Below, piece after piece: positions 1 through 64,000 of a stretch of 64,000 nucleotides of DNA (the stretch's first letter is position 1; each line of letters opens with the position of its first letter). The DNA is from Massilia rubra (GTDB lineage Bacteria; Pseudomonadota; Gammaproteobacteria; Burkholderiales; Burkholderiaceae_D). Where the stretch lies: NCBI RefSeq assembly GCF_011682065.1, contig NZ_VUYU01000028.1:1-64000 (forward strand), in the 5' to 3' direction. The notes under the pieces were generated by a model. It was given only the letters and a program-made list of their open reading frames with translations, searched no databases and was not told the DNA's origin. The translations under genes were made by a program, and so were the position numbers.

Positions 1-443
1 CCACGCCGGCGCCGCCGGCCGCCACGCGGCCGTCGCGCGTGCCGGCCCCGGTTGCGACGCAGCTGGTCATGCGCACGGCCCCTGCCGACCTGCTGGCGCG
101 CGCGCGCCGCCAGGCCGACCTGGGCGACTTGCAGGGCGCCGCCGCCGCCTGCCGCGAGCTGCTGGCGGCCGATCCCGATTCGGCCGACGCCTATTTCATC
201 CTCGGCATGGTGAGCGAATGCGAACAAAAAATGGACGCCGCCGGCGACTACTGGCGCCGCTGCGTCTATCTGAAGCCGGACCACTACGACGCGCTGTGCC
301 ACCTGGCCCTGCTGGCCGAACAAAGCGGCGACCGGGCGCAGGCGAGCGCCTTCAAGCAGCGCGCCGCGCGCATCTACCAGCGCGGTAACGGCAATGGTAA
401 CGGCGGCACCAGCGACAGCGCGCCACGCAAGGCGCTCCGATGA
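1..443 (+). CDS. wspC: WspC-type CheR methyltransferase, C-terminal TPR part (5' end outside window)
   Basis: The frame is open from base 3 to the stop at 441-443, so the gene runs in from outside the window. What is visible is a Pro/Ala-rich linker followed by a TPR-like helical region (LARARRQADLGDLQGAAAAC, then DSADAYFILGMVSECEQKMD, then DHYDALCHLALLAEQSGDRA) and a Gly/Asn-rich tail. WspC proteins are CheR-type MCP methyltransferases with C-terminal TPRs, and this fits that end. The identification rests on the next four genes, which are wspD-E-F-R in canonical order. The methyltransferase domain itself is not visible. The stop overlaps the next start (ATGA). Confidence 0.75.
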   Translation, partial: TPAPPAATRPSRVPAPVATQLVMRTAPADLLARARRQADLGDLQGAAAACRELLAADPDSADAYFILGMVSECEQKMDAAGDYWRRCVYLKPDHYDALCHLALLAEQSGDRAQASAFKQRAARIYQRGNGNGNGGTSDSAPRKALR

Positions 444-1126
444 GCAGCGCCCCCGACACCCTGCACGCGCTCGACGACCAGGATTGCTGGAACAGCATCG
501 GCGTGGCCGGCGACATGAGCTGCCCCAAGCTCGAACAGCATGTCCACTGCCGCAACTGCGAGGTCTACGCCGGCGCGGCCAGGCGCAGCATGCGGCGCCC
601 GGTGGACGCCGCCTACCGCGACGACTGGGCCGCCCTGCTGCGCCAGCCGCAGGCCGCGCGCGCCCAGCACGATAGCTCGGGCCTGGTGTTCCGGCTCGGG
701 CGCGAGTGGCTGATGCTGCCGACCCAGATCGTGGCCTCGGTCGCGCCGATGACGGCCAGCCATTCGCTGCCGCACCGCAGCGGCGGCGGCCTGACCGGCA
801 TCGTCAACGTCGGCGGCACGCTGACGCCGTCGATCGCACTGGCCACCCTGCTCGGCATCGACGAAAACGACGCCCCGCAACAGGGCGGGCGCCATGTGTT
901 CGCGCGCCTGCTCGTCATCAATTGGGAAGAACAGCGCTTCGCCCTGCCGGTGGCCGACCTGCACGGCATCCTGCGCTACGGCGCGGCCAGCGTGGGCGCG
1001 CCGGCGGCCACCCTCAACAAGGGCCTGCAGCGCTTCATCACCGGCGTGCTGACCCACGGCGAGATGCGCATCGGCGTGCTCGATGCGCCGCTGATCGGCC
1101 ACCAACTGAACAGGTTACTGCGATGA
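440..1126 (+). CDS. wspD: WspD-type CheW coupling protein
   Basis: 228-residue CheW-like scaffold that would link the Wsp receptor to the WspE kinase. The N-terminal ~60 residues carry CWNSIGVAGDMSCP and HVHCRNCEVY (Cys16, 28, 37, 40), a Cys-rich segment typical of Wsp CheW homologues and absent from plain CheW. Residues ~75-225 form the CheW domain (VFRLGREWLMLPTQIVASVA, later RFALPVADLHGILRYG). The start overlaps the wspC stop (ATGA) and the end overlaps the wspE start (ATGA), so translation is probably coupled. Whether the four Cys bind metal cannot be told from sequence. Confidence 0.85.
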   Translation: MSSAPDTLHALDDQDCWNSIGVAGDMSCPKLEQHVHCRNCEVYAGAARRSMRRPVDAAYRDDWAALLRQPQAARAQHDSSGLVFRLGREWLMLPTQIVASVAPMTASHSLPHRSGGGLTGIVNVGGTLTPSIALATLLGIDENDAPQQGGRHVFARLLVINWEEQRFALPVADLHGILRYGAASVGAPAATLNKGLQRFITGVLTHGEMRIGVLDAPLIGHQLNRLLR

Positions 1127-3369
1127 GCAGCGGCAGCGGCGACCTCAGTCAATTCTCGATGCTGGACCTGTTCCGCATGGAGGCGGACGGCCAGACCCAG
1201 GTCCTCACCGACGGCCTCCTGAGCATGGAACGCGGCGGCGGCGACGCTGCCACGACCGAATCCATGATGCGCGCCGCCCATTCGATCAAGGGCGCCGCCG
1301 CCATCGTCGGCCTGGACGTCGTGGTGCAGCTGGCGCACGGCATGGAAGACGCCTTCATCGCCGCCCAGCACGGCCAGTTGCAGCTCACCCCCGCGCGCAT
1401 CGACGTGCTGCTGGCCGGGGTCGACCTGATCCTGCAGTTTTCGACCCTGGACGAAGCCGCCCTGCCGGCCTGGCTGGAACAGCACGGCGCGCGCATCGGC
1501 GCCACCATGAACAGCATCGCCGGCATTGCGCAGATCGCGTCGGCGCCGCCGCCCGACCCGCTTCCGGCCGCGCCGCCGGTGGCGCTGCCGGAACCGGCCG
1601 CGCCGCCCGACGAAGCGGCGCCGCATCGGGTCGCGGGCGCGCCCAAGGCGACCCAGAACTTCGACCGCCTGCTGGCGCTGGCCAGCGAGTCGCGCATCAA
1701 CGCCCACCAGATGCACCCGTTCATCGCGCAGCTGCAGCGCTTCAAGCGCAACCAGGCGAGCCTGTTCCAGGCGCTCGAACAACTGCACGACGCGGTGGTG
1801 CGCGGCGGCGACCAGGCCCTGATCGAGCAATCGGCCCTGACCGGCCAGAAAGCCCATCCGCTCAAGCAGTTCATGCTCGAACACATGGCCGACATCGAAA
1901 GCTACGAGCGGCGCCTGCTGGGGGTCTCGAAAAACCTGGTGGACGAAGTATTGACACTGCGCATGCGCCCTTTCCGCGACGGCGTGCAAGCCTTTCCGCG
2001 CATGGTGCGCGACCTGGCGCGCAGCCTGGGCAAGGAGGCGCAGCTCGTGATCGAAGGCGAAGACACGCTGGTCGACCGCGACATCCTGGCGCGCATCGAA
2101 AGCCCGCTCAACCACATGCTGCGCAACGCCGTCGACCACGGCATGGAAACCCAGGCCGAGCGCATCGCCGCCGGCAAGCCGGCGCTCGGGACCATCGTGC
2201 TCGAAGCGCGCCACCGCGCCGGCATGCTCAGTATCGAGATTGCGGACGACGGGCGCGGCGTGGACATCGAGCGCATCCGGCGCCAGGTGGTCGAGCGCAA
2301 GATGGCCAGCGCCACGATGGCGGCGGCCATGTCGCAGCCCGAGCTGATTGAATTCCTGTTCCTGCCCGCCTTCAGCCTGAAGGAAACCACCAGCGCCATC
2401 TCCGGGCGCGGCGTGGGGCTCGATATCGTGCACCAGACGATCCGCGAACAGAATGGCACGGTGCGCATCGAGTCGGTGCCCGGCGCCGGCTTTCGCACCT
2501 TGATCACCCTGCCGCTGACGCAATCGATCGTGCGCGCGCTGGTGATCGACGTGCAGGGCGAAGCCTACGCAATCCCGATCGTCAAGGTCGAACGCGTGCT
2601 CAAGGTGCCGCAAAGCGAGATCCACACGCTTGAGAACAAGCAGTTCTTCGACTTCGGCGGCGAACACCTCGGCCTGGTGTCGGCGGCCCAGGTGCTGGAA
2701 CTGGGCCAGATCGGCGCCGGCGCGGGCGAGCTGCCGGTGGTGGTGATCGGCGCGGCCCAGCGCCGCTACGCGCTGGTGGTCGATGCGATCCGCGGCGAAC
2801 AAAGCCTGGCGGTGCAGGCGCTCGACCCGATCTTCGGCAAGATGCGCGACATCAGCGCCGGCGCCCTGCTCGACGACGGCGCCCCGGTCCTGATCCTGGA
2901 CGTGCCGGACCTGCTGCTGTCGATCGACAAACTGCTGCACGAAGGCGGCCTGCACCAGCTGGGCGCGCGCGGCGGCCCCGAAAAACGCAAGGTCAAGCGC
3001 ATCCTGGTGGTGGACGATTCGCTCACCGTGCGCGAAATGGAACGCAAGCTGCTGCAGGGGCGCGGCTACCAGGTCGACATCGCCATTGACGGCATCGACG
3101 GCTGGAACGTGGTGCGCAGCGGCGACTACGATCTGTTAATCACCGACGTCGACATGCCGCGCATGGACGGCATCGAACTCGTTGGCCTGGTCAAGAAGGA
3201 TATCCATTTGTACAAACTGCCCGTGATGATCGTCTCCTACAAGGACCGTCCCGAAGACCGCGCGCGCGGCATGAGCGCCGGCGCCGACTACTATCTGACC
3301 AAGGGCAGCTTCCACGACGAGACCCTGCTCGACGCCGTGTTCGACCTGATCGGAGAGGCCGGCCTATGA
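1123..3369 (+). CDS. wspE: WspE-type hybrid CheA histidine kinase with C-terminal receiver
   Basis: 748 residues from the ATG at 1123, which overlaps the wspD stop. An open frame extends upstream, but it lies inside wspD and is not the start. Domains in order: HPt with phospho-acceptor His53 (AAHSIKGAAA); a Pro/Ala linker around 135-170; dimerisation and ATPase regions (N box NHMLRNAVDHGME, G box DDGRGVDIERI, SGRGVGLDIV); a CheW-like domain (~residues 465-610); and a C-terminal REC with probable phospho-Asp675 (LLITDVDMPRMDG). In Wsp systems this kinase phosphorylates WspR and WspF. The length matches WspE rather than a standard CheA without receiver. Confidence 0.92.
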   Translation: MSSGSGDLSQFSMLDLFRMEADGQTQVLTDGLLSMERGGGDAATTESMMRAAHSIKGAAAIVGLDVVVQLAHGMEDAFIAAQHGQLQLTPARIDVLLAGVDLILQFSTLDEAALPAWLEQHGARIGATMNSIAGIAQIASAPPPDPLPAAPPVALPEPAAPPDEAAPHRVAGAPKATQNFDRLLALASESRINAHQMHPFIAQLQRFKRNQASLFQALEQLHDAVVRGGDQALIEQSALTGQKAHPLKQFMLEHMADIESYERRLLGVSKNLVDEVLTLRMRPFRDGVQAFPRMVRDLARSLGKEAQLVIEGEDTLVDRDILARIESPLNHMLRNAVDHGMETQAERIAAGKPALGTIVLEARHRAGMLSIEIADDGRGVDIERIRRQVVERKMASATMAAAMSQPELIEFLFLPAFSLKETTSAISGRGVGLDIVHQTIREQNGTVRIESVPGAGFRTLITLPLTQSIVRALVIDVQGEAYAIPIVKVERVLKVPQSEIHTLENKQFFDFGGEHLGLVSAAQVLELGQIGAGAGELPVVVIGAAQRRYALVVDAIRGEQSLAVQALDPIFGKMRDISAGALLDDGAPVLILDVPDLLLSIDKLLHEGGLHQLGARGGPEKRKVKRILVVDDSLTVREMERKLLQGRGYQVDIAIDGIDGWNVVRSGDYDLLITDVDMPRMDGIELVGLVKKDIHLYKLPVMIVSYKDRPEDRARGMSAGADYYLTKGSFHDETLLDAVFDLIGEAGL

Positions 3370-4385
3370 AGATCGGGATCGCCAACGACGTCGCCATGGC
3401 GGCCGAAGCGCTGCGCCGCGTGGTGGCCAGCACCAGCGAGCACCAGGTGGTGTGGATCGCGCGCACCGGCCTGGAAGCGGTGCGCCTGTGCGCCGACAAC
3501 CGCCCCGACCTGGTCCTGATGGACCTGAACATGCCGGAACTGGACGGGGTCGAAGCGACGCGCCAGATCATGGAAAGAACACCGTGCGCGATCTTGGTGG
3601 TCACCGGCCAGCCGCAGGACAATGTGAGCCAGGTGTTCCGCGCCCTCGGCGCCGGCGCGCTCGACGTCACCGCCACGCCGCTGCTGGCGCGCGGTGACGG
3701 GGGCGATAGCGCACTGCTGCACAAAATCAAAACCATCGGCAAACTGATCCGCGTGAGCGGCGCCGAAGCCCATCCCGCGCATGTGCCCGAGCGCGCCGAC
3801 GCCAGGATCAAGCATCTGCTGGCCATCGGTTCATCGACCGGCGGCCCGATCGCCGTGGCCAAGATCCTGGCCGGCTGGAACCCGGCCCCCGGCACCGCCA
3901 TCGTGGTGGTCCAGCACATCGACGAAAACTTCGCGGCGCACTTTTCCAAGTGGCTCGGCGAACAGCTCCTGATGCCGGTGCGCGTGGTCGAAGACGGCGA
4001 TCCGCTCGAAGCGGGCTGCGTGCAGGTCGCCCGCACCAACGACCATCTGGTCCTGAGCGCGCGCCACCGCCTGCACTACGACGACGTGCCGCGCGATTAC
4101 GCCTACCGGCCCTCGGTCGACGTGTTTTTCCACTGCGTGGCGCGCAACTGGGAAGGCGACGCGACCGGGGTGCTGCTGACCGGGATGGGGCGCGACGGCG
4201 CCGCCGGCCTGCTCGCCATGCGCCAGGCCGGCAAGGCCACCATCGCCCAGGACCAGGCCAGCAGCGCCGTGTACGGCATGCCACGCGCCGCCGCTGAAAT
4301 CGATGCCGCGCAGCAAATTTTGTCGTTAGAAAACATCGGGCGCGCATTGCGCAGTAGAATTGGGTCGAAACTGGCCGGGAATTGA
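3366..4385 (+). CDS. wspF: WspF-type CheB methylesterase response regulator
   Basis: 339 residues. The N-terminal receiver (LVLMDLNMPELDG) is followed by a CheB methylesterase domain with the catalytic triad visible: Ser157 in GSSTGGP, His in QHIDENFAAHF, and Asp in TGMGRDGAAGL. It would demethylate the Wsp receptor and reset kinase output; loss of WspF in Pseudomonas locks the pathway on (family knowledge). The start overlaps the wspE stop (ATGA). Position between the hybrid CheA and a REC-GGDEF regulator supports wspF over a flagellar cheB. Confidence 0.92.
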   Translation: MKIGIANDVAMAAEALRRVVASTSEHQVVWIARTGLEAVRLCADNRPDLVLMDLNMPELDGVEATRQIMERTPCAILVVTGQPQDNVSQVFRALGAGALDVTATPLLARGDGGDSALLHKIKTIGKLIRVSGAEAHPAHVPERADARIKHLLAIGSSTGGPIAVAKILAGWNPAPGTAIVVVQHIDENFAAHFSKWLGEQLLMPVRVVEDGDPLEAGCVQVARTNDHLVLSARHRLHYDDVPRDYAYRPSVDVFFHCVARNWEGDATGVLLTGMGRDGAAGLLAMRQAGKATIAQDQASSAVYGMPRAAAEIDAAQQILSLENIGRALRSRIGSKLAGN

Positions 4386-4427
4386 GTCTCCACCTTCGCG
4401 CCGGCACTACCGAAAAGCTGATTATCG

Positions 4428-5465
4428 ATGTCTGATGTAAACAAACCCTACATGCCGGAGCCGGCCGTTTTCAAGGTGCGGGTCCTGATGGTGGACGACC
4501 AGGCGATCATCGTCGAGGCGGTGCGGCGCATGCTGGCCGACCAGGCCGACATCGAATACCACTACGTGCTCGACTCCTCGCTGGCGCTCGAGACGGCCGA
4601 ACAATTGCAGCCGACCCTGATTTTGCAAGACCTGGTCATGCCCGGCATCGACGGCTTCGGCCTGATCGCCCAGTACCGCGAGCGCGACAGCCTGCGCCAG
4701 GTGCCGGTGATCGTGCTCTCGGCCAAGGAAGACCCCAAGCTCAAGGCGCACAGCTTCGCGGTGGGCGCCAACGACTACATGGTCAAGCTGCCGGACAAGC
4801 TGGAACTGCTGGCGCGGGTGCGCTACCACTCGGCGGCGCACACCAGCCGCCTGCAGCGCGACGAAGCGTTTCGCTTCCTGCGCGAGAGCCAGCAAAAACT
4901 GGCCGAAGCGAACATCGAACTGCAAAAGCTGGCCGCCCTGGACGGCCTGACCGGGATCGCCAACCGGCGCCGTTTCGACGACGTCATCACGCTCGAATGG
5001 CAGCGCGGCCAGCGCGAACAGAAGCCGCTGTCGCTGCTGATGTGCGACATCGACTGCTTCAAGGCCTACAACGATACCTTCGGCCACCTCGCGGGCGACC
5101 TGTGCCTGAAAAAAGCGGCGGCCGTGCTGACCGAAAACCTCAAGCGTCCGGCCGACCTGGCGGCGCGCTATGGCGGCGAAGAGTTCGCCATCATCCTGCC
5201 CGAAACCAGCCTGGCCGGTGCGCAAGTGGTGGCCGACGCCGTGCGCAGCCACCTCGAAAGGCTGGCGATGGAGCATCCCCAGGCGGCCGGCGGCATCGTC
5301 ACCATGTCGATCGGCGTGGCCAGCGTGGTGCCCTCGCGCGGCGACAGCCCCGCCAACCTGACCGCGCGCGCCGACAAGGCGCTGTACGCGGCCAAGACGG
5401 GCGGGCGCAACCGCGTATGCGTGGCCGAATCCGAGATCCCCCCACCTGAAGAAGGAAGTCCATGA
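4428..5465 (+). CDS. wspR: WspR-type diguanylate cyclase response regulator
   Basis: 345 residues. REC domain first (~15-135, phospho-Asp68 in [13 protein letters not shown]), then a helical linker ([20 protein letters not shown]), then a GGDEF domain with an intact GGEEF active site (residues 249-253) and an upstream RxxD inhibitory site (RPAD). It should make c-di-GMP when phosphorylated by WspE. It follows wspF after a 42-base gap, the only gap in the cluster, and no strong Shine-Dalgarno is evident. Its stop overlaps the ppnP start (ATGA). Confidence 0.93.
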
Positions 5466-5773
5466 GCATGATTGAAAACGTCGCCGTCAGCAAAAAGTCG
5501 AACATCTACTTCGACGGCAAATGCGTCTCGCACACGGTGTTGCTGGCCGATGGCAGCAAAAAAACGGTGGGGGTGATTTTTCCCTCGCAGCTGACCTTCA
5601 ACACGGCGGCGCCGGAAGTGATGGAAATCGTCGCCGGCAAATGCCGGGTCAAGCTGGCCGGCAGCGACGCGTGGCAAGATTACGGCGCGGGCGAGCGCTT
5701 CAGCGTCGGCGCCAACACGGCGTTCGAGATCGACACCATCGAGACGCTCGACTACGTCTGCCACTTCGGCTGA
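5462..5773 (+). CDS. ppnP: Pyrimidine/purine nucleoside phosphorylase (DUF1255/YaiE)
   Basis: 103 residues, the full length of the PpnP/YaiE cupin family, which phosphorolyses diverse nucleosides to free base and ribose-1-phosphate. Matching segments are [53 protein letters not shown] and the cupin end [26 protein letters not shown] ribosome site sits inside the wspR end, and the start overlaps the wspR stop as ATGA, so it looks translationally coupled to the Wsp operon. A functional tie to c-di-GMP signalling is not established; the coupling may only reflect gene packing. Confidence 0.9.
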
Positions 5774-5817
5774 CCCGATTGAACGCCGCTGAATTAACTC
5801 CGCTTACCACAGAACTA

Positions 5818-5922
5818 AGCTCCGTCATTCCCGCGCAGGCGGGAATCCAAGGCATCTTTGCTGAGCGACGGTGCCTTGGATTGCCGTGGGGGCGCCTAGC
5901 CCTGCGCGGGAATGACGGAGCT
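5818..5922. repeat. Long imperfect palindrome with dRS3-like core
   Basis: Perfect 22-bp arms (5818-5839 and 5901-5922) contain CGTCATTCCCGCGCAGG. Inside them is a second stem, CCAAGGCA/TGCCTTGG. The element lies between the convergent ends of ppnP and the GH3 gene and could serve as a two-way terminator stem, though no T-run follows. It is a diverged copy of the element at 44311-44401: the right half has acquired changes near 5881-5900. The core resembles the ATTCCC-N8-GGGAAT dRS3 repeats of Neisseria. Confidence 0.8.
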
Positions 5923-5967
5923 CAAGCTAGCGGCATTACACCTGGCATCCGTTTCTCATTACGACAG

Positions 5968-8900
5968 TTACTGCACGAAGCGGATCTGACGCAGCTTGTA
6001 CTGCACGCCCTGCTGATCGCCCCACTTCGGCAAGGTGCCGAACGGCATGCCGATATTGCGCAGGTCAAAGCAAGGATCGGCCGCCGCAATCAGCGTGCTG
6101 ACCTTGACCGAGACCGGCGTCCAGCCACCCGGGGCCGGACGGCCGAAGACATAATCGCCCGACTTGCAATTGGTGCCCGGGCTTTCCATCTTGACCGCCA
6201 GGCCGCCGCTATTGGCCCCATAGCTGCCGACATTGATCTCGAACTGCAGGGTGCCGCCGGCGAAGTTGCTCAAATTCACAGGTGTGCCGGTGATCATCAC
6301 CAGGCCGTCGCCACCGTCGGCGGCGAAGCGCATGTCCAGCCCATCGGCTTGTGTGATGCTGGCCTTGACGTGGCTGCCATTGGACGAGTACGTGGTCAGC
6401 GCCAGGTCGCCCGTCAGCGCACCCGCGCTGAACACGCCGTACGTCGGCCCCGGCAGCGGCGGCCCGAACACCACCGGTTCCGGCACCAGGCTGGCGCAGG
6501 TGGCGGCGTCGGCATCCTTGGCCGCGCCCGGCACCCAGCGGATGTTGGCGAACGAGGCCGCAAACGCCTTCTCGGTGTAGACCAGGAACGGCGTATCGAC
6601 CAGGGTGAAGTCGGCGCCCTTGGCGGCGAAGCAGGACAGCGGCAATTTCACGGTGCGCTTCAGCGCCAGCGGCAAGCCCTTGAACAAACTGGTGGCGTCG
6701 ACTTCGCCCGCGCAAGGGTGCTTGCAGTCCACCCGCATTTTCACGGCCCCGGCCGGCGCCTTGTGCACGATGGTGTCGAACACCAGGGCCGCGTCGGCGT
6801 TGAGGTAGCTTTCACGGTCGGCCGTGGTCGCCGCTTGCGAGTAAAACTGGCCGGCGCCGCTCCAGGTGATTTTCTTGCCGTCCTGCTGGACATTGATCTG
6901 GGTGGTCTCGGCTTTGACGTTGGGCAGGGTCGTGACCGCGTTCAAGTCGGCGCCCAGCGGCAGCGACCACGCGCTCGGGTCGCCGATGCGGGTCGTGTAG
7001 GGCGCCTGGTCGGCCGAGCGGAACACGTCCAGGTCGCTACTCGCCTGGCTGCCGTTACCGGCGACCTGGGCGCAACCGAGGGTGGGCGCCGTTTCGTCGA
7101 GTTTAGCCAGTCTGGTGTCGTCCGCGTAGCGCATCCCGAAGCCATAGGCAAACAGCGGATCGTAGCTGGCGTCGCCCTTGTTGGCCATCTGGCACGCCGT
7201 TTTGGGCCACGAGAACGACAGCTTGCCGTTGAAGTCCAGATTGACGTCGCCATTGTCCTTGCGGAACAGCACATCGGTGACACCCTTGCCTTCGGTGCCG
7301 GGCAGCCAGGCCACCACGAACGCATTCGAGCGGTTCAGTTCCTTGTTGACCCAGACCGGACGGCCTGTGATCAGCACGCTGACCACCGGCACGCCCTTGC
7401 CGCTGACGGCATCGAGCACGGCCAGGTCTTCCGGATAGCGGCGCGCGTGCTCCAGGGTGCCGCTCTTGCCGATGTCGCCCACCCCTTCGGCGTACGGGGT
7501 TTCGCCGATGACGGCGATGACGGCCTTGAAGTCGGCTGGCTTGACGTCGGCGCCGTTCGGGCTGTAGACCACGTTGGCGTCGCCGGCCACCGACTTGATC
7601 GCCGCCAGGATGCTGTCCGCGTTCGGGAAGTCGGCATTGGTATTGGCCGTGCCCTGCCAGGTGAGCGACCAGCCGCCGGTTTGATTGGACAGGCTGTCGG
7701 CGCTTTTGCCGACCACCAGGATCTTGTCACCACGCTTGAGCGGCAACACCTTGTTGTCGTTTTTCAGCAGCACAAGCGACTTTTGCACCGCTTCGCGCGC
7801 CAGTGCACGATGCTGCAGACGGCTGGCGTCGGTGTACTGGCGTTCCAGCGGCGATTTGGCGCTCATGATGCCGGCGCGAAATTTCACGCGCAGGATGCGG
7901 GTGACGGCATCATTAATGCGCGCCAGCGGAATGTCGCCCTTGTTGATCGAGGCGATGGTGTTGTCGATGAACTCTTTCCACTTGTCCGGGACCATGATCA
8001 TGTCGACGCCGGCGTTGATCGCCTGTGGGCAGCCGCCGTCGCTGCAGCCCGGCACCTGGGCGTGGCCGTTCCAGTCGCCGATGACGAAGCCGTCAAAGCC
8101 CATCTTGGTCTTGAGCACATCGGTCAGCATCTCTTTGCTGCCGTGCATTTTGCCGACCTTGATAGTCAGGCTCTCATTGTCCCAGCTGTTAAACGAGGCC
8201 ATCACGGTCTGGGCGCCGGCGCCGAGGGCGTGGTAATACCCCTGGCCATGGATGTTGATCATGTCGTTGCGGCTGGACATGTTGACGCCTTGATCCCTGC
8301 CAAGATCGGTACCGCCGTCGCCGATGAAGTGCTTGGCCGTGGCGATGACGTTGCCGCCGCCGGCGAAATCATTCTGCAAGCCCTTGACCATTTCACGCGC
8401 GTATTTGGTGACGATCAAGGGATCTTCCGAATAGCTTTCGTAGGTGCGGCCCCAGCGGTCATCGCGCACCACCGCCAGGGTCGGGGCGAAGGTCCAGTCG
8501 ATCCCGGTGGAATATACTTGCGCGGCCACGGCCGCGCCGATGCGGCGCATCATGGCCGGATCGTTGGCTGCGCCCAGGCCGATGTTATGCGGGAACATGG
8601 TCGCGCCGAACACATTATTGTGGCCGTGCACCGCGTCGGTACCCCAGATCACCGGGATCTTGACCTTGGCATCGGTGGCCATCGACGCTTTCCAGTACGC
8701 GTCGGCCAGCTTGACCCAGTCTGCCGGCGCGGCCAGCTTGTTGTTACCGGGGAAAGAACCACCGCCGTTCAGCACCGAACCGATGTAGTACTGGCGCACC
8801 TGCTCCGGCGTGATGCTCTTGATTTCAGGCTGCGTCATCTGGCCGACTTTCTCGGCCACGCTCATCCCCGCCACGATGGCGGCGATGGCGGACTCGATCG

Positions 8901-9093
8901 CCGGATCTTTCTTGATATCGCTGGTCACGTTGGGAAAATCGCTGTACTGCGTCACCGCGTCGACGGCGACCGGCGGCGGCGTGGGGATCTCCGGCCTGGC
9001 CGGGTCGCTGTCGCCATCGCAGGCGGCCAGCATGGCGCCACAGGCGGCCGCTGCCAGCAGCGTCCGGATCAAGGTAGGTAAGGTGTCTCGCAT
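5968..9093 (-). CDS. Glycoside hydrolase family 3 lipoprotein (exo-beta-glucosidase/glucanase type)
   Basis: 1041 residues from the ATG at 9093, preceded by an AGGAGA site; the open frame continues upstream without support. A lipoprotein signal (LLAAAACGAMLAAC, lipid Cys25) is followed by a Pro-rich spacer and the two GH3 domains. The nucleophile is probably Asp340 in GFDGFVIGDWNGH; the C-terminal GH3 domain starts near SLVLLKNDNKVLPL and ends at FAYGFGM. The last ~270 residues are a beta-rich ExoP-like domain. It is probably outer-membrane or periplasmic and trims beta-1,3/1,4-glucans or cello-oligosaccharides. A LacI-type palindrome lies about 105 bases upstream. Confidence 0.88.
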   Translation of the reverse strand: MRDTLPTLIRTLLAAAACGAMLAACDGDSDPARPEIPTPPPVAVDAVTQYSDFPNVTSDIKKDPAIESAIAAIVAGMSVAEKVGQMTQPEIKSITPEQVRQYYIGSVLNGGGSFPGNNKLAAPADWVKLADAYWKASMATDAKVKIPVIWGTDAVHGHNNVFGATMFPHNIGLGAANDPAMMRRIGAAVAAQVYSTGIDWTFAPTLAVVRDDRWGRTYESYSEDPLIVTKYAREMVKGLQNDFAGGGNVIATAKHFIGDGGTDLGRDQGVNMSSRNDMINIHGQGYYHALGAGAQTVMASFNSWDNESLTIKVGKMHGSKEMLTDVLKTKMGFDGFVIGDWNGHAQVPGCSDGGCPQAINAGVDMIMVPDKWKEFIDNTIASINKGDIPLARINDAVTRILRVKFRAGIMSAKSPLERQYTDASRLQHRALAREAVQKSLVLLKNDNKVLPLKRGDKILVVGKSADSLSNQTGGWSLTWQGTANTNADFPNADSILAAIKSVAGDANVVYSPNGADVKPADFKAVIAVIGETPYAEGVGDIGKSGTLEHARRYPEDLAVLDAVSGKGVPVVSVLITGRPVWVNKELNRSNAFVVAWLPGTEGKGVTDVLFRKDNGDVNLDFNGKLSFSWPKTACQMANKGDASYDPLFAYGFGMRYADDTRLAKLDETAPTLGCAQVAGNGSQASSDLDVFRSADQAPYTTRIGDPSAWSLPLGADLNAVTTLPNVKAETTQINVQQDGKKITWSGAGQFYSQAATTADRESYLNADAALVFDTIVHKAPAGAVKMRVDCKHPCAGEVDATSLFKGLPLALKRTVKLPLSCFAAKGADFTLVDTPFLVYTEKAFAASFANIRWVPGAAKDADAATCASLVPEPVVFGPPLPGPTYGVFSAGALTGDLALTTYSSNGSHVKASITQADGLDMRFAADGGDGLVMITGTPVNLSNFAGGTLQFEINVGSYGANSGGLAVKMESPGTNCKSGDYVFGRPAPGGWTPVSVKVSTLIAAADPCFDLRNIGMPFGTLPKWGDQQGVQYKLRQIRFVQ

Positions 9094-9197
9094 CTTGTTG
9101 GTCTCCTGATTGAGTGGCCGGGGCCCGCCAGTGCTGTGCCGCACCGTGAACGGACACCCAGGCAAGGAAGCGCCGGCAATCGCGGAAAGCGAAATTG

Positions 9198-9207
9198 GAA
9201 GCGCTTC
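9198..9207. promoter_or_regulatory. Candidate LacI-family operator upstream of the GH3 gene
   Basis: Perfect 10-bp palindrome GAAGCGCTTC within TTGGAAGCGCTTCACT, in the 203-base gap between the murB end and the GH3 start. The centre CG and flanking form fit LacI-family operators such as those controlling glycosidase genes. It is about 105 bases upstream of the GH3 ATG, where a repressor could act. No matching regulator gene is adjacent, and the operator at 38866-38879 has a different sequence. Confidence 0.5.
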
Positions 9208-9296
9208 ACTCACACTTTCATTATTTAACAGAATTAACCAAAAAGATAATGTTTTCTGAACATTTTCGCCAGGCGCGGGCCTGGCGCGCATGGACA

Positions 9297-10370
9297 CTAG
9301 ACGAAGACGGGCTCTGTTTCGAGGGAGACGCCGAAGCGGGCCAGCACATCGGCCTGGATGGCGCGCGCCAGCGCGAGCACCTCGGCGCCGCTGGCGCCGC
9401 CACGGTTGACCAGCACCAGCGCCTGTTTTTCGTAGACGCCGGCCGCGCCCAGGCTGCGCCCTTTCCAGCCGCACTGGTCGATCAGCCAGCCGGCCGCGAG
9501 CTTTTCGCCGCCGTCGGCCTGTTTGTGATGCACCAGCGCGGGGTGCGCGGCCAGCAAGGCGGCGCATTGTTCGCTACTGACCACGGGATTTTTGAAGAAG
9601 CTGCCGGCGTTGCCGATCTGCGCCGGATCGGGCAGCTTGCGGCGCCGGATCGCCACCACCGCATCGCTGACCTGCTGCGCGCTCGGCGCCGCCAGAGCGC
9701 TTGCCGCCAGTTCCTGCGCCAGCTCGGCATACTTCAGGTTCGGCGTCCACGCGCGCGGCAGCGCGAAGGTGACGTCGACAATCACCAGCCCGGCCCCGTC
9801 GGCATGCTTGAAGACGCTGTCGCGGTAGCCGAAGCGGCAGGCCGCCGCGTCCATCGTGCGCAGGGCGCCGCTGGCCACGTCGAACACGGTCAGCGCATGG
9901 AACACATCCTTGACTTCGGCCCCGTACGCGCCAATATTCTGGATCGGCGAAGCGCCCACCGTGCCGGGAATGAGGGCCATGTTTTCCAGCCCGCCCAGGC
10001 CCTGCGCGAGCGTCCATTGCACGAAGCCGTGCCAGTTTTCACCGGCGCCGGCGCGCACCAGCACGCTGCCGCCGTCCTCGCCTGCGGTGTCGCCCACGGT
10101 GTCGCCCACCAGCGCGCGCCCGGCGATGGCCATGTGCAGCACCAGGCCGTCGAAGTCGCCCGTGAGCACGATGTTGCTGCCGCCGCCAAGCAGCAGGCGC
10201 GGCATGGCGGCGAGCACCGGGTCGGCCAGCACCTGCGCCAGTTGCCCGACCTGCGTCACCTTCAGGTAGGCGCGCGCGCGGGCGTCGATACCGAATGTAT
10301 TGACGCTACGGAGGGAAAAGTCGGGCGAAATGACGAGGTCTGTTGGCATGAATGAGCGTTCTGGAGGCAT
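9297..10370 (-). CDS. murB: UDP-N-acetylenolpyruvoylglucosamine reductase
   Basis: 357 residues. MurB reduces UDP-GlcNAc-enolpyruvate to UDP-MurNAc in peptidoglycan precursor synthesis (FAD, NADPH, cytosol). Seen: the FAD-binding region ([35 protein letters not shown]), the proton-donor Ser motif [11 protein letters not shown], and the C-terminal catalytic Glu in SLETEPVFV. It is the long E. coli-type enzyme. Two starts are possible, 10370 and the in-frame ATG at 10349 ([11 protein letters not shown]). Neither has a clear ribosome site; the shorter form starts closer to the conserved region. Confidence 0.95.
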
Positions 10371-10464
10371 TTAGGGGAAAAAACCGGGTCAGTTCAGGGG
10401 CGCCGCCCCCGTTGTCCGTTAAAATATCGGCATTCTACATTTTGCAAGTAAAAAGGATCCCATT

Positions 10465-10950
10465 ATGCCGTCGTTTGATGTCGTCTCCGAAGCAGACATG
10501 ATTGAAGTGAAAAACGCCGTCGAGCAATCGAACAAGGAAATCACCACCCGTTTCGATTTCAAGGGCAGCTCGGCCAAGGTCGAACAGAAGGAGGCCGAAT
10601 TGACCGCCTTCGCCGATTCCGATTTCCAGCTCTCGCAGGTGCGCGATGTGCTGACCAACAAGCTGGCCAAGCGCAAGGTCGATGTGCGTTTCCTCGATGA
10701 GGGCAAGATCGAGAAAATCGGCGGCGACAAGGTCAAGCAGGTCATCAAGATCAAAAACGGGATCGAAACCGACGACGCCAAGAAAATCGTCAAGGTCATC
10801 AAGGATAGCAAGATGAAGGTCCAGGCCAGCATCCAGGGCGAATCGGTGCGTGTCACCGGCGCCAAGCGCGATGACTTGCAGGCCGCCATGGCGATGCTGC
10901 GCAAGGATGTGCCGGATATGCCGCTGGAATTCAATAACTTCCGCGATTGA
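10465..10950 (+). CDS. yajQ: YajQ-family nucleotide-binding protein
   Basis: 161 residues, the full family length, beginning [20 protein letters not shown] after an AAAAGGAT ribosome site. YajQ/DUF520 proteins have two ferredoxin-like folds and bind nucleotides; in Xanthomonas and Pseudomonas members bind c-di-GMP and modulate a transcription factor. Typical segments are [17 protein letters not shown] and the C-terminal [12 protein letters not shown] with the end PLEFNNFRD. It is divergent from murB with ~95 bases between, so each has its own promoter. Given the many c-di-GMP enzymes here, an effector role is plausible but inferred. Confidence 0.93.
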
Positions 10951-11006
10951 TCGATTTTATCGTTCAATCGACAGTAACCGGCCCTTCGCGCCGGGAATTG
11001 ATGAAC

Positions 11007-11032
11007 AAACCGGGGCGCTTGGTCCCGGTTTT
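11007..11032 (+). terminator. Candidate rho-independent terminator of yajQ
   Basis: Stem AAACCGGG (11007-11014) and CCCGGTTT (11024-11031) with a 9-base loop and a short T-run, 57 bases after the yajQ stop and before the next same-strand gene. Confidence 0.55.
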
Positions 11033-11141
11033 GCTCGCTGGAACGTAGAACACCAAGGTCGCTTGGGGTAGAATTGTAGGTGCGCAAGCGGCCCGCAGGC
11101 CGCGCCGGCGCACCAGTAAACTTGGCAGTCTAAGGATAGCA

Positions 11142-12407
11142 ATGAAACGTGTTGATGATTTCCGCCTGCGTCTGGGCAACAAGGACTATGTGCCCATCAT
11201 GATCGGTGGCATGGGGGTCGATATTTCGACCTCCGAACTGGCACTCGAAGCGGCGCGCCTGGGCGGGATCGGGCATATTTCCGATGCCATGGTCGAGGAT
11301 GTCTCGGACCGCAAGTTCGACACCAGCTACGTGAAAGACAAAACCAAGACCTATAAGTTCAATATTAACAATATGGACAAGGCGGTGGTGCAGTTCGACC
11401 TGTCGCGCCTGGCCGACGCCACGCGCCGCCACGTCGGCGCGACCATGGAAGCGAAACGCGGCGATGGCCTCATTTTCGTGAACTGCATGGAAAAGCTGAC
11501 CATGAATTCGCCGCGCGAAACCTTGCGCACGCGCCTGACCGCCGCGCTCGACGCCGGCATCGACGGCATCACCATGTCGGCCGGCCTGCACCTGGGCTCG
11601 TTCGCCCTGATCGCCGACCATCCGCGTTTCCGCGACGCCAAGCTGGGCATCATCGTCTCGTCCGTGCGCGCGCTGCAGATTTTCCTGCGCAAGGTCGCCA
11701 AGCTGGACCGCCTGCCCGACTTCATCATCGTCGAAGGCCCGCTGGCCGGCGGCCACCTCGGTTTCGGGATGGACTGGGCCGAGTACGACCTGCACACCAT
11801 CATGGATGAAATCCATGCCTACATGCGCGCAGAAAAGCTTGAGATTCCATTGATCGCGGCCGGTGGCGTGTTCACCGGCACCGACGCGGCCGGCTTCCTC
11901 GAAAAAGGCGCCGCCGGCGTGCAGGTGGCGACCCGCTTCACCATCACCCACGAATGCGGCCTGCCGGACAAGGTCAAGCAGGAGTACGTGCGCGCCACCG
12001 AAGACGACATCGTCGTCAACGGCATTTCGCCGACCGGTTATCCGATGCGCATGCTCAAGAGCACCCCGGCGATCGGCGCGGGCATCCGTCCGGGCTGCGA
12101 GTCGTATGGTTATCTGCTTGATGCGACCGGTAACTGTTCCTACATCAATGCCTACAACCGCGAAGTGCTGGCCAATCCGGACAGCAAGACCGTGGTGGTG
12201 ATGGACAAGACCTGCCTGTGCACGCACATGCGCAATTTCAATTGCTGGACCTGCGGCCACTATACGTATCGCCTCAAGGATACGACCCACAAGCTGGCGG
12301 ACGGCAATTACCAGATGCTGTCGGCCGAGCATGTGTTCCAGGATTACCAGTTCAGCGTCGACAACCAGATCGCCCTGCCGGTACGCCAGGAAATCGCGCT
12401 GGCGTAA
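11142..12407 (+). CDS. Nitronate monooxygenase / 2-nitropropane dioxygenase-like flavoprotein
   Basis: 421 residues after TAAGGATAGCA. A TIM-barrel flavoenzyme: PIMIGGMGVDISTSELALEA at the N-terminus, the FMN phosphate-binding region IPLIAAGGVFTGTDAAGFLE and GAAGVQVATRF. The family oxidises alkyl nitronates, but members also include other flavin oxidoreductases, so the substrate is not assigned. It is longer than typical ~320-residue NMOs: the last ~90 residues carry C358-x-C360-x7-C368-x2-C371 (CLCTHMRNFNCWTC), which could bind a metal or Fe-S cluster. It stands alone, with yajQ upstream behind a terminator. Confidence 0.8.
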   Translation: MKRVDDFRLRLGNKDYVPIMIGGMGVDISTSELALEAARLGGIGHISDAMVEDVSDRKFDTSYVKDKTKTYKFNINNMDKAVVQFDLSRLADATRRHVGATMEAKRGDGLIFVNCMEKLTMNSPRETLRTRLTAALDAGIDGITMSAGLHLGSFALIADHPRFRDAKLGIIVSSVRALQIFLRKVAKLDRLPDFIIVEGPLAGGHLGFGMDWAEYDLHTIMDEIHAYMRAEKLEIPLIAAGGVFTGTDAAGFLEKGAAGVQVATRFTITHECGLPDKVKQEYVRATEDDIVVNGISPTGYPMRMLKSTPAIGAGIRPGCESYGYLLDATGNCSYINAYNREVLANPDSKTVVVMDKTCLCTHMRNFNCWTCGHYTYRLKDTTHKLADGNYQMLSAEHVFQDYQFSVDNQIALPVRQEIALA

Positions 12408-12527
12408 GGCTGGGTTGATCTCTGCCGGCGGGCTGCCTGCCCGCCGCTTTCATTGAATCGCCGCTCGCGGCGAACCTTCCGCGCGTTGGCCGGTCCAATC
12501 TCCATTATTGGTCGATTGGAGAGGCGC

Positions 12528-14915
12528 ATGCCTGACCGCGAGAACACCTTTTATGCCGCCTTGTTGATCGATGCGGGCGGCCATATCATTACGTGGAACG
12601 CGGCTTGCGAAAAAGTGCTCGGCATTGCCGCCGCCGATGCCTTGCACCAGCCGCTGACGGCGCTGCTCAGCGAGCACGGCCGCCGCGTCTGGCGCCAGCA
12701 CTGGAGCGAGTTTCCCAGCGATTGCGATGCTTCCGAGCTCGAATTCCTGCGCGCCGACGGCAGCGTCCACACCATTTTCCTGACCCTGCTGCCGCAGCAT
12801 GGCAACGACGGCGCGCTCACCCATCTGGTGGCCCTGCTCGACGGCGCCTGCGACGAGTCCGATTCCGAGGCGGTCGGGCGCATGCCGTTGTCGAGCATCA
12901 TCGACGTGCTTCCCGGCACCTTCTACGTCTTGCGCGAGGATGGCAGCTTTGCGCTGTGGAACAAGACGCTGGAACAGGTGACGTCCATGACGTCCGACGA
13001 CGTGCGCCGCGCCAACGCGCTCGACATGTACGACCTGGCCGAAAAACGCCTGATCGCGGCCACGATCCGCAACGTGTTCGAGCACGGCGCCCCGTCCATG
13101 GTCGAAGCGAACTATCTCGACAAGTTCGGCCGCGCCACGCCCTACCTGCTGTGCGGCGCGCGTATCAGCTGCCGCGGCCGCTATTACCTGTGCGGCATGG
13201 GGCTCGATATTTCCGAACGGCGCGCCCAGGAAGACCGCCTGCGCCTGCGCGAACGCGCCCTGCACGCCACCAGCAGCGGCCTGGTCATTTCACGTTGCGC
13301 CGGCAAGGACAATCCGATCGAGTACGCCAACCCGGCCTTCGAGCGCATCACCGGCTACAGCGCCGAGGAAGTGATCGGACGCGATGCGCGTTTCATGGCC
13401 ATGCCCGGCATGGACGAGGACCAACGCGCCCAGTTGCGCGCGGCCGTGCGCGAGCGGCGCGAAGTGAGTGTGGTGTTCCGCAACCGCCGCCGCAATGGCG
13501 AGCTGTTCTGGAACGACCTGACCATCACGCCGGTCAGCGACGGGCGCGGCAAGGTCACCCATTTCATCGGCGTGATCAACGACGTCACGGCCGTCAAGCA
13601 GCGCACCGCCCACCTCGAACACGAGGTCAACCACGATGCGCTGACCGGCCTGGCGAACCGCACCCTGCTGTGGGACCGGCTGGAACAGGCGCTGCACATG
13701 GCCCAGCGCAACAAGTCGCTGGTGGCCACGGTGCTGATCGACCTTAACGGCTTCAAGCAGATCAACGACAGCCATGGCCACGAGGCCGGCGACCAGGTGC
13801 TCAAGATGGTGGCGCGGCGCCTGCAATCGTCGGTGCGCGAGAGCGACACGGTGGCGCGCCTGTCGGGCGACGAGTTCGTGCTGGTGCTGGTCAACCAGCC
13901 ATCGCTGCGCTACACCCTGCGCATGATCGAGCGCTTGCGGGTGGCCATGTCGCAGCCGGTCAGCTTCGATTCGAACGATATCGCGGTCGGCGGCAGCATC
14001 GGCGTGAGCGTGTATCCGCATGATGGCAGCGGCGCGCTCGACCTGGTGCGCGCGGCCGACGTGGCGATGTACCACGCCAAGGCGGCCAGGACGGGCGAGG
14101 TGCATTTCTTTTCGGCCGACATGAAGTCGACCACCCAGGCCAAGCAAAAGCTGGAAGACGCCATGCGCGGCGCGCTCGAACGCCACGAAATGTTCCTGCT
14201 GTACCAGCCCCAGATCTGCCTGCGCCGCGGGCACATCCTTGGCCTGGAAGCGCTATTGCGCTGGCGCCATCCGGAACTGGGGGTGCTGGCGCCGGCCTCC
14301 TTCCTGCCCGAAGCCGAAGAAAGCGGCATGATCGTGGCCATTGGCGACTATGTGCTCGACGAAGCCTGCCTGTTCATGCAGCGCATGGGCAGCGCCGGGT
14401 TTGCCCCGCTGCCGGTGGCGGTCAACGCCTCCGTCCGCGAATTTTCCCAGCCCCATTATGCCGAACACATCGCCGGCATCCTGGCGACCCACAAGATTGC
14501 GCCTTCCCAGCTGGAACTGGAATTGCGCGAAGAGAGCCTGAACGCGAATGCGCACCTGAGCGTGGAAGTGGTGTCGCAGTTGCGCGACCTGGGCGTGCTG
14601 CGCTCGCTCGACGCCTTTGGCGACGCTTCGACGAACCTGAATTTCTTGCAAAAACTGCCACTCACGCACGTCAAGCTGGCCAAGGTGGCGGTGCACCAGA
14701 TCACGGCCGACGCGCGCAGCGGCGCGATGGCCAAGGCGCTGATCGATGTCGGCCACGACCTCGGCGCGCGCGTCATCGCCAAGGGGGTGGAAACACGGCT
14801 GCAGATGGAGTTTTTACGGGCCAACCATTGCGACGAGCTGCAAGGCACGTATTTCAGCGCCCCGCTGGCCGAGCATGCCTTGCACGCTATGCTGGTGGCG
14901 GCGCCGGCGGCCTGA
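12528..14915 (+). CDS. PAS-GGDEF-EAL sensory protein with degenerate EAL domain
   Basis: 795 residues from the ATG at 12528, chosen for its GGAGAG site; a TTG at 12453 would add 25 residues. Cytosolic, no membrane segment seen. Three PAS-like regions (~5-120, ~125-250, ~255-385) precede GGDEF (RLSGDEFVLVL, first Gly replaced by Ser) and EAL (LGLEALLRWRHPE). The EAL domain keeps EALLR but has DAFG in place of the metal-binding DDFG and VKLAK in place of the usual KID, so phosphodiesterase activity is doubtful. Diguanylate cyclase activity remains possible. It ends 11 bases from the convergent DHH gene. Confidence 0.85.
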   Translation: MPDRENTFYAALLIDAGGHIITWNAACEKVLGIAAADALHQPLTALLSEHGRRVWRQHWSEFPSDCDASELEFLRADGSVHTIFLTLLPQHGNDGALTHLVALLDGACDESDSEAVGRMPLSSIIDVLPGTFYVLREDGSFALWNKTLEQVTSMTSDDVRRANALDMYDLAEKRLIAATIRNVFEHGAPSMVEANYLDKFGRATPYLLCGARISCRGRYYLCGMGLDISERRAQEDRLRLRERALHATSSGLVISRCAGKDNPIEYANPAFERITGYSAEEVIGRDARFMAMPGMDEDQRAQLRAAVRERREVSVVFRNRRRNGELFWNDLTITPVSDGRGKVTHFIGVINDVTAVKQRTAHLEHEVNHDALTGLANRTLLWDRLEQALHMAQRNKSLVATVLIDLNGFKQINDSHGHEAGDQVLKMVARRLQSSVRESDTVARLSGDEFVLVLVNQPSLRYTLRMIERLRVAMSQPVSFDSNDIAVGGSIGVSVYPHDGSGALDLVRAADVAMYHAKAARTGEVHFFSADMKSTTQAKQKLEDAMRGALERHEMFLLYQPQICLRRGHILGLEALLRWRHPELGVLAPASFLPEAEESGMIVAIGDYVLDEACLFMQRMGSAGFAPLPVAVNASVREFSQPHYAEHIAGILATHKIAPSQLELELREESLNANAHLSVEVVSQLRDLGVLRSLDAFGDASTNLNFLQKLPLTHVKLAKVAVHQITADARSGAMAKALIDVGHDLGARVIAKGVETRLQMEFLRANHCDELQGTYFSAPLAEHALHAMLVAAPAA

Positions 14916-14926
14916 GCCCCCCGCGT

Positions 14927-15865
14927 TCAGCCCTCGCTGGTGATGCGCTGGATCAGCGCGCCCAGCACTTCCTCGGCCAGTTCGTTCGAGACCTGGCAGG
15001 TGCCGGCGTTTTCGTGCCCGCCGCCGCCGTATTCGAGCATCAGGGCGCCGATGTTGGTGCGCGAGGTCCGGTTCAGGATCGACTTGCCGGTGGCGAACAC
15101 GGTGTTCTGGTTTTTCAGGCCCCACAGCACGTGGATCGAGATGTTCGTTTCCGGGAACAGGGCGTAGATGATGAAGCGGTTGCCGGCGTAAATGGTCTCT
15201 TCCTGGCGCAGGTCGAGCACGACCAGGTTGCGGTGCACCGTGGCGCAGCGCTTGATCTGCTCCTTGCACTTGCTGTTGTGCTCGACGTACAGCTCCATGC
15301 GCTCCTTGACGTCGGGCAGCGCCATGATGTCGTCGATATTGTGATTTTTGCAATAATCGATCAAGTCCATCATCAGGGCGTAGTTCGAGATGCGGAAATC
15401 GCGGAAGCGCCCCAGCCCGGTACGGGCGTCCATCAGGAAGTTGAGCAAGTCCCAGCCGTGCGGATCGAGCACTTCCTCCTGGTTAAAGCGCGCCGCGTCG
15501 CCCTTGTCGACGGCGGCCATCATGTCGTACCAGGCAGCCGGGAAGGCCGAGGCGCCGCCGTAGTAGTCGTACACCACCCGCGCGGCCGAGGGCGCTTCAG
15601 GATGGATGATGTGGTTGGCGCGCTCGCCGCTGTTGCGGATCGTTTCGGATGCGTGGTGGTCGAACGCCAGGTGGACCCCGGCCACATACGGCAGGTTGGT
15701 GCTGATGTCGCCGTCGCCGACCACGATTTTGCCGTCCTGCATATCCTTGGGGTGGACAAACAGGATATCGTCGATCAGGTCCAGGTGTTTGAGCAAGACG
15801 GCGCAGACCAGGCCATCGAAATCGCTACGCGTGATCAAACGGTATTTTTTCACATCGGCAGACAT
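14927..15865 (-). CDS. DHH-family phosphoesterase
   Basis: 312 residues from the ATG at 15865, preceded by AAGGGGATG. A DHH superfamily protein: N-terminal RSDFDGLVCAVLL, VVGDGDIS, the signature FDHHAS, and a C-terminal DHHA1-like end LEYGGGGHENAGTCQV. The superfamily contains oligoribonucleases (NrnA), c-di-NMP phosphodiesterases and exopolyphosphatases, using two Mn ions. It could degrade pGpG or short oligonucleotides, which would suit the c-di-GMP-rich neighbourhood, but that is inference. It is convergent with the GGDEF-EAL gene and divergent from the LytS-type kinase gene. Confidence 0.8.
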   Translation of the reverse strand: MSADVKKYRLITRSDFDGLVCAVLLKHLDLIDDILFVHPKDMQDGKIVVGDGDISTNLPYVAGVHLAFDHHASETIRNSGERANHIIHPEAPSAARVVYDYYGGASAFPAAWYDMMAAVDKGDAARFNQEEVLDPHGWDLLNFLMDARTGLGRFRDFRISNYALMMDLIDYCKNHNIDDIMALPDVKERMELYVEHNSKCKEQIKRCATVHRNLVVLDLRQEETIYAGNRFIIYALFPETNISIHVLWGLKNQNTVFATGKSILNRTSRTNIGALMLEYGGGGHENAGTCQVSNELAEEVLGALIQRITSEG

Positions 15866-16298
15866 AAGACATCCCCTTGGGCAGGTGGAACAGCGGGCCG
15901 GCCGCGACCGGTTCGATCCTTCATCATACCGCGCAACCGACCGCTGCGGCGCGATCGTCGGCGCTGGCGGGGCGCTGGCGCGACAAAGCGCGCGCGTGCC
16001 GCCCGCTCGGCGCACCGCCTTGGCGCCCCGCCTGCGCCCTGGCGCCCCACCGGCCCGGCTGGGCGCTTTGTTCCCCCGCGCTTTGTTCCCCCAATTATGC
16101 AGCCTGTCGCAAAGGCCGCGCAGCGCGGCGGGCGGCGTCCTACAGTGACAACATCTCATCAGTATTGCGCGCCGCGAGGCGCTTTTTACGGCGGGCACAG
16201 GCGCGCAGCAGTTACACTCGTCGCTACGACAATGTCACGCAATCCCACGCCCTTGTAAACCACGCAGTTTTTATACAATCTAACGGAACACACTCACC
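15866..16298. other. Divergent intergenic region, no supported gene
   Basis: 433 bases between the DHH gene (minus) and the LytS-type kinase gene (plus). The open frames here carry no recognisable protein and are by-products of high GC. A perfect 15-bp tandem duplication, GCGCTTTGTTCCCCC, occupies 16063-16077 and 16078-16092. An AT-rich stretch with TATACAAT just upstream of the kinase start is a possible -10 element, but no well-spaced -35 was found. Confidence 0.6.
16063..16092. repeat. Perfect 15-bp tandem duplication
   Basis: GCGCTTTGTTCCCCC occurs twice back to back (16063-16077, 16078-16092) in the non-coding region upstream of the kinase gene. It may be a replication-slippage product or a paired binding site. 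Confidence 0.8.
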
Positions 16299-17603
16299 AT
16301 GGAAGCACGCCGCCCTCCCGAGCAACCCATCGCGACCGTCCTGGCCTGGCTGCACCGCGCCTTCGACGCCACCGCCACCTGGGTGACCCAGCTATCGTGG
16401 TGGAAGTTTTTCCTGTTCGCGGCGCTGGCCCTGATTGCCGCGTCGATCTTGCAAAACGAACTGTTCTCGGGCGGGGACGTGGTCGAGGTGCGCCAGGAAC
16501 GCAAGCGCGACAAGCGCGAAGGCAATATCATCTTCGACGACAGCGGCATCAGCTACAGCCCGCCGAAAAAGCGCAGCGTCCCGCCCGAACCGGCCGAACC
16601 GCCCGAGCCGCCCGAAGCGGCCGAGCCGCCCGAGCCGCCCGAGCCGCCGCAGCCGTCCGAGCCGCCCGGCACCGCCGCGCATACGGGCAAGCCTGCCGTC
16701 GCGACCATGCCGGACATTCCACCGGTGCCCTCCGTGCCGGGCGCCGACGGCGAAGTGCGCGTCGCGCTGCCGCCACAGATCGTCGAGGGTTTGTCGAGCG
16801 CGATCGAAGCGGCGGTCGAAAATGCCGCCGAAGAAAAAGTGAAGGTGTATCACGGCCAGGCCTCGACCTGGTTCAAGAGTTTCATTTCCTTGCTGGTGCT
16901 GGCCCTGTTCGCCACCAAGGCGCTGGTCGGCGGCAAGAAGCGCGCCGAAGCCGAGACCCAGACCGCGAACGCCGCCGCCGAGCGCGAATCGATGCAGCGC
17001 CAGCTGTCGGAAGCGCGCATGCAGATGATGCAGGCCCAGGTCGAGCCGCACTTTTTGTTCAATACCCTGGCCTCGGTCGAATACCTGATCGAGACCGATC
17101 CGCCGCGCGCCTCGGCCATGCAGCGCAGCCTGATCCAGTACCTGCGCGCGGTGCTGCCGCAGATGCGCGACAACGCCGTGGTCACCAACCTCGGGCGCGA
17201 AGCGGACATGGTCAAGGCTTACCTGAGCCTGCTGAAGATGCGGATGGAAGAACGCTTGCAGGTCGACCTGCGCATTCCCGACGGCCTGCGCAGCGCGGCG
17301 TTTCCGCCGATGATGCTGCAATCGATGGTCGAGAACGCCATCAAGCACGGCCTCGAATGCAAGCCGGAAGGCGGCTCCCTGTCCATCGTGGCCGAGGTGG
17401 CGCACAACAAGCTGCGCGTGATCGTCAGCGATGACGGGGTCGGTTTCGGCGTATTTCCCAGCGACGGCACCGGGCTGGGCCTGATGACGATCCGCGAACG
17501 CCTCAAGCTGCTCCATGGCGACGCCGGCCAGTTGCACATCGCCGCCAACACGCCGAGCGGCGTGATCGCCACCATCGAAGTGCCCTATCAGGTATCGAAG
17601 TAA
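16299..17603 (+). CDS. LytS/YehU-type sensor histidine kinase with Pro-Glu-rich extracytoplasmic loop
   Basis: 434 residues. TM1 (~residues 30-50, WKFFLFAALALIAASIL) and TM2 (~190-208, FKSFISLLVLALFATKALVG) bracket a ~140-residue loop that should be periplasmic. That loop contains a low-complexity PPEPPE-type stretch near residues 91-125. Then come a coiled-coil linker (AEAETQTANAAAERESMQRQ), the His_kinase domain with phospho-His251 (VEPHFLFNTLASVEYL), and HATPase_c (MVENAIKHGLE, DDGVGFG, GTGLGL). It is paired with the LytTR regulator 103 bases downstream. The signal is unknown; the loop has no recognised sensor domain. Confidence 0.9.
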   Translation: MEARRPPEQPIATVLAWLHRAFDATATWVTQLSWWKFFLFAALALIAASILQNELFSGGDVVEVRQERKRDKREGNIIFDDSGISYSPPKKRSVPPEPAEPPEPPEAAEPPEPPEPPQPSEPPGTAAHTGKPAVATMPDIPPVPSVPGADGEVRVALPPQIVEGLSSAIEAAVENAAEEKVKVYHGQASTWFKSFISLLVLALFATKALVGGKKRAEAETQTANAAAERESMQRQLSEARMQMMQAQVEPHFLFNTLASVEYLIETDPPRASAMQRSLIQYLRAVLPQMRDNAVVTNLGREADMVKAYLSLLKMRMEERLQVDLRIPDGLRSAAFPPMMLQSMVENAIKHGLECKPEGGSLSIVAEVAHNKLRVIVSDDGVGFGVFPSDGTGLGLMTIRERLKLLHGDAGQLHIAANTPSGVIATIEVPYQVSK

Positions 17604-17706
17604 TGCACAAGCAAGCGCAGCCGTTGAAAACTGGCCAAGGAATTGATTGATTAAAGCCCGGTTTCGTTGAATAATTGGCACTCTTGCCTCTCACCAGAAA
17701 CGCACC

Positions 17707-18468
17707 ATGCCTACCGCTATTATTGCCGACGACGAAAGACTGATGCGCGACCAGTTGCGCCTGCGCCTGAACCAGGCATGGCCCGAACTGGACATCGTCG
17801 GCGAGGCCAAGAACGGCGATGAAGCGATCGAGCTGGTCAGCCAGCTCAAGCCGGACCTGACCTTCCTCGACATCCGCATGCCGGGCAAGACCGGCATGGA
17901 AGCGGCGCGCGCGATCGGCGCCGGCAGCAATATCGTGTTCGTCACCGCCTACGACCAGTACGCGGTCGAAGCGTTCGAGCGCGGCGCGGTCGACTACGTG
18001 CTCAAGCCGCCCGAGGCCGAGCGCCTGCAGGTGACCATCGACCGCCTCAAGGCGCGCCTGGCCAAGCCGAAGGAAGCGGTCAACGACAGCGTCACCGCCA
18101 TGCTCTCGCAGCTGGCCGAAAAAATGGCGGCGCCCAAGCCGACCTACCTGCAATGGATCCAGGCCAGCATCGGCCAGGACTTGCGCATGATTCCGGTCGA
18201 GGACATCCTGTTTTTCCGCTCCGACGAAAAATACACCTGCGTGCAGACCGAGCGCTTCGAAGCGCTGATCCGCAAACCGGTGCGCGACCTGGCCGAGGAG
18301 CTCGATCCGGCCCTGTTCTGGCAGATTCACCGCGCCACCCTGGTCAACGTCAACGCCATCGAAGGGGTCACGCGCGACATCCGCGGGCGCCACCTGGTGC
18401 TCATCAAAGGCAAGAGCGACAAGCTCGAAGTGAGCCGCAGCTTCCTGCACCTGTTCAAGCAAATGTAA
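17707..18468 (+). CDS. LytTR-family response regulator
   Basis: 253 residues. REC domain (residues 1-~120, phospho-Asp55 in LTFLDIRMPGKTG, conserved Lys in VDYVLKPPE), a linker, then a LytTR DNA-binding domain from about residue 150 (IPVEDILFFRSDEKYTCVQT, FWQIHRATLVNVNAIEGV, LEVSRSFLHLFKQM). It is most likely phosphorylated by the upstream LytS-type kinase. LytTR regulators usually bind paired 9-bp direct repeats and control envelope, transport or virulence genes. No target is identifiable here. Confidence 0.92.
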   Translation: MPTAIIADDERLMRDQLRLRLNQAWPELDIVGEAKNGDEAIELVSQLKPDLTFLDIRMPGKTGMEAARAIGAGSNIVFVTAYDQYAVEAFERGAVDYVLKPPEAERLQVTIDRLKARLAKPKEAVNDSVTAMLSQLAEKMAAPKPTYLQWIQASIGQDLRMIPVEDILFFRSDEKYTCVQTERFEALIRKPVRDLAEELDPALFWQIHRATLVNVNAIEGVTRDIRGRHLVLIKGKSDKLEVSRSFLHLFKQM

Positions 18469-18698
18469 ACCAGCGCCGCGCCTCTCGCGGCGCCTGCTTT
18501 CCGTTCCATGCACCATCTTGCGACCCGCCATGACATTCCGCCCCCCGCCGCGCACCGCACCGCGTTTTGCGCCCCGTTCTGCGCCCGGGTTTGCGCCCCC
18601 ATTGGCGTCCGGTTTGTCGCGCCTCAAGGCGCTCGCCAAGCCCGCTTTTATAATCAGCCCACGGTCCGCGTCCCGCGGGCCTTTGACGGCAGGCACGC

Positions 18699-19934
18699 AT
18701 GGCACAACAGCGTTCTTCCCGCTTCCTGAGCTGGGGTGCGATCATGTTCGTGCTCGGCTTGCTGGGCGGTCACTCCCTCGCGCGCTTGTTCGCGTATAAC
18801 CGCTGGCCGCGCTTTGCGCGCAGCCACAGCCGCGAGATCATCCAGAACGCGAGCGAAGCGATCATCTCCACCGACGATACGCAGACCATCGTGCTGGCCA
18901 ACCCGTCGGCCGCGGCGATGTTCTCGACCACGATCGAGCAGATGCAGGGCAGTCCGCTGCAGCAGTTCATCGCGCCGCTGCCCACCGTCACCGGCGACGC
19001 CGCGCCCGCCTATTTCGGCGACGTGGCCGGCCGCGCCGGCCGCCGCGCCACCGATTACGCCGTCACGGGCGTGCGCGCGAGCGGCGAAACGTTCCCGCTC
19101 GAAGGCTCCATTTCCAGCATGATCGAGGCCGACCGCACCATCTACACCATCATCCTGCGCGATGTGACGGAGCGCCAGCAGGTGCAGGAAAAGCTGTCGC
19201 GCTCGCATGCGCAGCTGCGCCAGCTGTCCTCGGCCCTGCAAACCGTGCGCGAGGAAGAACGCGCCCACATCGCGCGCGAGCTGCACGACGACCTCGGCCA
19301 ACTGCTGGCCTCGCTGCGGATGGACCTGAACCTGCTGCAAAAGGAACCCGACGCCAGCAGCAATGGCCAGCGCCTGATGAATGGCATGGAAGATAACCTG
19401 CTCACGGCGATTACCTCGCTGCGCCGCATCGCCACCAACCTGCGCCCGCGCGCGCTCGACGAAGGCGGCCTGTATTTCGCGCTGCAGGGCTTGCGCGACG
19501 AATTCGTCGAACGGCACGGCATCGCTTGCTCGCTGTTCGCCGACGAAGCCGAGCTGCGCCTCGACGACGCCGCCAGCACCGCCATTTTCCGCATCGTCCA
19601 GGAAGCGCTGACCAATATCGCGCGCCACGCCGGGGCCAGCAATGTGACCATGTATGTATACCGCATCGACGGCCAGTTGCTGGTCTCGATCCGCGACGAC
19701 GGGCGCGGCATCCAGGCGGCCGACATGGAAAAAGCCCAGTCGCTCGGCCTGATCGGCATGCGCGAACGGGTGTGGGGAATGAAGGGCGAGATCACCGTCA
19801 GCGGCGACGATCCGCCCGGAACCCGGATCGATATCGTGTTGCCCTTGCCCGAAAGTTCGCGCGACGAGGCCGCCAACGAGCGCGCCGCCGGCGCACCGGA
19901 ACGGGCACGTCCGCTGCCCCCGCCGGCCGCCTGA
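18699..19934 (+). CDS. NarX/DegS-like PAS sensor histidine kinase (HisKA_3)
   Basis: 411 residues. One N-terminal membrane segment (~10-30, FLSWGAIMFVLGLLGG) is followed by a PAS domain (~45-160, IIQNASEAIISTDDTQTIVL), a helical linker, HisKA_3 with phospho-His196 (ARELHDDLGQLLASLRMDL), and HATPase_c (VQEALTNIARHAGASNV, DDGRGIQ, GLIGMRERVWGM). The C-terminal 35 residues are Ala/Arg/Pro-rich. No LuxR-type regulator gene follows, so it is an orphan kinase in this window. The 230-base gap before it is GC-rich with imperfect TTTGCGCCC repeats at about 18564-18600 and no gene. Confidence 0.88.
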   Translation: MAQQRSSRFLSWGAIMFVLGLLGGHSLARLFAYNRWPRFARSHSREIIQNASEAIISTDDTQTIVLANPSAAAMFSTTIEQMQGSPLQQFIAPLPTVTGDAAPAYFGDVAGRAGRRATDYAVTGVRASGETFPLEGSISSMIEADRTIYTIILRDVTERQQVQEKLSRSHAQLRQLSSALQTVREEERAHIARELHDDLGQLLASLRMDLNLLQKEPDASSNGQRLMNGMEDNLLTAITSLRRIATNLRPRALDEGGLYFALQGLRDEFVERHGIACSLFADEAELRLDDAASTAIFRIVQEALTNIARHAGASNVTMYVYRIDGQLLVSIRDDGRGIQAADMEKAQSLGLIGMRERVWGMKGEITVSGDDPPGTRIDIVLPLPESSRDEAANERAAGAPERARPLPPPAA

Positions 19935-20114
19935 GATTTCCCATATCGCCCGCAACGGCGGGCGTTATGCGGCATTGCACCATTCCCCACGGCTTCCATT
20001 AAGCGCACCTGAAGCGTGCATTTGCCGGGTATTGACGCCCTATTGCAGGGCAAAACCAGACTGTCTCATTCTTGCCACATTTCACTTTGTCATGGATTTG
20101 ACATACGTGGAAGC

Positions 20115-20120
20115 TATAAT
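20115..20120 (+). promoter_or_regulatory. Candidate -10 box of the porin promoter
   Basis: Exact TATAAT at 20115-20120, 65 bases upstream of the porin ATG. A TTGACA lies at 20098-20103, but the spacing (11 bases) is too short for a normal -35, so the -35 partner is uncertain. Confidence 0.4.
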
Positions 20121-20184
20121 TACGTCCGATTAAGAGCATCCCTGGTTAATCGACCCTTATCTGTGCAACTTTTTGGAGATTTAT

Positions 20185-21201
20185 ATGCAATGCAAACTGA
20201 TGGCCGTTGTCCTGGCCGCTGCGATTCCCCTGTGCGCTTCCGCTCAATCGAGCGTCACGATCTACGGTGTTGCAGACGCTGCGCTGGCTAAAGAAGACAC
20301 GGGCGCTCCAAACGGAAGCCGTACAGTCGTCAACTCGGGCAACCAGTCGACCAGCCGTATCGGATTCCGTGGCGTTGAAGATCTGGGCAAGGGCCTGAGC
20401 GCTGTATTCAACATCGAAGCTGGCGTCGCACTCGACACCGGCAAGCAAGATGAAGTCATGTTCGGCCGCCGCTCGGTCGTTGGCCTGAAGGGCAACTTCG
20501 GTACCGTCATGATCGGTCGCGAGTACACCCCAATCGCTGACGTCGCTAACGCAAGCGATATCAACGGCCAGGGCTTCTACGGCACCAACCTGAATTCCTT
20601 CGGCGGTGGTCGTCTGACCCGTCGTATCAGCAACTCGGTTAACTACAAATCGAACTCGATGGGCGGCGTGATCGTCACCGCCGGCTACGGCCTGGGCGAA
20701 ACCGCAACCGGTCCTTCGCAGGATCTGATGGGCCTGGCAGTTGAGTACAAAGCCAACAACATCTACGTCGGTGCTGGTTACCACCAGGTCGAGCGTCTGG
20801 CTTCGGGCGACGACAAAGAAATGATCTTCGGCGCAGGCTTCACCGCTGGCGCGATCGAAGTGCGTGGTAACTACCTGGTTGCCAACCCAACCGGTAACAA
20901 CAACAAGTATGAGCAGGCCAATGCTGGCGTGTCGTACACCTTCGGCGACAACAAGATCTACGGTAACCTGCAGCAGAGCAAACTCGAAGGCGGCGCCAAG
21001 GGCAACGGCTACTCGCTGGCTTACTCGTACGCTCTGTCGAAGCGCACCAATGTGTACACTTCGTACGCAACGATCCGCAACAACAACAAAGCAGCCTTCG
21101 GTATCTTCTCCGCTGGCGCCCAAGTTACTCCAGATGCACTGAAAGGCCAATCGGGTTCCGATCCTAGCGCTTTCTCGGTCGGCGTTCGTCACTCGTTCTA
21201 A
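20185..21201 (+). CDS. Gram-negative general porin (porin_4 / Omp32 type)
   Basis: 338 residues from the ATG at 20185, chosen for its GGAGAT site and because the signal peptide then begins properly (MQCKLMAVVLAAAIPLCASA, cleavage before QSS). The mature protein starts SSVTIYGVADAALA, the betaproteobacterial porin signature, contains SRIGFRGVEDLGKGLSAVF and ends in aromatic FSVGVRHSF, the outer-membrane insertion signal. It is a trimeric 16-strand channel by family. Codon use is visibly different from neighbours (many CGT, GGT, GCT, AAC), as expected of a highly expressed gene. A strong terminator follows. Confidence 0.95.
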   Translation: MQCKLMAVVLAAAIPLCASAQSSVTIYGVADAALAKEDTGAPNGSRTVVNSGNQSTSRIGFRGVEDLGKGLSAVFNIEAGVALDTGKQDEVMFGRRSVVGLKGNFGTVMIGREYTPIADVANASDINGQGFYGTNLNSFGGGRLTRRISNSVNYKSNSMGGVIVTAGYGLGETATGPSQDLMGLAVEYKANNIYVGAGYHQVERLASGDDKEMIFGAGFTAGAIEVRGNYLVANPTGNNNKYEQANAGVSYTFGDNKIYGNLQQSKLEGGAKGNGYSLAYSYALSKRTNVYTSYATIRNNNKAAFGIFSAGAQVTPDALKGQSGSDPSAFSVGVRHSF

Positions 21202-21240
21202 ATTCACTGACGCGCTTACCCGCGTTTAGCTGAACAAACA

Positions 21241-21276
21241 CCCCGCACGCTGCCTGGCAGCCTGCGGGGTTTTTTT
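21241..21276 (+). terminator. Strong rho-independent terminator of the porin gene
   Basis: CCCCGCA-c-GCTGCC-t-GGCAGC-c-TGCGGGG followed by seven T residues, 39 bases after the porin stop. The long GC stem and T-run make this one of the clearest terminators in the window. Confidence 0.93.
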
Positions 21277-21295
21277 ATGCCAAATTGCACGTTTA

Positions 21296-21326
21296 TGCGC
21301 ATTCATGTATATTTGTGCGCATTCAT
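21296..21326. promoter_or_regulatory. Tandem DeoR-family operator (two direct repeats)
   Basis: TGCGCATTCAT occurs at 21296-21306 and 21316-21326, exactly 20 bases apart (two helical turns) and preceded by TTTA and TTTG respectively. DeoR-family regulators commonly bind tandem direct repeats of this size and spacing. They lie 18-49 bases upstream of the deoR-type start, which suggests autoregulation. Confidence 0.65.
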
Positions 21327-21344
21327 TCCTGTCTGATTGTCCCG

Positions 21345-22130
21345 ATGCCCGCCGATCCCCTCCTCCTGCAGGAACGCCATGCCCTGATCCTGCAACGCCT
21401 GCAAAGCGACGGGCGGGTGCTGGCGCCCGACCTGGCCCAGTGGCTGCAAGTGTCCGAAGACACGATCCGGCGCGACCTGCGCGACCTGGCCGCCGCCGGC
21501 CTGTGCCAGAAAGTCTATGGCGGCGCCCTGCGCATGCCGCTGCCGGCCGCCCCGGGCGGCACCCCGGCCCAGCGCCGCAGCGCCCAGGCCGACCGCAAGG
21601 CGCGCCTGGCCACCGCCGCCGCGCCCTGCGTGGCGCCCGGCAGCGTGCTGTTCATCGATGCCGGCTCGACCAACCTGGCGATCGCCCAAGCGCTGGGCGA
21701 GGCGCGCCTGACCGTGATCACCAACGCCCCGGCGATTGCCGCCGCGCTGATCGACAAGGCCCTGATCGAGCTGATCGTCATTGGCGGGCGCATCCATGCC
21801 GAGACCGGCGCCAGCATCGGCGCGACCGCCCTGCGCGACCTGGAACTGATCAGCCCCGACCTGTACATCCTGGGCGCTTGCGGGGTCGATGCCCAGGCCG
21901 GCATCAGCGCCATCCATTACGAGGAAGCCGAATTCAAGCGCCGCGTTGCCGCCCTCAGTAAAGCGGTGCTGGTCGCCACCACCAGCGACAAGGTCGGCAC
22001 CGCCGCGCCGTACGCGGTGCTGGCGGCGTCCAGCCTGACCGAGCTGGTCGTCGAGCATGATATCGATGCGCGCCAGTTTGACGCCTTCGCGGCGCGTGGC
22101 GTGCGCGTACGGCGCGCCGCCGCGCCCTGA
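21345..22130 (+). CDS. DeoR-family transcriptional regulator
   Basis: 261 residues from the ATG at 21345 (MPADPLLLQERHALILQRLQ); the open frame upstream runs through the operator repeats and is not expected to be coding. N-terminal HTH (residues ~8-60, VSEDTIRRDLRDLAAAGLCQ, then the family signature KVYGGALR) and a C-terminal DeoRC sugar-phosphate sensor domain (VLFIDAGSTNLAIAQALG, TNAPAIAAALIDK, LGACGVDAQAGIS). It probably represses a carbohydrate uptake gene. The remains of a transporter gene lie directly downstream, so its original partner may have decayed. Confidence 0.9.
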   Translation: MPADPLLLQERHALILQRLQSDGRVLAPDLAQWLQVSEDTIRRDLRDLAAAGLCQKVYGGALRMPLPAAPGGTPAQRRSAQADRKARLATAAAPCVAPGSVLFIDAGSTNLAIAQALGEARLTVITNAPAIAAALIDKALIELIVIGGRIHAETGASIGATALRDLELISPDLYILGACGVDAQAGISAIHYEEAEFKRRVAALSKAVLVATTSDKVGTAAPYAVLAASSLTELVVEHDIDARQFDAFAARGVRVRRAAAP

Positions 22131-22139
22131 GCGCTACCA

Positions 22140-22383
22140 TTTTCCAAAAGAAATTATGTCAGGTACCGGAGCGCAACAACGCCTTGCCACCCGCCCGCCT
22201 TCCTGGCCATGTCGGCCTGGGCGAAGGCCAGCTGTTCAGCGTGGGTGGCTTCCTGGGCGGGTGCGCGATGCGCCCATCTTCGTCATGCCGCTCGCGTTTG
22301 CCGGGCTCGGCTGTGCAATGCTGCTGATCGCGGCCAGCGCGACACCGGGCGCGGCGAGCGCGCCCAAGGCGGTATCGCCCTAA
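22140..22383 (+). pseudogene. Decayed 3' end of an MFS-like transporter gene
   Basis: Two frames together give a plausible transporter tail: GEGQLFSVGGFLGG in one frame (about 22213-22260) and DAPIFVMPLAFAGLGCAMLL ending at the stop at 22381-22383 in another. The first piece resembles the GQGLFSVGGFLGG loop of sugar-type MFS proteins, the second a last membrane helix. A frameshift and a missing 5' part would explain it. The call rests on motif impression only; neither frame alone is a convincing gene. Confidence 0.35.
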
Positions 22384-22384
22384 C

Positions 22385-23035
22385 TTACTTGAGCCGGCAG
22401 GTCAGCAGCCAGTAGTATTCGAGGCGCACGATCTTGATTTCGCGCACAGAGGAAGCGAGCTTCTTGCGCAGCGCGCTGTCGGAGGGATAGGTTTTGGGAA
22501 TCTCGTAGCGCTCGCCATCGGGCGCGATGCGGATCTGGTAAGTGTTGCCTTCCATATCGGTGCGCGCCACGGTTTCGCTGCTGCCTTCCACATACGCATC
22601 GTCCAGCAGGACGATGAACATATCGTCGCCGACCTTGCTGCGCAATTGCGCCAGGAAACGTTCCTGCTCTTCGCGCTTGACGTGCGACCACCAGAAGCCA
22701 ATGAACACGGCCGTGTAGCTGCCGATATCGTCCGGCAGGTTCCAGGCGTCCGCCACCTTGAAGTCGACCTTGTCGCCTGGGAGCGCGCGCAGCTTGCCCA
22801 GCGCGATCATTTCGGGATTGATATCGGTGGCGACCACCTTGTCGGCCGTGTCGGCGATGACGGCGGTCCAGTAACCGGTGCCGCAGGCCAATTCCAGCAC
22901 GGTATGGCCGCGCAGGGTCTCGGCCACGTGGCCGCGCATGGCGGCCAGGTCGTCCTTGCGTTCCGGCCGGTCGTAGATGCGGTCGTGGTTGGATGCGCTC
23001 TTGGCGTAAAACTGTGCAGATTGTTCGGTGATCAT
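22385..23035 (-). CDS. Class I SAM-dependent methyltransferase
   Basis: 216 residues. Motif I is clear (VLELACGTGYWTAVIADTAD), followed by the acidic motif II (KVVATDINPEMIALGK) and DFKVADAWNLPD. It resembles methyltransferase-11/25 domain enzymes that act on small molecules; the substrate cannot be read from the sequence. It lies downstream of and in the same direction as the cysB-like gene with a 22-base gap, so co-transcription is likely. A role in sulfur metabolism is possible from position only. Confidence 0.85.
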   Translation of the reverse strand: MITEQSAQFYAKSASNHDRIYDRPERKDDLAAMRGHVAETLRGHTVLELACGTGYWTAVIADTADKVVATDINPEMIALGKLRALPGDKVDFKVADAWNLPDDIGSYTAVFIGFWWSHVKREEQERFLAQLRSKVGDDMFIVLLDDAYVEGSSETVARTDMEGNTYQIRIAPDGERYEIPKTYPSDSALRKKLASSVREIKIVRLEYYWLLTCRLK

Positions 23036-23057
23036 ATTTTTCTTGGTGTGAAGGCTT

Positions 23058-23999
23058 TTACAGCTCGTAAGTTTCTTTGGTGCCGCTCATGGCCGACTCG
23101 ACCAGCTTGCGGTTCAGGGTCGGCGCCAGCAATTCGATGAAAGTATAAATGTAGCTGCGCAGATAGGCGCCCTGCTTGACGGCCACGCGCGAGATATTCA
23201 TGCCGAACAAGTGCCCCACTGGAATGGCGCGCAGGTTCTTGTCGCGCTCGGCGTCGAAGGCCATGCCCGCTATGATACCAATACCCATGCCAAGTTCCAC
23301 ATAGGTTTTGATGACATCGGCGTCGATGGCTTCGAGCAGCACGTCGGGTTTGAGCCCGCGCAGCCCGAAAGCGTGGTCGATCTTGCTGCGTCCGGCAAAC
23401 GCGGCGTCGTAGGTAATCAGCGGGTAGGTGGCGATTTCTTCCAGCGACACGGCCTTCGATTTGAGCAAAGGATGGTCGGGCGGCACCACCACCATGTGCT
23501 CCCATTGATAACAAGGCAAGGTGATCAATCCATCAATGCCGGCGATCGACTCGGTGGCAATGGCCAGGTCGGCCTGGTCGCGCTGGACCATCTCGGCGAT
23601 CTGGCGGGGGTTGCCTTGCAGCAGGGACAAGCGTACCTTGGGGTACTTGAGCATGAAGGCCTGCACCACTTTCGGCAAGGTATAGCGCGCCTGCGTATGC
23701 GTGGTGGCAATGGTGAAACTGCCGCTGTCCTGGGCCGCGTATTCCTTGCCGATGCGCTTGAGGCTGTCGATCTCCTGCATGATCAGCTCGACGGACTCCA
23801 GCACCAGCCGGCCGGGCTCGGTCAACCCCCGGATGCGCTTGCCGTGGCGGGTGAAAATATCAACACCAAGCTCTTCTTCAAGCTCGATAATGGCTTTCGA
23901 CACCCCGGGCTGGGACGTGAACAAGGCCTTGGCCGCATCGGTCAGGTTGTAATTCTGCCGCACGGCTTCACGGACGAAGCGTAATTGATGAAGGTTCAT
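23058..23999 (-). CDS. cysB: CysB-family LysR regulator of sulfur assimilation
   Basis: 313 residues from MNLHQLRFVREAVRQNYNLT (ATG at 23999); an in-frame upstream start at 24029 adds ten residues without support. N-terminal LysR HTH (LTDAAKALFTSQPGVSKAII), then the ligand-binding domain with CysB/Cbl features (HTQARYTLPKVVQAFMLKYP, PLITYDAAFAGRSKIDHAF). CysB/Cbl regulators activate cys genes when bound by N-acetylserine or O-acetylserine. It is divergent from cysI across 323 bases, which supports direct control of that operon. Cbl-type function cannot be excluded. Confidence 0.88.
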   Translation of the reverse strand: MNLHQLRFVREAVRQNYNLTDAAKALFTSQPGVSKAIIELEEELGVDIFTRHGKRIRGLTEPGRLVLESVELIMQEIDSLKRIGKEYAAQDSGSFTIATTHTQARYTLPKVVQAFMLKYPKVRLSLLQGNPRQIAEMVQRDQADLAIATESIAGIDGLITLPCYQWEHMVVVPPDHPLLKSKAVSLEEIATYPLITYDAAFAGRSKIDHAFGLRGLKPDVLLEAIDADVIKTYVELGMGIGIIAGMAFDAERDKNLRAIPVGHLFGMNISRVAVKQGAYLRSYIYTFIELLAPTLNRKLVESAMSGTKETYEL

Positions 24000-24163
24000 T
24001 GCTGTTCTCGTAGGCCGGAAGATACTCAAAATAAATATCTACCAGCATTTTATAAGAATGCTTATGCCGGATACGCATATAAGCAAATAAATTCTTAGTC
24101 CTTTGGAATAAAGGATGAGTTTATTACTATTGAGGCTAGTTTGGGGACAGTCTCATGGCTAAA

Positions 24164-24299
24164 CCCCTTAGAAAGCCGAAGGGGGCTCGCAAAACCGTAG
24201 CGAGCGGCGCCAGGTTTGTCCGAGAAGCGCAGCCGTACGAAGGTACGGTGAGCATCGCAGGGCAGACCTGGCACCGCGCAGTAGGTTTGGCGAGCCCCC
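24164..24299 (+). ncRNA. Nested long-hairpin element in the cysI leader (candidate structured RNA or repeat)
   Basis: Four stacked stems are visible. Outer P1 GGGGGCTCGC (24181-24190) pairs with GCGAGCCCCC (24290-24299). It continues as AAACC/GGTTT. GCGG (24204-24207) pairs with CCGC (24274-24277). GCCAGGTTTG (24209-24218) pairs with CAGACCTGGC (24263-24272) with one G-U, extended by TCC/GGG. The apical CCGTAC/GTACGG (24233-24238, 24243-24248) closes on GAAG. Upstream CCCCTT (24164-24169) can instead pair with AAGGGG (24179-24184), competing with P1. The element ends 23 bases before the cysI ATG. It has no T-run, so it is not a plain terminator. Leader RNA or dispersed repeat cannot be decided here. 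Confidence 0.55.
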
Positions 24300-24322
24300 C
24301 ACCAAAAATATCAGGATGACAT

Positions 24323-26011
24323 ATGTACCGTTACGACCAATACGACCACCTCATCGTCAGGGAACGCATCGCGCAATACCGCAGCCAGGTGGAGCGCCGC
24401 ATCAACGATGAGCTGACCGAAGCCGAATTTGTACCGCTGCGCCTGCAAAACGGCCTGTACATGCAGCGCCACGCCTACATGCTGCGCATCGCGGTGCCGT
24501 ACGGCCTGCTGTCATCAAGCCAGATGCGCATGTTCGGCCACATCGCGCGCAAGTACGACCGCGGCTACGGCCACTTCACGACGCGCCAGAACATCCAGTT
24601 CAACTGGATCGAGCTCGAACAGACGCCCGACATCCTGCTTGATCTGGCCTCGGTCGAGATGCACGCCATCCAGACCTCGGGCAACTGCATCCGCAACATC
24701 ACGTCCGACGAATACGCCGGCGTGGCGGCGGACGAAATCATCGATCCGCGCCCGTACGCCGAAGTGCTGCGCCAGTGGAGCACCTTCCACCCCGAATTCG
24801 CCGCCCTGCCGCGCAAGTTCAAGGTGGCGATCAACGGCGCCGTGGAAGACCGCGCCGCCATCGCCGTGCACGACATCGGCCTGACCGTGGTGCGTAACGA
24901 CGACGGCGAGATCGGCTTCAAGGTCATGGTCGGCGGCGGCATGGGCCGCACCCCGATCCTGGGCAGCGTGGTGCGCGCGTTCCTGCCGTGGCGCCACATG
25001 CTGACCTACATCGAAGCGGTCATGCGCGTCTATAACAGCTACGGCCGGCGCGACAACAAGTACAAGGCGCGCATCAAGATCCTGTTGAAAGCCATGGGCG
25101 CCGAAGAATTCACGCGCCAGGTCGAGGCAGAATGGACCGACCTGAAAGACAGCGCATCGACCCTGACCGACGAAGAAATGGCGCGCGTGGCGGCCTACTT
25201 CACGCCGCCGGCGTACGACACCCTGGCCAATATCGACGTGCGTGCCGAACACGCCGACAACAAGGCCTTCGGCAACTGGCTGACCCGTAACGTCAAGCCG
25301 CACAAGGTACCCGGCTACGCCATCGTGCTGCTGTCGCTCAAAAAAACCGGCGTGCCGCCGGGCGACGCCACCGCGACCCAGATCGACTTCGTGGCCGACC
25401 TGGCGGACCGCTACAGCTTCGGCGAACTGCGCGTGACGCACGAGCAGAACCTGGTGCTGGGCGACGTAAAACAGTCGGCCCTGTTCGCACTGTGGCAGGA
25501 AGCCAAGGCGCATGGCCTGGCGACGCCGAATATCGGCCTGTTGACCGACATTATCTGCTGCCCCGGCGGCGACTTCTGCTCGCTGGCCAACGCCAAGTCG
25601 CTCCCGATCGCCGCCGCCATCGCGGAGCGTTTCGACAACATCGACTACCAGCACGACATCGGCGAGATCGAACTCAATATCTCGGGCTGCATCAACGCCT
25701 GCGGCCACCACCACGTCGGCTCGATCGGCGTGCTCGGTGTGGACAAGGATGGCAGCGAGTGGTACCAGGTCTCGATCGGCGGCGCGCAGGGTAACAACGC
25801 GGCCATCGGCAAGATCATCGGACCGTCCTTCTCGGCGCTGCAAATGCCCGAAGTGATCGACCGCCTGCTGCAGGTGTACGTGCGCGAGCGCCACGAAGAC
25901 GAAAAATTCGTGGACACCGCCCAGCGCCTGGGCGTCGCCCCGTTCAAGGAACATGTGTATGCCACGCCGATCAAGGCGGGCGAACTGGTTGGAGAAGACC
26001 ACTATGCTTGA
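24323..26011 (+). CDS. cysI: Assimilatory sulfite reductase haemoprotein subunit
   Basis: 562 residues after a CAGGATGAC site. Reduces sulfite to sulfide with six electrons, using sirohaem and a [4Fe-4S] cluster. The cluster/sirohaem ligands are visible as Cys413-x5-Cys419 (CCPGGDFC) and Cys456-x3-Cys460 (GCINACGHHHVG). The N-terminal half has the ferredoxin-like repeat HFTTRQNIQFNWIELEQTPD and the second repeat RVTHEQNLVLGDV. The family also contains nitrite reductases; the cys operon context decides for sulfite. No cysJ flavoprotein is present, so electrons probably come from another donor. It overlaps DUF934 by 8 bases. Confidence 0.93.
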   Translation: MYRYDQYDHLIVRERIAQYRSQVERRINDELTEAEFVPLRLQNGLYMQRHAYMLRIAVPYGLLSSSQMRMFGHIARKYDRGYGHFTTRQNIQFNWIELEQTPDILLDLASVEMHAIQTSGNCIRNITSDEYAGVAADEIIDPRPYAEVLRQWSTFHPEFAALPRKFKVAINGAVEDRAAIAVHDIGLTVVRNDDGEIGFKVMVGGGMGRTPILGSVVRAFLPWRHMLTYIEAVMRVYNSYGRRDNKYKARIKILLKAMGAEEFTRQVEAEWTDLKDSASTLTDEEMARVAAYFTPPAYDTLANIDVRAEHADNKAFGNWLTRNVKPHKVPGYAIVLLSLKKTGVPPGDATATQIDFVADLADRYSFGELRVTHEQNLVLGDVKQSALFALWQEAKAHGLATPNIGLLTDIICCPGGDFCSLANAKSLPIAAAIAERFDNIDYQHDIGEIELNISGCINACGHHHVGSIGVLGVDKDGSEWYQVSIGGAQGNNAAIGKIIGPSFSALQMPEVIDRLLQVYVRERHEDEKFVDTAQRLGVAPFKEHVYATPIKAGELVGEDHYA

Positions 26012-26585
26012 GTCGCACAAAGAAATCATCAAACAGCGCGCGGTCGTCGCCGACGACTGGAGCGTGCTGCGCCTGGCCGTTGCCGACCCTGATGCCGGCG
26101 TCGCCGCCGACGCGCCGGACGCGGTCGTGGTCCCGGAAGGCAAAGTCATCGTGCCGCTGGCGGTATGGCAGGCGCAGCGCGATTCGCTCGCTTCGCGCAG
26201 CGAGATCGGCGTGTGGCTGGCGCCCGACGAACGCGCCGAAGCGCTCAGGGGTGACCTGGACAAGTTTGCGGTGGTCGCCATCGACTTCCCCAAGTTCACC
26301 GATGGCCGCGGCTACTCGACCGCCTTCAACCTGCGCATGCGCATGGACTATCGAGGCGAACTGCGCGCCATCGGCGACGTGCTGCGCGACCAGCTGTTCC
26401 AGATGCAGCGCTGCGGCTTCGACGCCTTTGCCACGCGCCCGGATCGCAATATCCACGACGCGCTCAAGGGCTTGACCGACTTTTCCGAGGTGTACCAGGC
26501 CTCGGTCGACGTCAAGGCGCCGCTGTTCCGCCGTCACGAACGCGACGTGCGCATCGACAGCACCGACGTCGGCTACGGCATCTGA
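26004..26585 (+). CDS. DUF934 protein of the cys operon
   Basis: 193 residues from the ATG at 26004, within the cysI end (GGAGAAG site nearby). Typical DUF934 features: PEGKVIVPLAVWQAQRDSL, FPKFTDGRGYSTAFNLRMRM, and the end LFRRHERDVRIDST. The family is found between cysI and cysH in many betaproteobacteria and pseudomonads and is thought to serve sulfite reduction, possibly as an electron-transfer or assembly partner; the mechanism is not established. Overlap with cysI (8 bases) and a 7-base gap to cysH indicate tight co-expression. Confidence 0.88.
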   Translation: MLESHKEIIKQRAVVADDWSVLRLAVADPDAGVAADAPDAVVVPEGKVIVPLAVWQAQRDSLASRSEIGVWLAPDERAEALRGDLDKFAVVAIDFPKFTDGRGYSTAFNLRMRMDYRGELRAIGDVLRDQLFQMQRCGFDAFATRPDRNIHDALKGLTDFSEVYQASVDVKAPLFRRHERDVRIDSTDVGYGI

Positions 26586-26592
26586 GGCGATC

Positions 26593-27309
26593 ATGACCGA
26601 TATTTCAGCCCTCATCGCCAGCACCCGCGCCACCCTGGAGCGCATCGCCGCCGAGTATTCGCCGGCGGTGTTCGCCTCCAGCCTGGCCGCCGAAGACATG
26701 GTCCTGACCGACTTGATCCTCAAGGCCAAGCTGCCGATCGGGATCTTCTCGCTCGAAACCGGCCGCCTGCATCCGGAAACGCTGGCGGTGCTGGGCCAGG
26801 TCAAGGATACCTACGGCTACGACATCGCGCTGTTCAAACCGCAGCCGGAAGCGGTGGACGCGTATGTGTCGCAGCACGGCCTGAACGCCTTTTACGAGAG
26901 CGTGGACATGCGCCGCGAGTGCTGCCGCATCCGCAAAGTCGAACCGCTGGGGCGCGCCCTGGCCGGCAACAAGGCCTGGGTGACCGGGCAGCGCCGCTCG
27001 CAATCGAGCACCCGCGCGCAGCTCGACATCCAGGAAGACGACGCCGCCCACGGCATGGTCAAGTTCAATCCGCTGGCCGATTGGTCCGAAACCGACGTCT
27101 GGAACTACATCCGCGACAACGGCGTGCCTTACAACGCGCTGCACGACCAGGGCTTTCCCTCGATCGGCTGCGCGCCCTGCACGCGCGCGGTGCAGCCGGG
27201 CGAAGACGTGCGCGCCGGCCGCTGGTGGTGGGAAAATCCGGACTCCAAGGAATGCGGCCTGCACATGGTCGATGGAAAACTGATTCGCATTAAATCCGTG
27301 GCCGCTTGA
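26593..27309 (+). CDS. cysH: Assimilatory adenylyl-sulfate (APS) reductase, [4Fe-4S] type
   Basis: 238 residues. Reduces activated sulfate to sulfite with thioredoxin. The two Cys pairs that bind a [4Fe-4S] cluster are present, Cys110-Cys111 (RRECCRIRKVEPL) and Cys193-x2-Cys196 (GCAPCTRAV), which marks the APS-using type rather than the enteric PAPS reductase. The catalytic C-terminal Cys lies in DSKECGLH. The absence of a cysC kinase gene or domain beside cysDN fits direct APS use. P-loop-like N-terminus VFASSLAAEDMVLTDLIL. Confidence 0.93.
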   Translation: MTDISALIASTRATLERIAAEYSPAVFASSLAAEDMVLTDLILKAKLPIGIFSLETGRLHPETLAVLGQVKDTYGYDIALFKPQPEAVDAYVSQHGLNAFYESVDMRRECCRIRKVEPLGRALAGNKAWVTGQRRSQSSTRAQLDIQEDDAAHGMVKFNPLADWSETDVWNYIRDNGVPYNALHDQGFPSIGCAPCTRAVQPGEDVRAGRWWWENPDSKECGLHMVDGKLIRIKSVAA

Positions 27310-27351
27310 GGCTCACCCCTCAGCCACCATAAAAACAAAGGCCTAGCCACC

Positions 27352-28290
27352 ATGACTACACTGACCGACACCCCGCGCGTACTGACCGACGTCAATGCGC
27401 GCCACCTCGATGCGCTCGAATCGGAAGCGATCCACATCCTGCGTGAAGTCGCCGCCGAATGCGCCAACCCCGCCCTGCTGTTCTCGGGCGGGAAGGACTC
27501 GGTCGTGCTGCTGCGCCTCGCCGAAAAAGCCTTCCGGCCCGGTAAATTCCCATTCCCGCTGGTGCACATCGACACCGGCCACAATTTCGCCGAAGTGATC
27601 ACCTTCCGCGACGCCCGCGTGGCGGAGCTGAAAGAACGCCTGATCGTCGGCTCGGTCGAAGACTCGATCAAGCGCGGCACCGTGCGCCTGCGTAATCCGC
27701 TGACCGATTCGCGCAACGCGGCGCAAGCGGTCACCCTGCTCGAGACCATCGCCGAACACAAATTCGACGCCTGCATCGGCGGCGCGCGGCGCGACGAAGA
27801 AAAAGCGCGCGCCAAGGAACGCATCTTCTCCTTCCGCGACGAATTCGGCCAGTGGGACCCGAAGGGCCAGCGCCCGGAACTGTGGGACCTGTATAACACC
27901 CGCGTACACCCGGGCGAAAACATGCGCGTGTTCCCGATCTCGAACTGGACCGAACTCGATGTGTGGCTCTACATCCAGCGCGAAAAACTGGCGCTGCCGC
28001 CGATCTACTTCGCGCACGAGCGCCAGGTCATCCCGCGCAATGGCTTGCTGGTGCCGCTGACCGACCTGACCCCGGCGCGCGATGGCGAAACCGTCGAAAC
28101 CCAGGTGGTGCGCTTTCGCACCGTGGGCGACATTTCGTGCACCTGCCCTGTTTCGTCGGATGCCTCGACGGTCGAAGCGATCATCGCCGAAACCGCCATC
28201 ACCCAGATCACCGAACGCGGCGCCACCCGGATGGACGACCAGACCTCCGAAGCCTCGATGGAAAAACGCAAGAAAGCAGGATACTTCTGA
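27352..28290 (+). CDS. cysD: Sulfate adenylyltransferase subunit 2
   Basis: 312 residues. Small catalytic subunit of ATP sulfurylase, which makes APS from sulfate and ATP with the CysN GTPase. The PP-loop SGGKDSVVLLRLAEKAF is intact, as are HIDTGHNFAEVITFRD and GGARRDEEKARAKERIFSFR; the C-terminus TSEASMEKRKKAGYF is the usual family end. It starts 42 bases after cysH and its stop shares one base with the cysN ATG (TGATG), so translation is coupled. Confidence 0.96.
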   Translation: MTTLTDTPRVLTDVNARHLDALESEAIHILREVAAECANPALLFSGGKDSVVLLRLAEKAFRPGKFPFPLVHIDTGHNFAEVITFRDARVAELKERLIVGSVEDSIKRGTVRLRNPLTDSRNAAQAVTLLETIAEHKFDACIGGARRDEEKARAKERIFSFRDEFGQWDPKGQRPELWDLYNTRVHPGENMRVFPISNWTELDVWLYIQREKLALPPIYFAHERQVIPRNGLLVPLTDLTPARDGETVETQVVRFRTVGDISCTCPVSSDASTVEAIIAETAITQITERGATRMDDQTSEASMEKRKKAGYF

Positions 28291-29597
28291 TGAACGCTCG
28301 CATTGACAACCCAACCGAACGCGGTCTCCTTCGCTTCATCACCGCCGGTTCCGTCGACGACGGCAAAAGCACCCTGATCGGGCGCCTGCTGTTCGACAGC
28401 AAAGGCATTTTCGCCGACCAATTGGACGCCATGTCACGCTCGAAGCACAAGCGCACCGTGGGCGACGCGGTCGACCTGTCCTTGCTGACCGACGGCCTGG
28501 AAGCCGAGCGCGAACAGGGCATCACCATCGACGTGGCCTACCGCTACTTCGCCACGCCCAAGCGCAAGTTCATTATCGCCGACACCCCGGGCCACGAGCA
28601 GTACACGCGCAACATGGTCACCGGCGCCTCGACCGCCGACGCGGTGATCATCCTGATCGACGTGTCCAAGGTCAAGCTGCGCGAAGACGGCGGCGTGGAC
28701 CTGCTGATCCAGACCAAGCGCCATTCGACCATCGCCCACCTGCTGCAGATCGAGCACGTGGTCGTCGCAGTCAACAAGATGGACCTGGTGAATTACGACC
28801 AGGCGGTGTACGACCGCATCGTCAAGGCCTACCAGGAGTTCGCCGCGACCCTGGGCTTGACGGACATCACGCCGATTCCGCTGTCCGCCCTGACCGGCGA
28901 CAACGTGGTCGAGCCGAGCGAGAAAATGAGCTGGTACCAGGGTCCGACCCTGATCTCGCTGCTCGAGTCGCTCTCGGTCTACGACGAATCGCACGCGGCG
29001 CCGTTCCGTTTCCCGGTGCAGCTGGTGGCGCGTCACAACGGCCACGAAGCGAATGACTTCCGCGGCTACATGGGCCGCATCGAAGCGGGCATGGTCAAGG
29101 TGGGCGACAAGCTGGTGGTGCAGCCATCGGGCCAGAGCGCCACCGTCAAGGATATCCTGACCCTGGAAGGCTCGCACCAGTCGGCCGTGGTGGGCCAGTC
29201 GATTACCTTGCTGCTCAATGAATACCTCGACATCTCGCGCGGCGACCTGCTGGCCGGCGCCGACCAGCCGGCGACCCTGCTCAAGACGCTCAAGGCGGAC
29301 GTGTGCTGGATGTCGGACGAGCCGCTCGACATGCGCCGCAAGTACTGGATCAAGCATGGCACCAAGCAGACCTCGGCCAAGATCACCGGCGTCGACACCC
29401 TGCTCGACATCAATACGCAGCAGCGCCACGCGGCCGATGGCCTGAAGCTGAACGACATCGCGCGCATCGGCCTGACCGTGCAGCAGCCGCTGGCGGCCGA
29501 CGCCTATGCCGACATCCGCGCAACGGGCGCCTTCATTTTGATCGATGAAGTTACTCACCAGACGGTTGCCGCTGGTATGATCCGACTGGACGCGTAA
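28290..29597 (+). CDS. cysN: Sulfate adenylyltransferase subunit 1 (GTPase)
   Basis: 435 residues from the ATG at 28290, which shares one base with the cysD stop. EF-Tu-like GTPase motifs: G1 GSVDDGKSTLIGRLL, G3 DTPGHEQYTRNM, G4 NKMDLV. The C-terminal beta-barrels follow (PFRFPVQLVARHNGHEANDF onward). GTP hydrolysis drives APS formation with CysD. There is no fused APS kinase domain, so this is the separate-subunit form and fits an APS-reducing pathway. Confidence 0.96.
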   Translation: MNARIDNPTERGLLRFITAGSVDDGKSTLIGRLLFDSKGIFADQLDAMSRSKHKRTVGDAVDLSLLTDGLEAEREQGITIDVAYRYFATPKRKFIIADTPGHEQYTRNMVTGASTADAVIILIDVSKVKLREDGGVDLLIQTKRHSTIAHLLQIEHVVVAVNKMDLVNYDQAVYDRIVKAYQEFAATLGLTDITPIPLSALTGDNVVEPSEKMSWYQGPTLISLLESLSVYDESHAAPFRFPVQLVARHNGHEANDFRGYMGRIEAGMVKVGDKLVVQPSGQSATVKDILTLEGSHQSAVVGQSITLLLNEYLDISRGDLLAGADQPATLLKTLKADVCWMSDEPLDMRRKYWIKHGTKQTSAKITGVDTLLDINTQQRHAADGLKLNDIARIGLTVQQPLAADAYADIRATGAFILIDEVTHQTVAAGMIRLDA

Positions 29598-29650
29598 GTC
29601 ATCAACCGCCAGCGCGCTTGCCAGCCGCCCGCCAGCAAAAGGAACACAGC

Positions 29651-30430
29651 ATGTCAGCACTCGGAAAAGTCTATCTGATCGGCGCCGGCCCCGGCGCCCA
29701 GGACCTCATCACCCTGCGCGGCGCGCGCCTGCTGGAGCAGGCCGACGTGGTGCTGCACGATGCCCTGGTGACCGACGAGATGCTGGCACTGTGTCCGCGG
29801 GCGCTCAAGATTGCGGTGGGCAAGCGTTGCGGCCAGTTGTCGACGGCACAAGCCTTCATCAACAAGCAACTGGTCGACAGCGCGCATAAATACGCGCTGG
29901 TGGTGCGCCTGAAAGGCGGCGACCCGATGCTGTTCGGGCGTGCCGATGAAGAATTGCGCGCGCTGGAAGAAGCGGGCATCGAGGTGGAAGTCGTGCCGGG
30001 CATTACCACCGCGGTGGCGGCGGCGGCGGCGACCAAGCAGCCGCTGACCAAGCGTGGCGTGGCGCGCAGCGTGGCGTTTTTCACGTCCAGCACCGCGCCC
30101 GAACTCGATGGCCAGACCGTCATTCCCGATACCGACACCCTGGTGCAGTACATGGGCGGGCGCGAGGCCATCGTAACGGCCCAGCGCCTGCTGGACCAGG
30201 GCCGCAGGCCGGATACGCCGGTGGTGGTGATTGAAAATTGCAGCCGCCCGGAACAGCGCATCATGCGCCTGACCCTGGCGACCCTGGCCCATGGCCTGGG
30301 TCCGGCGCATGGCCCGGTGCTGGTGATGCTGGGCGACGCCATGAAGCTGCGCGAGAACCAGCCGATCGATACCGCGCAAGGCGGCGATAGCCTGGACGCA
30401 GCGCAGGATGGCGCGCAACTAAGCGCTTGA
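29651..30430 (+). CDS. cobA: Uroporphyrinogen-III C-methyltransferase
   Basis: 259 residues from the ATG at 29651 after AAAAGGAAC. SUMT adds two methyl groups to uroporphyrinogen III to give precorrin-2, the first step to sirohaem needed by CysI. Signatures: VYLIGAGPGAQDLITLRGAR, VVRLKGGDPMLFGRADEEL, VVPGITTAVAAAAATKQPLT, VVVIENCSRPEQ. It is the single-domain CobA type, without the CysG dehydrogenase/ferrochelatase domain. As last gene of the cys cluster it supplies the cofactor. Its final 12 bases overlap the convergent gene. Confidence 0.94.
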   Translation: MSALGKVYLIGAGPGAQDLITLRGARLLEQADVVLHDALVTDEMLALCPRALKIAVGKRCGQLSTAQAFINKQLVDSAHKYALVVRLKGGDPMLFGRADEELRALEEAGIEVEVVPGITTAVAAAAATKQPLTKRGVARSVAFFTSSTAPELDGQTVIPDTDTLVQYMGGREAIVTAQRLLDQGRRPDTPVVVIENCSRPEQRIMRLTLATLAHGLGPAHGPVLVMLGDAMKLRENQPIDTAQGGDSLDAAQDGAQLSA

Positions 30431-30862
30431 GCGCTTGCAGGCGGGCGCCTGTTGCGTGCATCCCTGCGGTTCCAGCGCGTCGATTTCCCATTGCAGCTTG
30501 TCGGCTGCGGCATAGGTTTTTTCGGCGATGGCCGACAGGCGGTTGAAAGCGCGCTGCAAGCGCTGCGAGCTCGCTGGCCCGCTCAGCGAATACAGCTGGC
30601 TGCGCACTGTGCGGATATCTTCCTTCAATGCCCTGAGCGCTTCGCGCAGGCTGGCGTCGGCGTCGAGCGGTTCGTCGAGGCCTTCGTCGATGCGCTTGCG
30701 CAGCATGTCGATCTTGTATCCCATTCCCGCGAGGCGGTCGGCCAGACGGTCGAGGCGCATGGCGGCGCGACGTTCGTTGCCCAGTGCGATGAGTGAATTG
30801 CGGCCGTGCCGGGCGAGCAGGGAGACTTCGCGGAGCAGCAGCTTCAGGAATGAACTGAGCAT
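30419..30862 (-). CDS. Hypothetical helical protein
   Basis: 147 residues from MLSSFLKLLLREVSLLARHG (ATG at 30862). I do not recognise the family. The sequence is almost entirely charged helix: RRAAMRLDRLADRLAGMGYK, LREALRALKEDIRTVRSQLY, LSAIAEKTYAAADKLQWEID; coiled coil is likely. The Cys-containing tail (QGCTQQAPACKRSSA) ends over the convergent cobA stop. No signal peptide is evident and no clear ribosome site decides the start. Confidence 0.6.
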   Translation of the reverse strand: MLSSFLKLLLREVSLLARHGRNSLIALGNERRAAMRLDRLADRLAGMGYKIDMLRKRIDEGLDEPLDADASLREALRALKEDIRTVRSQLYSLSGPASSQRLQRAFNRLSAIAEKTYAAADKLQWEIDALEPQGCTQQAPACKRSSA

Positions 30863-30970
30863 GATGGATACCGGAGAGAGTAAGAGAGTCAAGAAATTCT
30901 GAGCGCAATCGCCAGTCCAGTCAAACCCTGCACACGCTGGTAACTGATCCAGAACAAACCAACTGCGAAT

Positions 30971-31027
30971 TCCCTGTCTCCGTCATTCACGCCTCCCCGA
31001 CGGTGGCGGTGGCGGGAACGACAGGGA
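30971..31027. repeat. Degenerate dRS3-like palindrome downstream of the phytase gene
   Basis: TCCCTGTC (30971-30978) pairs with GACAGGGA (31020-31027). Inside are CGTCATTCACGCC and GGCGGGAACG, matching the arms of the elements at 5818 and 44311 with changes. It begins about 10 bases past the phytase stop on the minus strand and could end that transcript. Confidence 0.45.
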
Positions 31028-31036
31028 CGGCGGTGC

Positions 31037-32614
31037 TTATAGTTTCAGTGCCCGCGCCACATCTTCCCAACTCACATACTTGAAGTTCTGCGGCCCATCC
31101 GGCAGGCGCTTGTAGCCATCCTGAATCACCAGCATGCCATGCGCATACGGACCGCCCAGGTTCTTCGATGTCACATCGAGTCCATCGGTATCGGACGTGC
31201 CATCGATCCCTTCGGCCAGGTTGAACCCCACCTTGAAACGCCCGCGCACCCTGTACGGCGCTTGCGCATCGAGCACCACGTAACTGCTGTCCCCCTGGCT
31301 CGACACAATCAAGTAAGCCCCCTTCACGCCTTCGTAAATCGCCATGCCCTCGACATCGGCGTGCAAGTCGCGTCCCACGGCGAGCACCATCTTGCGCGTG
31401 GAAGGCTGATCGGCGCGCGCCGCCAGGGTCCACACGCCGCGCTTTTCCTCACCGATGAACAAACGCTCGTTGCGGTCGTCGGCGACACAGCCTTCCGGCT
31501 GGCTGTCCACCTTGAACTGGCGCGCCAGCGTGGCTCTCCACGCCTCGCCGCTGCGCGTGATGCGGAACTGGCGGAACGCCCCGCCCTTGTCGTTGACGAT
31601 CACCTCCAGCCCACCGCTGCGCGGCTGGAACAGGCAGATCCCGTACACCTCCGGGAAACCGGTCGCAAAGCGGGTCAGCTCGACCACCTTGCCGTCCGCA
31701 TCGAAACCGAACAGCACCACGCTGTTGTCGTCGCGCTGGCTGGCCACGGCCAGGTCGAGCACCTTGCCATCCATGTTCACGCCCTGGCGCAGGTCGACGT
31801 TATTCAAGCGGCCCACATCGAGGAACTGCTGCTGCGTGCCCTGCAGGTCGTACACCATCAGGCCCTGCTTCTTGTTCGTGCCCAGCACGCGCGAACGGGT
31901 CGCGTCCTGCGGATGAACCCAGATCGCCGGATCGTCCGCCACGTCGCCCAGGCGCGCCACGGGCATGGTCTGCGCACGCGGTTCGACCACCACCGCCGGT
32001 GACGCCGCCGGCCCCGCCGGCAGGCGCGCGCCGGCCTTGAGCAGAGTGCGCGCCGGCATCGCCTCGCTATTAGCCTCATAGGCCCAGGTGCCGACGCCCT
32101 TCTCATTCGCATACAGCGTGTGCCGCGCATCGTCCACCTTGCACTGGCCGGCGTCGAGCGGCATGCTCAGTTTGCGCACCAGTTGCGGCGTGGCCCCGTG
32201 CATCAGCCACTGCTCCGCCTGGCCATCCCTGGCCGCCACGAACAGGAAGTCCAGTCCCTGCTGGTCGCGAAACAGGCACAGGCCCTCCAGGCCAAATGGC
32301 TGCTGCGGCAAAGGCGCCAGGCGCGCCAGCTCGCCGCGCCGGACATCGACGCGGATCGGCAGCGCGTGCTGGGTCTCGGCATCGAGCACCACGGCGATGC
32401 CGCTGCCGTTGGTGGTGCGCGCGTCGAGCTGCTTGGCGCGCATCGGAAGGCGCGCCAGCTCCTTGCCGGTGGCATCGGTCAGCTGCAAGGCGTGCTTGTC
32501 GAGCGAGAGCCAGCCGCCGCCATCGAGCGCGATGCGGTCGGCGCCGTGCGCCGCGGCGGCGGCGAGGAGGCACAGCGAAGCGGCTGCGCGGAGTAGGTGT
32601 TTGTGCATGGTCAT
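31037..32614 (-). CDS. Beta-propeller phytase (3-phytase), two-domain form
   Basis: 525 residues with a signal peptide (HLLRAAASLCLLAAAAAHGA). The C-terminal ~340 residues are the phytase propeller: ARLGDVADDPAIWVHPQDAT, LGTNKKQGLMVYDLQG, NNVDLRQG, VYGICLFQPRSGGLEVIVND, PEGCVADDRNERLFIGEEKR, DVEGMAIY, GTSDTDGLDVTS. The acidic residues are Ca- and phosphate-binding in the family. The N-terminal ~180 residues look like a partial propeller, as in dual-domain phytases. It would release phosphate from phytate outside the cytoplasm. It starts one base past the stop of the TonB-dependent receptor gene. Confidence 0.9.
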   Translation of the reverse strand: MTMHKHLLRAAASLCLLAAAAAHGADRIALDGGGWLSLDKHALQLTDATGKELARLPMRAKQLDARTTNGSGIAVVLDAETQHALPIRVDVRRGELARLAPLPQQPFGLEGLCLFRDQQGLDFLFVAARDGQAEQWLMHGATPQLVRKLSMPLDAGQCKVDDARHTLYANEKGVGTWAYEANSEAMPARTLLKAGARLPAGPAASPAVVVEPRAQTMPVARLGDVADDPAIWVHPQDATRSRVLGTNKKQGLMVYDLQGTQQQFLDVGRLNNVDLRQGVNMDGKVLDLAVASQRDDNSVVLFGFDADGKVVELTRFATGFPEVYGICLFQPRSGGLEVIVNDKGGAFRQFRITRSGEAWRATLARQFKVDSQPEGCVADDRNERLFIGEEKRGVWTLAARADQPSTRKMVLAVGRDLHADVEGMAIYEGVKGAYLIVSSQGDSSYVVLDAQAPYRVRGRFKVGFNLAEGIDGTSDTDGLDVTSKNLGGPYAHGMLVIQDGYKRLPDGPQNFKYVSWEDVARALKL

Positions 32615-32615
32615 A

Positions 32616-35192
32616 TCAGAAAAAATTCGCTTTCAGGCTCAATTTGTACGTGCGGCCGTACTGCTCGTACTGGACGTTGTATGGTTTGCTGCCCTGGTAT
32701 ACATAATAGGTTTCATTATTCAGGTTGACGCCCTCGAAGACCAGCTGCACACGCTTGTTGATCTGGTAGCCGAGCGAAAAATCGACCTGGCGCTGGGCGT
32801 CGACGTAGCGGTCCTGCGAGGCGTCGAGCAGGTCGCCGCCGACTTCGAGCAGGTAGGCCGACTTGTGATTGAGCGCCAGGCGCGTGCTCACAGGGCCGCT
32901 TTCGTATCCGAGCATCAGGTTGACGATCTGCTTCGATTGTCCCGGCAGGCGGATCTCGCGCGTCAACTGGCCGCCGCTGGCCTTGTCGAAGCGGCCTATG
33001 GTGGCCTTGGCATCGTTAAAACTGGCGTTGGCGCCGACGATCAACCCGTTCCACGGCGCCGGCAGCATGCGCAGCGACTGCGAATACGACAGTTCGACAC
33101 CGTTCACGCGCGCCTTGTCGCCGTTGGCGTAGCTGGTGGCGGTGGTGTAGCCGGCCCATGTCCCGCTGCCCGCCAGGTCGGTGGTGTAGGTGAAATTCTT
33201 GATGTCCTTCGAATACACGTAGGCCGACATGGCGCCGTCCGCGCCGAGCATGCGCTCGATCCCGAGGTCGAAGTTGGCCGCCTTGAGCGGCTTCAAGTCC
33301 GGGTTGCCGATCACCGCTTCGGTATTGCTGGCCAGGCTGACGCCCGGCGCCAGTTGGCTGAAATTGGCGCGCACGACGGCGTTGGTCCAGGCGGCGCGCA
33401 CGCTGGTGTCTTTGTCGATATCGAAGCGCGCCTGCAGGTTGGGCAACCAGTTCGCATAATCGCTGCTGCGCGACACAGACTGCAAGCCGTTAGCGGACAC
33501 CTGCTGCCCGCGCGCCGCGAAGCTGGTGCGCTCGTGGCGCACGCCGGCCAGCAAGCGCCAGTTGCCGATGTCGGCGCCGGCCTGCACGTAGGCGCTGTCG
33601 ATATCTTCGTCCATCGAAAAATCGTTCAGGTTCGACTCCGACAGCAGGCGCGCGCCGGCGCGGTCCAGGCCCGCCACGCGCGCGCGCACCAGCGCCGGGT
33701 CGAGGCCCGGTCCGAGGTTGGCGAACGGGTAGTCCAATGCGCCTTGGGTAAAGCCGCTCATCGACACACTTCCGGCGCCCCAGTAATTAGCGCTGCTTGC
33801 CTTGTTGCTGGTGTAGCCCCACTGCTCGGTGTCGTTATCCTTGGTGCGGCGGCTGGCCTTGACGCCGCCCTTGATGTCGGCAGCGGCGTCGCCCAGCGCC
33901 AGGCGGCGGCTCAGGTCCAGTTTCACATGGCGCTCGGCGTCACGGCTGTCGCGCGCCTGCAGGGTGATGCCCTGCAGGTTGTAGCTGGCCGGGTCGACCA
34001 GGCTGGCGGGACCGGTCAGGGCGGGCGCCTCGGTACCGGAAAAACGCAAGCCGGCCACGTTGGCGCTGGCGCGAAAACGGCCATCGTTGATGCTCTCCGG
34101 CGTGTCTTCGGTGGCGCGGCTGGCGCCACCAGAGGCGGCCAGTTTCCAGTCGCCGACGCGGAGATCGCCGCCGACGACGGCGGAGCCGATCTGCTGCGTG
34201 TATTTGCGCTGGCGCAGGCGGCGTTCGGCGCGCGCGGTAAATGGCGTGTCGGGCGAGGCGGCGCCGCCGGCGATATTGCTGACCGAGAGGCGATCGCGCA
34301 CTTCATCGTCCGAAAAGCGGCTGAGAAAAGTGCGCAGATACAGCGACTGGCCGGCCTGCGGACGATAATCGACGTTGACCGCCAGCGCATTGCGCTCGCG
34401 CTGCGGCAGGTAGTCGCGCAGTTCGAGGCCGGACAGCTTGCCCTTGCTCCAGGCGCCGCCGGTTTCCACATTATCGGATCCGAACTTGCGGCGCTCGCCG
34501 CTGATGCCGGCCGCCACCCCGAGTTTGCCGTCCAAAAAGCGCTCGGCCCACAAGGCGCCGGCGTTCGGGCTGGTCTTGCCGGTGTTCTGGTCGCGGCTCG
34601 CTCCCGCCTGGAACGACAGCGCGCTGCCGGGCAAGTCGAAGGCCGACAGCGACTTGACGTCGACCGAGCCGCCGAGCGAATTGGCATCCTGGTCGGGCAT
34701 GAGGGTCTTGGACACTTCCAGCGAGCGAATCAGGCCGGCCGGCAGCACGTCGAGGGCGACCGCGCGGCGGCCCGCTTCCGGCGAGGGCACCGCAGCGCCG
34801 TTGATGGTGACGGCGTTGTAATCGGGGCCCATGCCGCGCACCACGATGTAGCGGCCTTCGCCCTGGTCGCGCTGCACCGCCACGCCGGGCAGGCGGGCCA
34901 GCGCCTCCGCGGCGTTTTTGTCCGGCAGGCCGCCGATATCGTCGCTGCTGATGACGCTGACGATGTTGTCGGCCTTCTGCTGGGCCGCCAGCGTGCGCTT
35001 CATGCTCGAACGCTGGCCGGCGATGACGACGGTATCGAGCGCGATTGCGCTCGCTTCGCTGGCGCCGGCGGCGTTGTCGGCCGCGTGGGCGACAACGCCG
35101 CACAGTTGCAGGATGCCGAAGGCAATGAGGGACAGGCGCGGAAGACTGCCCGCCGCTGCGCGCTGACGCTGTTGTTGTTTGTCGCTGTTCAT
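32616..35192 (-). CDS. TonB-dependent outer-membrane receptor coupled to phytase
   Basis: 858 residues. Signal peptide (SLPRLSLIAFGILQLCGVVAHA), a plug domain (DTVVIAGQRSSMKRTLAAQQ, IGGLPDKNAAEALARLPGVA, VVRGMGPDYNAVTING) and a 22-strand barrel ending in the aromatic YKLSLKANFF. The plug style matches the proteobacterial TonB-receptor group seen with carbohydrate or phosphoester uptake rather than classic siderophore receptors. Position directly upstream of the phytase suggests it imports phytate or its products; such pairs are known in aquatic and soil bacteria, but this substrate is inferred. Confidence 0.9.
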   Translation of the reverse strand: MNSDKQQQRQRAAAGSLPRLSLIAFGILQLCGVVAHAADNAAGASEASAIALDTVVIAGQRSSMKRTLAAQQKADNIVSVISSDDIGGLPDKNAAEALARLPGVAVQRDQGEGRYIVVRGMGPDYNAVTINGAAVPSPEAGRRAVALDVLPAGLIRSLEVSKTLMPDQDANSLGGSVDVKSLSAFDLPGSALSFQAGASRDQNTGKTSPNAGALWAERFLDGKLGVAAGISGERRKFGSDNVETGGAWSKGKLSGLELRDYLPQRERNALAVNVDYRPQAGQSLYLRTFLSRFSDDEVRDRLSVSNIAGGAASPDTPFTARAERRLRQRKYTQQIGSAVVGGDLRVGDWKLAASGGASRATEDTPESINDGRFRASANVAGLRFSGTEAPALTGPASLVDPASYNLQGITLQARDSRDAERHVKLDLSRRLALGDAAADIKGGVKASRRTKDNDTEQWGYTSNKASSANYWGAGSVSMSGFTQGALDYPFANLGPGLDPALVRARVAGLDRAGARLLSESNLNDFSMDEDIDSAYVQAGADIGNWRLLAGVRHERTSFAARGQQVSANGLQSVSRSSDYANWLPNLQARFDIDKDTSVRAAWTNAVVRANFSQLAPGVSLASNTEAVIGNPDLKPLKAANFDLGIERMLGADGAMSAYVYSKDIKNFTYTTDLAGSGTWAGYTTATSYANGDKARVNGVELSYSQSLRMLPAPWNGLIVGANASFNDAKATIGRFDKASGGQLTREIRLPGQSKQIVNLMLGYESGPVSTRLALNHKSAYLLEVGGDLLDASQDRYVDAQRQVDFSLGYQINKRVQLVFEGVNLNNETYYVYQGSKPYNVQYEQYGRTYKLSLKANFF

Positions 35193-35339
35193 AGGTTCGC
35201 CGTTGGATGGGTGAAAAACAGGGCGAAGTCTAGAGAGCGAATATGTCCATCTCGTGACACGCGGCCCGCTGCCGCGGGCGATACAGCCCTTTTCGGCAGC
35301 CGGTGAGCTGAAATGCCCCTCCCCCGCCGGTGTCTCCCG

Positions 35340-35439
35340 CCGGTGTCAGGTCTGACATTCGGACACGAGCTGATCCGCAGGGACAATCCAGCAGCTATCT
35401 ACAGCCGGGACCGTGTCCGAATGTCAGACCTGACACCGG
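35340..35439. repeat. REPIN-like paired palindrome, copy 1
   Basis: Perfect 28-bp inverted arms at 35340-35367 and 35412-35439, starting CCGGTGTCAGGTCTGACATT, with a 44-base spacer. Each arm also holds its own small palindrome (TGTCAG-GT-CTGACA), as in REP sequences. A second copy lies at 63675-63755. It sits in the 358-base gap between the TonB-receptor start and the GGDEF gene, otherwise empty of genes. The copy is flanked on the left by a 13-base-offset duplication of CCCGCCGGTGTC. Confidence 0.85.
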
Positions 35440-35550
35440 GGGGGGGCGGGAGGATGTGAGCCGATCGGACTGGCGCCGCTGCGCTGTTTGCACCCCCGCC
35501 TGTCATCGTCCTGTCACGCGCGCGGGCTAGTATCGGCACGTATCACCCTC

Positions 35551-36501
35551 ATGCAAGGCTTTGGCCTTTCGCCCATGCTCCACTCACACCGCACTGCGCT
35601 CGTCCTGGCCTCGCTGGCCCTTCTCGCCTGCTGCTTCCTGTATGCGTTCGCCGGCGTGCCCAAGCCGCCGGCCGACTGGAAGTGGATCGATATCGCCAGC
35701 GAGGCGAGCATCGCGCTCATGGCCGGCGTGTGGTTCGTGCTGGTATTGAGCTCGCGCCCGCCCGGCCGCGTCACCGCGCTGCTGGCCACCGGACTGGCCG
35801 GCCTGATGCTGGGCGCCTGCGCCGACTGCCTCGACGAATTTGTCAGCGTCCCCAAGGGCCAGTTGTGGAACCACGTGATCGAGAGCGGCCTGACCCTGGC
35901 CGGCATGGCCGCCCTCACCTGCGGCCTGCTCGACTGGCGACGCGAACAATTCATGCTCAACGAGCACCTGCACAAACGCGAACGCCTGTTCCGCGACCAC
36001 CGCTCGTTCGATCCGCTCACGCAGGTGGGCGACGCCGACTACCTGCGCGCGCAGCTGCGCATCGAGCACGAACGCGGCACCGGCGCGGATTGCTGCCTGC
36101 TGATGGTCGATATCGACAGCTTCCACCTGATTAACCGCGCCCACGGCCAGCGCGAAGGCGACCGCCTGCTGCAAGCGGTGACCCATACCCTGCTGCTCAA
36201 CCTGCGCCGCACCGACCTGCTGTGCCGCTACGCGGGCGACCGCTTCGCGATCCTGCTGCCGGCCACCGATGGCGACAGCGCGCGCGCACTGGCCGAGCAG
36301 TTGCGGCGCGCCGTCGCGACGCTGCGCCATCACACCCACGGCAGCGGCGAGGCGCTGCAGGTGACGGTGCGCTACGCGGTGCGCCATGTCGATATCGAGC
36401 CGCGCCAACTGCTCAAGGAAATCAACCGCGCGCTGGAACGGCGCATGCCGCAGCCGGCGCCTGCCGCGGACGACGCCAGCAGCTTCGCCGCGCCCGCGTG
36501 A
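35551..36501 (+). CDS. Membrane protein with degenerate GGDEF domain
   Basis: 316 residues from the ATG at 35551 (35575 is an alternative; neither has a clear ribosome site). Three membrane helices are likely in the first ~140 residues (ALVLASLALLACCFLYAFAG, IALMAGVWFVLVL, ALLATGLAGLMLGAC), then a GGDEF-fold domain (LLMVDIDSFHLINRAHGQRE, DLLCRYAGDRFAILLP). The active site reads AGDRF instead of GGDEF, so cyclase activity is unlikely and it may be a c-di-GMP or GTP sensor. It ends 7 bases before an AraC-type gene, suggesting one transcript. Confidence 0.8.
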   Translation: MQGFGLSPMLHSHRTALVLASLALLACCFLYAFAGVPKPPADWKWIDIASEASIALMAGVWFVLVLSSRPPGRVTALLATGLAGLMLGACADCLDEFVSVPKGQLWNHVIESGLTLAGMAALTCGLLDWRREQFMLNEHLHKRERLFRDHRSFDPLTQVGDADYLRAQLRIEHERGTGADCCLLMVDIDSFHLINRAHGQREGDRLLQAVTHTLLLNLRRTDLLCRYAGDRFAILLPATDGDSARALAEQLRRAVATLRHHTHGSGEALQVTVRYAVRHVDIEPRQLLKEINRALERRMPQPAPAADDASSFAAPA

Positions 36502-36508
36502 GACGCTT

Positions 36509-37564
36509 GTGAGCCGCCTCCTGCAAGCGGGCGACGCCTGCATCGTGGCGCAGCACCAGCCGGCGCTGGTGTTGGACTACGCGCGTTCGCGCGAGCTGGC
36601 GCCGCGCGCCATCCTGGCCGGCACCGGCATGGACGCCCTGCGGGCGCCGGACGCGCAGCAAGCGATTACCCCCACCGAATATCTGCAACTGCTGGCCAAC
36701 GTGGCGGCCGGCCTGAAAAGCGCGGAGACCAGTTTCATGCTGGGCCAGCAGATGCTGCCCGGGCATTTCGGGGCCTTGAGCCACGCGCTGATGCAGGCCC
36801 ACAGCTTGCGCGAGGCAATCGCCCTGCTGGTGCGCTTCCAGATGCAGCTGTGCCCCTTGCTGGCGCCGCGTTTTCGCGAGGAAGGCGATCTCGCCGTGCT
36901 GTACTGGACCGACAGTTTCGGCGCCGGCGCGCAGCGCGGCTTCCTGGTGGAGATGCACATGACCGCCATGAGCGCCATGTGCCGCTGGCTGGGCGGCGAG
37001 CGCCTGCCGTGGCGCTACTGCTTCAACCGCACCCCGCCGCGCTACACCGAGCAGCACGAGGTGCACCTGGGCGAACAGCTGCGCTTTCACTGTCACCTCG
37101 ACGCCATGCTGATCGACGCGGCCTGGCTCGACCGCCCGTGGCCGCGCGCCAATGCGATGGCGGCGGCGGTGGCGCGGCGCAGCGTCGACGCGGCCCACGC
37201 CGGCGGCCAGCGCAGCGTTCTGTGCGCCCTCTACGATTATCTGCTGGAGCACATCCGCAGCGCGCCGACCCTGGAACAGTGCGCGATCCAGTTCGGCGTC
37301 AGCCCCGCCACCTTGAAACGCCACCTGGCGCGCCACGGCAGCCACTTCCAGGCCGAACTCGACCAGGTACGCGCCCACGTCGCCCTGCGCCTGTTCCACG
37401 GCGGGCGCCACGACAACGACGCGGTCGCGCGCCATCTCGGATTTCATGACGCAAACAACTTCCGCAGGTCGTTCAAACGCTGGACCGGCATGACCCCCAT
37501 GCTATTAAGGCAAAGCCTGGAAGCTTATCGCTTGCAATCGGGAGATACATCGGCCATAATCTAA
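36509..37564 (+). CDS. AraC-family regulator with Arabinose_bd-type N-terminal domain
   Basis: 351 residues from the GTG at 36509, 7 bases after the GGDEF gene. The longer frame upstream lies inside that gene and is not credible as protein. N-terminal ligand domain of the AraC/OruR type (TPTEYLQLLANVAAGLKSAE, LPGHFGALSHALMQAHSLRE, FNRTPPRYTEQHEVHLGEQL); C-terminal double HTH (TLEQCAIQFGVSPATLKRHL, VARHLGFHDANNFRRSFKRW, TGMTP). Such regulators often respond to amino acids or fatty acids. Its stop codon overlaps the first base of a Fur box for hemP. Confidence 0.88.
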   Translation: MSRLLQAGDACIVAQHQPALVLDYARSRELAPRAILAGTGMDALRAPDAQQAITPTEYLQLLANVAAGLKSAETSFMLGQQMLPGHFGALSHALMQAHSLREAIALLVRFQMQLCPLLAPRFREEGDLAVLYWTDSFGAGAQRGFLVEMHMTAMSAMCRWLGGERLPWRYCFNRTPPRYTEQHEVHLGEQLRFHCHLDAMLIDAAWLDRPWPRANAMAAAVARRSVDAAHAGGQRSVLCALYDYLLEHIRSAPTLEQCAIQFGVSPATLKRHLARHGSHFQAELDQVRAHVALRLFHGGRHDNDAVARHLGFHDANNFRRSFKRWTGMTPMLLRQSLEAYRLQSGDTSAII

Positions 37565-37582
37565 ATGAGAATTGTTCTCATT
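37564..37582. promoter_or_regulatory. Fur box upstream of hemP
   Basis: Perfect interrupted palindrome AATGAGAATTGTTCTCATT, a close match to the 19-bp Fur operator, placed 16 bases upstream of the hemP ATG. It should repress hemP when iron is plentiful. Its first base is the last base of the AraC-type stop codon. Confidence 0.85.
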
Positions 37583-37597
37583 CACTGAAAGGCAGCG

Positions 37598-37774
37598 ATG
37601 AATACCACCCAACAACCCGTGCGCGTGATCCCGGCGCCTGTCGCACCTGCGCTTCCGCTGCGCGTCAACAGCCAGGAACTGCTGCGTCAGGGCAAGTCGA
37701 TCCAGATCGAACACGACGGCAAAATCTACGAATTGCGAGTCACCCGGCTTGGCAAGCTGATCCTGACCGCCTGA
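37598..37774 (+). CDS. hemP: HemP-family hemin uptake protein
   Basis: 58 residues after AAAGGCAGCG. Small basic protein with the HemP core: LPLRVNSQELLRQGKSIQIE, HDGKIYELRVTRLGKLILTA. The family is Fur-controlled and, in Burkholderia relatives (HmuP), acts as a co-activator of haem-uptake genes; its biochemical role is still debated. The Fur box immediately upstream supports iron control. No haem receptor or transporter genes follow, so hemP is separated from the usual hem/hmu cluster. Confidence 0.9.
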   Translation: MNTTQQPVRVIPAPVAPALPLRVNSQELLRQGKSIQIEHDGKIYELRVTRLGKLILTA

Positions 37775-37845
37775 TCCATCAACCCCCAGCCAGCCAGCGT
37801 TGCACCCGCCAGCCAGCCTCCCCCCTTTTCTAACAGGAGCAACGC

Positions 37846-38178
37846 ATGGCTATCGCTATCGATATGGCAGGACCCGCAGTTACCGCACCGAACGGCGCGC
37901 CGCCCCAGCCCGAACTGCTGGTCTCAGCCGCGCTGCACCTGATGTCGCATTACAGCGCCAATGCCGCGCAAGCCGGGCCGTGCCTGAAGCTGGCGTCGGT
38001 GATCGAGCGCCATTTGAAAGCGCTGGCCAGCCATGGCGACTTGAATCCGGTACTGCGCGCAACCTGCCAGCAGTTGTCGGAACAGTGGGCGGCGGTGGTC
38101 GACCAGGCGCTTCCGCGCCCGTCGCGCCCGACCCTGTTCAAGCGCTTCGTGGGCGGAGCGCGCCCGGCCACGCGCTAG
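37846..38178 (+). CDS. Hypothetical protein downstream of hemP
   Basis: 110 residues after a good AGGAGCAACGC site. No family recognised. The middle is helical with Cys and His residues (LLVSAALHLMSHYSANAAQA, CLKLASVIERHLKALASHGD), the end basic (PTLFKRFVGGARPATR). It lies 71 bases after hemP on the same strand, so it may share the Fur-controlled transcript. A small cytosolic protein of the iron response is a guess. A GC hairpin (38208-38225) follows. Confidence 0.65.
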   Translation: MAIAIDMAGPAVTAPNGAPPQPELLVSAALHLMSHYSANAAQAGPCLKLASVIERHLKALASHGDLNPVLRATCQQLSEQWAAVVDQALPRPSRPTLFKRFVGGARPATR

Positions 38179-38241
38179 GGCGGCGCTGCCCCAAGCGCAC
38201 GCTTGCCCCGCGCCGGTCGGCGCGGCCGAACGGCGGGGCGC

Positions 38242-38706
38242 TCAGTTATACGCCTTGCTTCTGAACAGGCCGAAAAACAGCCATGCCCCGCTCAGGGTCA
38301 GCGCGATATAGAAGATATAGCCGATCCAGCCAAACCCTTTGTACTTCTTGCCCGGCAGCCTCAGGGTATGCGGGTCGTCGCGCAGATATTCAATCTCGAT
38401 GCGCTCGCCGCTGCCGATTTGCTCCTGCAGCTCTTTGCTGATCGGCCATTTGGCCACCGCCACCCGCGTGCCGCTCACGGTGCGGAACTCGATATCGGCC
38501 ACGGCAACGCCATTGCGCGCCGCCTTGCTGGCTTGTCCATCGTCTCCCGCCGAACGTTCTTCGATGTTCTTGAACACCATCACCCGCGCCATTTCGCCTT
38601 GCTCACGGTAGGTACGCTCGACTTTGCGTTTGTCCAGGTCGTCCAGCAATGCCGCGGAGCCGAAAAAGAAAAAGATCAGGGAAAAGACGAAGATGTATTT
38701 TTTCAT
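38242..38706 (-). CDS. DUF3592-like membrane protein
   Basis: 154 residues from MKKYIFVFSLIFFFFGSAAL (ATG at 38706). A TTG at 38748 with an AGGTG site would add 14 residues and cannot be excluded. Two membrane helices at the ends (residues ~4-20 and ~125-145, GYIFYIALTLSGAWLFFGLF) flank a domain like DUF3592 (IEFRTVSGTRVAVAKWPISK, ERIEIEYLRDDPHTLRLPG). Function unknown; such proteins are inner-membrane. It stands alone and convergent to the hemP-side genes. Confidence 0.7.
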   Translation of the reverse strand: MKKYIFVFSLIFFFFGSAALLDDLDKRKVERTYREQGEMARVMVFKNIEERSAGDDGQASKAARNGVAVADIEFRTVSGTRVAVAKWPISKELQEQIGSGERIEIEYLRDDPHTLRLPGKKYKGFGWIGYIFYIALTLSGAWLFFGLFRSKAYN

Positions 38707-38865
38707 GGAGAAGCTGAACCGACACAGATTGAAACTGGGAAAAAACAATTACACCTAAGTAAATACCAGCCATCTTCCCACCAGCATCTGCACCAAGCAA
38801 GTTCCGTCGCACCACGGTGCTGGCGCCAGATGCAATTCCACGGCGTCATCCTGCCGAATAGCAAC

Positions 38866-38879
38866 TGAAAACGTTTTCA
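38866..38879. promoter_or_regulatory. LacI-family operator upstream of the LacI regulator
   Basis: Perfect 14-bp palindrome TGAAAACGTTTTCA with the CG centre typical of LacI/GalR operators, 109 bases upstream of the chosen start of the LacI-family gene. Autoregulation is the simplest reading. No other copy was seen in the window. Confidence 0.7.
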
Positions 38880-38987
38880 AAATCGCTTAGCCTGTGTACA
38901 CTCTGGCCGGCTGTTTATATCGTGGGTTGTACCAGTTATGGTAATCTCGCGGTGACAGCCGCTCCGCACCCTACCAGGACCCATCCC

Positions 38988-40007
38988 TTGACCGACCACG
39001 ACAACGCTGCCCCACCCTCCACCCTGATCGACGTCGCGCGTCACGCGGGCGTCTCGCCCAGCACCGTATCGCGCATCCTGAACGGCACCGCCAAAGTCTC
39101 GGACGACAAGCGCGCCGCCGTGATGGCCGCGATCGAGAAAATGCATTTCGCGCCGAACCAGATGGCGCAGGGCCTCAAGAAGGGGCGCTCGATGACCATC
39201 GGGATCGTGGTGCAGGATATTTCGAGCCCGTTTTTCGACGAGACCCTGCGCGGTGTCGACGATGGCTTGAAGGGCACCGGTTACGCCTCGGTGATCGTGA
39301 GCGGCCACTGGAATGCGGTCGAGGAAACGGAGCGCATCCGCCTCCTGCTGGCGCGCAAGGTCGACGGCATCATCCTGCTGGCCGGGCACCTGGAAGACGA
39401 CATCATTTTGCAGTTTGCGAATCATCGTCCGATCGTCTCCACCGGGCGCGACCTGCGCACCAAGAGCGCGCTCGGGTTCAAGCTCGATAATGAAAACGGC
39501 GCCTTCATGGCGGTGCGCCACCTGGTCGAACTGGGCCACCGCCGCATCGCCTTCGTTACAGGCCCGTCGCATCACCGCGATGCCGACGAGCGCCTGGTTG
39601 GCTACAAGCGCGCGCTGGCCGAATCCGATCTTGAGTATGACGACAAGCTGGTGGTGGGTGGCGACTTCCACGAGTCCGGCGGCCTGTTGGCGGTGAACCA
39701 CCTGTTCGAGACCAACCAGCAGTTCACGGCGGTGTTCGCGGCCAATGACCTGAGCGCGTATGGGGTCAGGTTGTGCCTGTACCGCAAGGGCATCCGGGTG
39801 CCGGACGATATTTCGCTGGTCGGTTTCGATGACTTGCCGGGGTCGTCGTACACCACGCCGCCGCTGACCACGATCCGCCAGCCCTTGTACGACATGGGCC
39901 GCATCGCCACCAACGCGCTGCTGGCGCTGATCAACGGCGAACCGGTGATGGCGCAGATTCCGCCGCTCGAACTGGTGGTGCGCGAGACCACGCGCCGGGT
40001 GCGTTAA
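38988..40007 (+). CDS. LacI-family transcriptional regulator
   Basis: 339 residues from a TTG at 38988 with ACCAGGAC at good spacing; a GTG at 38922 would add 22 unlikely residues. N-terminal HTH (TLIDVARHAGVSPSTVSRIL, hinge NQMAQGLKKGRSMTIGIVVQ) and a periplasmic-binding-protein-like sensor domain (ISSPFFDETLRGVDDGLKGT, VRHLVELGHRRIAFVTGPSH, VPDDISLVGFDDLPGSSYTT, LTTIRQPLYDMG). The ligand is probably a sugar. No sugar genes are adjacent, so its targets are elsewhere; the operator at 38866-38879 suggests it also controls itself. Confidence 0.9.
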   Translation: MTDHDNAAPPSTLIDVARHAGVSPSTVSRILNGTAKVSDDKRAAVMAAIEKMHFAPNQMAQGLKKGRSMTIGIVVQDISSPFFDETLRGVDDGLKGTGYASVIVSGHWNAVEETERIRLLLARKVDGIILLAGHLEDDIILQFANHRPIVSTGRDLRTKSALGFKLDNENGAFMAVRHLVELGHRRIAFVTGPSHHRDADERLVGYKRALAESDLEYDDKLVVGGDFHESGGLLAVNHLFETNQQFTAVFAANDLSAYGVRLCLYRKGIRVPDDISLVGFDDLPGSSYTTPPLTTIRQPLYDMGRIATNALLALINGEPVMAQIPPLELVVRETTRRVR

Positions 40008-40014
40008 GAACGCC

Positions 40015-40380
40015 TTACAGCTGCGCCACGCAGAAGTCGGTCATCGCGGCCAGCACGCTGGCGTCTTCACCGACCGCACCGGAGACGGTGATGTGCATGT
40101 CCGGATGATCGAGATGCAACTGCTCGACGATCAGCGGCAGGTCGCGCAGCAAGTGCCCGCCCTGCCCTAAAAACACCGGCACCACCGTCAGCGCCGTCAC
40201 GCCTTGCGCCGCCAGTTCGGCCACGCGCTCGGGCAGGCGCGGCTCCATCAATTCCAGGAACGCCAGCGAGACCGGAACGTCCGGCACGCGCGCCTGGGTC
40301 AGCTCGCGCAAGCGTTCGAACGGCGCGGCCCAGGTGGCGGCGCGGGCGCCGTGGGCAAACAGGATCAGGGCGCGGGTCAT
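40015..40380 (-). CDS. cbiX: CbiX/SirB-type sirohydrochlorin chelatase, single-domain
   Basis: 121 residues from the ATG at 40380, which shares a base with the lptG stop (TGATG). Short CbiX family: ALILFAHGARAATWAAPFER with the metal-site His, LAFLELMEPRLPERVAELAA, LTVVPVFLGQGGHLLRDLP with the second His. It inserts Fe or Co into sirohydrochlorin. Together with cobA (29651-30430) it would serve sirohaem for CysI. Coupling to the lptFG operon is a positional oddity without known functional reason. Confidence 0.85.
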   Translation of the reverse strand: MTRALILFAHGARAATWAAPFERLRELTQARVPDVPVSLAFLELMEPRLPERVAELAAQGVTALTVVPVFLGQGGHLLRDLPLIVEQLHLDHPDMHITVSGAVGEDASVLAAMTDFCVAQL

Positions 40381-41564
40381 CAGTGTCTTTCCACCCACCA
40401 TAGCGCCCCAAGCGCCAATAGCAGGAATAGCAAACTCGGGGCGATCGCCGTCAGGACGGCCGGCATGTTACTGAGCAGCCCGACGTGGGCGAACAGGTTA
40501 TTGATCAAAATGAAGCCGACGCCGATCATGATGCCGATGAAGATCTTCAGGCTCACGCCGCCGCTGCGGGTGTGCAGGTAGGCGAACGGCAGCGCCAGCG
40601 CCATCAGCACGAAAATGGCCAGCGGGTCGAACAGCTTTTTCCAGAACGCGATCTTGAAGCGCTCGGTCTCCTGCCGGTTCTCGGCCAGGTGGCGTGTATA
40701 GATCGCCAGTTCCGTGGCCGACATGCGCACCGGGTCGGAAGCCGATACCGAAATGATTTTCGGCGTGATCTCGGACACCAGCTCCATGCTCGGCAGCTTG
40801 CGGGTGGCGACCATGCTGGTCTCCTGGCCAAAATTGCCCAGCGCGCCGGCGCCCGCCACCGGCTTGCCGCCCGGCGGCGGCAGTGTGCGCGTGTTGGTAA
40901 AGCGCGTTTCGGTCACGTCTTCCAGGCGCCAGGTGCTGTTACCGGTGAAGACCGCGCGCGCCGCCGTGATCAGCGAACGCATGCGGAAGTTGGTATCGAA
41001 CTCGTACAGCCGCACATCGAGCATCTGGCCGTCGGTGCGGAACTGGCGCACGTTGAAAAAACGCGAGCCGGTGACAAGCCCCTTGGTGCCTTCGCTGCGC
41101 ACGATATCCTTGGTCCACATCCCGGAGCGGAACTCCTGCGACACGGTGGCGCCGCGCGCGCTCAGTTTGAGTTTTTCTGCCAGCGGCGCGGTGCGCGGCG
41201 CAATCAGTTCGCCGAACACGAAGGTGATGATGACGAACACGAAGCCGATCTTAAACAGCATCCATGCCGCCATCTGGGTCGACATGCTCGACGCGCGCAT
41301 GATGGTGAACTCGGAGCTCGACGCGAACTGCGCCATCGTATAGATGGTGCCGATCAGGGTCGCCACCGGCATCACCTCGTACACATGGAACGGCACGCGC
41401 AGCAGCACATACAAGAAGGCGTGCTGGATCGCGTAGCCTTCCTTGCCCACCGACGGCAATTCGCCGGTCAGGTCCATGAAAGCGCTCAGCGCCAGGAAGG
41501 CGACCAGCACAAAGGCGACGGCCTGCGCGATCGAGACCGCGAAATAGCGTTGAAGGACCTTCAT
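40380..41564 (-). CDS. lptG: LPS export permease LptG
   Basis: 394 residues from [20 protein letters not shown] (ATG at 41564), overlapping the lptF stop as ATGA. Six membrane helices in two groups flank a periplasmic beta-jellyroll domain (~residues 105-290), the layout of YjgP/YjgQ permeases. LptF and LptG with the LptB ATPase move lipopolysaccharide from the inner membrane to the Lpt bridge. The last helices (PLAIFVLMALALPFAYLHTR) and a basic end are present. The N-terminal segment FMDLTGELPSVGKEGYAIQH is typical. Confidence 0.93.
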   Translation of the reverse strand: MKVLQRYFAVSIAQAVAFVLVAFLALSAFMDLTGELPSVGKEGYAIQHAFLYVLLRVPFHVYEVMPVATLIGTIYTMAQFASSSEFTIMRASSMSTQMAAWMLFKIGFVFVIITFVFGELIAPRTAPLAEKLKLSARGATVSQEFRSGMWTKDIVRSEGTKGLVTGSRFFNVRQFRTDGQMLDVRLYEFDTNFRMRSLITAARAVFTGNSTWRLEDVTETRFTNTRTLPPPGGKPVAGAGALGNFGQETSMVATRKLPSMELVSEITPKIISVSASDPVRMSATELAIYTRHLAENRQETERFKIAFWKKLFDPLAIFVLMALALPFAYLHTRSGGVSLKIFIGIMIGVGFILINNLFAHVGLLSNMPAVLTAIAPSLLFLLLALGALWWVERH

Positions 41565-42703
41565 TTCGCGCCTCCCGCCGGCGCCGCATGATCGATCCGG
41601 CCGCGCTTCATGGCCGCCCACAGCACCAGCGGATGGTAGCGGTGGTTGACGTTCAGGCGCCACGCGAACATGCCCACCACGAGAACCGCGACGAACAGGT
41701 GCAGCGGCCACCAGGCCATGTAGAAATCGGACTTGCCCTGGCGGACATTGGCCTCGGCCAGCTTGGTCAGGTTGATGTACGTGAAGAAGATCAGCAGCGC
41801 GATGATCAGGTTAGCCGCACTGCCGGCGCGCGGATTGACGAAACCGAGCGGAATGGCCAGCAGGATCAGGAGCAGGCAGGTAATCGGCGCGGCGATGCGG
41901 TACAGCAGTTCGGACTGGGTGAAGCGGTTCGGGGTTTCGAGCAGCTCCTGGGTGGACATGGCGTCCGACGAGATGTCGCCATCCATCGAGGTGTTCTTGC
42001 TGGCCACGCGCATGCTGTAGCGGCCGAATTCCATCGATTGAAAATCGGCCTGGCCCGGCACGCCCTGGTAGCGCCGGCCGTTTTTGAGCACCAGGAACTG
42101 GCCGCCCTTGCCGTCGGACTCGATCACGCCTTCCTTGGCCACGATGACGGAATTGATGTTCTTTTCAACCGTGTTGACGAACACATTCTGCACCACGGTC
42201 GATTCGCCGGTGACGCCTTCGACGAAAAACACGCGGTTGCTCGACGACGATTCCTTGAACTGGCCGGGCGAGACCTTCTTGAGGTCTTCGCGCTTTTCAA
42301 AACGCTGCACGAATTCGGTGCTTTTCATCTTGGCCCAGGGCGTCACGAACAGGCTCAGGGCGCCGGTCAGGATCATCATGGGAATGCCGAAGGTGAGGAT
42401 GGGACGGATCCAGCGCGTGAGCGACAGGCCGGATGCGAACCAGACCACCATCTCGGAGTCGCGGTAGCTGCGCGTGACGACTGCAAGTACCGAAATAAAG
42501 CTGGTGAGAGTCAGGATAGTTGGCAGATAATTCAGCGTTGCGAAGGCGATCAACGCCAGCACGTCGCTCGATCCCACCTTTCCGCCCGCGGCTTTGCCGA
42601 GGATGGAGATCAGGGTCCAGGTGGCGACGATGGAAAACAGCACCGTGAAAGTCGTTCCGGCCGAACTGGCTAATTCACGTTGCAAGGCGCGTTGAAAGAT
42701 CAT
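41561..42703 (-). CDS. lptF: LPS export permease LptF
   Basis: 380 residues, [20 protein letters not shown] at the start. First gene of lptF-lptG-cbiX. Membrane helices near residues 18-38, 60-80 and 100-120, a periplasmic jellyroll ([40 protein letters not shown]), then three more helices. Its start lies 59 bases from the divergent pepA ATG, the usual betaproteobacterial arrangement. The shared gap contains TATAAT (42712-42717), but a -35 with normal spacing is not clear. Confidence 0.94.
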
Positions 42704-42762
42704 TCGAAAGTTATAATCACAGGTTAGGCAGTGCGCGTCACAAACACGAAACGGAGATTCAA

Positions 42763-44256
42763 ATGGACTTTAGCATAAAAGCATTCGACACAAAGAACAC
42801 CATCACGTCGGCCAAAACCGGTTGCATCGCGGTTGCGGTATTCGAAAACAAAAAACTGTCGCAGGCTGCAAAAGCCCTCGACCAGGGTGGTGACATCACG
42901 GCTGCGCTCAAGTCCGGCGACATTACCGGCAAAGCCGGTTCGACCTTGCTGTTGCGCGGTATTTCCGGCACCGGCGCGGCGCGCGTGCTGCTGGTAGGGC
43001 TGGGCAACGACGAGACGGTCAGCGAAAAAAGCTTCACTTCCGCAGTGAACGCGACGCTCAAGGCTTTCGCCTCGCTCGGCGCCGCGGACGCCATTATCGC
43101 ATTACCCATGACGGATGTGAAAGAGCGTGATGTTTCCTGGGCTGTGCGCACGATCGTCTGCGCCGCCCACGAGAGCGTTTTCCGCACCGATGGCCAGAAG
43201 AGCAAGAAAGACCCGGCCCCGGCCGGCGTGCGCAAGATCACCCTGGCCACCGACGCCACGGGCGAAGTCAAGACCGCGCTGGCGCAAGCCATTGCGATCG
43301 CCAACGGCATGGACCTGACCAAGGAATTGGGCAACCTGTCGGCCAACATCTGCACCCCGACCTACCTGGCCGACACCGCGCGCAAGCTGGCCAAGGACTA
43401 CAAGTTCGACGTTGAAGTACTGGACCGCAAGCAGCTCCAGGCACTCAAGATGGGCAGCTTCCTGTCGGTCACCAACGGCAGCGAGGAAGCGCCCAAGTTC
43501 ATCGTCCTGAAGCACATGGGCGGCAAAGCCAAGGATGCGCCGGTGGTATTGGTCGGCAAGGGCATCACCTTCGACACGGGCGGCATTTCGATCAAGGCCG
43601 GTCCCGGCATGGATGAAATGAAGTACGACATGTGCGGCGCCGCCTCGGTGCTGGGCACCTTCCGCGCGATTGGCGAAATGGGCCTGAAACTCAATGTGAT
43701 CGGCGTGATCGCCGCCTGCGAGAACATGCCGTCGGGCCGCGCCACCAAGCCGGGCGACATTGTCACGTCGATGAACGGCCTGACCATCGAAGTGCTCAAC
43801 ACCGACGCCGAAGGCCGCCTGGTGCTGTGCGATGCGCTGACCTACTGCGAGCGTTTCAACCCGGCCGCGGTGATCGACATCGCCACCCTGACCGGCGCCT
43901 GCGTGGTGGCATTGGGCCATCACAACACCGGCCTGTTCACGCGCAGCGACGACGCCCACGAGAAGCTGGCCGGCGAACTGCTGGCCGCCGGCAAAGCCGC
44001 CAGCGACACCGCATGGCGCCTGCCGATCGAAGAAGTCTACAACGAGCAGCTCAAGTCCAACTTCGCCGACCTGGCCAACATCGGCACGCCGGGCGGCGCC
44101 AGCGTGACGGCGGCCTGCTTCCTCGAGAACTTTACGCGCAAGTACACCTGGGCGCATCTGGACATCGCCGGCACCGCCTGGAAATCGGGTGGCGCGAAGG
44201 GCGCGACCGGTCGTCCGGTACCGTTGTTGTCGACGTTCCTGATCAACCGCGTGTAA
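42763..44256 (+). CDS. pepA: Leucyl aminopeptidase (M17, PepA)
   Basis: 497 residues after a CGGAGATTC site. N-terminal macro-like domain (~1-160) and M17 catalytic domain with the dinuclear-metal motifs: [33 protein letters not shown], and the signature [15 protein letters not shown] cytosolic hexameric aminopeptidase; E. coli PepA also binds DNA, which cannot be judged here. It is divergent from lptF and ends 54 bases before a perfect 36-bp-arm palindrome. Confidence 0.96.
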
Positions 44257-44310
44257 GCGGCGAGATAGCGTACGCTGTCTGACCGCGTGCGCTGTCAGAC
44301 CATCCCCCTC

Positions 44311-44401
44311 AAAACCGTCATTCCCGCGCAGGCGGGAATCCAAGGCCTCTACGCTTAGCGACGGCGCCTTGGATTCCCGCCTGCGCGGGAATGACGGTTT
44401 T
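44311..44401. repeat. Perfect 36-bp inverted repeat with dRS3-like cores
   Basis: Arms 44311-44346 and 44366-44401 are perfect complements with a 19-base loop. The arms contain CGTCATTCCCGCGCAGGCGG and CCAAGGC. The element lies between the convergent ends of pepA and the lipoprotein gene. With AAAA at one end and TTTT at the other it can act as a terminator in both directions. Copy at 5818-5922 (diverged), fragments at 30971-31027 and 59057-59076. Cores match the Neisseria dRS3 pattern ATTCCC-N8-GGGAAT. Confidence 0.92.
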
Positions 44402-44439
44402 GCAGTTGGGGGCCTTGCAAGACGTTGTTTTATCGCGCG

Positions 44440-44901
44440 CTAGTGCAGCGCCGTCCCCGCCGTCTCCGGCGGATCGTTCTGATAATCGCGCGCACCGCTG
44501 CGGCGCATCAGCACCGTGAGCGTTTCCGGGTAATCGAACCCGGCCCCGGTGCGCTTGTCGAGCAGGTATCCCAGCCCCGCGGTCAGCACCGCGTTGCCCA
44601 CGGTGGCGCTGGCGTTGGCACTCGACGCGACCCGGTCCTGCCCCGCACCCACGCCATCCTTCCTGCAATCGATGAACAGATTGCCCGCGCTCTTTTGCAC
44701 GGTCACGTGGCCGGGGGACGTGACGAACCAGCGCCCCTTGTCATTGGTCAGCACGCAGCCGGCGCCGCCAACTTCGCGGTTGTCCAGGATGGTATGCAGC
44801 ATCAACGTCTGCTGGTTCGACTCGCTGATCGTCGCGCAGCCGCCCAGGGCGGCCAACAACGCCAGCGCGCCGGTCCGTAAAAAAATCGCCATCGCGTTCA
44901 T
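44440..44901 (-). CDS. Small lipoprotein of unknown function
   Basis: 153 residues; signal with lipobox LGGC (ALALLAALGGCATISESNQQ), so a membrane-anchored lipoprotein. The body has two Cys besides the lipid Cys (GAGCVLTNDKGRWFVTSPGH, VTVQKSAGNLFIDCRKDG), likely a disulfide, and a Gly/Ala-rich segment that may span a membrane (ATVGNAVLTAGLGYLLD). I do not recognise a named family. It follows the creA gene in the same direction with a 65-base gap. Confidence 0.75.
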   Translation of the reverse strand: MNAMAIFLRTGALALLAALGGCATISESNQQTLMLHTILDNREVGGAGCVLTNDKGRWFVTSPGHVTVQKSAGNLFIDCRKDGVGAGQDRVASSANASATVGNAVLTAGLGYLLDKRTGAGFDYPETLTVLMRRSGARDYQNDPPETAGTALH

Positions 44902-44966
44902 CCAAGGTAGTAGTTCATCCTGTTTACGGCAGCCGTCCAGGATTTCTGAATACTACCCGATGAAAA

Positions 44967-45440
44967 CTACTTGAGCGGAATCGGCTGGTTGGCCGGCACC
45001 GGCACCGCGGTCACGCTGTTTTTCGGGCTGCCGTCGATCAGGCGGTCCGAATAGACCAGGTAAGCGAGCGCATTGCGCTTGGCGTCGACCATGCGCACCA
45101 CGCGTACGTGCTTGAAGAAGATCGAGGCACGCTCGCTGAACACTTCTTCCTGGCGCGGCACTTTGCCGTTGAAGGTGATCGGGCCGACCTGGCGGCAGGC
45201 CACCGACGATTCGGCCTTGTCTTCGGCCAGGCCCACGGCGCCCTTGATGCCACCGGTCTTGGCGCGCGACAGGTAGCAGCTCACGCCGCCGACGACCGGG
45301 TCGTCGAATACTTCGACCACGACCTTGTGGTCGGGGCCAATCAGCTTGAAAGCGGTATCGACCGAGCCCACGGTTTCGGCAGCGGCGCAAACGGCGGCAG
45401 CGGACAGCGCGAGGCTCAAAGCGAGGCGAATCATTCGCAT
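44967..45440 (-). CDS. creA: CreA-family secreted protein
   Basis: 157 residues from [20 protein letters not shown] (ATG at 45440, CCAGGAATAAC upstream). Signal peptide, then the CreA core: [79 protein letters not shown]. The two Cys probably form a disulfide. CreA is a widespread periplasmic protein of unknown function. Longer frames upstream have no support. Confidence 0.9.
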
Positions 45441-45507
45441 AATGTTATTCCTGGAGAGTGGTGCGGGAGGGTGATGCTGGAGCTTGCACTCCAGTTGGCA
45501 GGCAAGA

Positions 45508-45696
45508 CTAGGGCACCGGCGCAAAGCGCGGCACCAGAATGCCGTCGACTTCGACCAGTTGAAAAAACACGTCTTTCGGCCGCGTCCATAATGAACCGTC
45601 CGCTGCGCGATACACGATCATCTCTGAGAGATCCGATTCAAGAGTGGCCACGCACACCAATTCGTACAGGCCACCCTTGTAGTGCCGGTATTGCAT
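45508..45696 (-). CDS. DUF1653 protein
   Basis: 62 residues from the ATG at 45696, which shares one base with the stop of the upstream gene (TGATG). Full-length DUF1653: [53 protein letters not shown]. The family is small, cytosolic and uncharacterised. It is translationally coupled to the next hypothetical gene, with which it forms a two-gene unit of lower GC than the surroundings. Confidence 0.85.
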
Positions 45697-46073
45697 CAAC
45701 TCTCGGTCTTGTCTTCGGCCAGAGCTTTCTGCTTCTTCTTCAAGCCCTGGATGACCTTCAGGACACCTTCGATACCAGCGGTATCGTCGAGATCGCTAAA
45801 AGCATCAAGAACCTCATTCAGAACCCGGTTACGCACTGCGGTTTCATCCGACGCCGGTGCGCTTGCGCGTACCGGTTCGGCCGACTCTTTCGAGGCGGCC
45901 TTTTGCGCCGAATACTTCGCTGTCGCCGCGGCTGTTTTGCCGTGCGCCAGCGCCGCTTGCCAGATTACCCAGCGACGTTGTGTTTCAAACACGAGATATT
46001 CATCGGGTTTATCTTCTCGGCGTCGAACGATATGACCATCGCGCTGCGCCCATGCTTCAAATGCACTTCGCAT
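45696..46073 (-). CDS. Hypothetical protein coupled to DUF1653
   Basis: 125 residues, no family recognised with confidence. The first ~45 residues (FEAWAQRDGHIVRRREDKPD, EYLVFETQRRWVIWQAALAH) form a Trp-rich small domain of a kind I associate with short phage-related proteins, a weak impression. Then comes an Ala/Ser-rich linker and a charged helix (VLKVIQGLKKKQKALAEDKT). No signal peptide. GC is lower than in neighbouring core genes, and an AT-rich non-coding stretch lies upstream, so transfer is possible. Confidence 0.6.
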   Translation of the reverse strand: MRSAFEAWAQRDGHIVRRREDKPDEYLVFETQRRWVIWQAALAHGKTAAATAKYSAQKAASKESAEPVRASAPASDETAVRNRVLNEVLDAFSDLDDTAGIEGVLKVIQGLKKKQKALAEDKTES

Positions 46074-46546
46074 TTTAATCCTTTACAAATGCTGTCTTCG
46101 CATTTCTACACTAATCAAAACAGAATTGTTTTAACTAGTACCACCTTGCAGAATGTGTCATGAAGCCGTCACAAACTTTAAGGGCGTGTAACTCTTCACG
46201 CTAGGGGTTCCGACCGTTGGTTCTCACCACCACCGACCAGATTTAAGTATATTACCCCGTGCGTTATAAGAATGCAATTTTTTATTCCCCATGAGTAACA
46301 ATAGTCCAAAATCGTTGTTTTGTCTGCCTCTTGTTACATCTAATTACATCTTGCGAGTGGTTAAATCTCGGGGACAACAAAGTTTAACATCTCCACGGTA
46401 TTTTTTCGATAAAAGTGTTGATAACACAAGCGTATGCATCTTGCATACATGGCCAAATTTGTTAACTAACAGCATGTTCTTGCACGAACGCACCATTTAA
46501 CGCGATACTAAGCGTTTTTAGCACCAATGGCGCTCTGGAACCCCCT
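46074..46546. other. AT-rich intergenic region
   Basis: 473 bases with no supported gene; a 69-codon open frame at 46291-46500 has no ribosome site and no protein-like features. Clearly AT-rich against a high-GC background. Operator-like structures: palindrome GTATGCA-TCT-TGCATAC (46432-46448), GTGTT-GAT-AACAC (46415-46427) and a 10-base-period direct repeat TTACATCT (46334-46341, 46344-46351). It separates the divergent hypothetical/DUF1653 pair from xthA. Confidence 0.7.
46432..46448. promoter_or_regulatory. Palindrome in the AT-rich region, candidate operator
   Basis: GTATGCATCTTGCATAC, perfect 7-bp arms with a 3-base spacer, 98 bases upstream of the xthA ATG and 359 bases from the divergent gene. 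The cognate regulator is unknown. Confidence 0.4.
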
Positions 46547-47317
46547 ATGAAAATAGCAACATGGAATGTTAATTCCCTCAAAGTACGACTTCCTCACCTC
46601 CTGCAATGGCTGGAGGCAAATCCGGTCGATGTACTTTGCTTACAAGAGACAAAATTGACGGACGATAAGTTCCCGATTTCTGAAATTAAAGCTGCCGGCT
46701 ATGAAGTCGCCTTCAGCGGTCAAAAAACCTATAACGGCGTCGCAATATTATCTAAATTGCCACTAGATGACATTATAAGAAACAATCCCATATTTCCGGA
46801 CGAGCAGCAACGGATACTCGCGGCGACGATCGGCGGCACGCGTTTTATCTGCGCCTATGTACCGAATGGGCAAGCGGTCGGGACCGACAAATACGCCTAT
46901 AAACTCGCCTGGCTCGCATCCTTGCGCGAATGGCTTGCCGAGGAAGTGCGCGCGCACGCCGGCGCTGGCCTGGCGATCCTCGGCGATTACAACATCGCCC
47001 CCGAAGACCGCGACGTGCACGACCCGGTTGCATGGGCCGGCCAGGTGCTGTGTTCCGACAAGGAGCGCGCGGCGTTGACGGCGCTGACCGACCTGGGATT
47101 GACCGATGCGTTCCGCCTGTTCGAACAGGCCGATAAATCATTCAGCTGGTGGGATTACCGGCAGCTCGGTTACCAGAAAAACAAAGGCCTGCGGATCGAC
47201 CACATATTGCTGTCGGAAGCCTTGGCCAAGCGTTGCACGGCGTGCGCGATCGACCGCATTCCGCGCAAATGGGAGCAACCATCCGACCACGCCCCCGTCA
47301 TCGCCACCCTGGACTGA
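46547..47317 (+). CDS. xthA: Exodeoxyribonuclease III
   Basis: 256 residues. AP endonuclease and 3'-5' exonuclease of base-excision repair. Motifs: MKIATWNVNSLKVRLPHLLQ, LQETKLTDDKFP with the metal Glu, GDYNIAPEDRDVHDP, SWWDYR, LRIDHILLSEALAKR and the catalytic PSDHAPVIATLD. All key residues are present. Base use is uneven: the first ~250 bases are AT-rich like the region upstream, the rest is high-GC like the chromosome. This suggests a recombination joint inside the gene or a conserved AT-rich 5' end. Confidence 0.94.
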   Translation: MKIATWNVNSLKVRLPHLLQWLEANPVDVLCLQETKLTDDKFPISEIKAAGYEVAFSGQKTYNGVAILSKLPLDDIIRNNPIFPDEQQRILAATIGGTRFICAYVPNGQAVGTDKYAYKLAWLASLREWLAEEVRAHAGAGLAILGDYNIAPEDRDVHDPVAWAGQVLCSDKERAALTALTDLGLTDAFRLFEQADKSFSWWDYRQLGYQKNKGLRIDHILLSEALAKRCTACAIDRIPRKWEQPSDHAPVIATLD

Positions 47318-47356
47318 CAAACCTCTCCTAACCGGGATCTGCGCCCCCAACCCGCA

Positions 47357-47538
47357 AACCGGGGTCAGAGCTTTAATTCGCAAGTTTTTGCTCGCACCAG
47401 CCAGATCTCATCCTGTTCGGCAACTGAAGAACGCGAAGGGCCTGAGGGTATGCCCGTGCGGACCAAAAAATGCTCATGTTTAAGGCGATCGGCGTTGGTG
47501 AAGGGAAAGAATTTCTAATTAAAGCTCTGACCCCGGTT
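47357..47538. repeat. 182-bp element with 22-bp perfect terminal inverted repeats (MITE/REPIN-like)
   Basis: Ends 47357-47378 and 47517-47538 are perfect inverted repeats, starting AACCGGGGTCAGAGCTTTAA. On the minus strand an open frame runs through the element and stops within the left arm, giving an ELKL end. No transposase is recognisable inside. Repeats of the GGGGTCAGAG type accompany REP-associated tyrosine transposases in many proteobacteria (recollection, unverified). It fills most of the 250-base gap between the convergent xthA and GGDEF-EAL genes. Confidence 0.8.
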
Positions 47539-47567
47539 GTAGGAAGACGCTGATTCCGCTTGGGGAA

Positions 47568-50500
47568 TTAGTGACTGGAGAGGTGCTTGCGGGCCTGGTC
47601 GGCGGGCCGGGGTTGGGCGAACAGGTAGCCCTGCGCGTACTGGCAGCCATGCCCGCTCAGCAGCGCGTACTGGGCTTCGGTTTCGACGCCCTCCGCTACC
47701 ACCGACAACTGCAAGCTGTTCGACAGCGCCATGATGGCCGCCACGATCGCGCGGTCTTCGGTGCTGCTCTCGAGGTCCTTGATGAAGGCGCGGTCGATCT
47801 TGATCTTCTTGACCGGGAAGCGCTTGAGGTAGGCCAGGCTCGAATAGCCGGTGCCGAAATCGTCGATCGACAGGCGGATGCCCATGCCGTTGATCTGCCC
47901 CAGGATCTCCATGGTCTGTTCGCCATGCTGCATCAGCGCCGTTTCGGTGATTTCGAATTCGATCAGGGCCGGGTCGATCCCGGTTTCGTCCAACACGCCC
48001 CGGATCGATTCGATCAGCCCGCGGTGCATGAACTGGCGTGGCGATAAATTGACCGCCAGCGGCACCGCCGTCATCCCCTCGCGCTGCCACGCCATGCTCT
48101 GCTCGCAGGCGCGCCGCATCACCCATTCGCCGATCGGCACGATCAAGCCGTTTTCTTCGATGATGGGGATGAAGTGGTCGGGCAGCACCAGCCCGTGCCC
48201 CGGACGGCGCCAGCGCAGCAGCACTTCCATGGTGTGCACCCGGCGCGTGCCGATGTCGATGATCGGCTGGTAGAACAGCTCGAACTGCCCGTGCGTGAGC
48301 GCGCCGCGCAGCGCGCTCTCAAGCTCGAAGTGCTGCGCCGCCGCCAGGTTCATGCGCTCGGTGAAGTACTGGTAATTATTGCGCCCGTTCGCCTTGGCGT
48401 GATACATCGCCGCGTCGGCGTGCCGCATCAGGGTCGCCACATCGTCGCCGTCGTCCGGATACATGCACACGCCGATCGATGGCGTGATGTGCAGCAGGCG
48501 ATCGTCGACCGGGAACGGCAGCGCCAGCACGTCGATGATCTTCTGCGCCACCTGGCTGCTTTCGTCAGGCCCGTCGATACCCGGCACCAGCACCACGAAT
48601 TCGTCGCCGCCGAGGCGCGCCACGGTGTCGCTGGCGCGCACCGCATGGCACAGCCGCCCGGCCACTTCCTTGAGCAGGCGGTCGCCCATCAGGTGCCCGA
48701 GCGAGTCGTTGATGGTCTTGAAACGGTCAAGGTCGATGAACATCACGGCCAGCTTGGCGCCGGAGCGCTTCACGGCGAGCATGGCGTGGTTCAGCCGGTC
48801 CGACAGCAAGGCGCGGTTGGGCAGGCCGGTCAGGCTGTCGTGATAGGCCATGTGGTTCACGCGCGCTTCGGCCTGGCGCCGTTCCACGATCTCGCCCTGC
48901 AGCAGGGCGTTGGCGCCGGCCAGTTCGGCGGTGCGCTCGAGCACCCGCACTTCGAGTTCGTCGCGCGCGCGCCGCACCGCTTCGCCGGCCTCGCGCCGCG
49001 CCGTCACGTCGTCGACCAGCCACACCGAGCGCCCGGTGGCATGCGCCAGGTCGAACGGGCGCCCCGACAGGCGCGCCCAGAAGGTGCTGCCATCCTTGCG
49101 CACCAGCCGGTGCTCGGCCATGTGCACGCGCCCGGCGTGGAAGTCGCGCGTGGTCTCGGCACGCGCCAGGTCCCAGCTGGCGCGGTCCGGGTACAGGGCG
49201 CGCACCGACAGCCCCGCCACTTCGCCCGGCCCGTAGCCGAACAGTTCTTCCATCTTGGCGTTGCAGCGCAGGTTCATGCCGTGTTCGACCACCGCGATGC
49301 CGAGCACCGCGCTGTCGAGGATGGCCTGGTTCTCCAGCAGCGCGTTGCGCAGCGATTCTTCGGCGCGCTTGGCGTCGGTGCGGTCTTCGATGATCCAGAT
49401 CGTACCCTGCGTCGGGTCGGCCGGATTGACGACGTAGGCGATCAGCTGCGCCCACAGCACGCTGCCGTCCTTGCGCGCCATCCCGACTTCGGTATGAAAC
49501 GGTTTGCCGACCGAGAGCAGCGGGCTGGCCGCGGCGCCGATGGCGGCGTAGACCTCGTCGCTCGGATACAGCGCGCGGCCGGGCAGGCCCAGTCCCTCGC
49601 TGCCCTGGTAGCCAAACATGTCGGCAAAACCGCGGTTGTAGCGCGTGATGATGCGGTTCTTGGTGAACAAAATGCTGACCGAGGCGTTGGTCATGATGGC
49701 CTGCACCTCGACCAGGGTCTGGCGCGCTTCGGTCACGTCTTCCAGTATCCAGATGGTGCCTTGTTCGCGCCGTTCGGCGTCCACCGTCTGCGCCCGCACG
49801 CGGCACCAGAACAGGGTGCCGTCGCGCCGGCGGAACTGGCATTCGGGGCTTTCGAACGGCAGGCCGTTACCGAGCACCGGCCCGGCGGCGAGGCCGAATT
49901 CGTCGTACGCCTCGGGCGACGGGAATACCGCCACCGCCGGCAGCCCGGTCATCTCTTCGCGCGTGTAGCCGAACATCTCGGCCATGCGCGGGTTACACGA
50001 CAACATGATCCCGTTGCGGCTGAACAGGATGCCAACCGAGGCATTGTCCAGGATCGCCTTCTGCTCCAGCAGCACCTGGCGGGTCGCTTCCTCGGCCGCC
50101 TTTTGCGCGCTGCGGTCGTCCACGATCCAGATGGTGTCCTGCTTGCCGCGCCCGGCGTTGATGGCGTAGATGTAGGCGTGCGCCCAGAACACGCTGCCGT
50201 CCTGGCGCAGCATCTCGATGTCGGCCTGGTAGGGATGGCCGGCGCTCAGCAGCGGCTGCGCTTCGTGTCGCAGCGCCTCGTAGGCGGCGCCGGACGCAAA
50301 CAGCTCGGCGGCCGCATGTCCGAGCCCGGTCTCGCCGGCAAAGCCGAAACAGCGCCCGAACTGCTGGTTGTAGCGCAGGATGCGGTTGTCGCGCTGGAAG
50401 GCGATGCCCAGCGGCGCATTGTCCATGATGGCCTGCATTTCGAGCAGCGCGCGACGCAGGCGCGTTTCGTTCTGGTGCAGCTCGTCGATGTCTTCCACGA

Positions 50501-51188
50501 TCCAGATGGTGCCGTGCGACTCGTCGCGCGGATCGACCGCGCGCCCGTACAGGCGGCACCAGAGCAGCACGCCGTCCTTGCGGCGCAGGCGCAGTTCGCC
50601 GGCGTACGAGCCGCCCGCGGCGAGCCGTGGACCGGCCTCGCCGCTCATTTGCTCGTAACTGCGCACGCTGGGGAAAACGGTGACGGTGGCCGCGCCGATC
50701 AGTTCATCGGCGGTGTAGCCAAAGATTTCTGCGGCGCGGATATTACATTCGCGGATTTCGCGGTTTTTGCTGAGGATGATGCCGACCGCCGCGTTTTCGA
50801 GGATGGCCTTTTGCTCCATCACCGTCTTGCGCAGCGCGGCCTGGTCACGGTCGTAGCGCCGGATGTCGGTAAAGACGAACGTCGCGCCACCGCCCGGCAG
50901 CGCCTTGGCCAGCACCTGGACCGCAATCGGCTGGCCGTGCGCGTGCAGCGCGCTTTCCCATAAGCGGTCGGCGCCGTCGCCCGCGCGCAGGCGCAGCGCG
51001 GCGTCGTGCCGCGCCGGCGGGGCGAACAAGTCAAGCAGGGGGAGGCCGACGGGAGATGCGCCGAGCAGGTCGCACAAGGCCGCGTTGGCGGCATGGACGA
51101 TGCCGTCCGCGTCGCAGGCACAGGCGGGCGATCCGATTAACTGGAGCGCTTCAGCGACGAAATCAGGCTTGGTTGATAAGCGATCCAT
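47568..51188 (-). CDS. Multi-PAS GGDEF-EAL bifunctional c-di-GMP enzyme
   Basis: 1206 residues from MDRLSTKPDFVAEALQLIGS (ATG at 51188; a TTG at 51230 is less likely). Six PAS/PAC repeats fill residues ~10-765, four of them joined by near-identical linkers (ALLENQAILDSA-type: MEQKAILENAAVG, LEMQAIMDNAPLG, LLEQKAILDNASVG, LVEVQAIMTNASVS). Then GGDEF with an intact active site (RLGGDEFVVLVPG) and EAL with variant EVLLRW but intact ITETALM, SIDDFGTGYSSLAYL and KIKIDRAF. No membrane helices. Likely a cytosolic sensor with one or both activities. Internal PAS duplication is striking. Confidence 0.92.
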   Translation of the reverse strand: MDRLSTKPDFVAEALQLIGSPACACDADGIVHAANAALCDLLGASPVGLPLLDLFAPPARHDAALRLRAGDGADRLWESALHAHGQPIAVQVLAKALPGGGATFVFTDIRRYDRDQAALRKTVMEQKAILENAAVGIILSKNREIRECNIRAAEIFGYTADELIGAATVTVFPSVRSYEQMSGEAGPRLAAGGSYAGELRLRRKDGVLLWCRLYGRAVDPRDESHGTIWIVEDIDELHQNETRLRRALLEMQAIMDNAPLGIAFQRDNRILRYNQQFGRCFGFAGETGLGHAAAELFASGAAYEALRHEAQPLLSAGHPYQADIEMLRQDGSVFWAHAYIYAINAGRGKQDTIWIVDDRSAQKAAEEATRQVLLEQKAILDNASVGILFSRNGIMLSCNPRMAEMFGYTREEMTGLPAVAVFPSPEAYDEFGLAAGPVLGNGLPFESPECQFRRRDGTLFWCRVRAQTVDAERREQGTIWILEDVTEARQTLVEVQAIMTNASVSILFTKNRIITRYNRGFADMFGYQGSEGLGLPGRALYPSDEVYAAIGAAASPLLSVGKPFHTEVGMARKDGSVLWAQLIAYVVNPADPTQGTIWIIEDRTDAKRAEESLRNALLENQAILDSAVLGIAVVEHGMNLRCNAKMEELFGYGPGEVAGLSVRALYPDRASWDLARAETTRDFHAGRVHMAEHRLVRKDGSTFWARLSGRPFDLAHATGRSVWLVDDVTARREAGEAVRRARDELEVRVLERTAELAGANALLQGEIVERRQAEARVNHMAYHDSLTGLPNRALLSDRLNHAMLAVKRSGAKLAVMFIDLDRFKTINDSLGHLMGDRLLKEVAGRLCHAVRASDTVARLGGDEFVVLVPGIDGPDESSQVAQKIIDVLALPFPVDDRLLHITPSIGVCMYPDDGDDVATLMRHADAAMYHAKANGRNNYQYFTERMNLAAAQHFELESALRGALTHGQFELFYQPIIDIGTRRVHTMEVLLRWRRPGHGLVLPDHFIPIIEENGLIVPIGEWVMRRACEQSMAWQREGMTAVPLAVNLSPRQFMHRGLIESIRGVLDETGIDPALIEFEITETALMQHGEQTMEILGQINGMGIRLSIDDFGTGYSSLAYLKRFPVKKIKIDRAFIKDLESSTEDRAIVAAIMALSNSLQLSVVAEGVETEAQYALLSGHGCQYAQGYLFAQPRPADQARKHLSSH

Positions 51189-51284
51189 GTCCCCACGACG
51201 GCGTAAGTCCGCCGCCTCTGTGATGGGCAACGGAGAACTTGATCATAAACCACAATTGGCCGCAATTTACGGGAAAAACCGGGA

Positions 51285-51330
51285 AAACCAAAAAAACAGA
51301 AACGCCCACCACGCACGGGGCGGGTGGGCG
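51285..51330 (-). terminator. Rho-independent terminator after prpF
   Basis: On the minus strand, CGCCCACC and GGTGGGCG (51330-51323 and 51310-51303) form a stem with a 12-base loop followed by the T-rich TTTCTGTTTTTTGG. It lies 28 bases past the prpF stop and separates the prp operon from the GGDEF-EAL gene. Confidence 0.8.
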
Positions 51331-51357
51331 CTTTGCCAAAACGCTCACACAGGGCCG

Positions 51358-52557
51358 TTAAGGCTCCTGCAAGGCCTCGCCGGGGATCCGGACCCACCCT
51401 TCCATCAGCACGCGCGCGCTGCGGCTCATGATGGCCTTGGCGACGCTCCAGTCGCCAGCGACCTGGGTTGCTTCGGCGCCCACGCGCAGGGTGCCGGACG
51501 GATGGCCGAAGCGCACCGCGTTACGCCCTCCCCCGCCGGCCGCCAGGCTGACCAGGGTGCCGGGAATGGCGGCCGCGGTGCCGATGGCGACGGCGGCGGT
51601 GCCCATCATCGCGTGGTGCAGCTTACCCATCGACATGGCGCGCACCAGCAGGTCGATGTCCCCGGCCGCCACCGCTTTGCCGCTCGACGACACATACGCC
51701 GCCGGCGGCGCCACGAAGGCCACCTTGGGCGTGTGCTGGCGCGTGGCCGCTTCGTCCACATGCTTGATGAGACCCATGCGCACGGCGCCGTGCGCGCGGA
51801 TCGCTTCGAACATGGCCAGCGCCTTGGGGTCGCCGTTGATCGCCTCCTGCAGCTCGGTGCCGCTGTAGCCGATCGCCTGCGCATTGACGAAGATCGTCGG
51901 AATGCCGGCGTTGATCATGGTGGCCTTGAGCGTGCCCAGGCCCGGCACCTCCAGGTCGTCGACCACGTGCCCGGTCGGGAACATGGCGCCGCCGGCGCCC
52001 TCTTCGTCGGCCGCCGGGTTCATGAATTCGAGCTGCACTTCGGCCGCCGGAAAGGTGACGCCATCGAGTTCGAAGTCGCCCGTTTCCTGCACCGCGCCGC
52101 CGCTCACCGGCACATGCGCGATGATGGTCTTGCCGATGTTGGCCTGCCAGATGCGCACCAGCGCCACGCCGTCGTGCGGAATGCGGGCGGGGTCGACCAG
52201 CCCCGCGCTGATGGCAAAGGAGCCCACGGCGGCCGACAGGTTGCCGCAGTTGCCGCTCCAGTCGACAAACGCCTTGTCGATGGCGACCTGGCCGAACAGG
52301 TAGTCGACGTCGTGCCCCGGCCTGGCGCTTTTGGACAGGATCACCGTCTTGCTGGTGCTCGAGGTGGCGCCGCCCATGCCGTCGATCTGCTTGCCGTAGG
52401 GGTCGGGGCTGCCGATCACGCGCAGCAGCAGCGCGTCGCGCGCGGCGCCGGCCACCTGCGCCGCTTGCGGCAGGTCTTGCAGGCGAAAGAACACGCCCTT
52501 GCTGGTGCCGCCGCGCATATACGTGGCGGGAATCCTGATTTGAGGCAGATGCGCCAT
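51358..52557 (-). CDS. prpF: 2-methylaconitate cis-trans isomerase (AcnD-accessory protein)
   Basis: 399 residues from the second of two adjacent ATGs (52557), which has better spacing from AAGGAGG; the first (52560) overlaps the acnD stop. PrpF isomerises the AcnD product trans-2-methylaconitate to the cis form. Seen: PATYMRGGTSKGVFFRLQDL, DGMGGATSSTSKTVILSKSA, DWSGNCGNLSAAVGSFAI, VSLAAGGGGRNAVRFGHPSG. The fold is the diaminopimelate-epimerase type. Last gene of prpB-prpC-acnD-prpF, followed by a terminator. Confidence 0.95.
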   Translation of the reverse strand: MAHLPQIRIPATYMRGGTSKGVFFRLQDLPQAAQVAGAARDALLLRVIGSPDPYGKQIDGMGGATSSTSKTVILSKSARPGHDVDYLFGQVAIDKAFVDWSGNCGNLSAAVGSFAISAGLVDPARIPHDGVALVRIWQANIGKTIIAHVPVSGGAVQETGDFELDGVTFPAAEVQLEFMNPAADEEGAGGAMFPTGHVVDDLEVPGLGTLKATMINAGIPTIFVNAQAIGYSGTELQEAINGDPKALAMFEAIRAHGAVRMGLIKHVDEAATRQHTPKVAFVAPPAAYVSSSGKAVAAGDIDLLVRAMSMGKLHHAMMGTAAVAIGTAAAIPGTLVSLAAGGGGRNAVRFGHPSGTLRVGAEATQVAGDWSVAKAIMSRSARVLMEGWVRIPGEALQEP

Positions 52558-55154
52558 CATGCCTCCTTGACGGTCGATTCGAGGAAGTCCTGGGCGAAGC
52601 GCTGCAGCACGCCGCCGGCTTCGTAGATCGCCACTTCCTCGGCCGTGTCGAGCCGGCAGATGACCGGCACTTCCACCACGTCGCCGGAAACGTGCCTGAT
52701 CACCAAGGTGAGCGTGGCGCGCGGGGTGCGCTCGCCCAGCACGTCGAAGGTTTCGCTGCCGTCGATCGCCAGGGTGATGCGGTTCTCGCCAGGCTGGAAC
52801 TCCAGCGGCAGCACGCCCATGCCCACCAGGTTGGTGCGGTGGATGCGCTCGAAGCCTTCGGCCACGATGGCTTCCACGCCGGCCAGGCGCACGCCCTTGG
52901 CGGCCCAGTCGCGCGACGAGCCCTGGCCGTAGTCGGCGCCGGCGATGATGATCAAGGGCTGCTTGCGCTCCATGTAGGTCTGGATCGCTTCCCACATGCG
53001 CGTGACCGTGCCATCCGGTTCGATGCGGGCCAGCGAGCCTGCCTTGACCTTGCCGTCGACCTTGACCATCTCGTTTTTCAGGGTCGGATTGGCGAAGGTG
53101 GCGCGCTGTGCGGTCAGGTGGTCGCCCCGGTGGGTGGCGTAGGAGTTGAAGTCTTCCTCCGGCAGGCCCATTTTCGCCAGGTATTCGCCGGCTGCCGAAT
53201 CGAGCATGATTGCGTTCGACGGCGACAGGTGGTCGGTGGTGATGTTGTCGCCCAGGACCGCGAGCGGACGCATGCCCGCCAGGGTGCGGGCGCCGGCCAG
53301 CGCGCCTTCCCAGTACGGCGGACGGCGGATGTAGGTGGTATTCGGACGCCAGTCGTACAACGGGCTGACCTTGACGCCGTCGTCTTCCTGTTTGGCGAAC
53401 ATCGGGATGTAGACCTTGTGGAAGTGCGCCGGCTTGACGCTGGACGCCACCAGTGCGTCGATCTCCTCGTCGCTCGGCCAGATATCCTTGAGCATGACCG
53501 GCTTGCCGTCGGCGCCGGTGCCCAGCACGTCCTTTTCGATGTCGAAGCGGATCGTGCCGGCGATCGCGTAGGCCACCACCAGCGGCGGCGACGCCAGGAA
53601 GGCCTGTTTCGCATACGGGTGGATGCGGCCATCGAAGTTGCGGTTGCCCGACAGGACGGCGGTTGCGTACAGGTCGCGTTCGACCACTTCTTTTTGAATC
53701 AGCGGATCGAGCGCTCCGGACATGCCGTTGCAAGTCGTGCAGGCGTAAGCGACGACACCGAAGCCGAGCTTTTCGAGTTCCGGCATCAGGCCGGCGTCTT
53801 CCAGGTACAAGGTGACGGCTTTCGAACCCGGCGCCAGCGAGCTTTTGACCCAAGGTTTACGGGTCAAACCGAGCTTGTTGGCGTTACGCGCGATCAGGCC
53901 GGCGGCGATCATGTTGCGCGGGTTATTGGTGTTGGTGCAGCTGGTAATGGCGGCGATGATGACGGCGCCGTCGGGCATCAGGCCCGGTTCGTTTTCGACC
54001 ACGCCGCTGATGCCGCGCGCGGCCAGTTCCGAGGTCGGCACGCGGTTGTGCGGGTTGGACGGACCCGCGATGGTGCGCACCACCGACGACAGGTCGAAGC
54101 GCAGCACGCGCTCGTACTCGACGTTGTTAAGCGTAGCGCCCCACAAGCCGGTGTGTTTCGCATACAGCTCGACCAGTTTCACCAGTTCGTCATCGCGGCC
54201 GGTGAGCTTGAGGTAGGTGATGGTCTGCTCGTCGATGTAGAACATCGCGGCGGTCGACCCGTATTCCGGCGCCATGTTCGAAATCGTGGCGCGGTCGCCC
54301 AGGGTCAGGTGGGCGGCGCCTTCGCCGTAGAACTCGAGATAGGACGAGACGACCTTTTGCTGGCGCAGAAATTCGGTCAGCGCCAGCACCGTGTCGGTGG
54401 CGGTGATGCCCGGCTGCGGTTTGCCGCTCAGTTCGACGCCGATGATGTCCGGCAGGCGCATCCACGAGGCGCGGCCCAGCATCACGCTTTCGGCTTCCAG
54501 GCCGCCGACGCCGATGGCGATCACACCGAGCGCGTCGACCATCGGGGTATGCGAGTCGGTGCCGACCAGGGTGTCCGGAAAAGCCACGCCGCCCTGCACC
54601 TGGATCACCGGCGACATGCGCTCCAGATTGATCTGGTGCAGGATGCCGTTACCCGGCGGGATCACGTCGACGTTCTTGAAGGCCTTCTTGGTCCAGTTGA
54701 TGAAGTCGAAACGGTCTTCGTTGCGACGATCCTCAATGGCGCGGTTCTTGTCGAAGGCGTCGGGATCGAAACCACCGCATTCGACCGCCAGCGAATGATC
54801 GACCACGAGCTGGGTCGGCACCACCGGGTTGACCAGCGCCGGGTCGCCGCCCTGCAGGGCAATGGCGTCGCGCAGGCCGGCCAGGTCGACCAGCGCGGTC
54901 TGGCCCAGAATATCGTGGCAGACCACGCGCGCCGGAAACCACGGAAAGTCCAGGTCGCGCTTGCGTTCGATCAGTTGACCGAGCGAGGCGTCCAGGGTCG
55001 CGGGGTCGCAGCGGCGCACCAGGTTCTCGGCCAGCACGCGCGAGGTGTACGGCAGCTTGTCATAGGCGCCAGGCGCGATGGCGTCGACCGCGGCGCGCGC
55101 GTCGAAGTAATCGAGCTTGGTGCCCGGCAGGTTTTTGCGGTGGTTCGTGTTCAT
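52557..55154 (-). CDS. acnD: 2-methylcitrate dehydratase, Fe-S type (AcnD)
   Basis: 865 residues from MNTNHRKNLPGTKLDYFDAR (ATG at 55154, AAGGATC upstream). Aconitase-superfamily enzyme that dehydrates 2-methylcitrate in propionate catabolism, used in place of PrpD. Fe-S ligands and signatures: DSHTPMVDALGVIAIGVGG, ITSCTNTNNPRNMIAAGLIA, YACTTCNGMSGALDPLI, SGNRNFDGRIHPYAKQ, GADYGQGSSRDWAAKGVRLA. The presence of prpF beside it marks AcnD rather than a housekeeping aconitase. Confidence 0.95.
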   Translation of the reverse strand: MNTNHRKNLPGTKLDYFDARAAVDAIAPGAYDKLPYTSRVLAENLVRRCDPATLDASLGQLIERKRDLDFPWFPARVVCHDILGQTALVDLAGLRDAIALQGGDPALVNPVVPTQLVVDHSLAVECGGFDPDAFDKNRAIEDRRNEDRFDFINWTKKAFKNVDVIPPGNGILHQINLERMSPVIQVQGGVAFPDTLVGTDSHTPMVDALGVIAIGVGGLEAESVMLGRASWMRLPDIIGVELSGKPQPGITATDTVLALTEFLRQQKVVSSYLEFYGEGAAHLTLGDRATISNMAPEYGSTAAMFYIDEQTITYLKLTGRDDELVKLVELYAKHTGLWGATLNNVEYERVLRFDLSSVVRTIAGPSNPHNRVPTSELAARGISGVVENEPGLMPDGAVIIAAITSCTNTNNPRNMIAAGLIARNANKLGLTRKPWVKSSLAPGSKAVTLYLEDAGLMPELEKLGFGVVAYACTTCNGMSGALDPLIQKEVVERDLYATAVLSGNRNFDGRIHPYAKQAFLASPPLVVAYAIAGTIRFDIEKDVLGTGADGKPVMLKDIWPSDEEIDALVASSVKPAHFHKVYIPMFAKQEDDGVKVSPLYDWRPNTTYIRRPPYWEGALAGARTLAGMRPLAVLGDNITTDHLSPSNAIMLDSAAGEYLAKMGLPEEDFNSYATHRGDHLTAQRATFANPTLKNEMVKVDGKVKAGSLARIEPDGTVTRMWEAIQTYMERKQPLIIIAGADYGQGSSRDWAAKGVRLAGVEAIVAEGFERIHRTNLVGMGVLPLEFQPGENRITLAIDGSETFDVLGERTPRATLTLVIRHVSGDVVEVPVICRLDTAEEVAIYEAGGVLQRFAQDFLESTVKEA

Positions 55155-55171
55155 GTCAGATCCTTGCTTGT

Positions 55172-56338
55172 TTACTTGCGCTCGGCCAGCGGCACGAAGG
55201 TCAGGTCGTCCGGGCCAACGTAGTTGGCGCTCGGGCGGATGATCTTGTTGTCGATGCGCTGCTCGATCACGTGGGCGGCCCAGCCGGAGGTGCGCGAGAT
55301 CACGAACAAGGGCGTGAACATCGCCGTCGGCACGCCCATCATGTGGTACGACACTGCCGAGAACCAGTCCAGGTTCGGGAACATCTTCTTGACTTCCCAC
55401 ATGACCGTTTCCAGGCGCTCGGCGATATCGAACATCTTGGTCGAACCGGCGCCTTCGGACAGCGAACGCGCCACTTCCTTGATGACTTTATTGCGCGGGT
55501 CGGACACGGTGTAGACCGGGTGGCCGAAGCCGATCACGACTTCCTTGTTGGCGACGCGGTTGCGGATGTCGGCTTCGGCTTCGTCCGGGTTTTCGTAGCG
55601 CTTCTGGATGTCGAGCGCGACTTCGTTGGCGCCGCCGTGTTTCGGTCCGCGCAGCGCGCCGATGGCGCCGGTGATAGCCGAATGGATGTCCGAACCGGTG
55701 CCGGCGATCACGCGCGCGGTGAAGGTCGAGGCATTGAATTCGTGTTCCGCGTACAGGATCAGCGAGGTGTGCATGGCCTTGACCCAGGCTTCCGGCGGCT
55801 TGAAGCCGTGCAGCAGGTGCAGGAAGTGGCCGCCGATGGAGTCGTCGTCGGTTTCGGTGTCGATGCGGCGGCCGTTGTGGCTGAAGTGGTACCAGTACAG
55901 CAGCATCGAGCCGAAAGACGCCATCAGGCGGTCGGCGATCGAGCGCGCGCCCGGCACGTTGTGATCGTCTTTTTCCGGCAGCACGCAGCCGAGGGTCGAT
56001 ACGCCGGTGCGCATCACGTCCATCGGGTGGCTCGACGCCGGCAGCGCTTCGAGCGCGTTCTTGACCGCCTGCGGCAGGCCGCGCATCGATTTCAGGTGCG
56101 CCTTGTAGCCACGCAGTTCGCCGTCGTTGGGCAGTTTGCCGTGTACCAGCAGGTAGGCGATTTCTTCGAACTCGCAGCTGTCGGCGACGTCGAGGATGTC
56201 GTAGCCGCGGTAGTGCAGGTCGTTGCCGGTTTTGCCGACCGAGCACAGTGCGGTGTTACCGGCGGTGACGCCGGACAGGGCGACCGATTTTTTCGGCTTG
56301 AACGGGACGGCTTCGGCCGGGGTGGTGATGTCAGTCAT
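55172..56338 (-). CDS. prpC: 2-methylcitrate synthase
   Basis: 388 residues. Condenses propionyl-CoA with oxaloacetate. Citrate-synthase fold with the short PrpC layout ([31 protein letters not shown]). Catalytic segments: [73 protein letters not shown]. It starts 33 bases after prpB and lies 17 bases before acnD in the same direction. Distinct from the TCA-cycle citrate synthase by length and operon. Confidence 0.96.
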
Positions 56339-56371
56339 GTGAGGCTCCGCGATTCTTCTAAATTTGTGTGA

Positions 56372-57256
56372 TTACTTTTCTTTACCCTGGGCGAACAGCG
56401 AGTCGAGCTTTTGCTCGTACTCGTGGTAGCCGAGGTAGTCGTACAGCTCCATGCGGCTTTGCATGGTCGATACGACGTTTTTCTGCGTGCCTTCGGCGCG
56501 CAGCGTCTTGTAGAAATTGAGGGCCGCCGCGTTCATGGCGCGGTAGGCGCCGCAGCAGTACAGGGCGATATCGACCTTGTGCGCGCGCAGTTCGTCCAGC
56601 GTAAACAGCGGCGTGGCGCCGAATTCGGTCAGGTTGGCCAGGATCGGCACCTTGACCGCATCGCGCACCTGGCTGTACATCTCGAGCTTGGTGATCGCTT
56701 CCGGGAAGATCATGTCGGCGCCCGCTTCGACGTAGGCGCAGGCGCGGTCGATGGCGGCGTTCAGGCCTTCGACGGCGAGCGAATCGGTGCGCGCCATGAT
56801 GACGAAGCTTTCGTCATGACGGGCGTCGACGGCGGCCTTGATGCGGTCGACCATTTCTTCCTTGCTGACGATTTCCTTGCCCGGGCGGTGGCCGCAACGC
56901 TTGGCCGAGACCTGGTCTTCCATGTGCACCGCCGCCACGTCGGCGCGGATCATGTGGCGGATCGTGCGCGCGATGTTGAAGGCGCCGCCCCAGCCGGTGT
57001 CGATATCGACCATCAGCGGCAGGCCGCAGGTGTCGGTGATGCGCTGGGCGTCGGTGATCACGTCGTCCATGGTGCTGATGCCGAGGTCCGGCATGCCGAG
57101 CGAGTTGGCGGCCACGCCGCCCCCGGACAGGTACACGGCCTTGTAGCCGGTTTGCTCGGCCATGCGCGCAGTGTAGGCGGTGATGGTGCCGACGACCTGC
57201 AAGGGCGACTCTTCCTGGACTGCGCGGCGGAACATCGCGCCTCGTGATTCTCTCAT
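56372..57256 (-). CDS. prpB: 2-methylisocitrate lyase
   Basis: 294 residues from [20 protein letters not shown] (ATG at 57256, GAGGAG ribosome site). Splits 2-methylisocitrate to pyruvate and succinate. Signatures: [39 protein letters not shown], the catalytic-Cys loop [28 protein letters not shown]. First gene of the operon and only 37 bases from the predicted sigma-54 start site. The open frame extending to 57406 crosses the promoter and is not coding. Confidence 0.96.
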
Positions 57257-57303
57257 TGCGTTTTCTCCTCGGGTGATGCGTTGGAATGCCATGCTGGGTG
57301 CAT

Positions 57304-57319
57304 TGCAAGCGGCGTGCCA
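57304..57319 (-). promoter_or_regulatory. Sigma-54 promoter of the prp operon
   Basis: Minus-strand sequence TGGCACGCCGCTTGCA, an exact match to the -24/-12 consensus TGGCAC-N5-TTGCA. The start site would be near 57293, leaving a leader of about 37 bases to the prpB ATG. The divergent prpR gene codes the matching sigma-54 activator. Confidence 0.9.
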
Positions 57320-57406
57320 CGCCCCACCATCCCAAGGCCGCGCCCTAAACATCTTTATATTCAATGCCTTGCGCGGATTTGAAACAAGCCCCGCCATTCC
57401 TGGCAT

Positions 57407-57462
57407 GTTTCATTACGTTTCACAGTGAAACACCTGAAACGCAACTGGAGTAAAATTGAAAC
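57407..57462. promoter_or_regulatory. Cluster of GTTTCA/TGAAAC motifs, candidate PrpR-binding sites
   Basis: Perfect palindrome GTTTCACAGTGAAAC (57417-57431) with further half-sites GTTTCAT (57407-57413), TGAAAC (57435-57440) and TTGAAAC (57456-57462), ending directly at the prpR ATG. They lie about 115-170 bases upstream of the predicted prpB start site, right for a sigma-54 enhancer, and would let PrpR also control its own gene. Confidence 0.65.
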
Positions 57463-59088
<1,626 letters not shown>

Positions 59089-59241
59089 AATCGTAGCGCA
59101 TTTGAGCAAACCGGATCAGGATTCATATATCAAAGCATAGAATTATTCGTTCCATTGCCCTTATCGCACGCCTATGATCCGCCCTTTTTCCGCCGCAGCG
59201 GCTGCCCACAAGGCTGCCACGCCCGGCTTTCGGAGGTTCTT

Positions 59242-60618
59242 ATGTCATCCGCACCGCAGCCTGCCCTGTTTTCCCTGATCGGCAACACCCCGCTGGTCGA
59301 AGTGACCCGCATCGACACCGGCCCGTGCCGCCTGTTCCTCAAACTCGAATCGCAAAATCCCGGCGGCTCCATCAAGGACCGCATCGGGCGCGCCATGATC
59401 GAAGCGGCGGAAGCCGACGGCAGCCTGCAACCGGGCGGCGTGGTGGTCGAGGCGACCGCCGGCAACACGGGCCTCGGCCTGGCCCTGGTGGCGCGCCTGA
59501 AAGGCTACCGCGTGGTGCTGGTCGTGCCCGACAAAATGGCGATCGAAAAAATCCTGCACCTCAAAGCGCTGGGCGCCGAAATCCACCTGACCCGCTCCGA
59601 CGTCGGCAAGGGCCATCCGGAGTACTACCAGGATGTGGCGGCGCGCCTGGCGCGCGAGATTCCCGGCTCCTGGTTCGCCGACCAGTTCAACAACCCGGCC
59701 AATCCGCTGGCGCACCAGAACACCACCGGCCCGGAACTGTGGGAGCAGACCGGCCATGATCTCGACGCCATCGTGGTCGGCGTCGGCTCGTCCGGCACGC
59801 TGAGCGGCCTGTCGCGCTATTTCGAGACGGTGCAGCCGGACCTGGAATTCGTGCTGGCCGATCCGCAAGGCTCGATCCTGGCCGACTACATCAACACCGG
59901 CGTGCTGCGCGACGACGCCGGCTCGTGGGCGGTGGAAGGCATCGGCGAAGACTTCATTCCCGCCATTGCCGACCTGTCGCGCGTGAAAAGCGCCTACACC
60001 ATCAGCGATGCCGACAGCTTCGGCAGCGCGCGCATGCTGCTGCGCGAAGAAGGCATCTTGGCCGGATCGTCCAGCGGCACCCTGCTGGCCGCCGCGCTAC
60101 GCTACTGCCGCGCGCAGACCACGCCGAAAAACGTGGTGACGTTTGTCTGCGACACCGGCACGCGCTACCTCACCAAGGTCTACAGCGACGGCTGGATGGT
60201 CGACCAGGGCCTGCTGCAGCGCCCCACCCTGGGCGACCTGCGCGACCTGATCGGCCGCCGCTTCGACGATGGCGACGTGGTGACCGTGGCGCCGTCCGAC
60301 ACGCTGCTCACGGCCTTCAACCGCATGCGCAGCGCCGACCTGGCGCAGCTGCCGGTGATCGAAAATGGCCGCCTGGCCGGCATTGTCGACGAATCGGACC
60401 TGCTGCTGCATGTGACGGGCGACGCCACGCGCTTTCGCGACCCGGTCGGCACGACCATGACGTCCGAACTGCAAACCCTGCGTCCGTCCGCCAGCATGGC
60501 CGAACTGCGCGATATACTCGACCGCGGCCTGACCGCCGTGATCAGCGAAGACAATCATTTTTATGGCCTGATTACCCGCTTCGACCTTCTCAACCACTTG
60601 CGCAGGACCTTATCGTGA
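59242..60618 (+). CDS. Cystathionine beta-synthase with CBS-domain pair
   Basis: 458 residues from the ATG at 59242 after CGGAGGTTCTT. PLP enzyme joining serine and homocysteine to cystathionine. Pyridoxal Lys45 lies in NPGGSIKDRIG; other motifs are EATAGNTGLGLALVARLKGY, VGVGSSGTLSGLSRYFE and the phosphate-site GSSSGTLLAAALRY. Residues ~345-458 form two CBS motifs (VAPSDTLLTAFNRMRSADLA, LAGIVDESDLLLHV), possibly an adenosyl-ligand regulatory unit. No haem domain. The stop overlaps the next GTG start, so the pair is translationally coupled. Confidence 0.93.
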   Translation: MSSAPQPALFSLIGNTPLVEVTRIDTGPCRLFLKLESQNPGGSIKDRIGRAMIEAAEADGSLQPGGVVVEATAGNTGLGLALVARLKGYRVVLVVPDKMAIEKILHLKALGAEIHLTRSDVGKGHPEYYQDVAARLAREIPGSWFADQFNNPANPLAHQNTTGPELWEQTGHDLDAIVVGVGSSGTLSGLSRYFETVQPDLEFVLADPQGSILADYINTGVLRDDAGSWAVEGIGEDFIPAIADLSRVKSAYTISDADSFGSARMLLREEGILAGSSSGTLLAAALRYCRAQTTPKNVVTFVCDTGTRYLTKVYSDGWMVDQGLLQRPTLGDLRDLIGRRFDDGDVVTVAPSDTLLTAFNRMRSADLAQLPVIENGRLAGIVDESDLLLHVTGDATRFRDPVGTTMTSELQTLRPSASMAELRDILDRGLTAVISEDNHFYGLITRFDLLNHLRRTLS

Positions 60619-61805
60619 ACAAACCCGTGACTGATTCGAATACCAAGAAACACCTCTCCACGCGCGTGATCCACGGCGGCCAGTCGCCCGATCCGTCCAC
60701 CGGCGCGGTCATGCCGCCGATTTACGCCACCTCCACCTACGTGCAGGAGAGCCCCGGCGTGCACAAGGGCCTCGATTACGGGCGCTCGCACAATCCCACC
60801 CGCTGGGCGCTGGAGCGCTGCGTGGCCGACCTGGAAGGCGGCGCCCAGGCGTTCGCCTTCGCCTCGGGGCTGGCCGCCATTTCGACCGTGCTGGAACTGG
60901 CCGACGCCGGCTCGCACATCATCGCCGGCGACGATATGTACGGCGGCACCTACCGCCTGTTCGAGCGCGTGCGCCGGCGCAGCGCGGGCCACGACTTCAC
61001 CTACGTCGACCTGACCGATCCGGCCAAGCTGCTGGCGGCGATCCGTCCCGAGACGCGCATGGTGTGGGTCGAAACGCCGACCAACCCGATGCTCAAGCTG
61101 GCCGACCTGAAAGCCATCGGCGACATCTGCCGCGAGCGCGGCATCATCTCGGTGTGCGACAACACCTTCGCCAGCCCGATCGTCCAGCGTCCGCTCGAAC
61201 TGGGGATCGACATCGTGGTCCACTCGACCACGAAGTACATGAACGGGCATTCGGACGTCATCGGCGGTATTGCGGTGATCGGCGCCGAGCCGCACCAGGC
61301 GGCGTGGGGCGAGCAGATCGGCTTCCTGCAAAATTCGGTGGGGGCGATCCAGGGGCCGTTCGACAGTTTCCTGGTCCTGCGCGGCATCAAGACGTTGGCG
61401 CTGCGCCTGGAACGGCACTGCGCCAGCGCCCTGGACCTGGCCGCGTGGCTGGAAAAAGAGCCAAAGGTCGGCCGCGTTTACTATCCGGGCCTGGCCTCGC
61501 ATCCCCAGCACGAACTGGCCAGGCGCCAGATGAATGGTTTTGGGGGCATCATCTCGATCCAGCTCGACACCGACCTTGCCGGCGCGCGCCGCTTCCTGGA
61601 ACGCTGCGAGGTATTCACCCTGGCCGAGAGCCTGGGCGGCGTCGAGAGCCTGATCGAGCATCCCGCCCTGATGACGCATGCGACCATTCCGCCGGCGCAG
61701 CGCGCGCTGCTCGGCATCAGCGATGGCCTGATTCGCCTGTCGGTCGGCGTGGAACACGTGGAAGACCTGCGCGAGGACCTGCGCGCCGCGCTCGCGGCCA
61801 TCTGA
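60615..61805 (+). CDS. Cystathionine gamma-lyase/synthase family PLP enzyme
   Basis: 396 residues from a GTG at 60615 overlapping the CBS stop (GTGA). Cys/Met-metabolism PLP family: STRVIHGGQSPDPSTGAVMP, Tyr/Arg region KGLDYGRSHNPTRWALERCV, PLP Lys207 in VHSTTKYMNGHSDVIGG, C-terminal LAESLGGVESLIEHPALMTH and LIRLSVGVEHVEDL. Beside a cystathionine beta-synthase it most likely works as the gamma-lyase of reverse transsulfuration, giving cysteine from homocysteine. Sequence alone does not separate lyase from synthase, so no symbol is given. Confidence 0.9.
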   Translation: MNKPVTDSNTKKHLSTRVIHGGQSPDPSTGAVMPPIYATSTYVQESPGVHKGLDYGRSHNPTRWALERCVADLEGGAQAFAFASGLAAISTVLELADAGSHIIAGDDMYGGTYRLFERVRRRSAGHDFTYVDLTDPAKLLAAIRPETRMVWVETPTNPMLKLADLKAIGDICRERGIISVCDNTFASPIVQRPLELGIDIVVHSTTKYMNGHSDVIGGIAVIGAEPHQAAWGEQIGFLQNSVGAIQGPFDSFLVLRGIKTLALRLERHCASALDLAAWLEKEPKVGRVYYPGLASHPQHELARRQMNGFGGIISIQLDTDLAGARRFLERCEVFTLAESLGGVESLIEHPALMTHATIPPAQRALLGISDGLIRLSVGVEHVEDLREDLRAALAAI

Positions 61806-61806
61806 A

Positions 61807-61837
61807 CGCCTGTTGACCGGCTCACGCCGGACAGGCG
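61807..61837. terminator. Hairpin between convergent genes
   Basis: CGCCTGT (61807-61813) pairs with ACAGGCG (61831-61837), CCGGC (61817-61821) with GCCGG (61826-61830), with a 3-base bulge TGA and loop TCAC. It directly follows the transsulfuration operon and faces the tail-sheath gene end. No T-run, so efficiency as a terminator is uncertain. Confidence 0.5.
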
Positions 61838-61849
61838 CCACCATACCGC

Positions 61850-63439
61850 TCAGTGGCTGCGCACCTGCCCCGCCGCCTGCTGCACGTGCACCAGCACGAA
61901 TTCGCCAGCCTTGAGCGGGGCGAAGCCGACGGTGATGTTGAGCACCCCGTGCTCGACATCGTCGCCGCTGGTGGTCTCCGGTCCGCAGCTGACAAAAAAC
62001 GCTTCGTGCGGCGCCTTGCCCTGGAAGGCGCCCTGGCGGAACAGGCCGACCATGAAGGCGTGGATGCACAGGCGAACCTGCGCCCACAGCTGGTCGTCGT
62101 TCGGCTCGCAGGCGACCCAGCGGGTGCCGCGCACCAGGCTTTCTTCGATATACAGGGCGGTGCGCCGCACCGGGATGCATTTACCCTGCGCGCCATCGGG
62201 GTCGTCGCTGTGCAGGGTGCGCGCGCCCCACACGATGCGCCCGGCCGCCGGCATGCTGCGCAGGCAGTTGATGCCGAGCGGGTTGAGGATGCCGTTGTCG
62301 CTGTCGGACACCGGCACGCTCAGTTCCGGCACCCCGATCAGGGTGGCGTCCATGCCGACGGGCGCCTTCCAGACGCCGCGCTGCTGGTCGGTGCGGGCCA
62401 TGATGCCGGCCACCGCGCCGCATGGGGCCAGCCGCGTGAGCTGGCCGCCGCGCTGGTCGACCGGCTGCAGCAGGCGCGGAAAGAACAGCGCCGCATTCCT
62501 GCTGCTGGTGCCGAGTGCGGCCACGCCTTCGAGGGCGTTGTCGACGCTGCGCCAGGCCGGCGGCGGATCGACCAGCAGCATGGCGCGCCGCAGTTCGCAG
62601 TAAGCGCCCGCTTCTGCCATCAGGGCGCTGTGCACGCCCGCGTCGAGCAGGTCGCCGCCGTGGTCCAGGTAAGGAGGAATGCACAGCAGGTTGAACAAAT
62701 CGGCCCGGTCCAGCGCGTACAGGCCGGCCTTGCGCGCCATCTTGCCGCTGCCGATGAAGTCCGCCAGCGTGAGCGGCAGTTCGTCGGCGGCGCGGTCGGC
62801 CTGTATCACGCCGGCGTTGCTGGCGGCGCCGCACTCCCAGGCGTCACCATGCTCCGGCGCGCGCGGATGGCTGGCGGGACGTTGGGCGGGCAGCTTGCCG
62901 CTCACGCTCACCAGGCGCGAGATGCTGCGCAAGACCAGGTCGACCCGGCGCGGATGGGACGCGCCGAGCGAGACGTTGCGAAACAGTTCGACCTGGCCGG
63001 TGCCGCTGTCGCGCACCGACAGGTTGAAACTGTCAGGGTCGCCCGAGAGCAGTTCATGGTCGACCCGCACCTGCAGCGCGTTGCCCCATGTGCCGGGGTC
63101 GCGCGCCTGCAGGGTCAATGCGCCGGCGCGCAGGATGGCGTGGCTGGGCGCCACGCCGTCGACCGGCGCCGGCGCGCGGTACAGGCGCACGATGACGGCC
63201 TGCATGCCGCCATTGAGGAAGAAATCGCGCACCGCGAAGCCGAGCGCACTGCCCTCCCACAAGCCGCCGAACAGGCGCTCGAACTGGGCGAAACTGGCGA
63301 TGCTGACTGGTTCATCCACCGGTCCGCGCAAGGCGCGACCGACGAACGCGGTGATTGCGGTGGCCACACCGGCTATCGGGTGCACGGCTGTGCGAAGCTG
63401 CTCGGTCACGGTGCTGGCGTAGCTTATTGCGGCATGCAT
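61850..63439 (-). CDS. Orphan contractile-tail sheath protein
   Basis: 529 residues after CAGGAGATCCC. Phage/eCIS tail-sheath family: N-terminal IAGVATAITAFVGRALRGPV, EPVSIASFAQFERLFGGLWE, ALGFAVRDFFLNGGMQAVIV, a middle domain (DLFNLLCIPPYLDHG), and the C-terminal sheath region GRIVWGARTLHS, YIEESLVRGTRWVACEPND and ITVGFAPLKAGEFVLVHVQQ. The usual PGVYVEE start motif is replaced by STVTEQL. No tube, baseplate, spike or ATPase gene lies beside it: clpA is upstream, the transsulfuration pair is convergent downstream. Most likely part of a contractile injection system coded elsewhere, or a remnant. Confidence 0.85.
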   Translation of the reverse strand: MHAAISYASTVTEQLRTAVHPIAGVATAITAFVGRALRGPVDEPVSIASFAQFERLFGGLWEGSALGFAVRDFFLNGGMQAVIVRLYRAPAPVDGVAPSHAILRAGALTLQARDPGTWGNALQVRVDHELLSGDPDSFNLSVRDSGTGQVELFRNVSLGASHPRRVDLVLRSISRLVSVSGKLPAQRPASHPRAPEHGDAWECGAASNAGVIQADRAADELPLTLADFIGSGKMARKAGLYALDRADLFNLLCIPPYLDHGGDLLDAGVHSALMAEAGAYCELRRAMLLVDPPPAWRSVDNALEGVAALGTSSRNAALFFPRLLQPVDQRGGQLTRLAPCGAVAGIMARTDQQRGVWKAPVGMDATLIGVPELSVPVSDSDNGILNPLGINCLRSMPAAGRIVWGARTLHSDDPDGAQGKCIPVRRTALYIEESLVRGTRWVACEPNDDQLWAQVRLCIHAFMVGLFRQGAFQGKAPHEAFFVSCGPETTSGDDVEHGVLNITVGFAPLKAGEFVLVHVQQAAGQVRSH

Positions 63440-63674
63440 GGGATCTCCTGTTTCATTCGTCTATTCACGGCCGCATGAAATTGCGGCGACATAGCTATTA
63501 GATGCGCTTTGAAAACGATATCTTTGACATTTGTCAATGGAACAGGCGGACTCGGCAATAGACTTGCGCAATCGGCTTGACATTCGTGGAAGAAAATCCG
63601 GACGATGTTCGCAGCCATTGGCTGGCATGCAATATGCAGAGTGCTTGTTTATCCCGCATTCCGGTGTCCGCATT

Positions 63675-63755
63675 CCGGTGTCAGGTCTGACAAACGGACA
63701 CGAGCCCTGCCGCAATAATGCCGAGGCCGTGTCCGAATGTCAGACCTGACACCGG
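63675..63755. repeat. REPIN-like paired palindrome, copy 2
   Basis: 28-bp arms 63675-63702 and 63728-63755 with a 25-base spacer, mismatching each other at two positions (AA against TT). The right arm is identical to that of copy 1 at 35340-35439. It occupies the 390-base gap between the clpA end and the tail-sheath start; small open frames there (63424-63949) have no support. A 14-base-offset duplication of CCGGTGTC flanks the left arm. Confidence 0.85.
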
Positions 63756-63776
63756 CGTTGTTGTCGCGCTGGACAT

Positions 63777-63812
63777 AAAAAAAGCCCGCATCGTCTGCGG
63801 GCTTTTTGCTTT
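63777..63812 (-). terminator. Rho-independent terminator of clpA
   Basis: On the minus strand AAAGCCCGCA-GACGA-TGCGGGCTTT followed by a run of T, beginning about 20 bases after the clpA stop. A-rich on the other side, so it may also work in reverse. Confidence 0.9.
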
Positions 63813-63829
63813 TTGCTTGCTGCCAGTGC

Positions 63830-64000
63830 TTATTCGATTTCGACCGTTTCCGGTGCCGCCGGTGGAGGCGCGGCGTCGGACTCGGGGAATTCGAGCGTGA
63901 CCGCATCTTTGTCGTCCATGTCGACCGTGACCCGGCCACCACTGACCAGGCGGCCGAACAGCAGTTCGTCGGCCAGCGCCTTGCGGATCATGTCCTGGAT
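63830..64000 (-). CDS. clpA: ClpA, C-terminal end (5' part outside window)
   Basis: The last 56 codons of a minus-strand gene running out of the window: IQDMIRKALADELLFGRLVS, then GGRVTVDMDDKDAVTLEF, and an acidic/Pro-Ala tail ending in Glu-Ile-Glu. This is the end of the ClpA ATPase (D2 small domain, ELLFGRLVNGG-type motif) that unfolds substrates for ClpP. ClpB lacks this ending. The family assignment comes from a short fragment only. A strong terminator follows. Confidence 0.8.
   Translation of the reverse strand: MQDMIRKALADELLFGRLVSGGRVTVDMDDKDAVTLEFPESDAAPPPAAPETVEIE

Follow-up and report, generated by a model that had tools for sequence, protein, structure and literature searches.

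The hairpin in the leader of cysI, within a 64,000-nt stretch of Massilia rubra DNA (contig NZ_VUYU01000028.1, hereafter the window), is very probably a copy of an IS5-type MITE, 121 bp long and non-autonomous. This reading is preferred because copies of the hairpin are dispersed, cysI leaders empty of it are found, 4-bp target duplications flank copies more often than expected by chance, and there is an IS with nearly identical ends, the same duplication, and the same C-NNNN-G target. MITEs as such are a known kind of element; the combination of a conserved, strand-specific core with varying arms appears, as judged from the sequences compared here, to be new. No description of the family was found in the titles, abstract beginnings, and motif strings of the open PMC literature.

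The cysB-cysI locus and its hairpin

The hairpin lies between a cysB-type regulator gene and cysI, the latter being followed by cysH and cysD. The CysB-family regulator, CysH, and CysD have NCBIfam matches above cutoff; the cysI product has nine, mostly to sulfite/nitrite reductase models and all under their cutoffs, and the name given in the original prediction is kept. The features of the region are the following.

23058-23999, minus strand: cysB-type LysR regulator (NF009327, CysB family regulator, 548.1 bits vs. a cutoff of 402)
24047-24146, plus strand: conserved promoter-proximal block, recognized by eye in 16 of 16 genus genomes with a cysI match
24164-24184, plus strand: proposed competing pairing of CCCCTT (24164-24169) with AAGGGG (24179-24184), equilibrium probability < 0.002
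24180-24300, plus strand: very probable IS5-type MITE copy of 121 bp, made up of the modelled stretch 24181-24299 (119 positions) and one further base at either end
24181-24196, plus strand: left terminal arm GGGGGCTCGCAAAACC, diverged from the consensus GGGACCTCGAAAAACC
24197-24283, plus strand: structured core, in which the internal loops CGTAGCGAGCG / CGCGCAGTAG and GAGAAGCGCAG / GAGCATCGCAG are near-invariant
24232-24249, plus strand: apical stem-loop with GAAG loop (from the window sequence, the fold, and the 89-copy alignment)
24284-24299, plus strand: right terminal arm, complementary to the left arm and forming with it the 14 pairs of helix 1
24323-26011, plus strand: sulfite/nitrite-reductase haemoprotein gene (cysI)

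The ATG at 23999 is a chosen start for cysB, for which a longer TTG frame exists, and the element limits at 24180 and 24300 were set from copies with target duplications. The block at 24047-24146 contains TTATAAGAATGCTTATGCC...ATAAGCAAATAAATTCTTAG...TTTGGAATAAAG...CTAGTTTGGGG, common to the same 16 genomes, and is a good candidate for CysB-type binding and divergent promoters. The MITE copy sits between this block and the cysI start and probably lies in the 5' untranslated region (UTR) of cysI. The element would have inserted between the cysB/cysI promoter region and the start codon, adding a hairpin of ~120 nt to the probable cysI 5' UTR, where its effect on cysI expression, if any, would be incidental or unproven.

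As read from the window sequence, the outer stem pairs GGGGGCTCGC (24181-24190) with GCGAGCCCCC (24290-24299), and the GAAG loop (24239-24242) is closed by the stem 24232-24238/24243-24249. Region 24121-24322 has a minimum free energy of -100.5 kcal/mol, compared with -64.2 ± 4.3 kcal/mol for 200 shuffles, none of which was as good (z = -8.4); the opposite strand folds too (z = -6.9). The original prediction had described a nested hairpin upstream of cysI, with an outer stem and a GAAG-capped apical stem, and all of its coordinates are correct, as is the distance of 23 bases from 24299 to the cysI ATG (24323). It had also called the 323-base cysB-cysI gap long for such a locus, and this is borne out within the genus, where gaps with a full element measure 323, 330, and 346 bases and those of element-free genomes 180-218 bases. 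Because gap lengths follow the presence of the element, the long gap is attributed to the MITE insertion.

Searches of Rfam returned no family at the gathering threshold for the hairpin region and three sub-threshold matches at E <= 10. One of these, sX9, was rejected as a candidate, with 22.5 bits against a threshold of 44 and no repetition at E <= 1 in 12 other copy-bearing loci.

Dispersed copies and their genomic setting

BLAST finds 22 matches in the M. rubra genome at E <= 1e-16, the cysI copy included. A covariance model built from 21 oriented copies recovers 21 full-length copies on 14 contigs, one copy of 64 nt, and one degenerate copy, with the cysI copy (24181-24299) scoring 134.3 bits (E = 5.1e-29) as a member of the training set itself; copy L022 and the short copies were omitted from alignment A1. 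Many copies at unrelated loci of the same genome were what the original prediction had asked for under its second reading, that of a dispersed repeat landed in the leader, and this reading is upheld by the copies as well as by the empty cysI sites, the target duplications, and the IS5-family IS with matching ends described below. The copies are short and non-coding, spanning 118-148 nt over the modelled stretch in those measured.

The element occurs in 8 of 17 genomes of the genus (E <= 0.01) and in 79 of 145 genomes of the family, representing 32 of 44 genera (E <= 0.001). Its core is found in 37 of 200 genomes of the order at E <= 1e-6, which belong to 19 families, 13 families having a match at E <= 1e-12. 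Exact matches to a 31-base core are present in Massilia mucilaginosa, M. frigida, M. aquatica, a Janthinobacterium, and a Burkholderiaceae MAG. Carriage as plasmid or phage cargo was considered and discarded, the window copy having no match there.

The setting of copies was described with a home-made gene caller, trained on the window and then used on other genomes. With this caller, 50 of 81 copies lie between co-directional, 11 between divergent, and 6 between convergent genes, 1 overlaps a called gene, and 13 have no called neighbour on one or both sides; the cysI copy, in a divergent setting, belongs to a minority. Of 75 copies that overlap no called gene and have at least one called neighbour (L108 and five copies with no called neighbour being omitted), 24 are no more than 5 nt from a gene 3' end, and 2 are equally close to a 5' end. 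It should be noted that the 81-copy set, like the 100-copy set used below, contains orthologues (12 sets). Copies show no orientation bias toward neighbouring genes (26 same vs. 24 opposite). Neither is there a replication-strand bias in the closed genome G134, with 19+/30- in one half and 13+/23- in the other (p = 0.82) if the record begins near the origin; in G033, the counts by replication half are 9+/8- and 4+/3-.

Several individual copies deserve mention. Two or three copies stand side by side on one strand at G300:C9:133834-134193, G011:C18:16752-16971, and G336:C1:551407-551656. Short versions, namely L023 (G000:C20:87004-87067), L196 (G131:C50:15781-15830), and L197 (G131:C71, near 149578), retain the arms and lack the apical part of the core, and therefore the ends alone may suffice for movement. 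L002 of M. rubra (G000) and L158 of G134, from different genera, occupy the same site with homologous flanks 74-80% identical, which represents either a very old insertion or a repeated target.

Target duplications and the partner IS

Exact 4-bp duplications flank 21 of 100 MITE copies, compared with a mean of 0.54 and a maximum of 4 in 2000 shuffles, in a count that assigns the outermost G and C to the element and omits L178, which has no left flank; they are missing in the other 79. Direct repeats of at least 5 bp, with small offsets allowed, accompany 23 of 81 copies (shuffled mean 0.77, maximum 5, 1000 shuffles). The duplications stand in a C-NNNN-G setting in 15 of 21 cases on each side. 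By flank comparison, the cysI copy has no recognizable target duplication.

The end sequence was searched in G008 and G131, where 12 places besides the known copies were examined. Ten of them, in G008, comprise eight IS left ends, most cut by contig ends, and two MITE-like remnants; the remaining two, from G131, are shortened MITEs. With a length of 1232-1236 bp, the IS carries the gene for a 341-aa IS5-family transposase, which scores 275 bits against NF033581 (cutoff 140) and exceeds the cutoffs of PF01609 and PF05598. Its ends read GGGCACCTCGAAAAACC on one side and GGGCACCTCGAATTACC or close variants on the other. The MITE consensus end, taken with its outermost base, is GGGGACCTCGAAAAACC and agrees with the IS end GGGCACCTCGAAAAACC at 16 of 17 positions, and 126 of 200 MITE ends show no more than 3 mismatches to it. 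Both IS ends are present at 11 of 15 loci, and 9 of these 11 have exact 4-bp duplications, preceded by C in 8 and followed by G in 8. The MITE thus shares its ends and its duplication length with an autonomous IS that encodes an IS5-family transposase. This transposase would recognize the MITE ends and move the MITE in trans, as ends, duplication, and target all suggest. The sequence beside the IS ends is, by eye, unlike the MITE core.

Of the genus genomes, 7 of the 8 that carry the MITE also have the IS, as do 2 of the 9 that lack the MITE (Fisher p = 0.015, with clades that are not independent), most MITE bearers forming one clade. The two MITE-free genomes hold decayed or partial IS copies only, and G011 has the element with no IS detected. 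The M. rubra draft genome contains one two-ended IS copy of 1232 bp, which has no duplication and a transposase match only from residue 55 onward, and two further partial copies at contig ends. Among the matches listed, the closest plasmid relative is from Pandoraea; with 71.6% identity and near-identical ends, it lacks the 4-bp duplication and is annotated only as IS5 family transposase.

Each end of the cysI copy has 12 of 17 positions in common with the IS end and departs from it at 5. Given these diverged ends and the lack of a duplication, the copy at cysI seems to be an old or decayed one, whose insertion is inferred from the family.

Covariation in the core

Across 89 copies (alignment A3), both partners have changed in 33 of 44 pairs, including all 14 of helix 1, and paired cells make up 96.9%, compared with 84.8% after shuffling and 32-43% with slid partners. 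Among 43 matches from outside the genus (alignment A5, 42 of them distinct), 35 of 44 pairs have changed on both sides and 96.1% of cells are paired. The two sets overlap, 23 of the 42 A5 sources being also in A3. Moreover, alignments A3-A5 were fitted to a model for which 21 of their copies had been used, and pair counts lean toward it (slid controls 31-43% vs. 96-97%). A3 omits L152 (the same place as L099) and L159 (an orthologue of L156); A5 includes a second L247 copy, omits L237, L239, and L241 of the seven G220 loci, and has L165 and L243, which are one place, as two rows, counted twice in the wobble tally. Unpaired core columns are mostly invariant or nearly so in the 89 copies, the apical loop less.

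Wobbles are found mainly on one strand. Across 41 pairs with a Watson-Crick majority there are 173 G.T and 30 A.C cells, along with 88 other mismatches, in related copies whose cells are not independent events; by position, G.T is ahead at 26 and A.C at 7. Outside the genus, in the partly overlapping set, the counts are 105 and 17. The core is a conserved structured sequence that recurs across the order, with its folding apparently kept on one strand. A fold directed at host genes should show an orientation bias, and a fold that serves the element itself need not.

Comparisons of orthologous copies, 13 in all at 12 sites, gave 25 double changes, 22 of them from one Watson-Crick pair to another, where independence predicts about 8 of any kind; 7 of the 22 come from the distant pair L002/L158. 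The same comparisons contain 30 single changes that keep a wobble or standard pair and 26 that break or mend one. With 22 double changes but 26 pair-altering singles, inserted copies preserve their pairing in many cases but not in all. These comparisons do not tell selection, templated repair, and conversion between copies apart.

Complementary arms could in principle be maintained with no selection at all, by palindrome-templated repair (template switching between arms) or by gene conversion. The double changes at settled copies fit such a process, as do 14-15 nt segments that come and go in the arms of orthologous copies. Repair of this kind should erase internal-loop mismatches, yet these are mostly near-invariant, and it should have no preference for G.T, yet G.T leads by 173:30 overall and by 105:17 outside the genus; we regard it as a rather unlikely explanation.

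Filled and empty cysI leaders

A cysI match is present in 16 of 17 genus genomes, one in each. The full element occupies the cysI leader in three of these, M. rubra (G000), G006, and G016, and 12 have neither element nor remnant there. In G011, with a gap of 260 bases, a short degenerate version seems by eye to be present in the leader, with no model match at E <= 1e-9. The cysI leader is uninterrupted in G004, G008, G003, and G002, all from the clade of G000 (support 100/99), so that the element is missing at cysI in four of the six closest relatives in this seven-species clade; therefore, it is not needed for cysI there. For the three filled leaders, the tree allows a gain with losses or repeated gain. 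The copy most similar to that at cysI in G000 is an unrelated one in G003 (0.899), followed, among others, by the G016 cysI copy (0.882); the G006 and G016 cysI copies are both closest to a third copy. The fragmentary G013 was left out of the tree and of this similarity comparison.

These data bear on the idea that the MITE was recruited locally, in M. rubra, G006, and G016, to set the stability or translation of cysI mRNA. Three full copies, and perhaps one short copy, fall within one short part of the leader, settled copies often preserve their pairing (the 22 Watson-Crick double changes against about 8 of any kind expected), and MITE hairpins can alter mRNA processing, according to the review PMC10969869. 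Against recruitment, four close relatives manage with no element at cysI, the 26 singles that break or mend pairs and the large share of L002/L158 among the doubles (7 of 22) weaken the case from pairing, and the cysI copies resemble copies elsewhere most closely, so there is no sign of site-specific conservation. Local co-option is thus improbable.

A leader RNA or riboswitch for sulfur assimilation, which would sense sulfide, cysteine, O-acetylserine, or sirohaem and switch folds to control cysI, was the first reading of the original prediction and is now very improbable. The hairpin has the expected position, in the probable 5' UTR on the cysI strand, between conserved promoter-proximal DNA and the start codon, and it combines a strong fold with compensatory changes. 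The compensatory changes, offered as evidence for a riboswitch, are indeed abundant (33 of 44 pairs) but prove to be a property of the repeat family at any site. The prediction looked for consistent linkage to cys genes, and the result is one cysI match per genome against 21 full-length copies on 14 contigs in M. rubra, with 12 of 16 genus cysI leaders lacking the element; consistent linkage to the genes of one pathway is therefore not seen in the cysI leaders of the 16 genomes. The absence of an orientation bias and of an Rfam match at threshold also speaks against a sulfur-responsive leader.

The two competing folds proposed for the switch are borne out in part. The sequences can pair, and the alternative hairpin is the prevailing fold at three of the nine transcript lengths modelled (ends 24230, 24260, and 24295), all nine being assumed to begin at 24143, which is a point in favour of a switch. 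At equilibrium, the outer stem has a probability of 0.98 and the alternative hairpin one of < 0.002, so that the alternative is transient and a stable two-state fold is not obtained. The alternative pairing joins the terminal G-run of the element with a C-run of the leader, and the C-run is also found in element-free cysI leaders of close relatives. With the MITE as the preferred reading, a false riboswitch candidate is removed. A hairpin brought in by a MITE can show real covariation and pass for a riboswitch, and covariation alone does not amount to a regulatory RNA.

Relation to known repeats

Derivation from ERIC, REP/BIME, or Tn3 (as a TIME) rather than from an IS5-type element is extremely improbable: the length and intergenic habit recall ERIC, and the G-rich ends recall those of Tn3, but the 4-bp duplications and the matching IS5-family IS fit none of them. 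ERIC sequences are imperfect palindromes of a length similar to that of the 121-bp element, dispersed and mostly intergenic. They differ in that the element has IS5-type ends and 4-bp duplications and that a blastn search of 20,395 E. coli records with the window copy gave no match (E <= 0.01), E. coli being a carrier of both ERIC and BIME copies. For Tn3, whose target duplications are 5 bp, no transposase domain (PF01526) was matched in the M. rubra genome at E <= 0.001. REP/BIME sequences, described in PMC3733652 as GTAG-tagged extragenic palindromes, resemble the element in being extragenic palindromes, and the element core contains GTAG; REPs measure 20-40 bp, in contrast to 121 bp with target duplications.

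Among MITEs, QMITE2 of Coxiella and the Correia elements of Neisseria lie in transcribed untranslated regions, with QMITE2 mainly after genes, according to PMC10969869. The present element resembles QMITE2 in that 24 of 75 copies lie within 5 nt of a gene 3' end (2 of 75 for the 5' end), and differs from both in host group and ends. We know of no strand-specific covariation in QMITE2 or Correia elements. With IS5-derived MITEs the element has in common that it is short and multi-copy, with ends near-identical to those of a 1.23-kb IS and an equal 4-bp duplication and target preference. It departs from them in that its interior is not recognizably IS-derived (by eye) and that a conserved core is kept across the order in varied arms.

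Arms in other families

In the copies examined from other families, the same core motifs are set in different arms, which are largely self-complementary (90-95% between the left and the inverted right end in the four genomes sampled, G220, G320, G252, and G336). The varying arms may reflect gradual co-divergence with a partner IS or an exchange of arms. A tentative possibility is that the ~87-nt core is an old, order-wide element that works through the fold of one strand, as RNA or as single-stranded DNA, and takes on the terminal repeats of the IS5-type transposon that happens to be active in its host, its fold serving its own propagation or a trans-acting partner, not the adjoining genes. 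If the strand-specific fold is indeed selected, the family would provide a tractable, order-wide case in which the structure of a DNA transposon passenger is important, as single strand or as RNA, together with a candidate transposase.

The arms also vary within orthologous sets. A segment of 14-15 nt (e.g., GGACTTTCGTGTCCC), which on its own could fold into a minor side hairpin, may occupy the left or the right arm, may be in both, or may be missing altogether, and orthologous copies differ in this respect; it concerns L009, L017, L018, L020, L021, L066, L122, L123, L132, L166, L168, L170, and L171.

Exact 4-bp duplications were absent from the copies of G320 (8), G252 (4), G336 (1), and G134 (6). 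In G220, where the arm reads GGGAACTTCTAAAAACC, they flank 6 of 7 copies. No partner IS for the G220 arm type was identified among the matches listed, out of 236 in total. These 236 matches, on G220:C1 of a 3.4-Mb genome, were obtained with the arm GGRACTTCTAAAAACC at up to 2 mismatches, compared with 6 for a reversed-pattern control, which suggests that elements with this arm have multiplied in a large burst.
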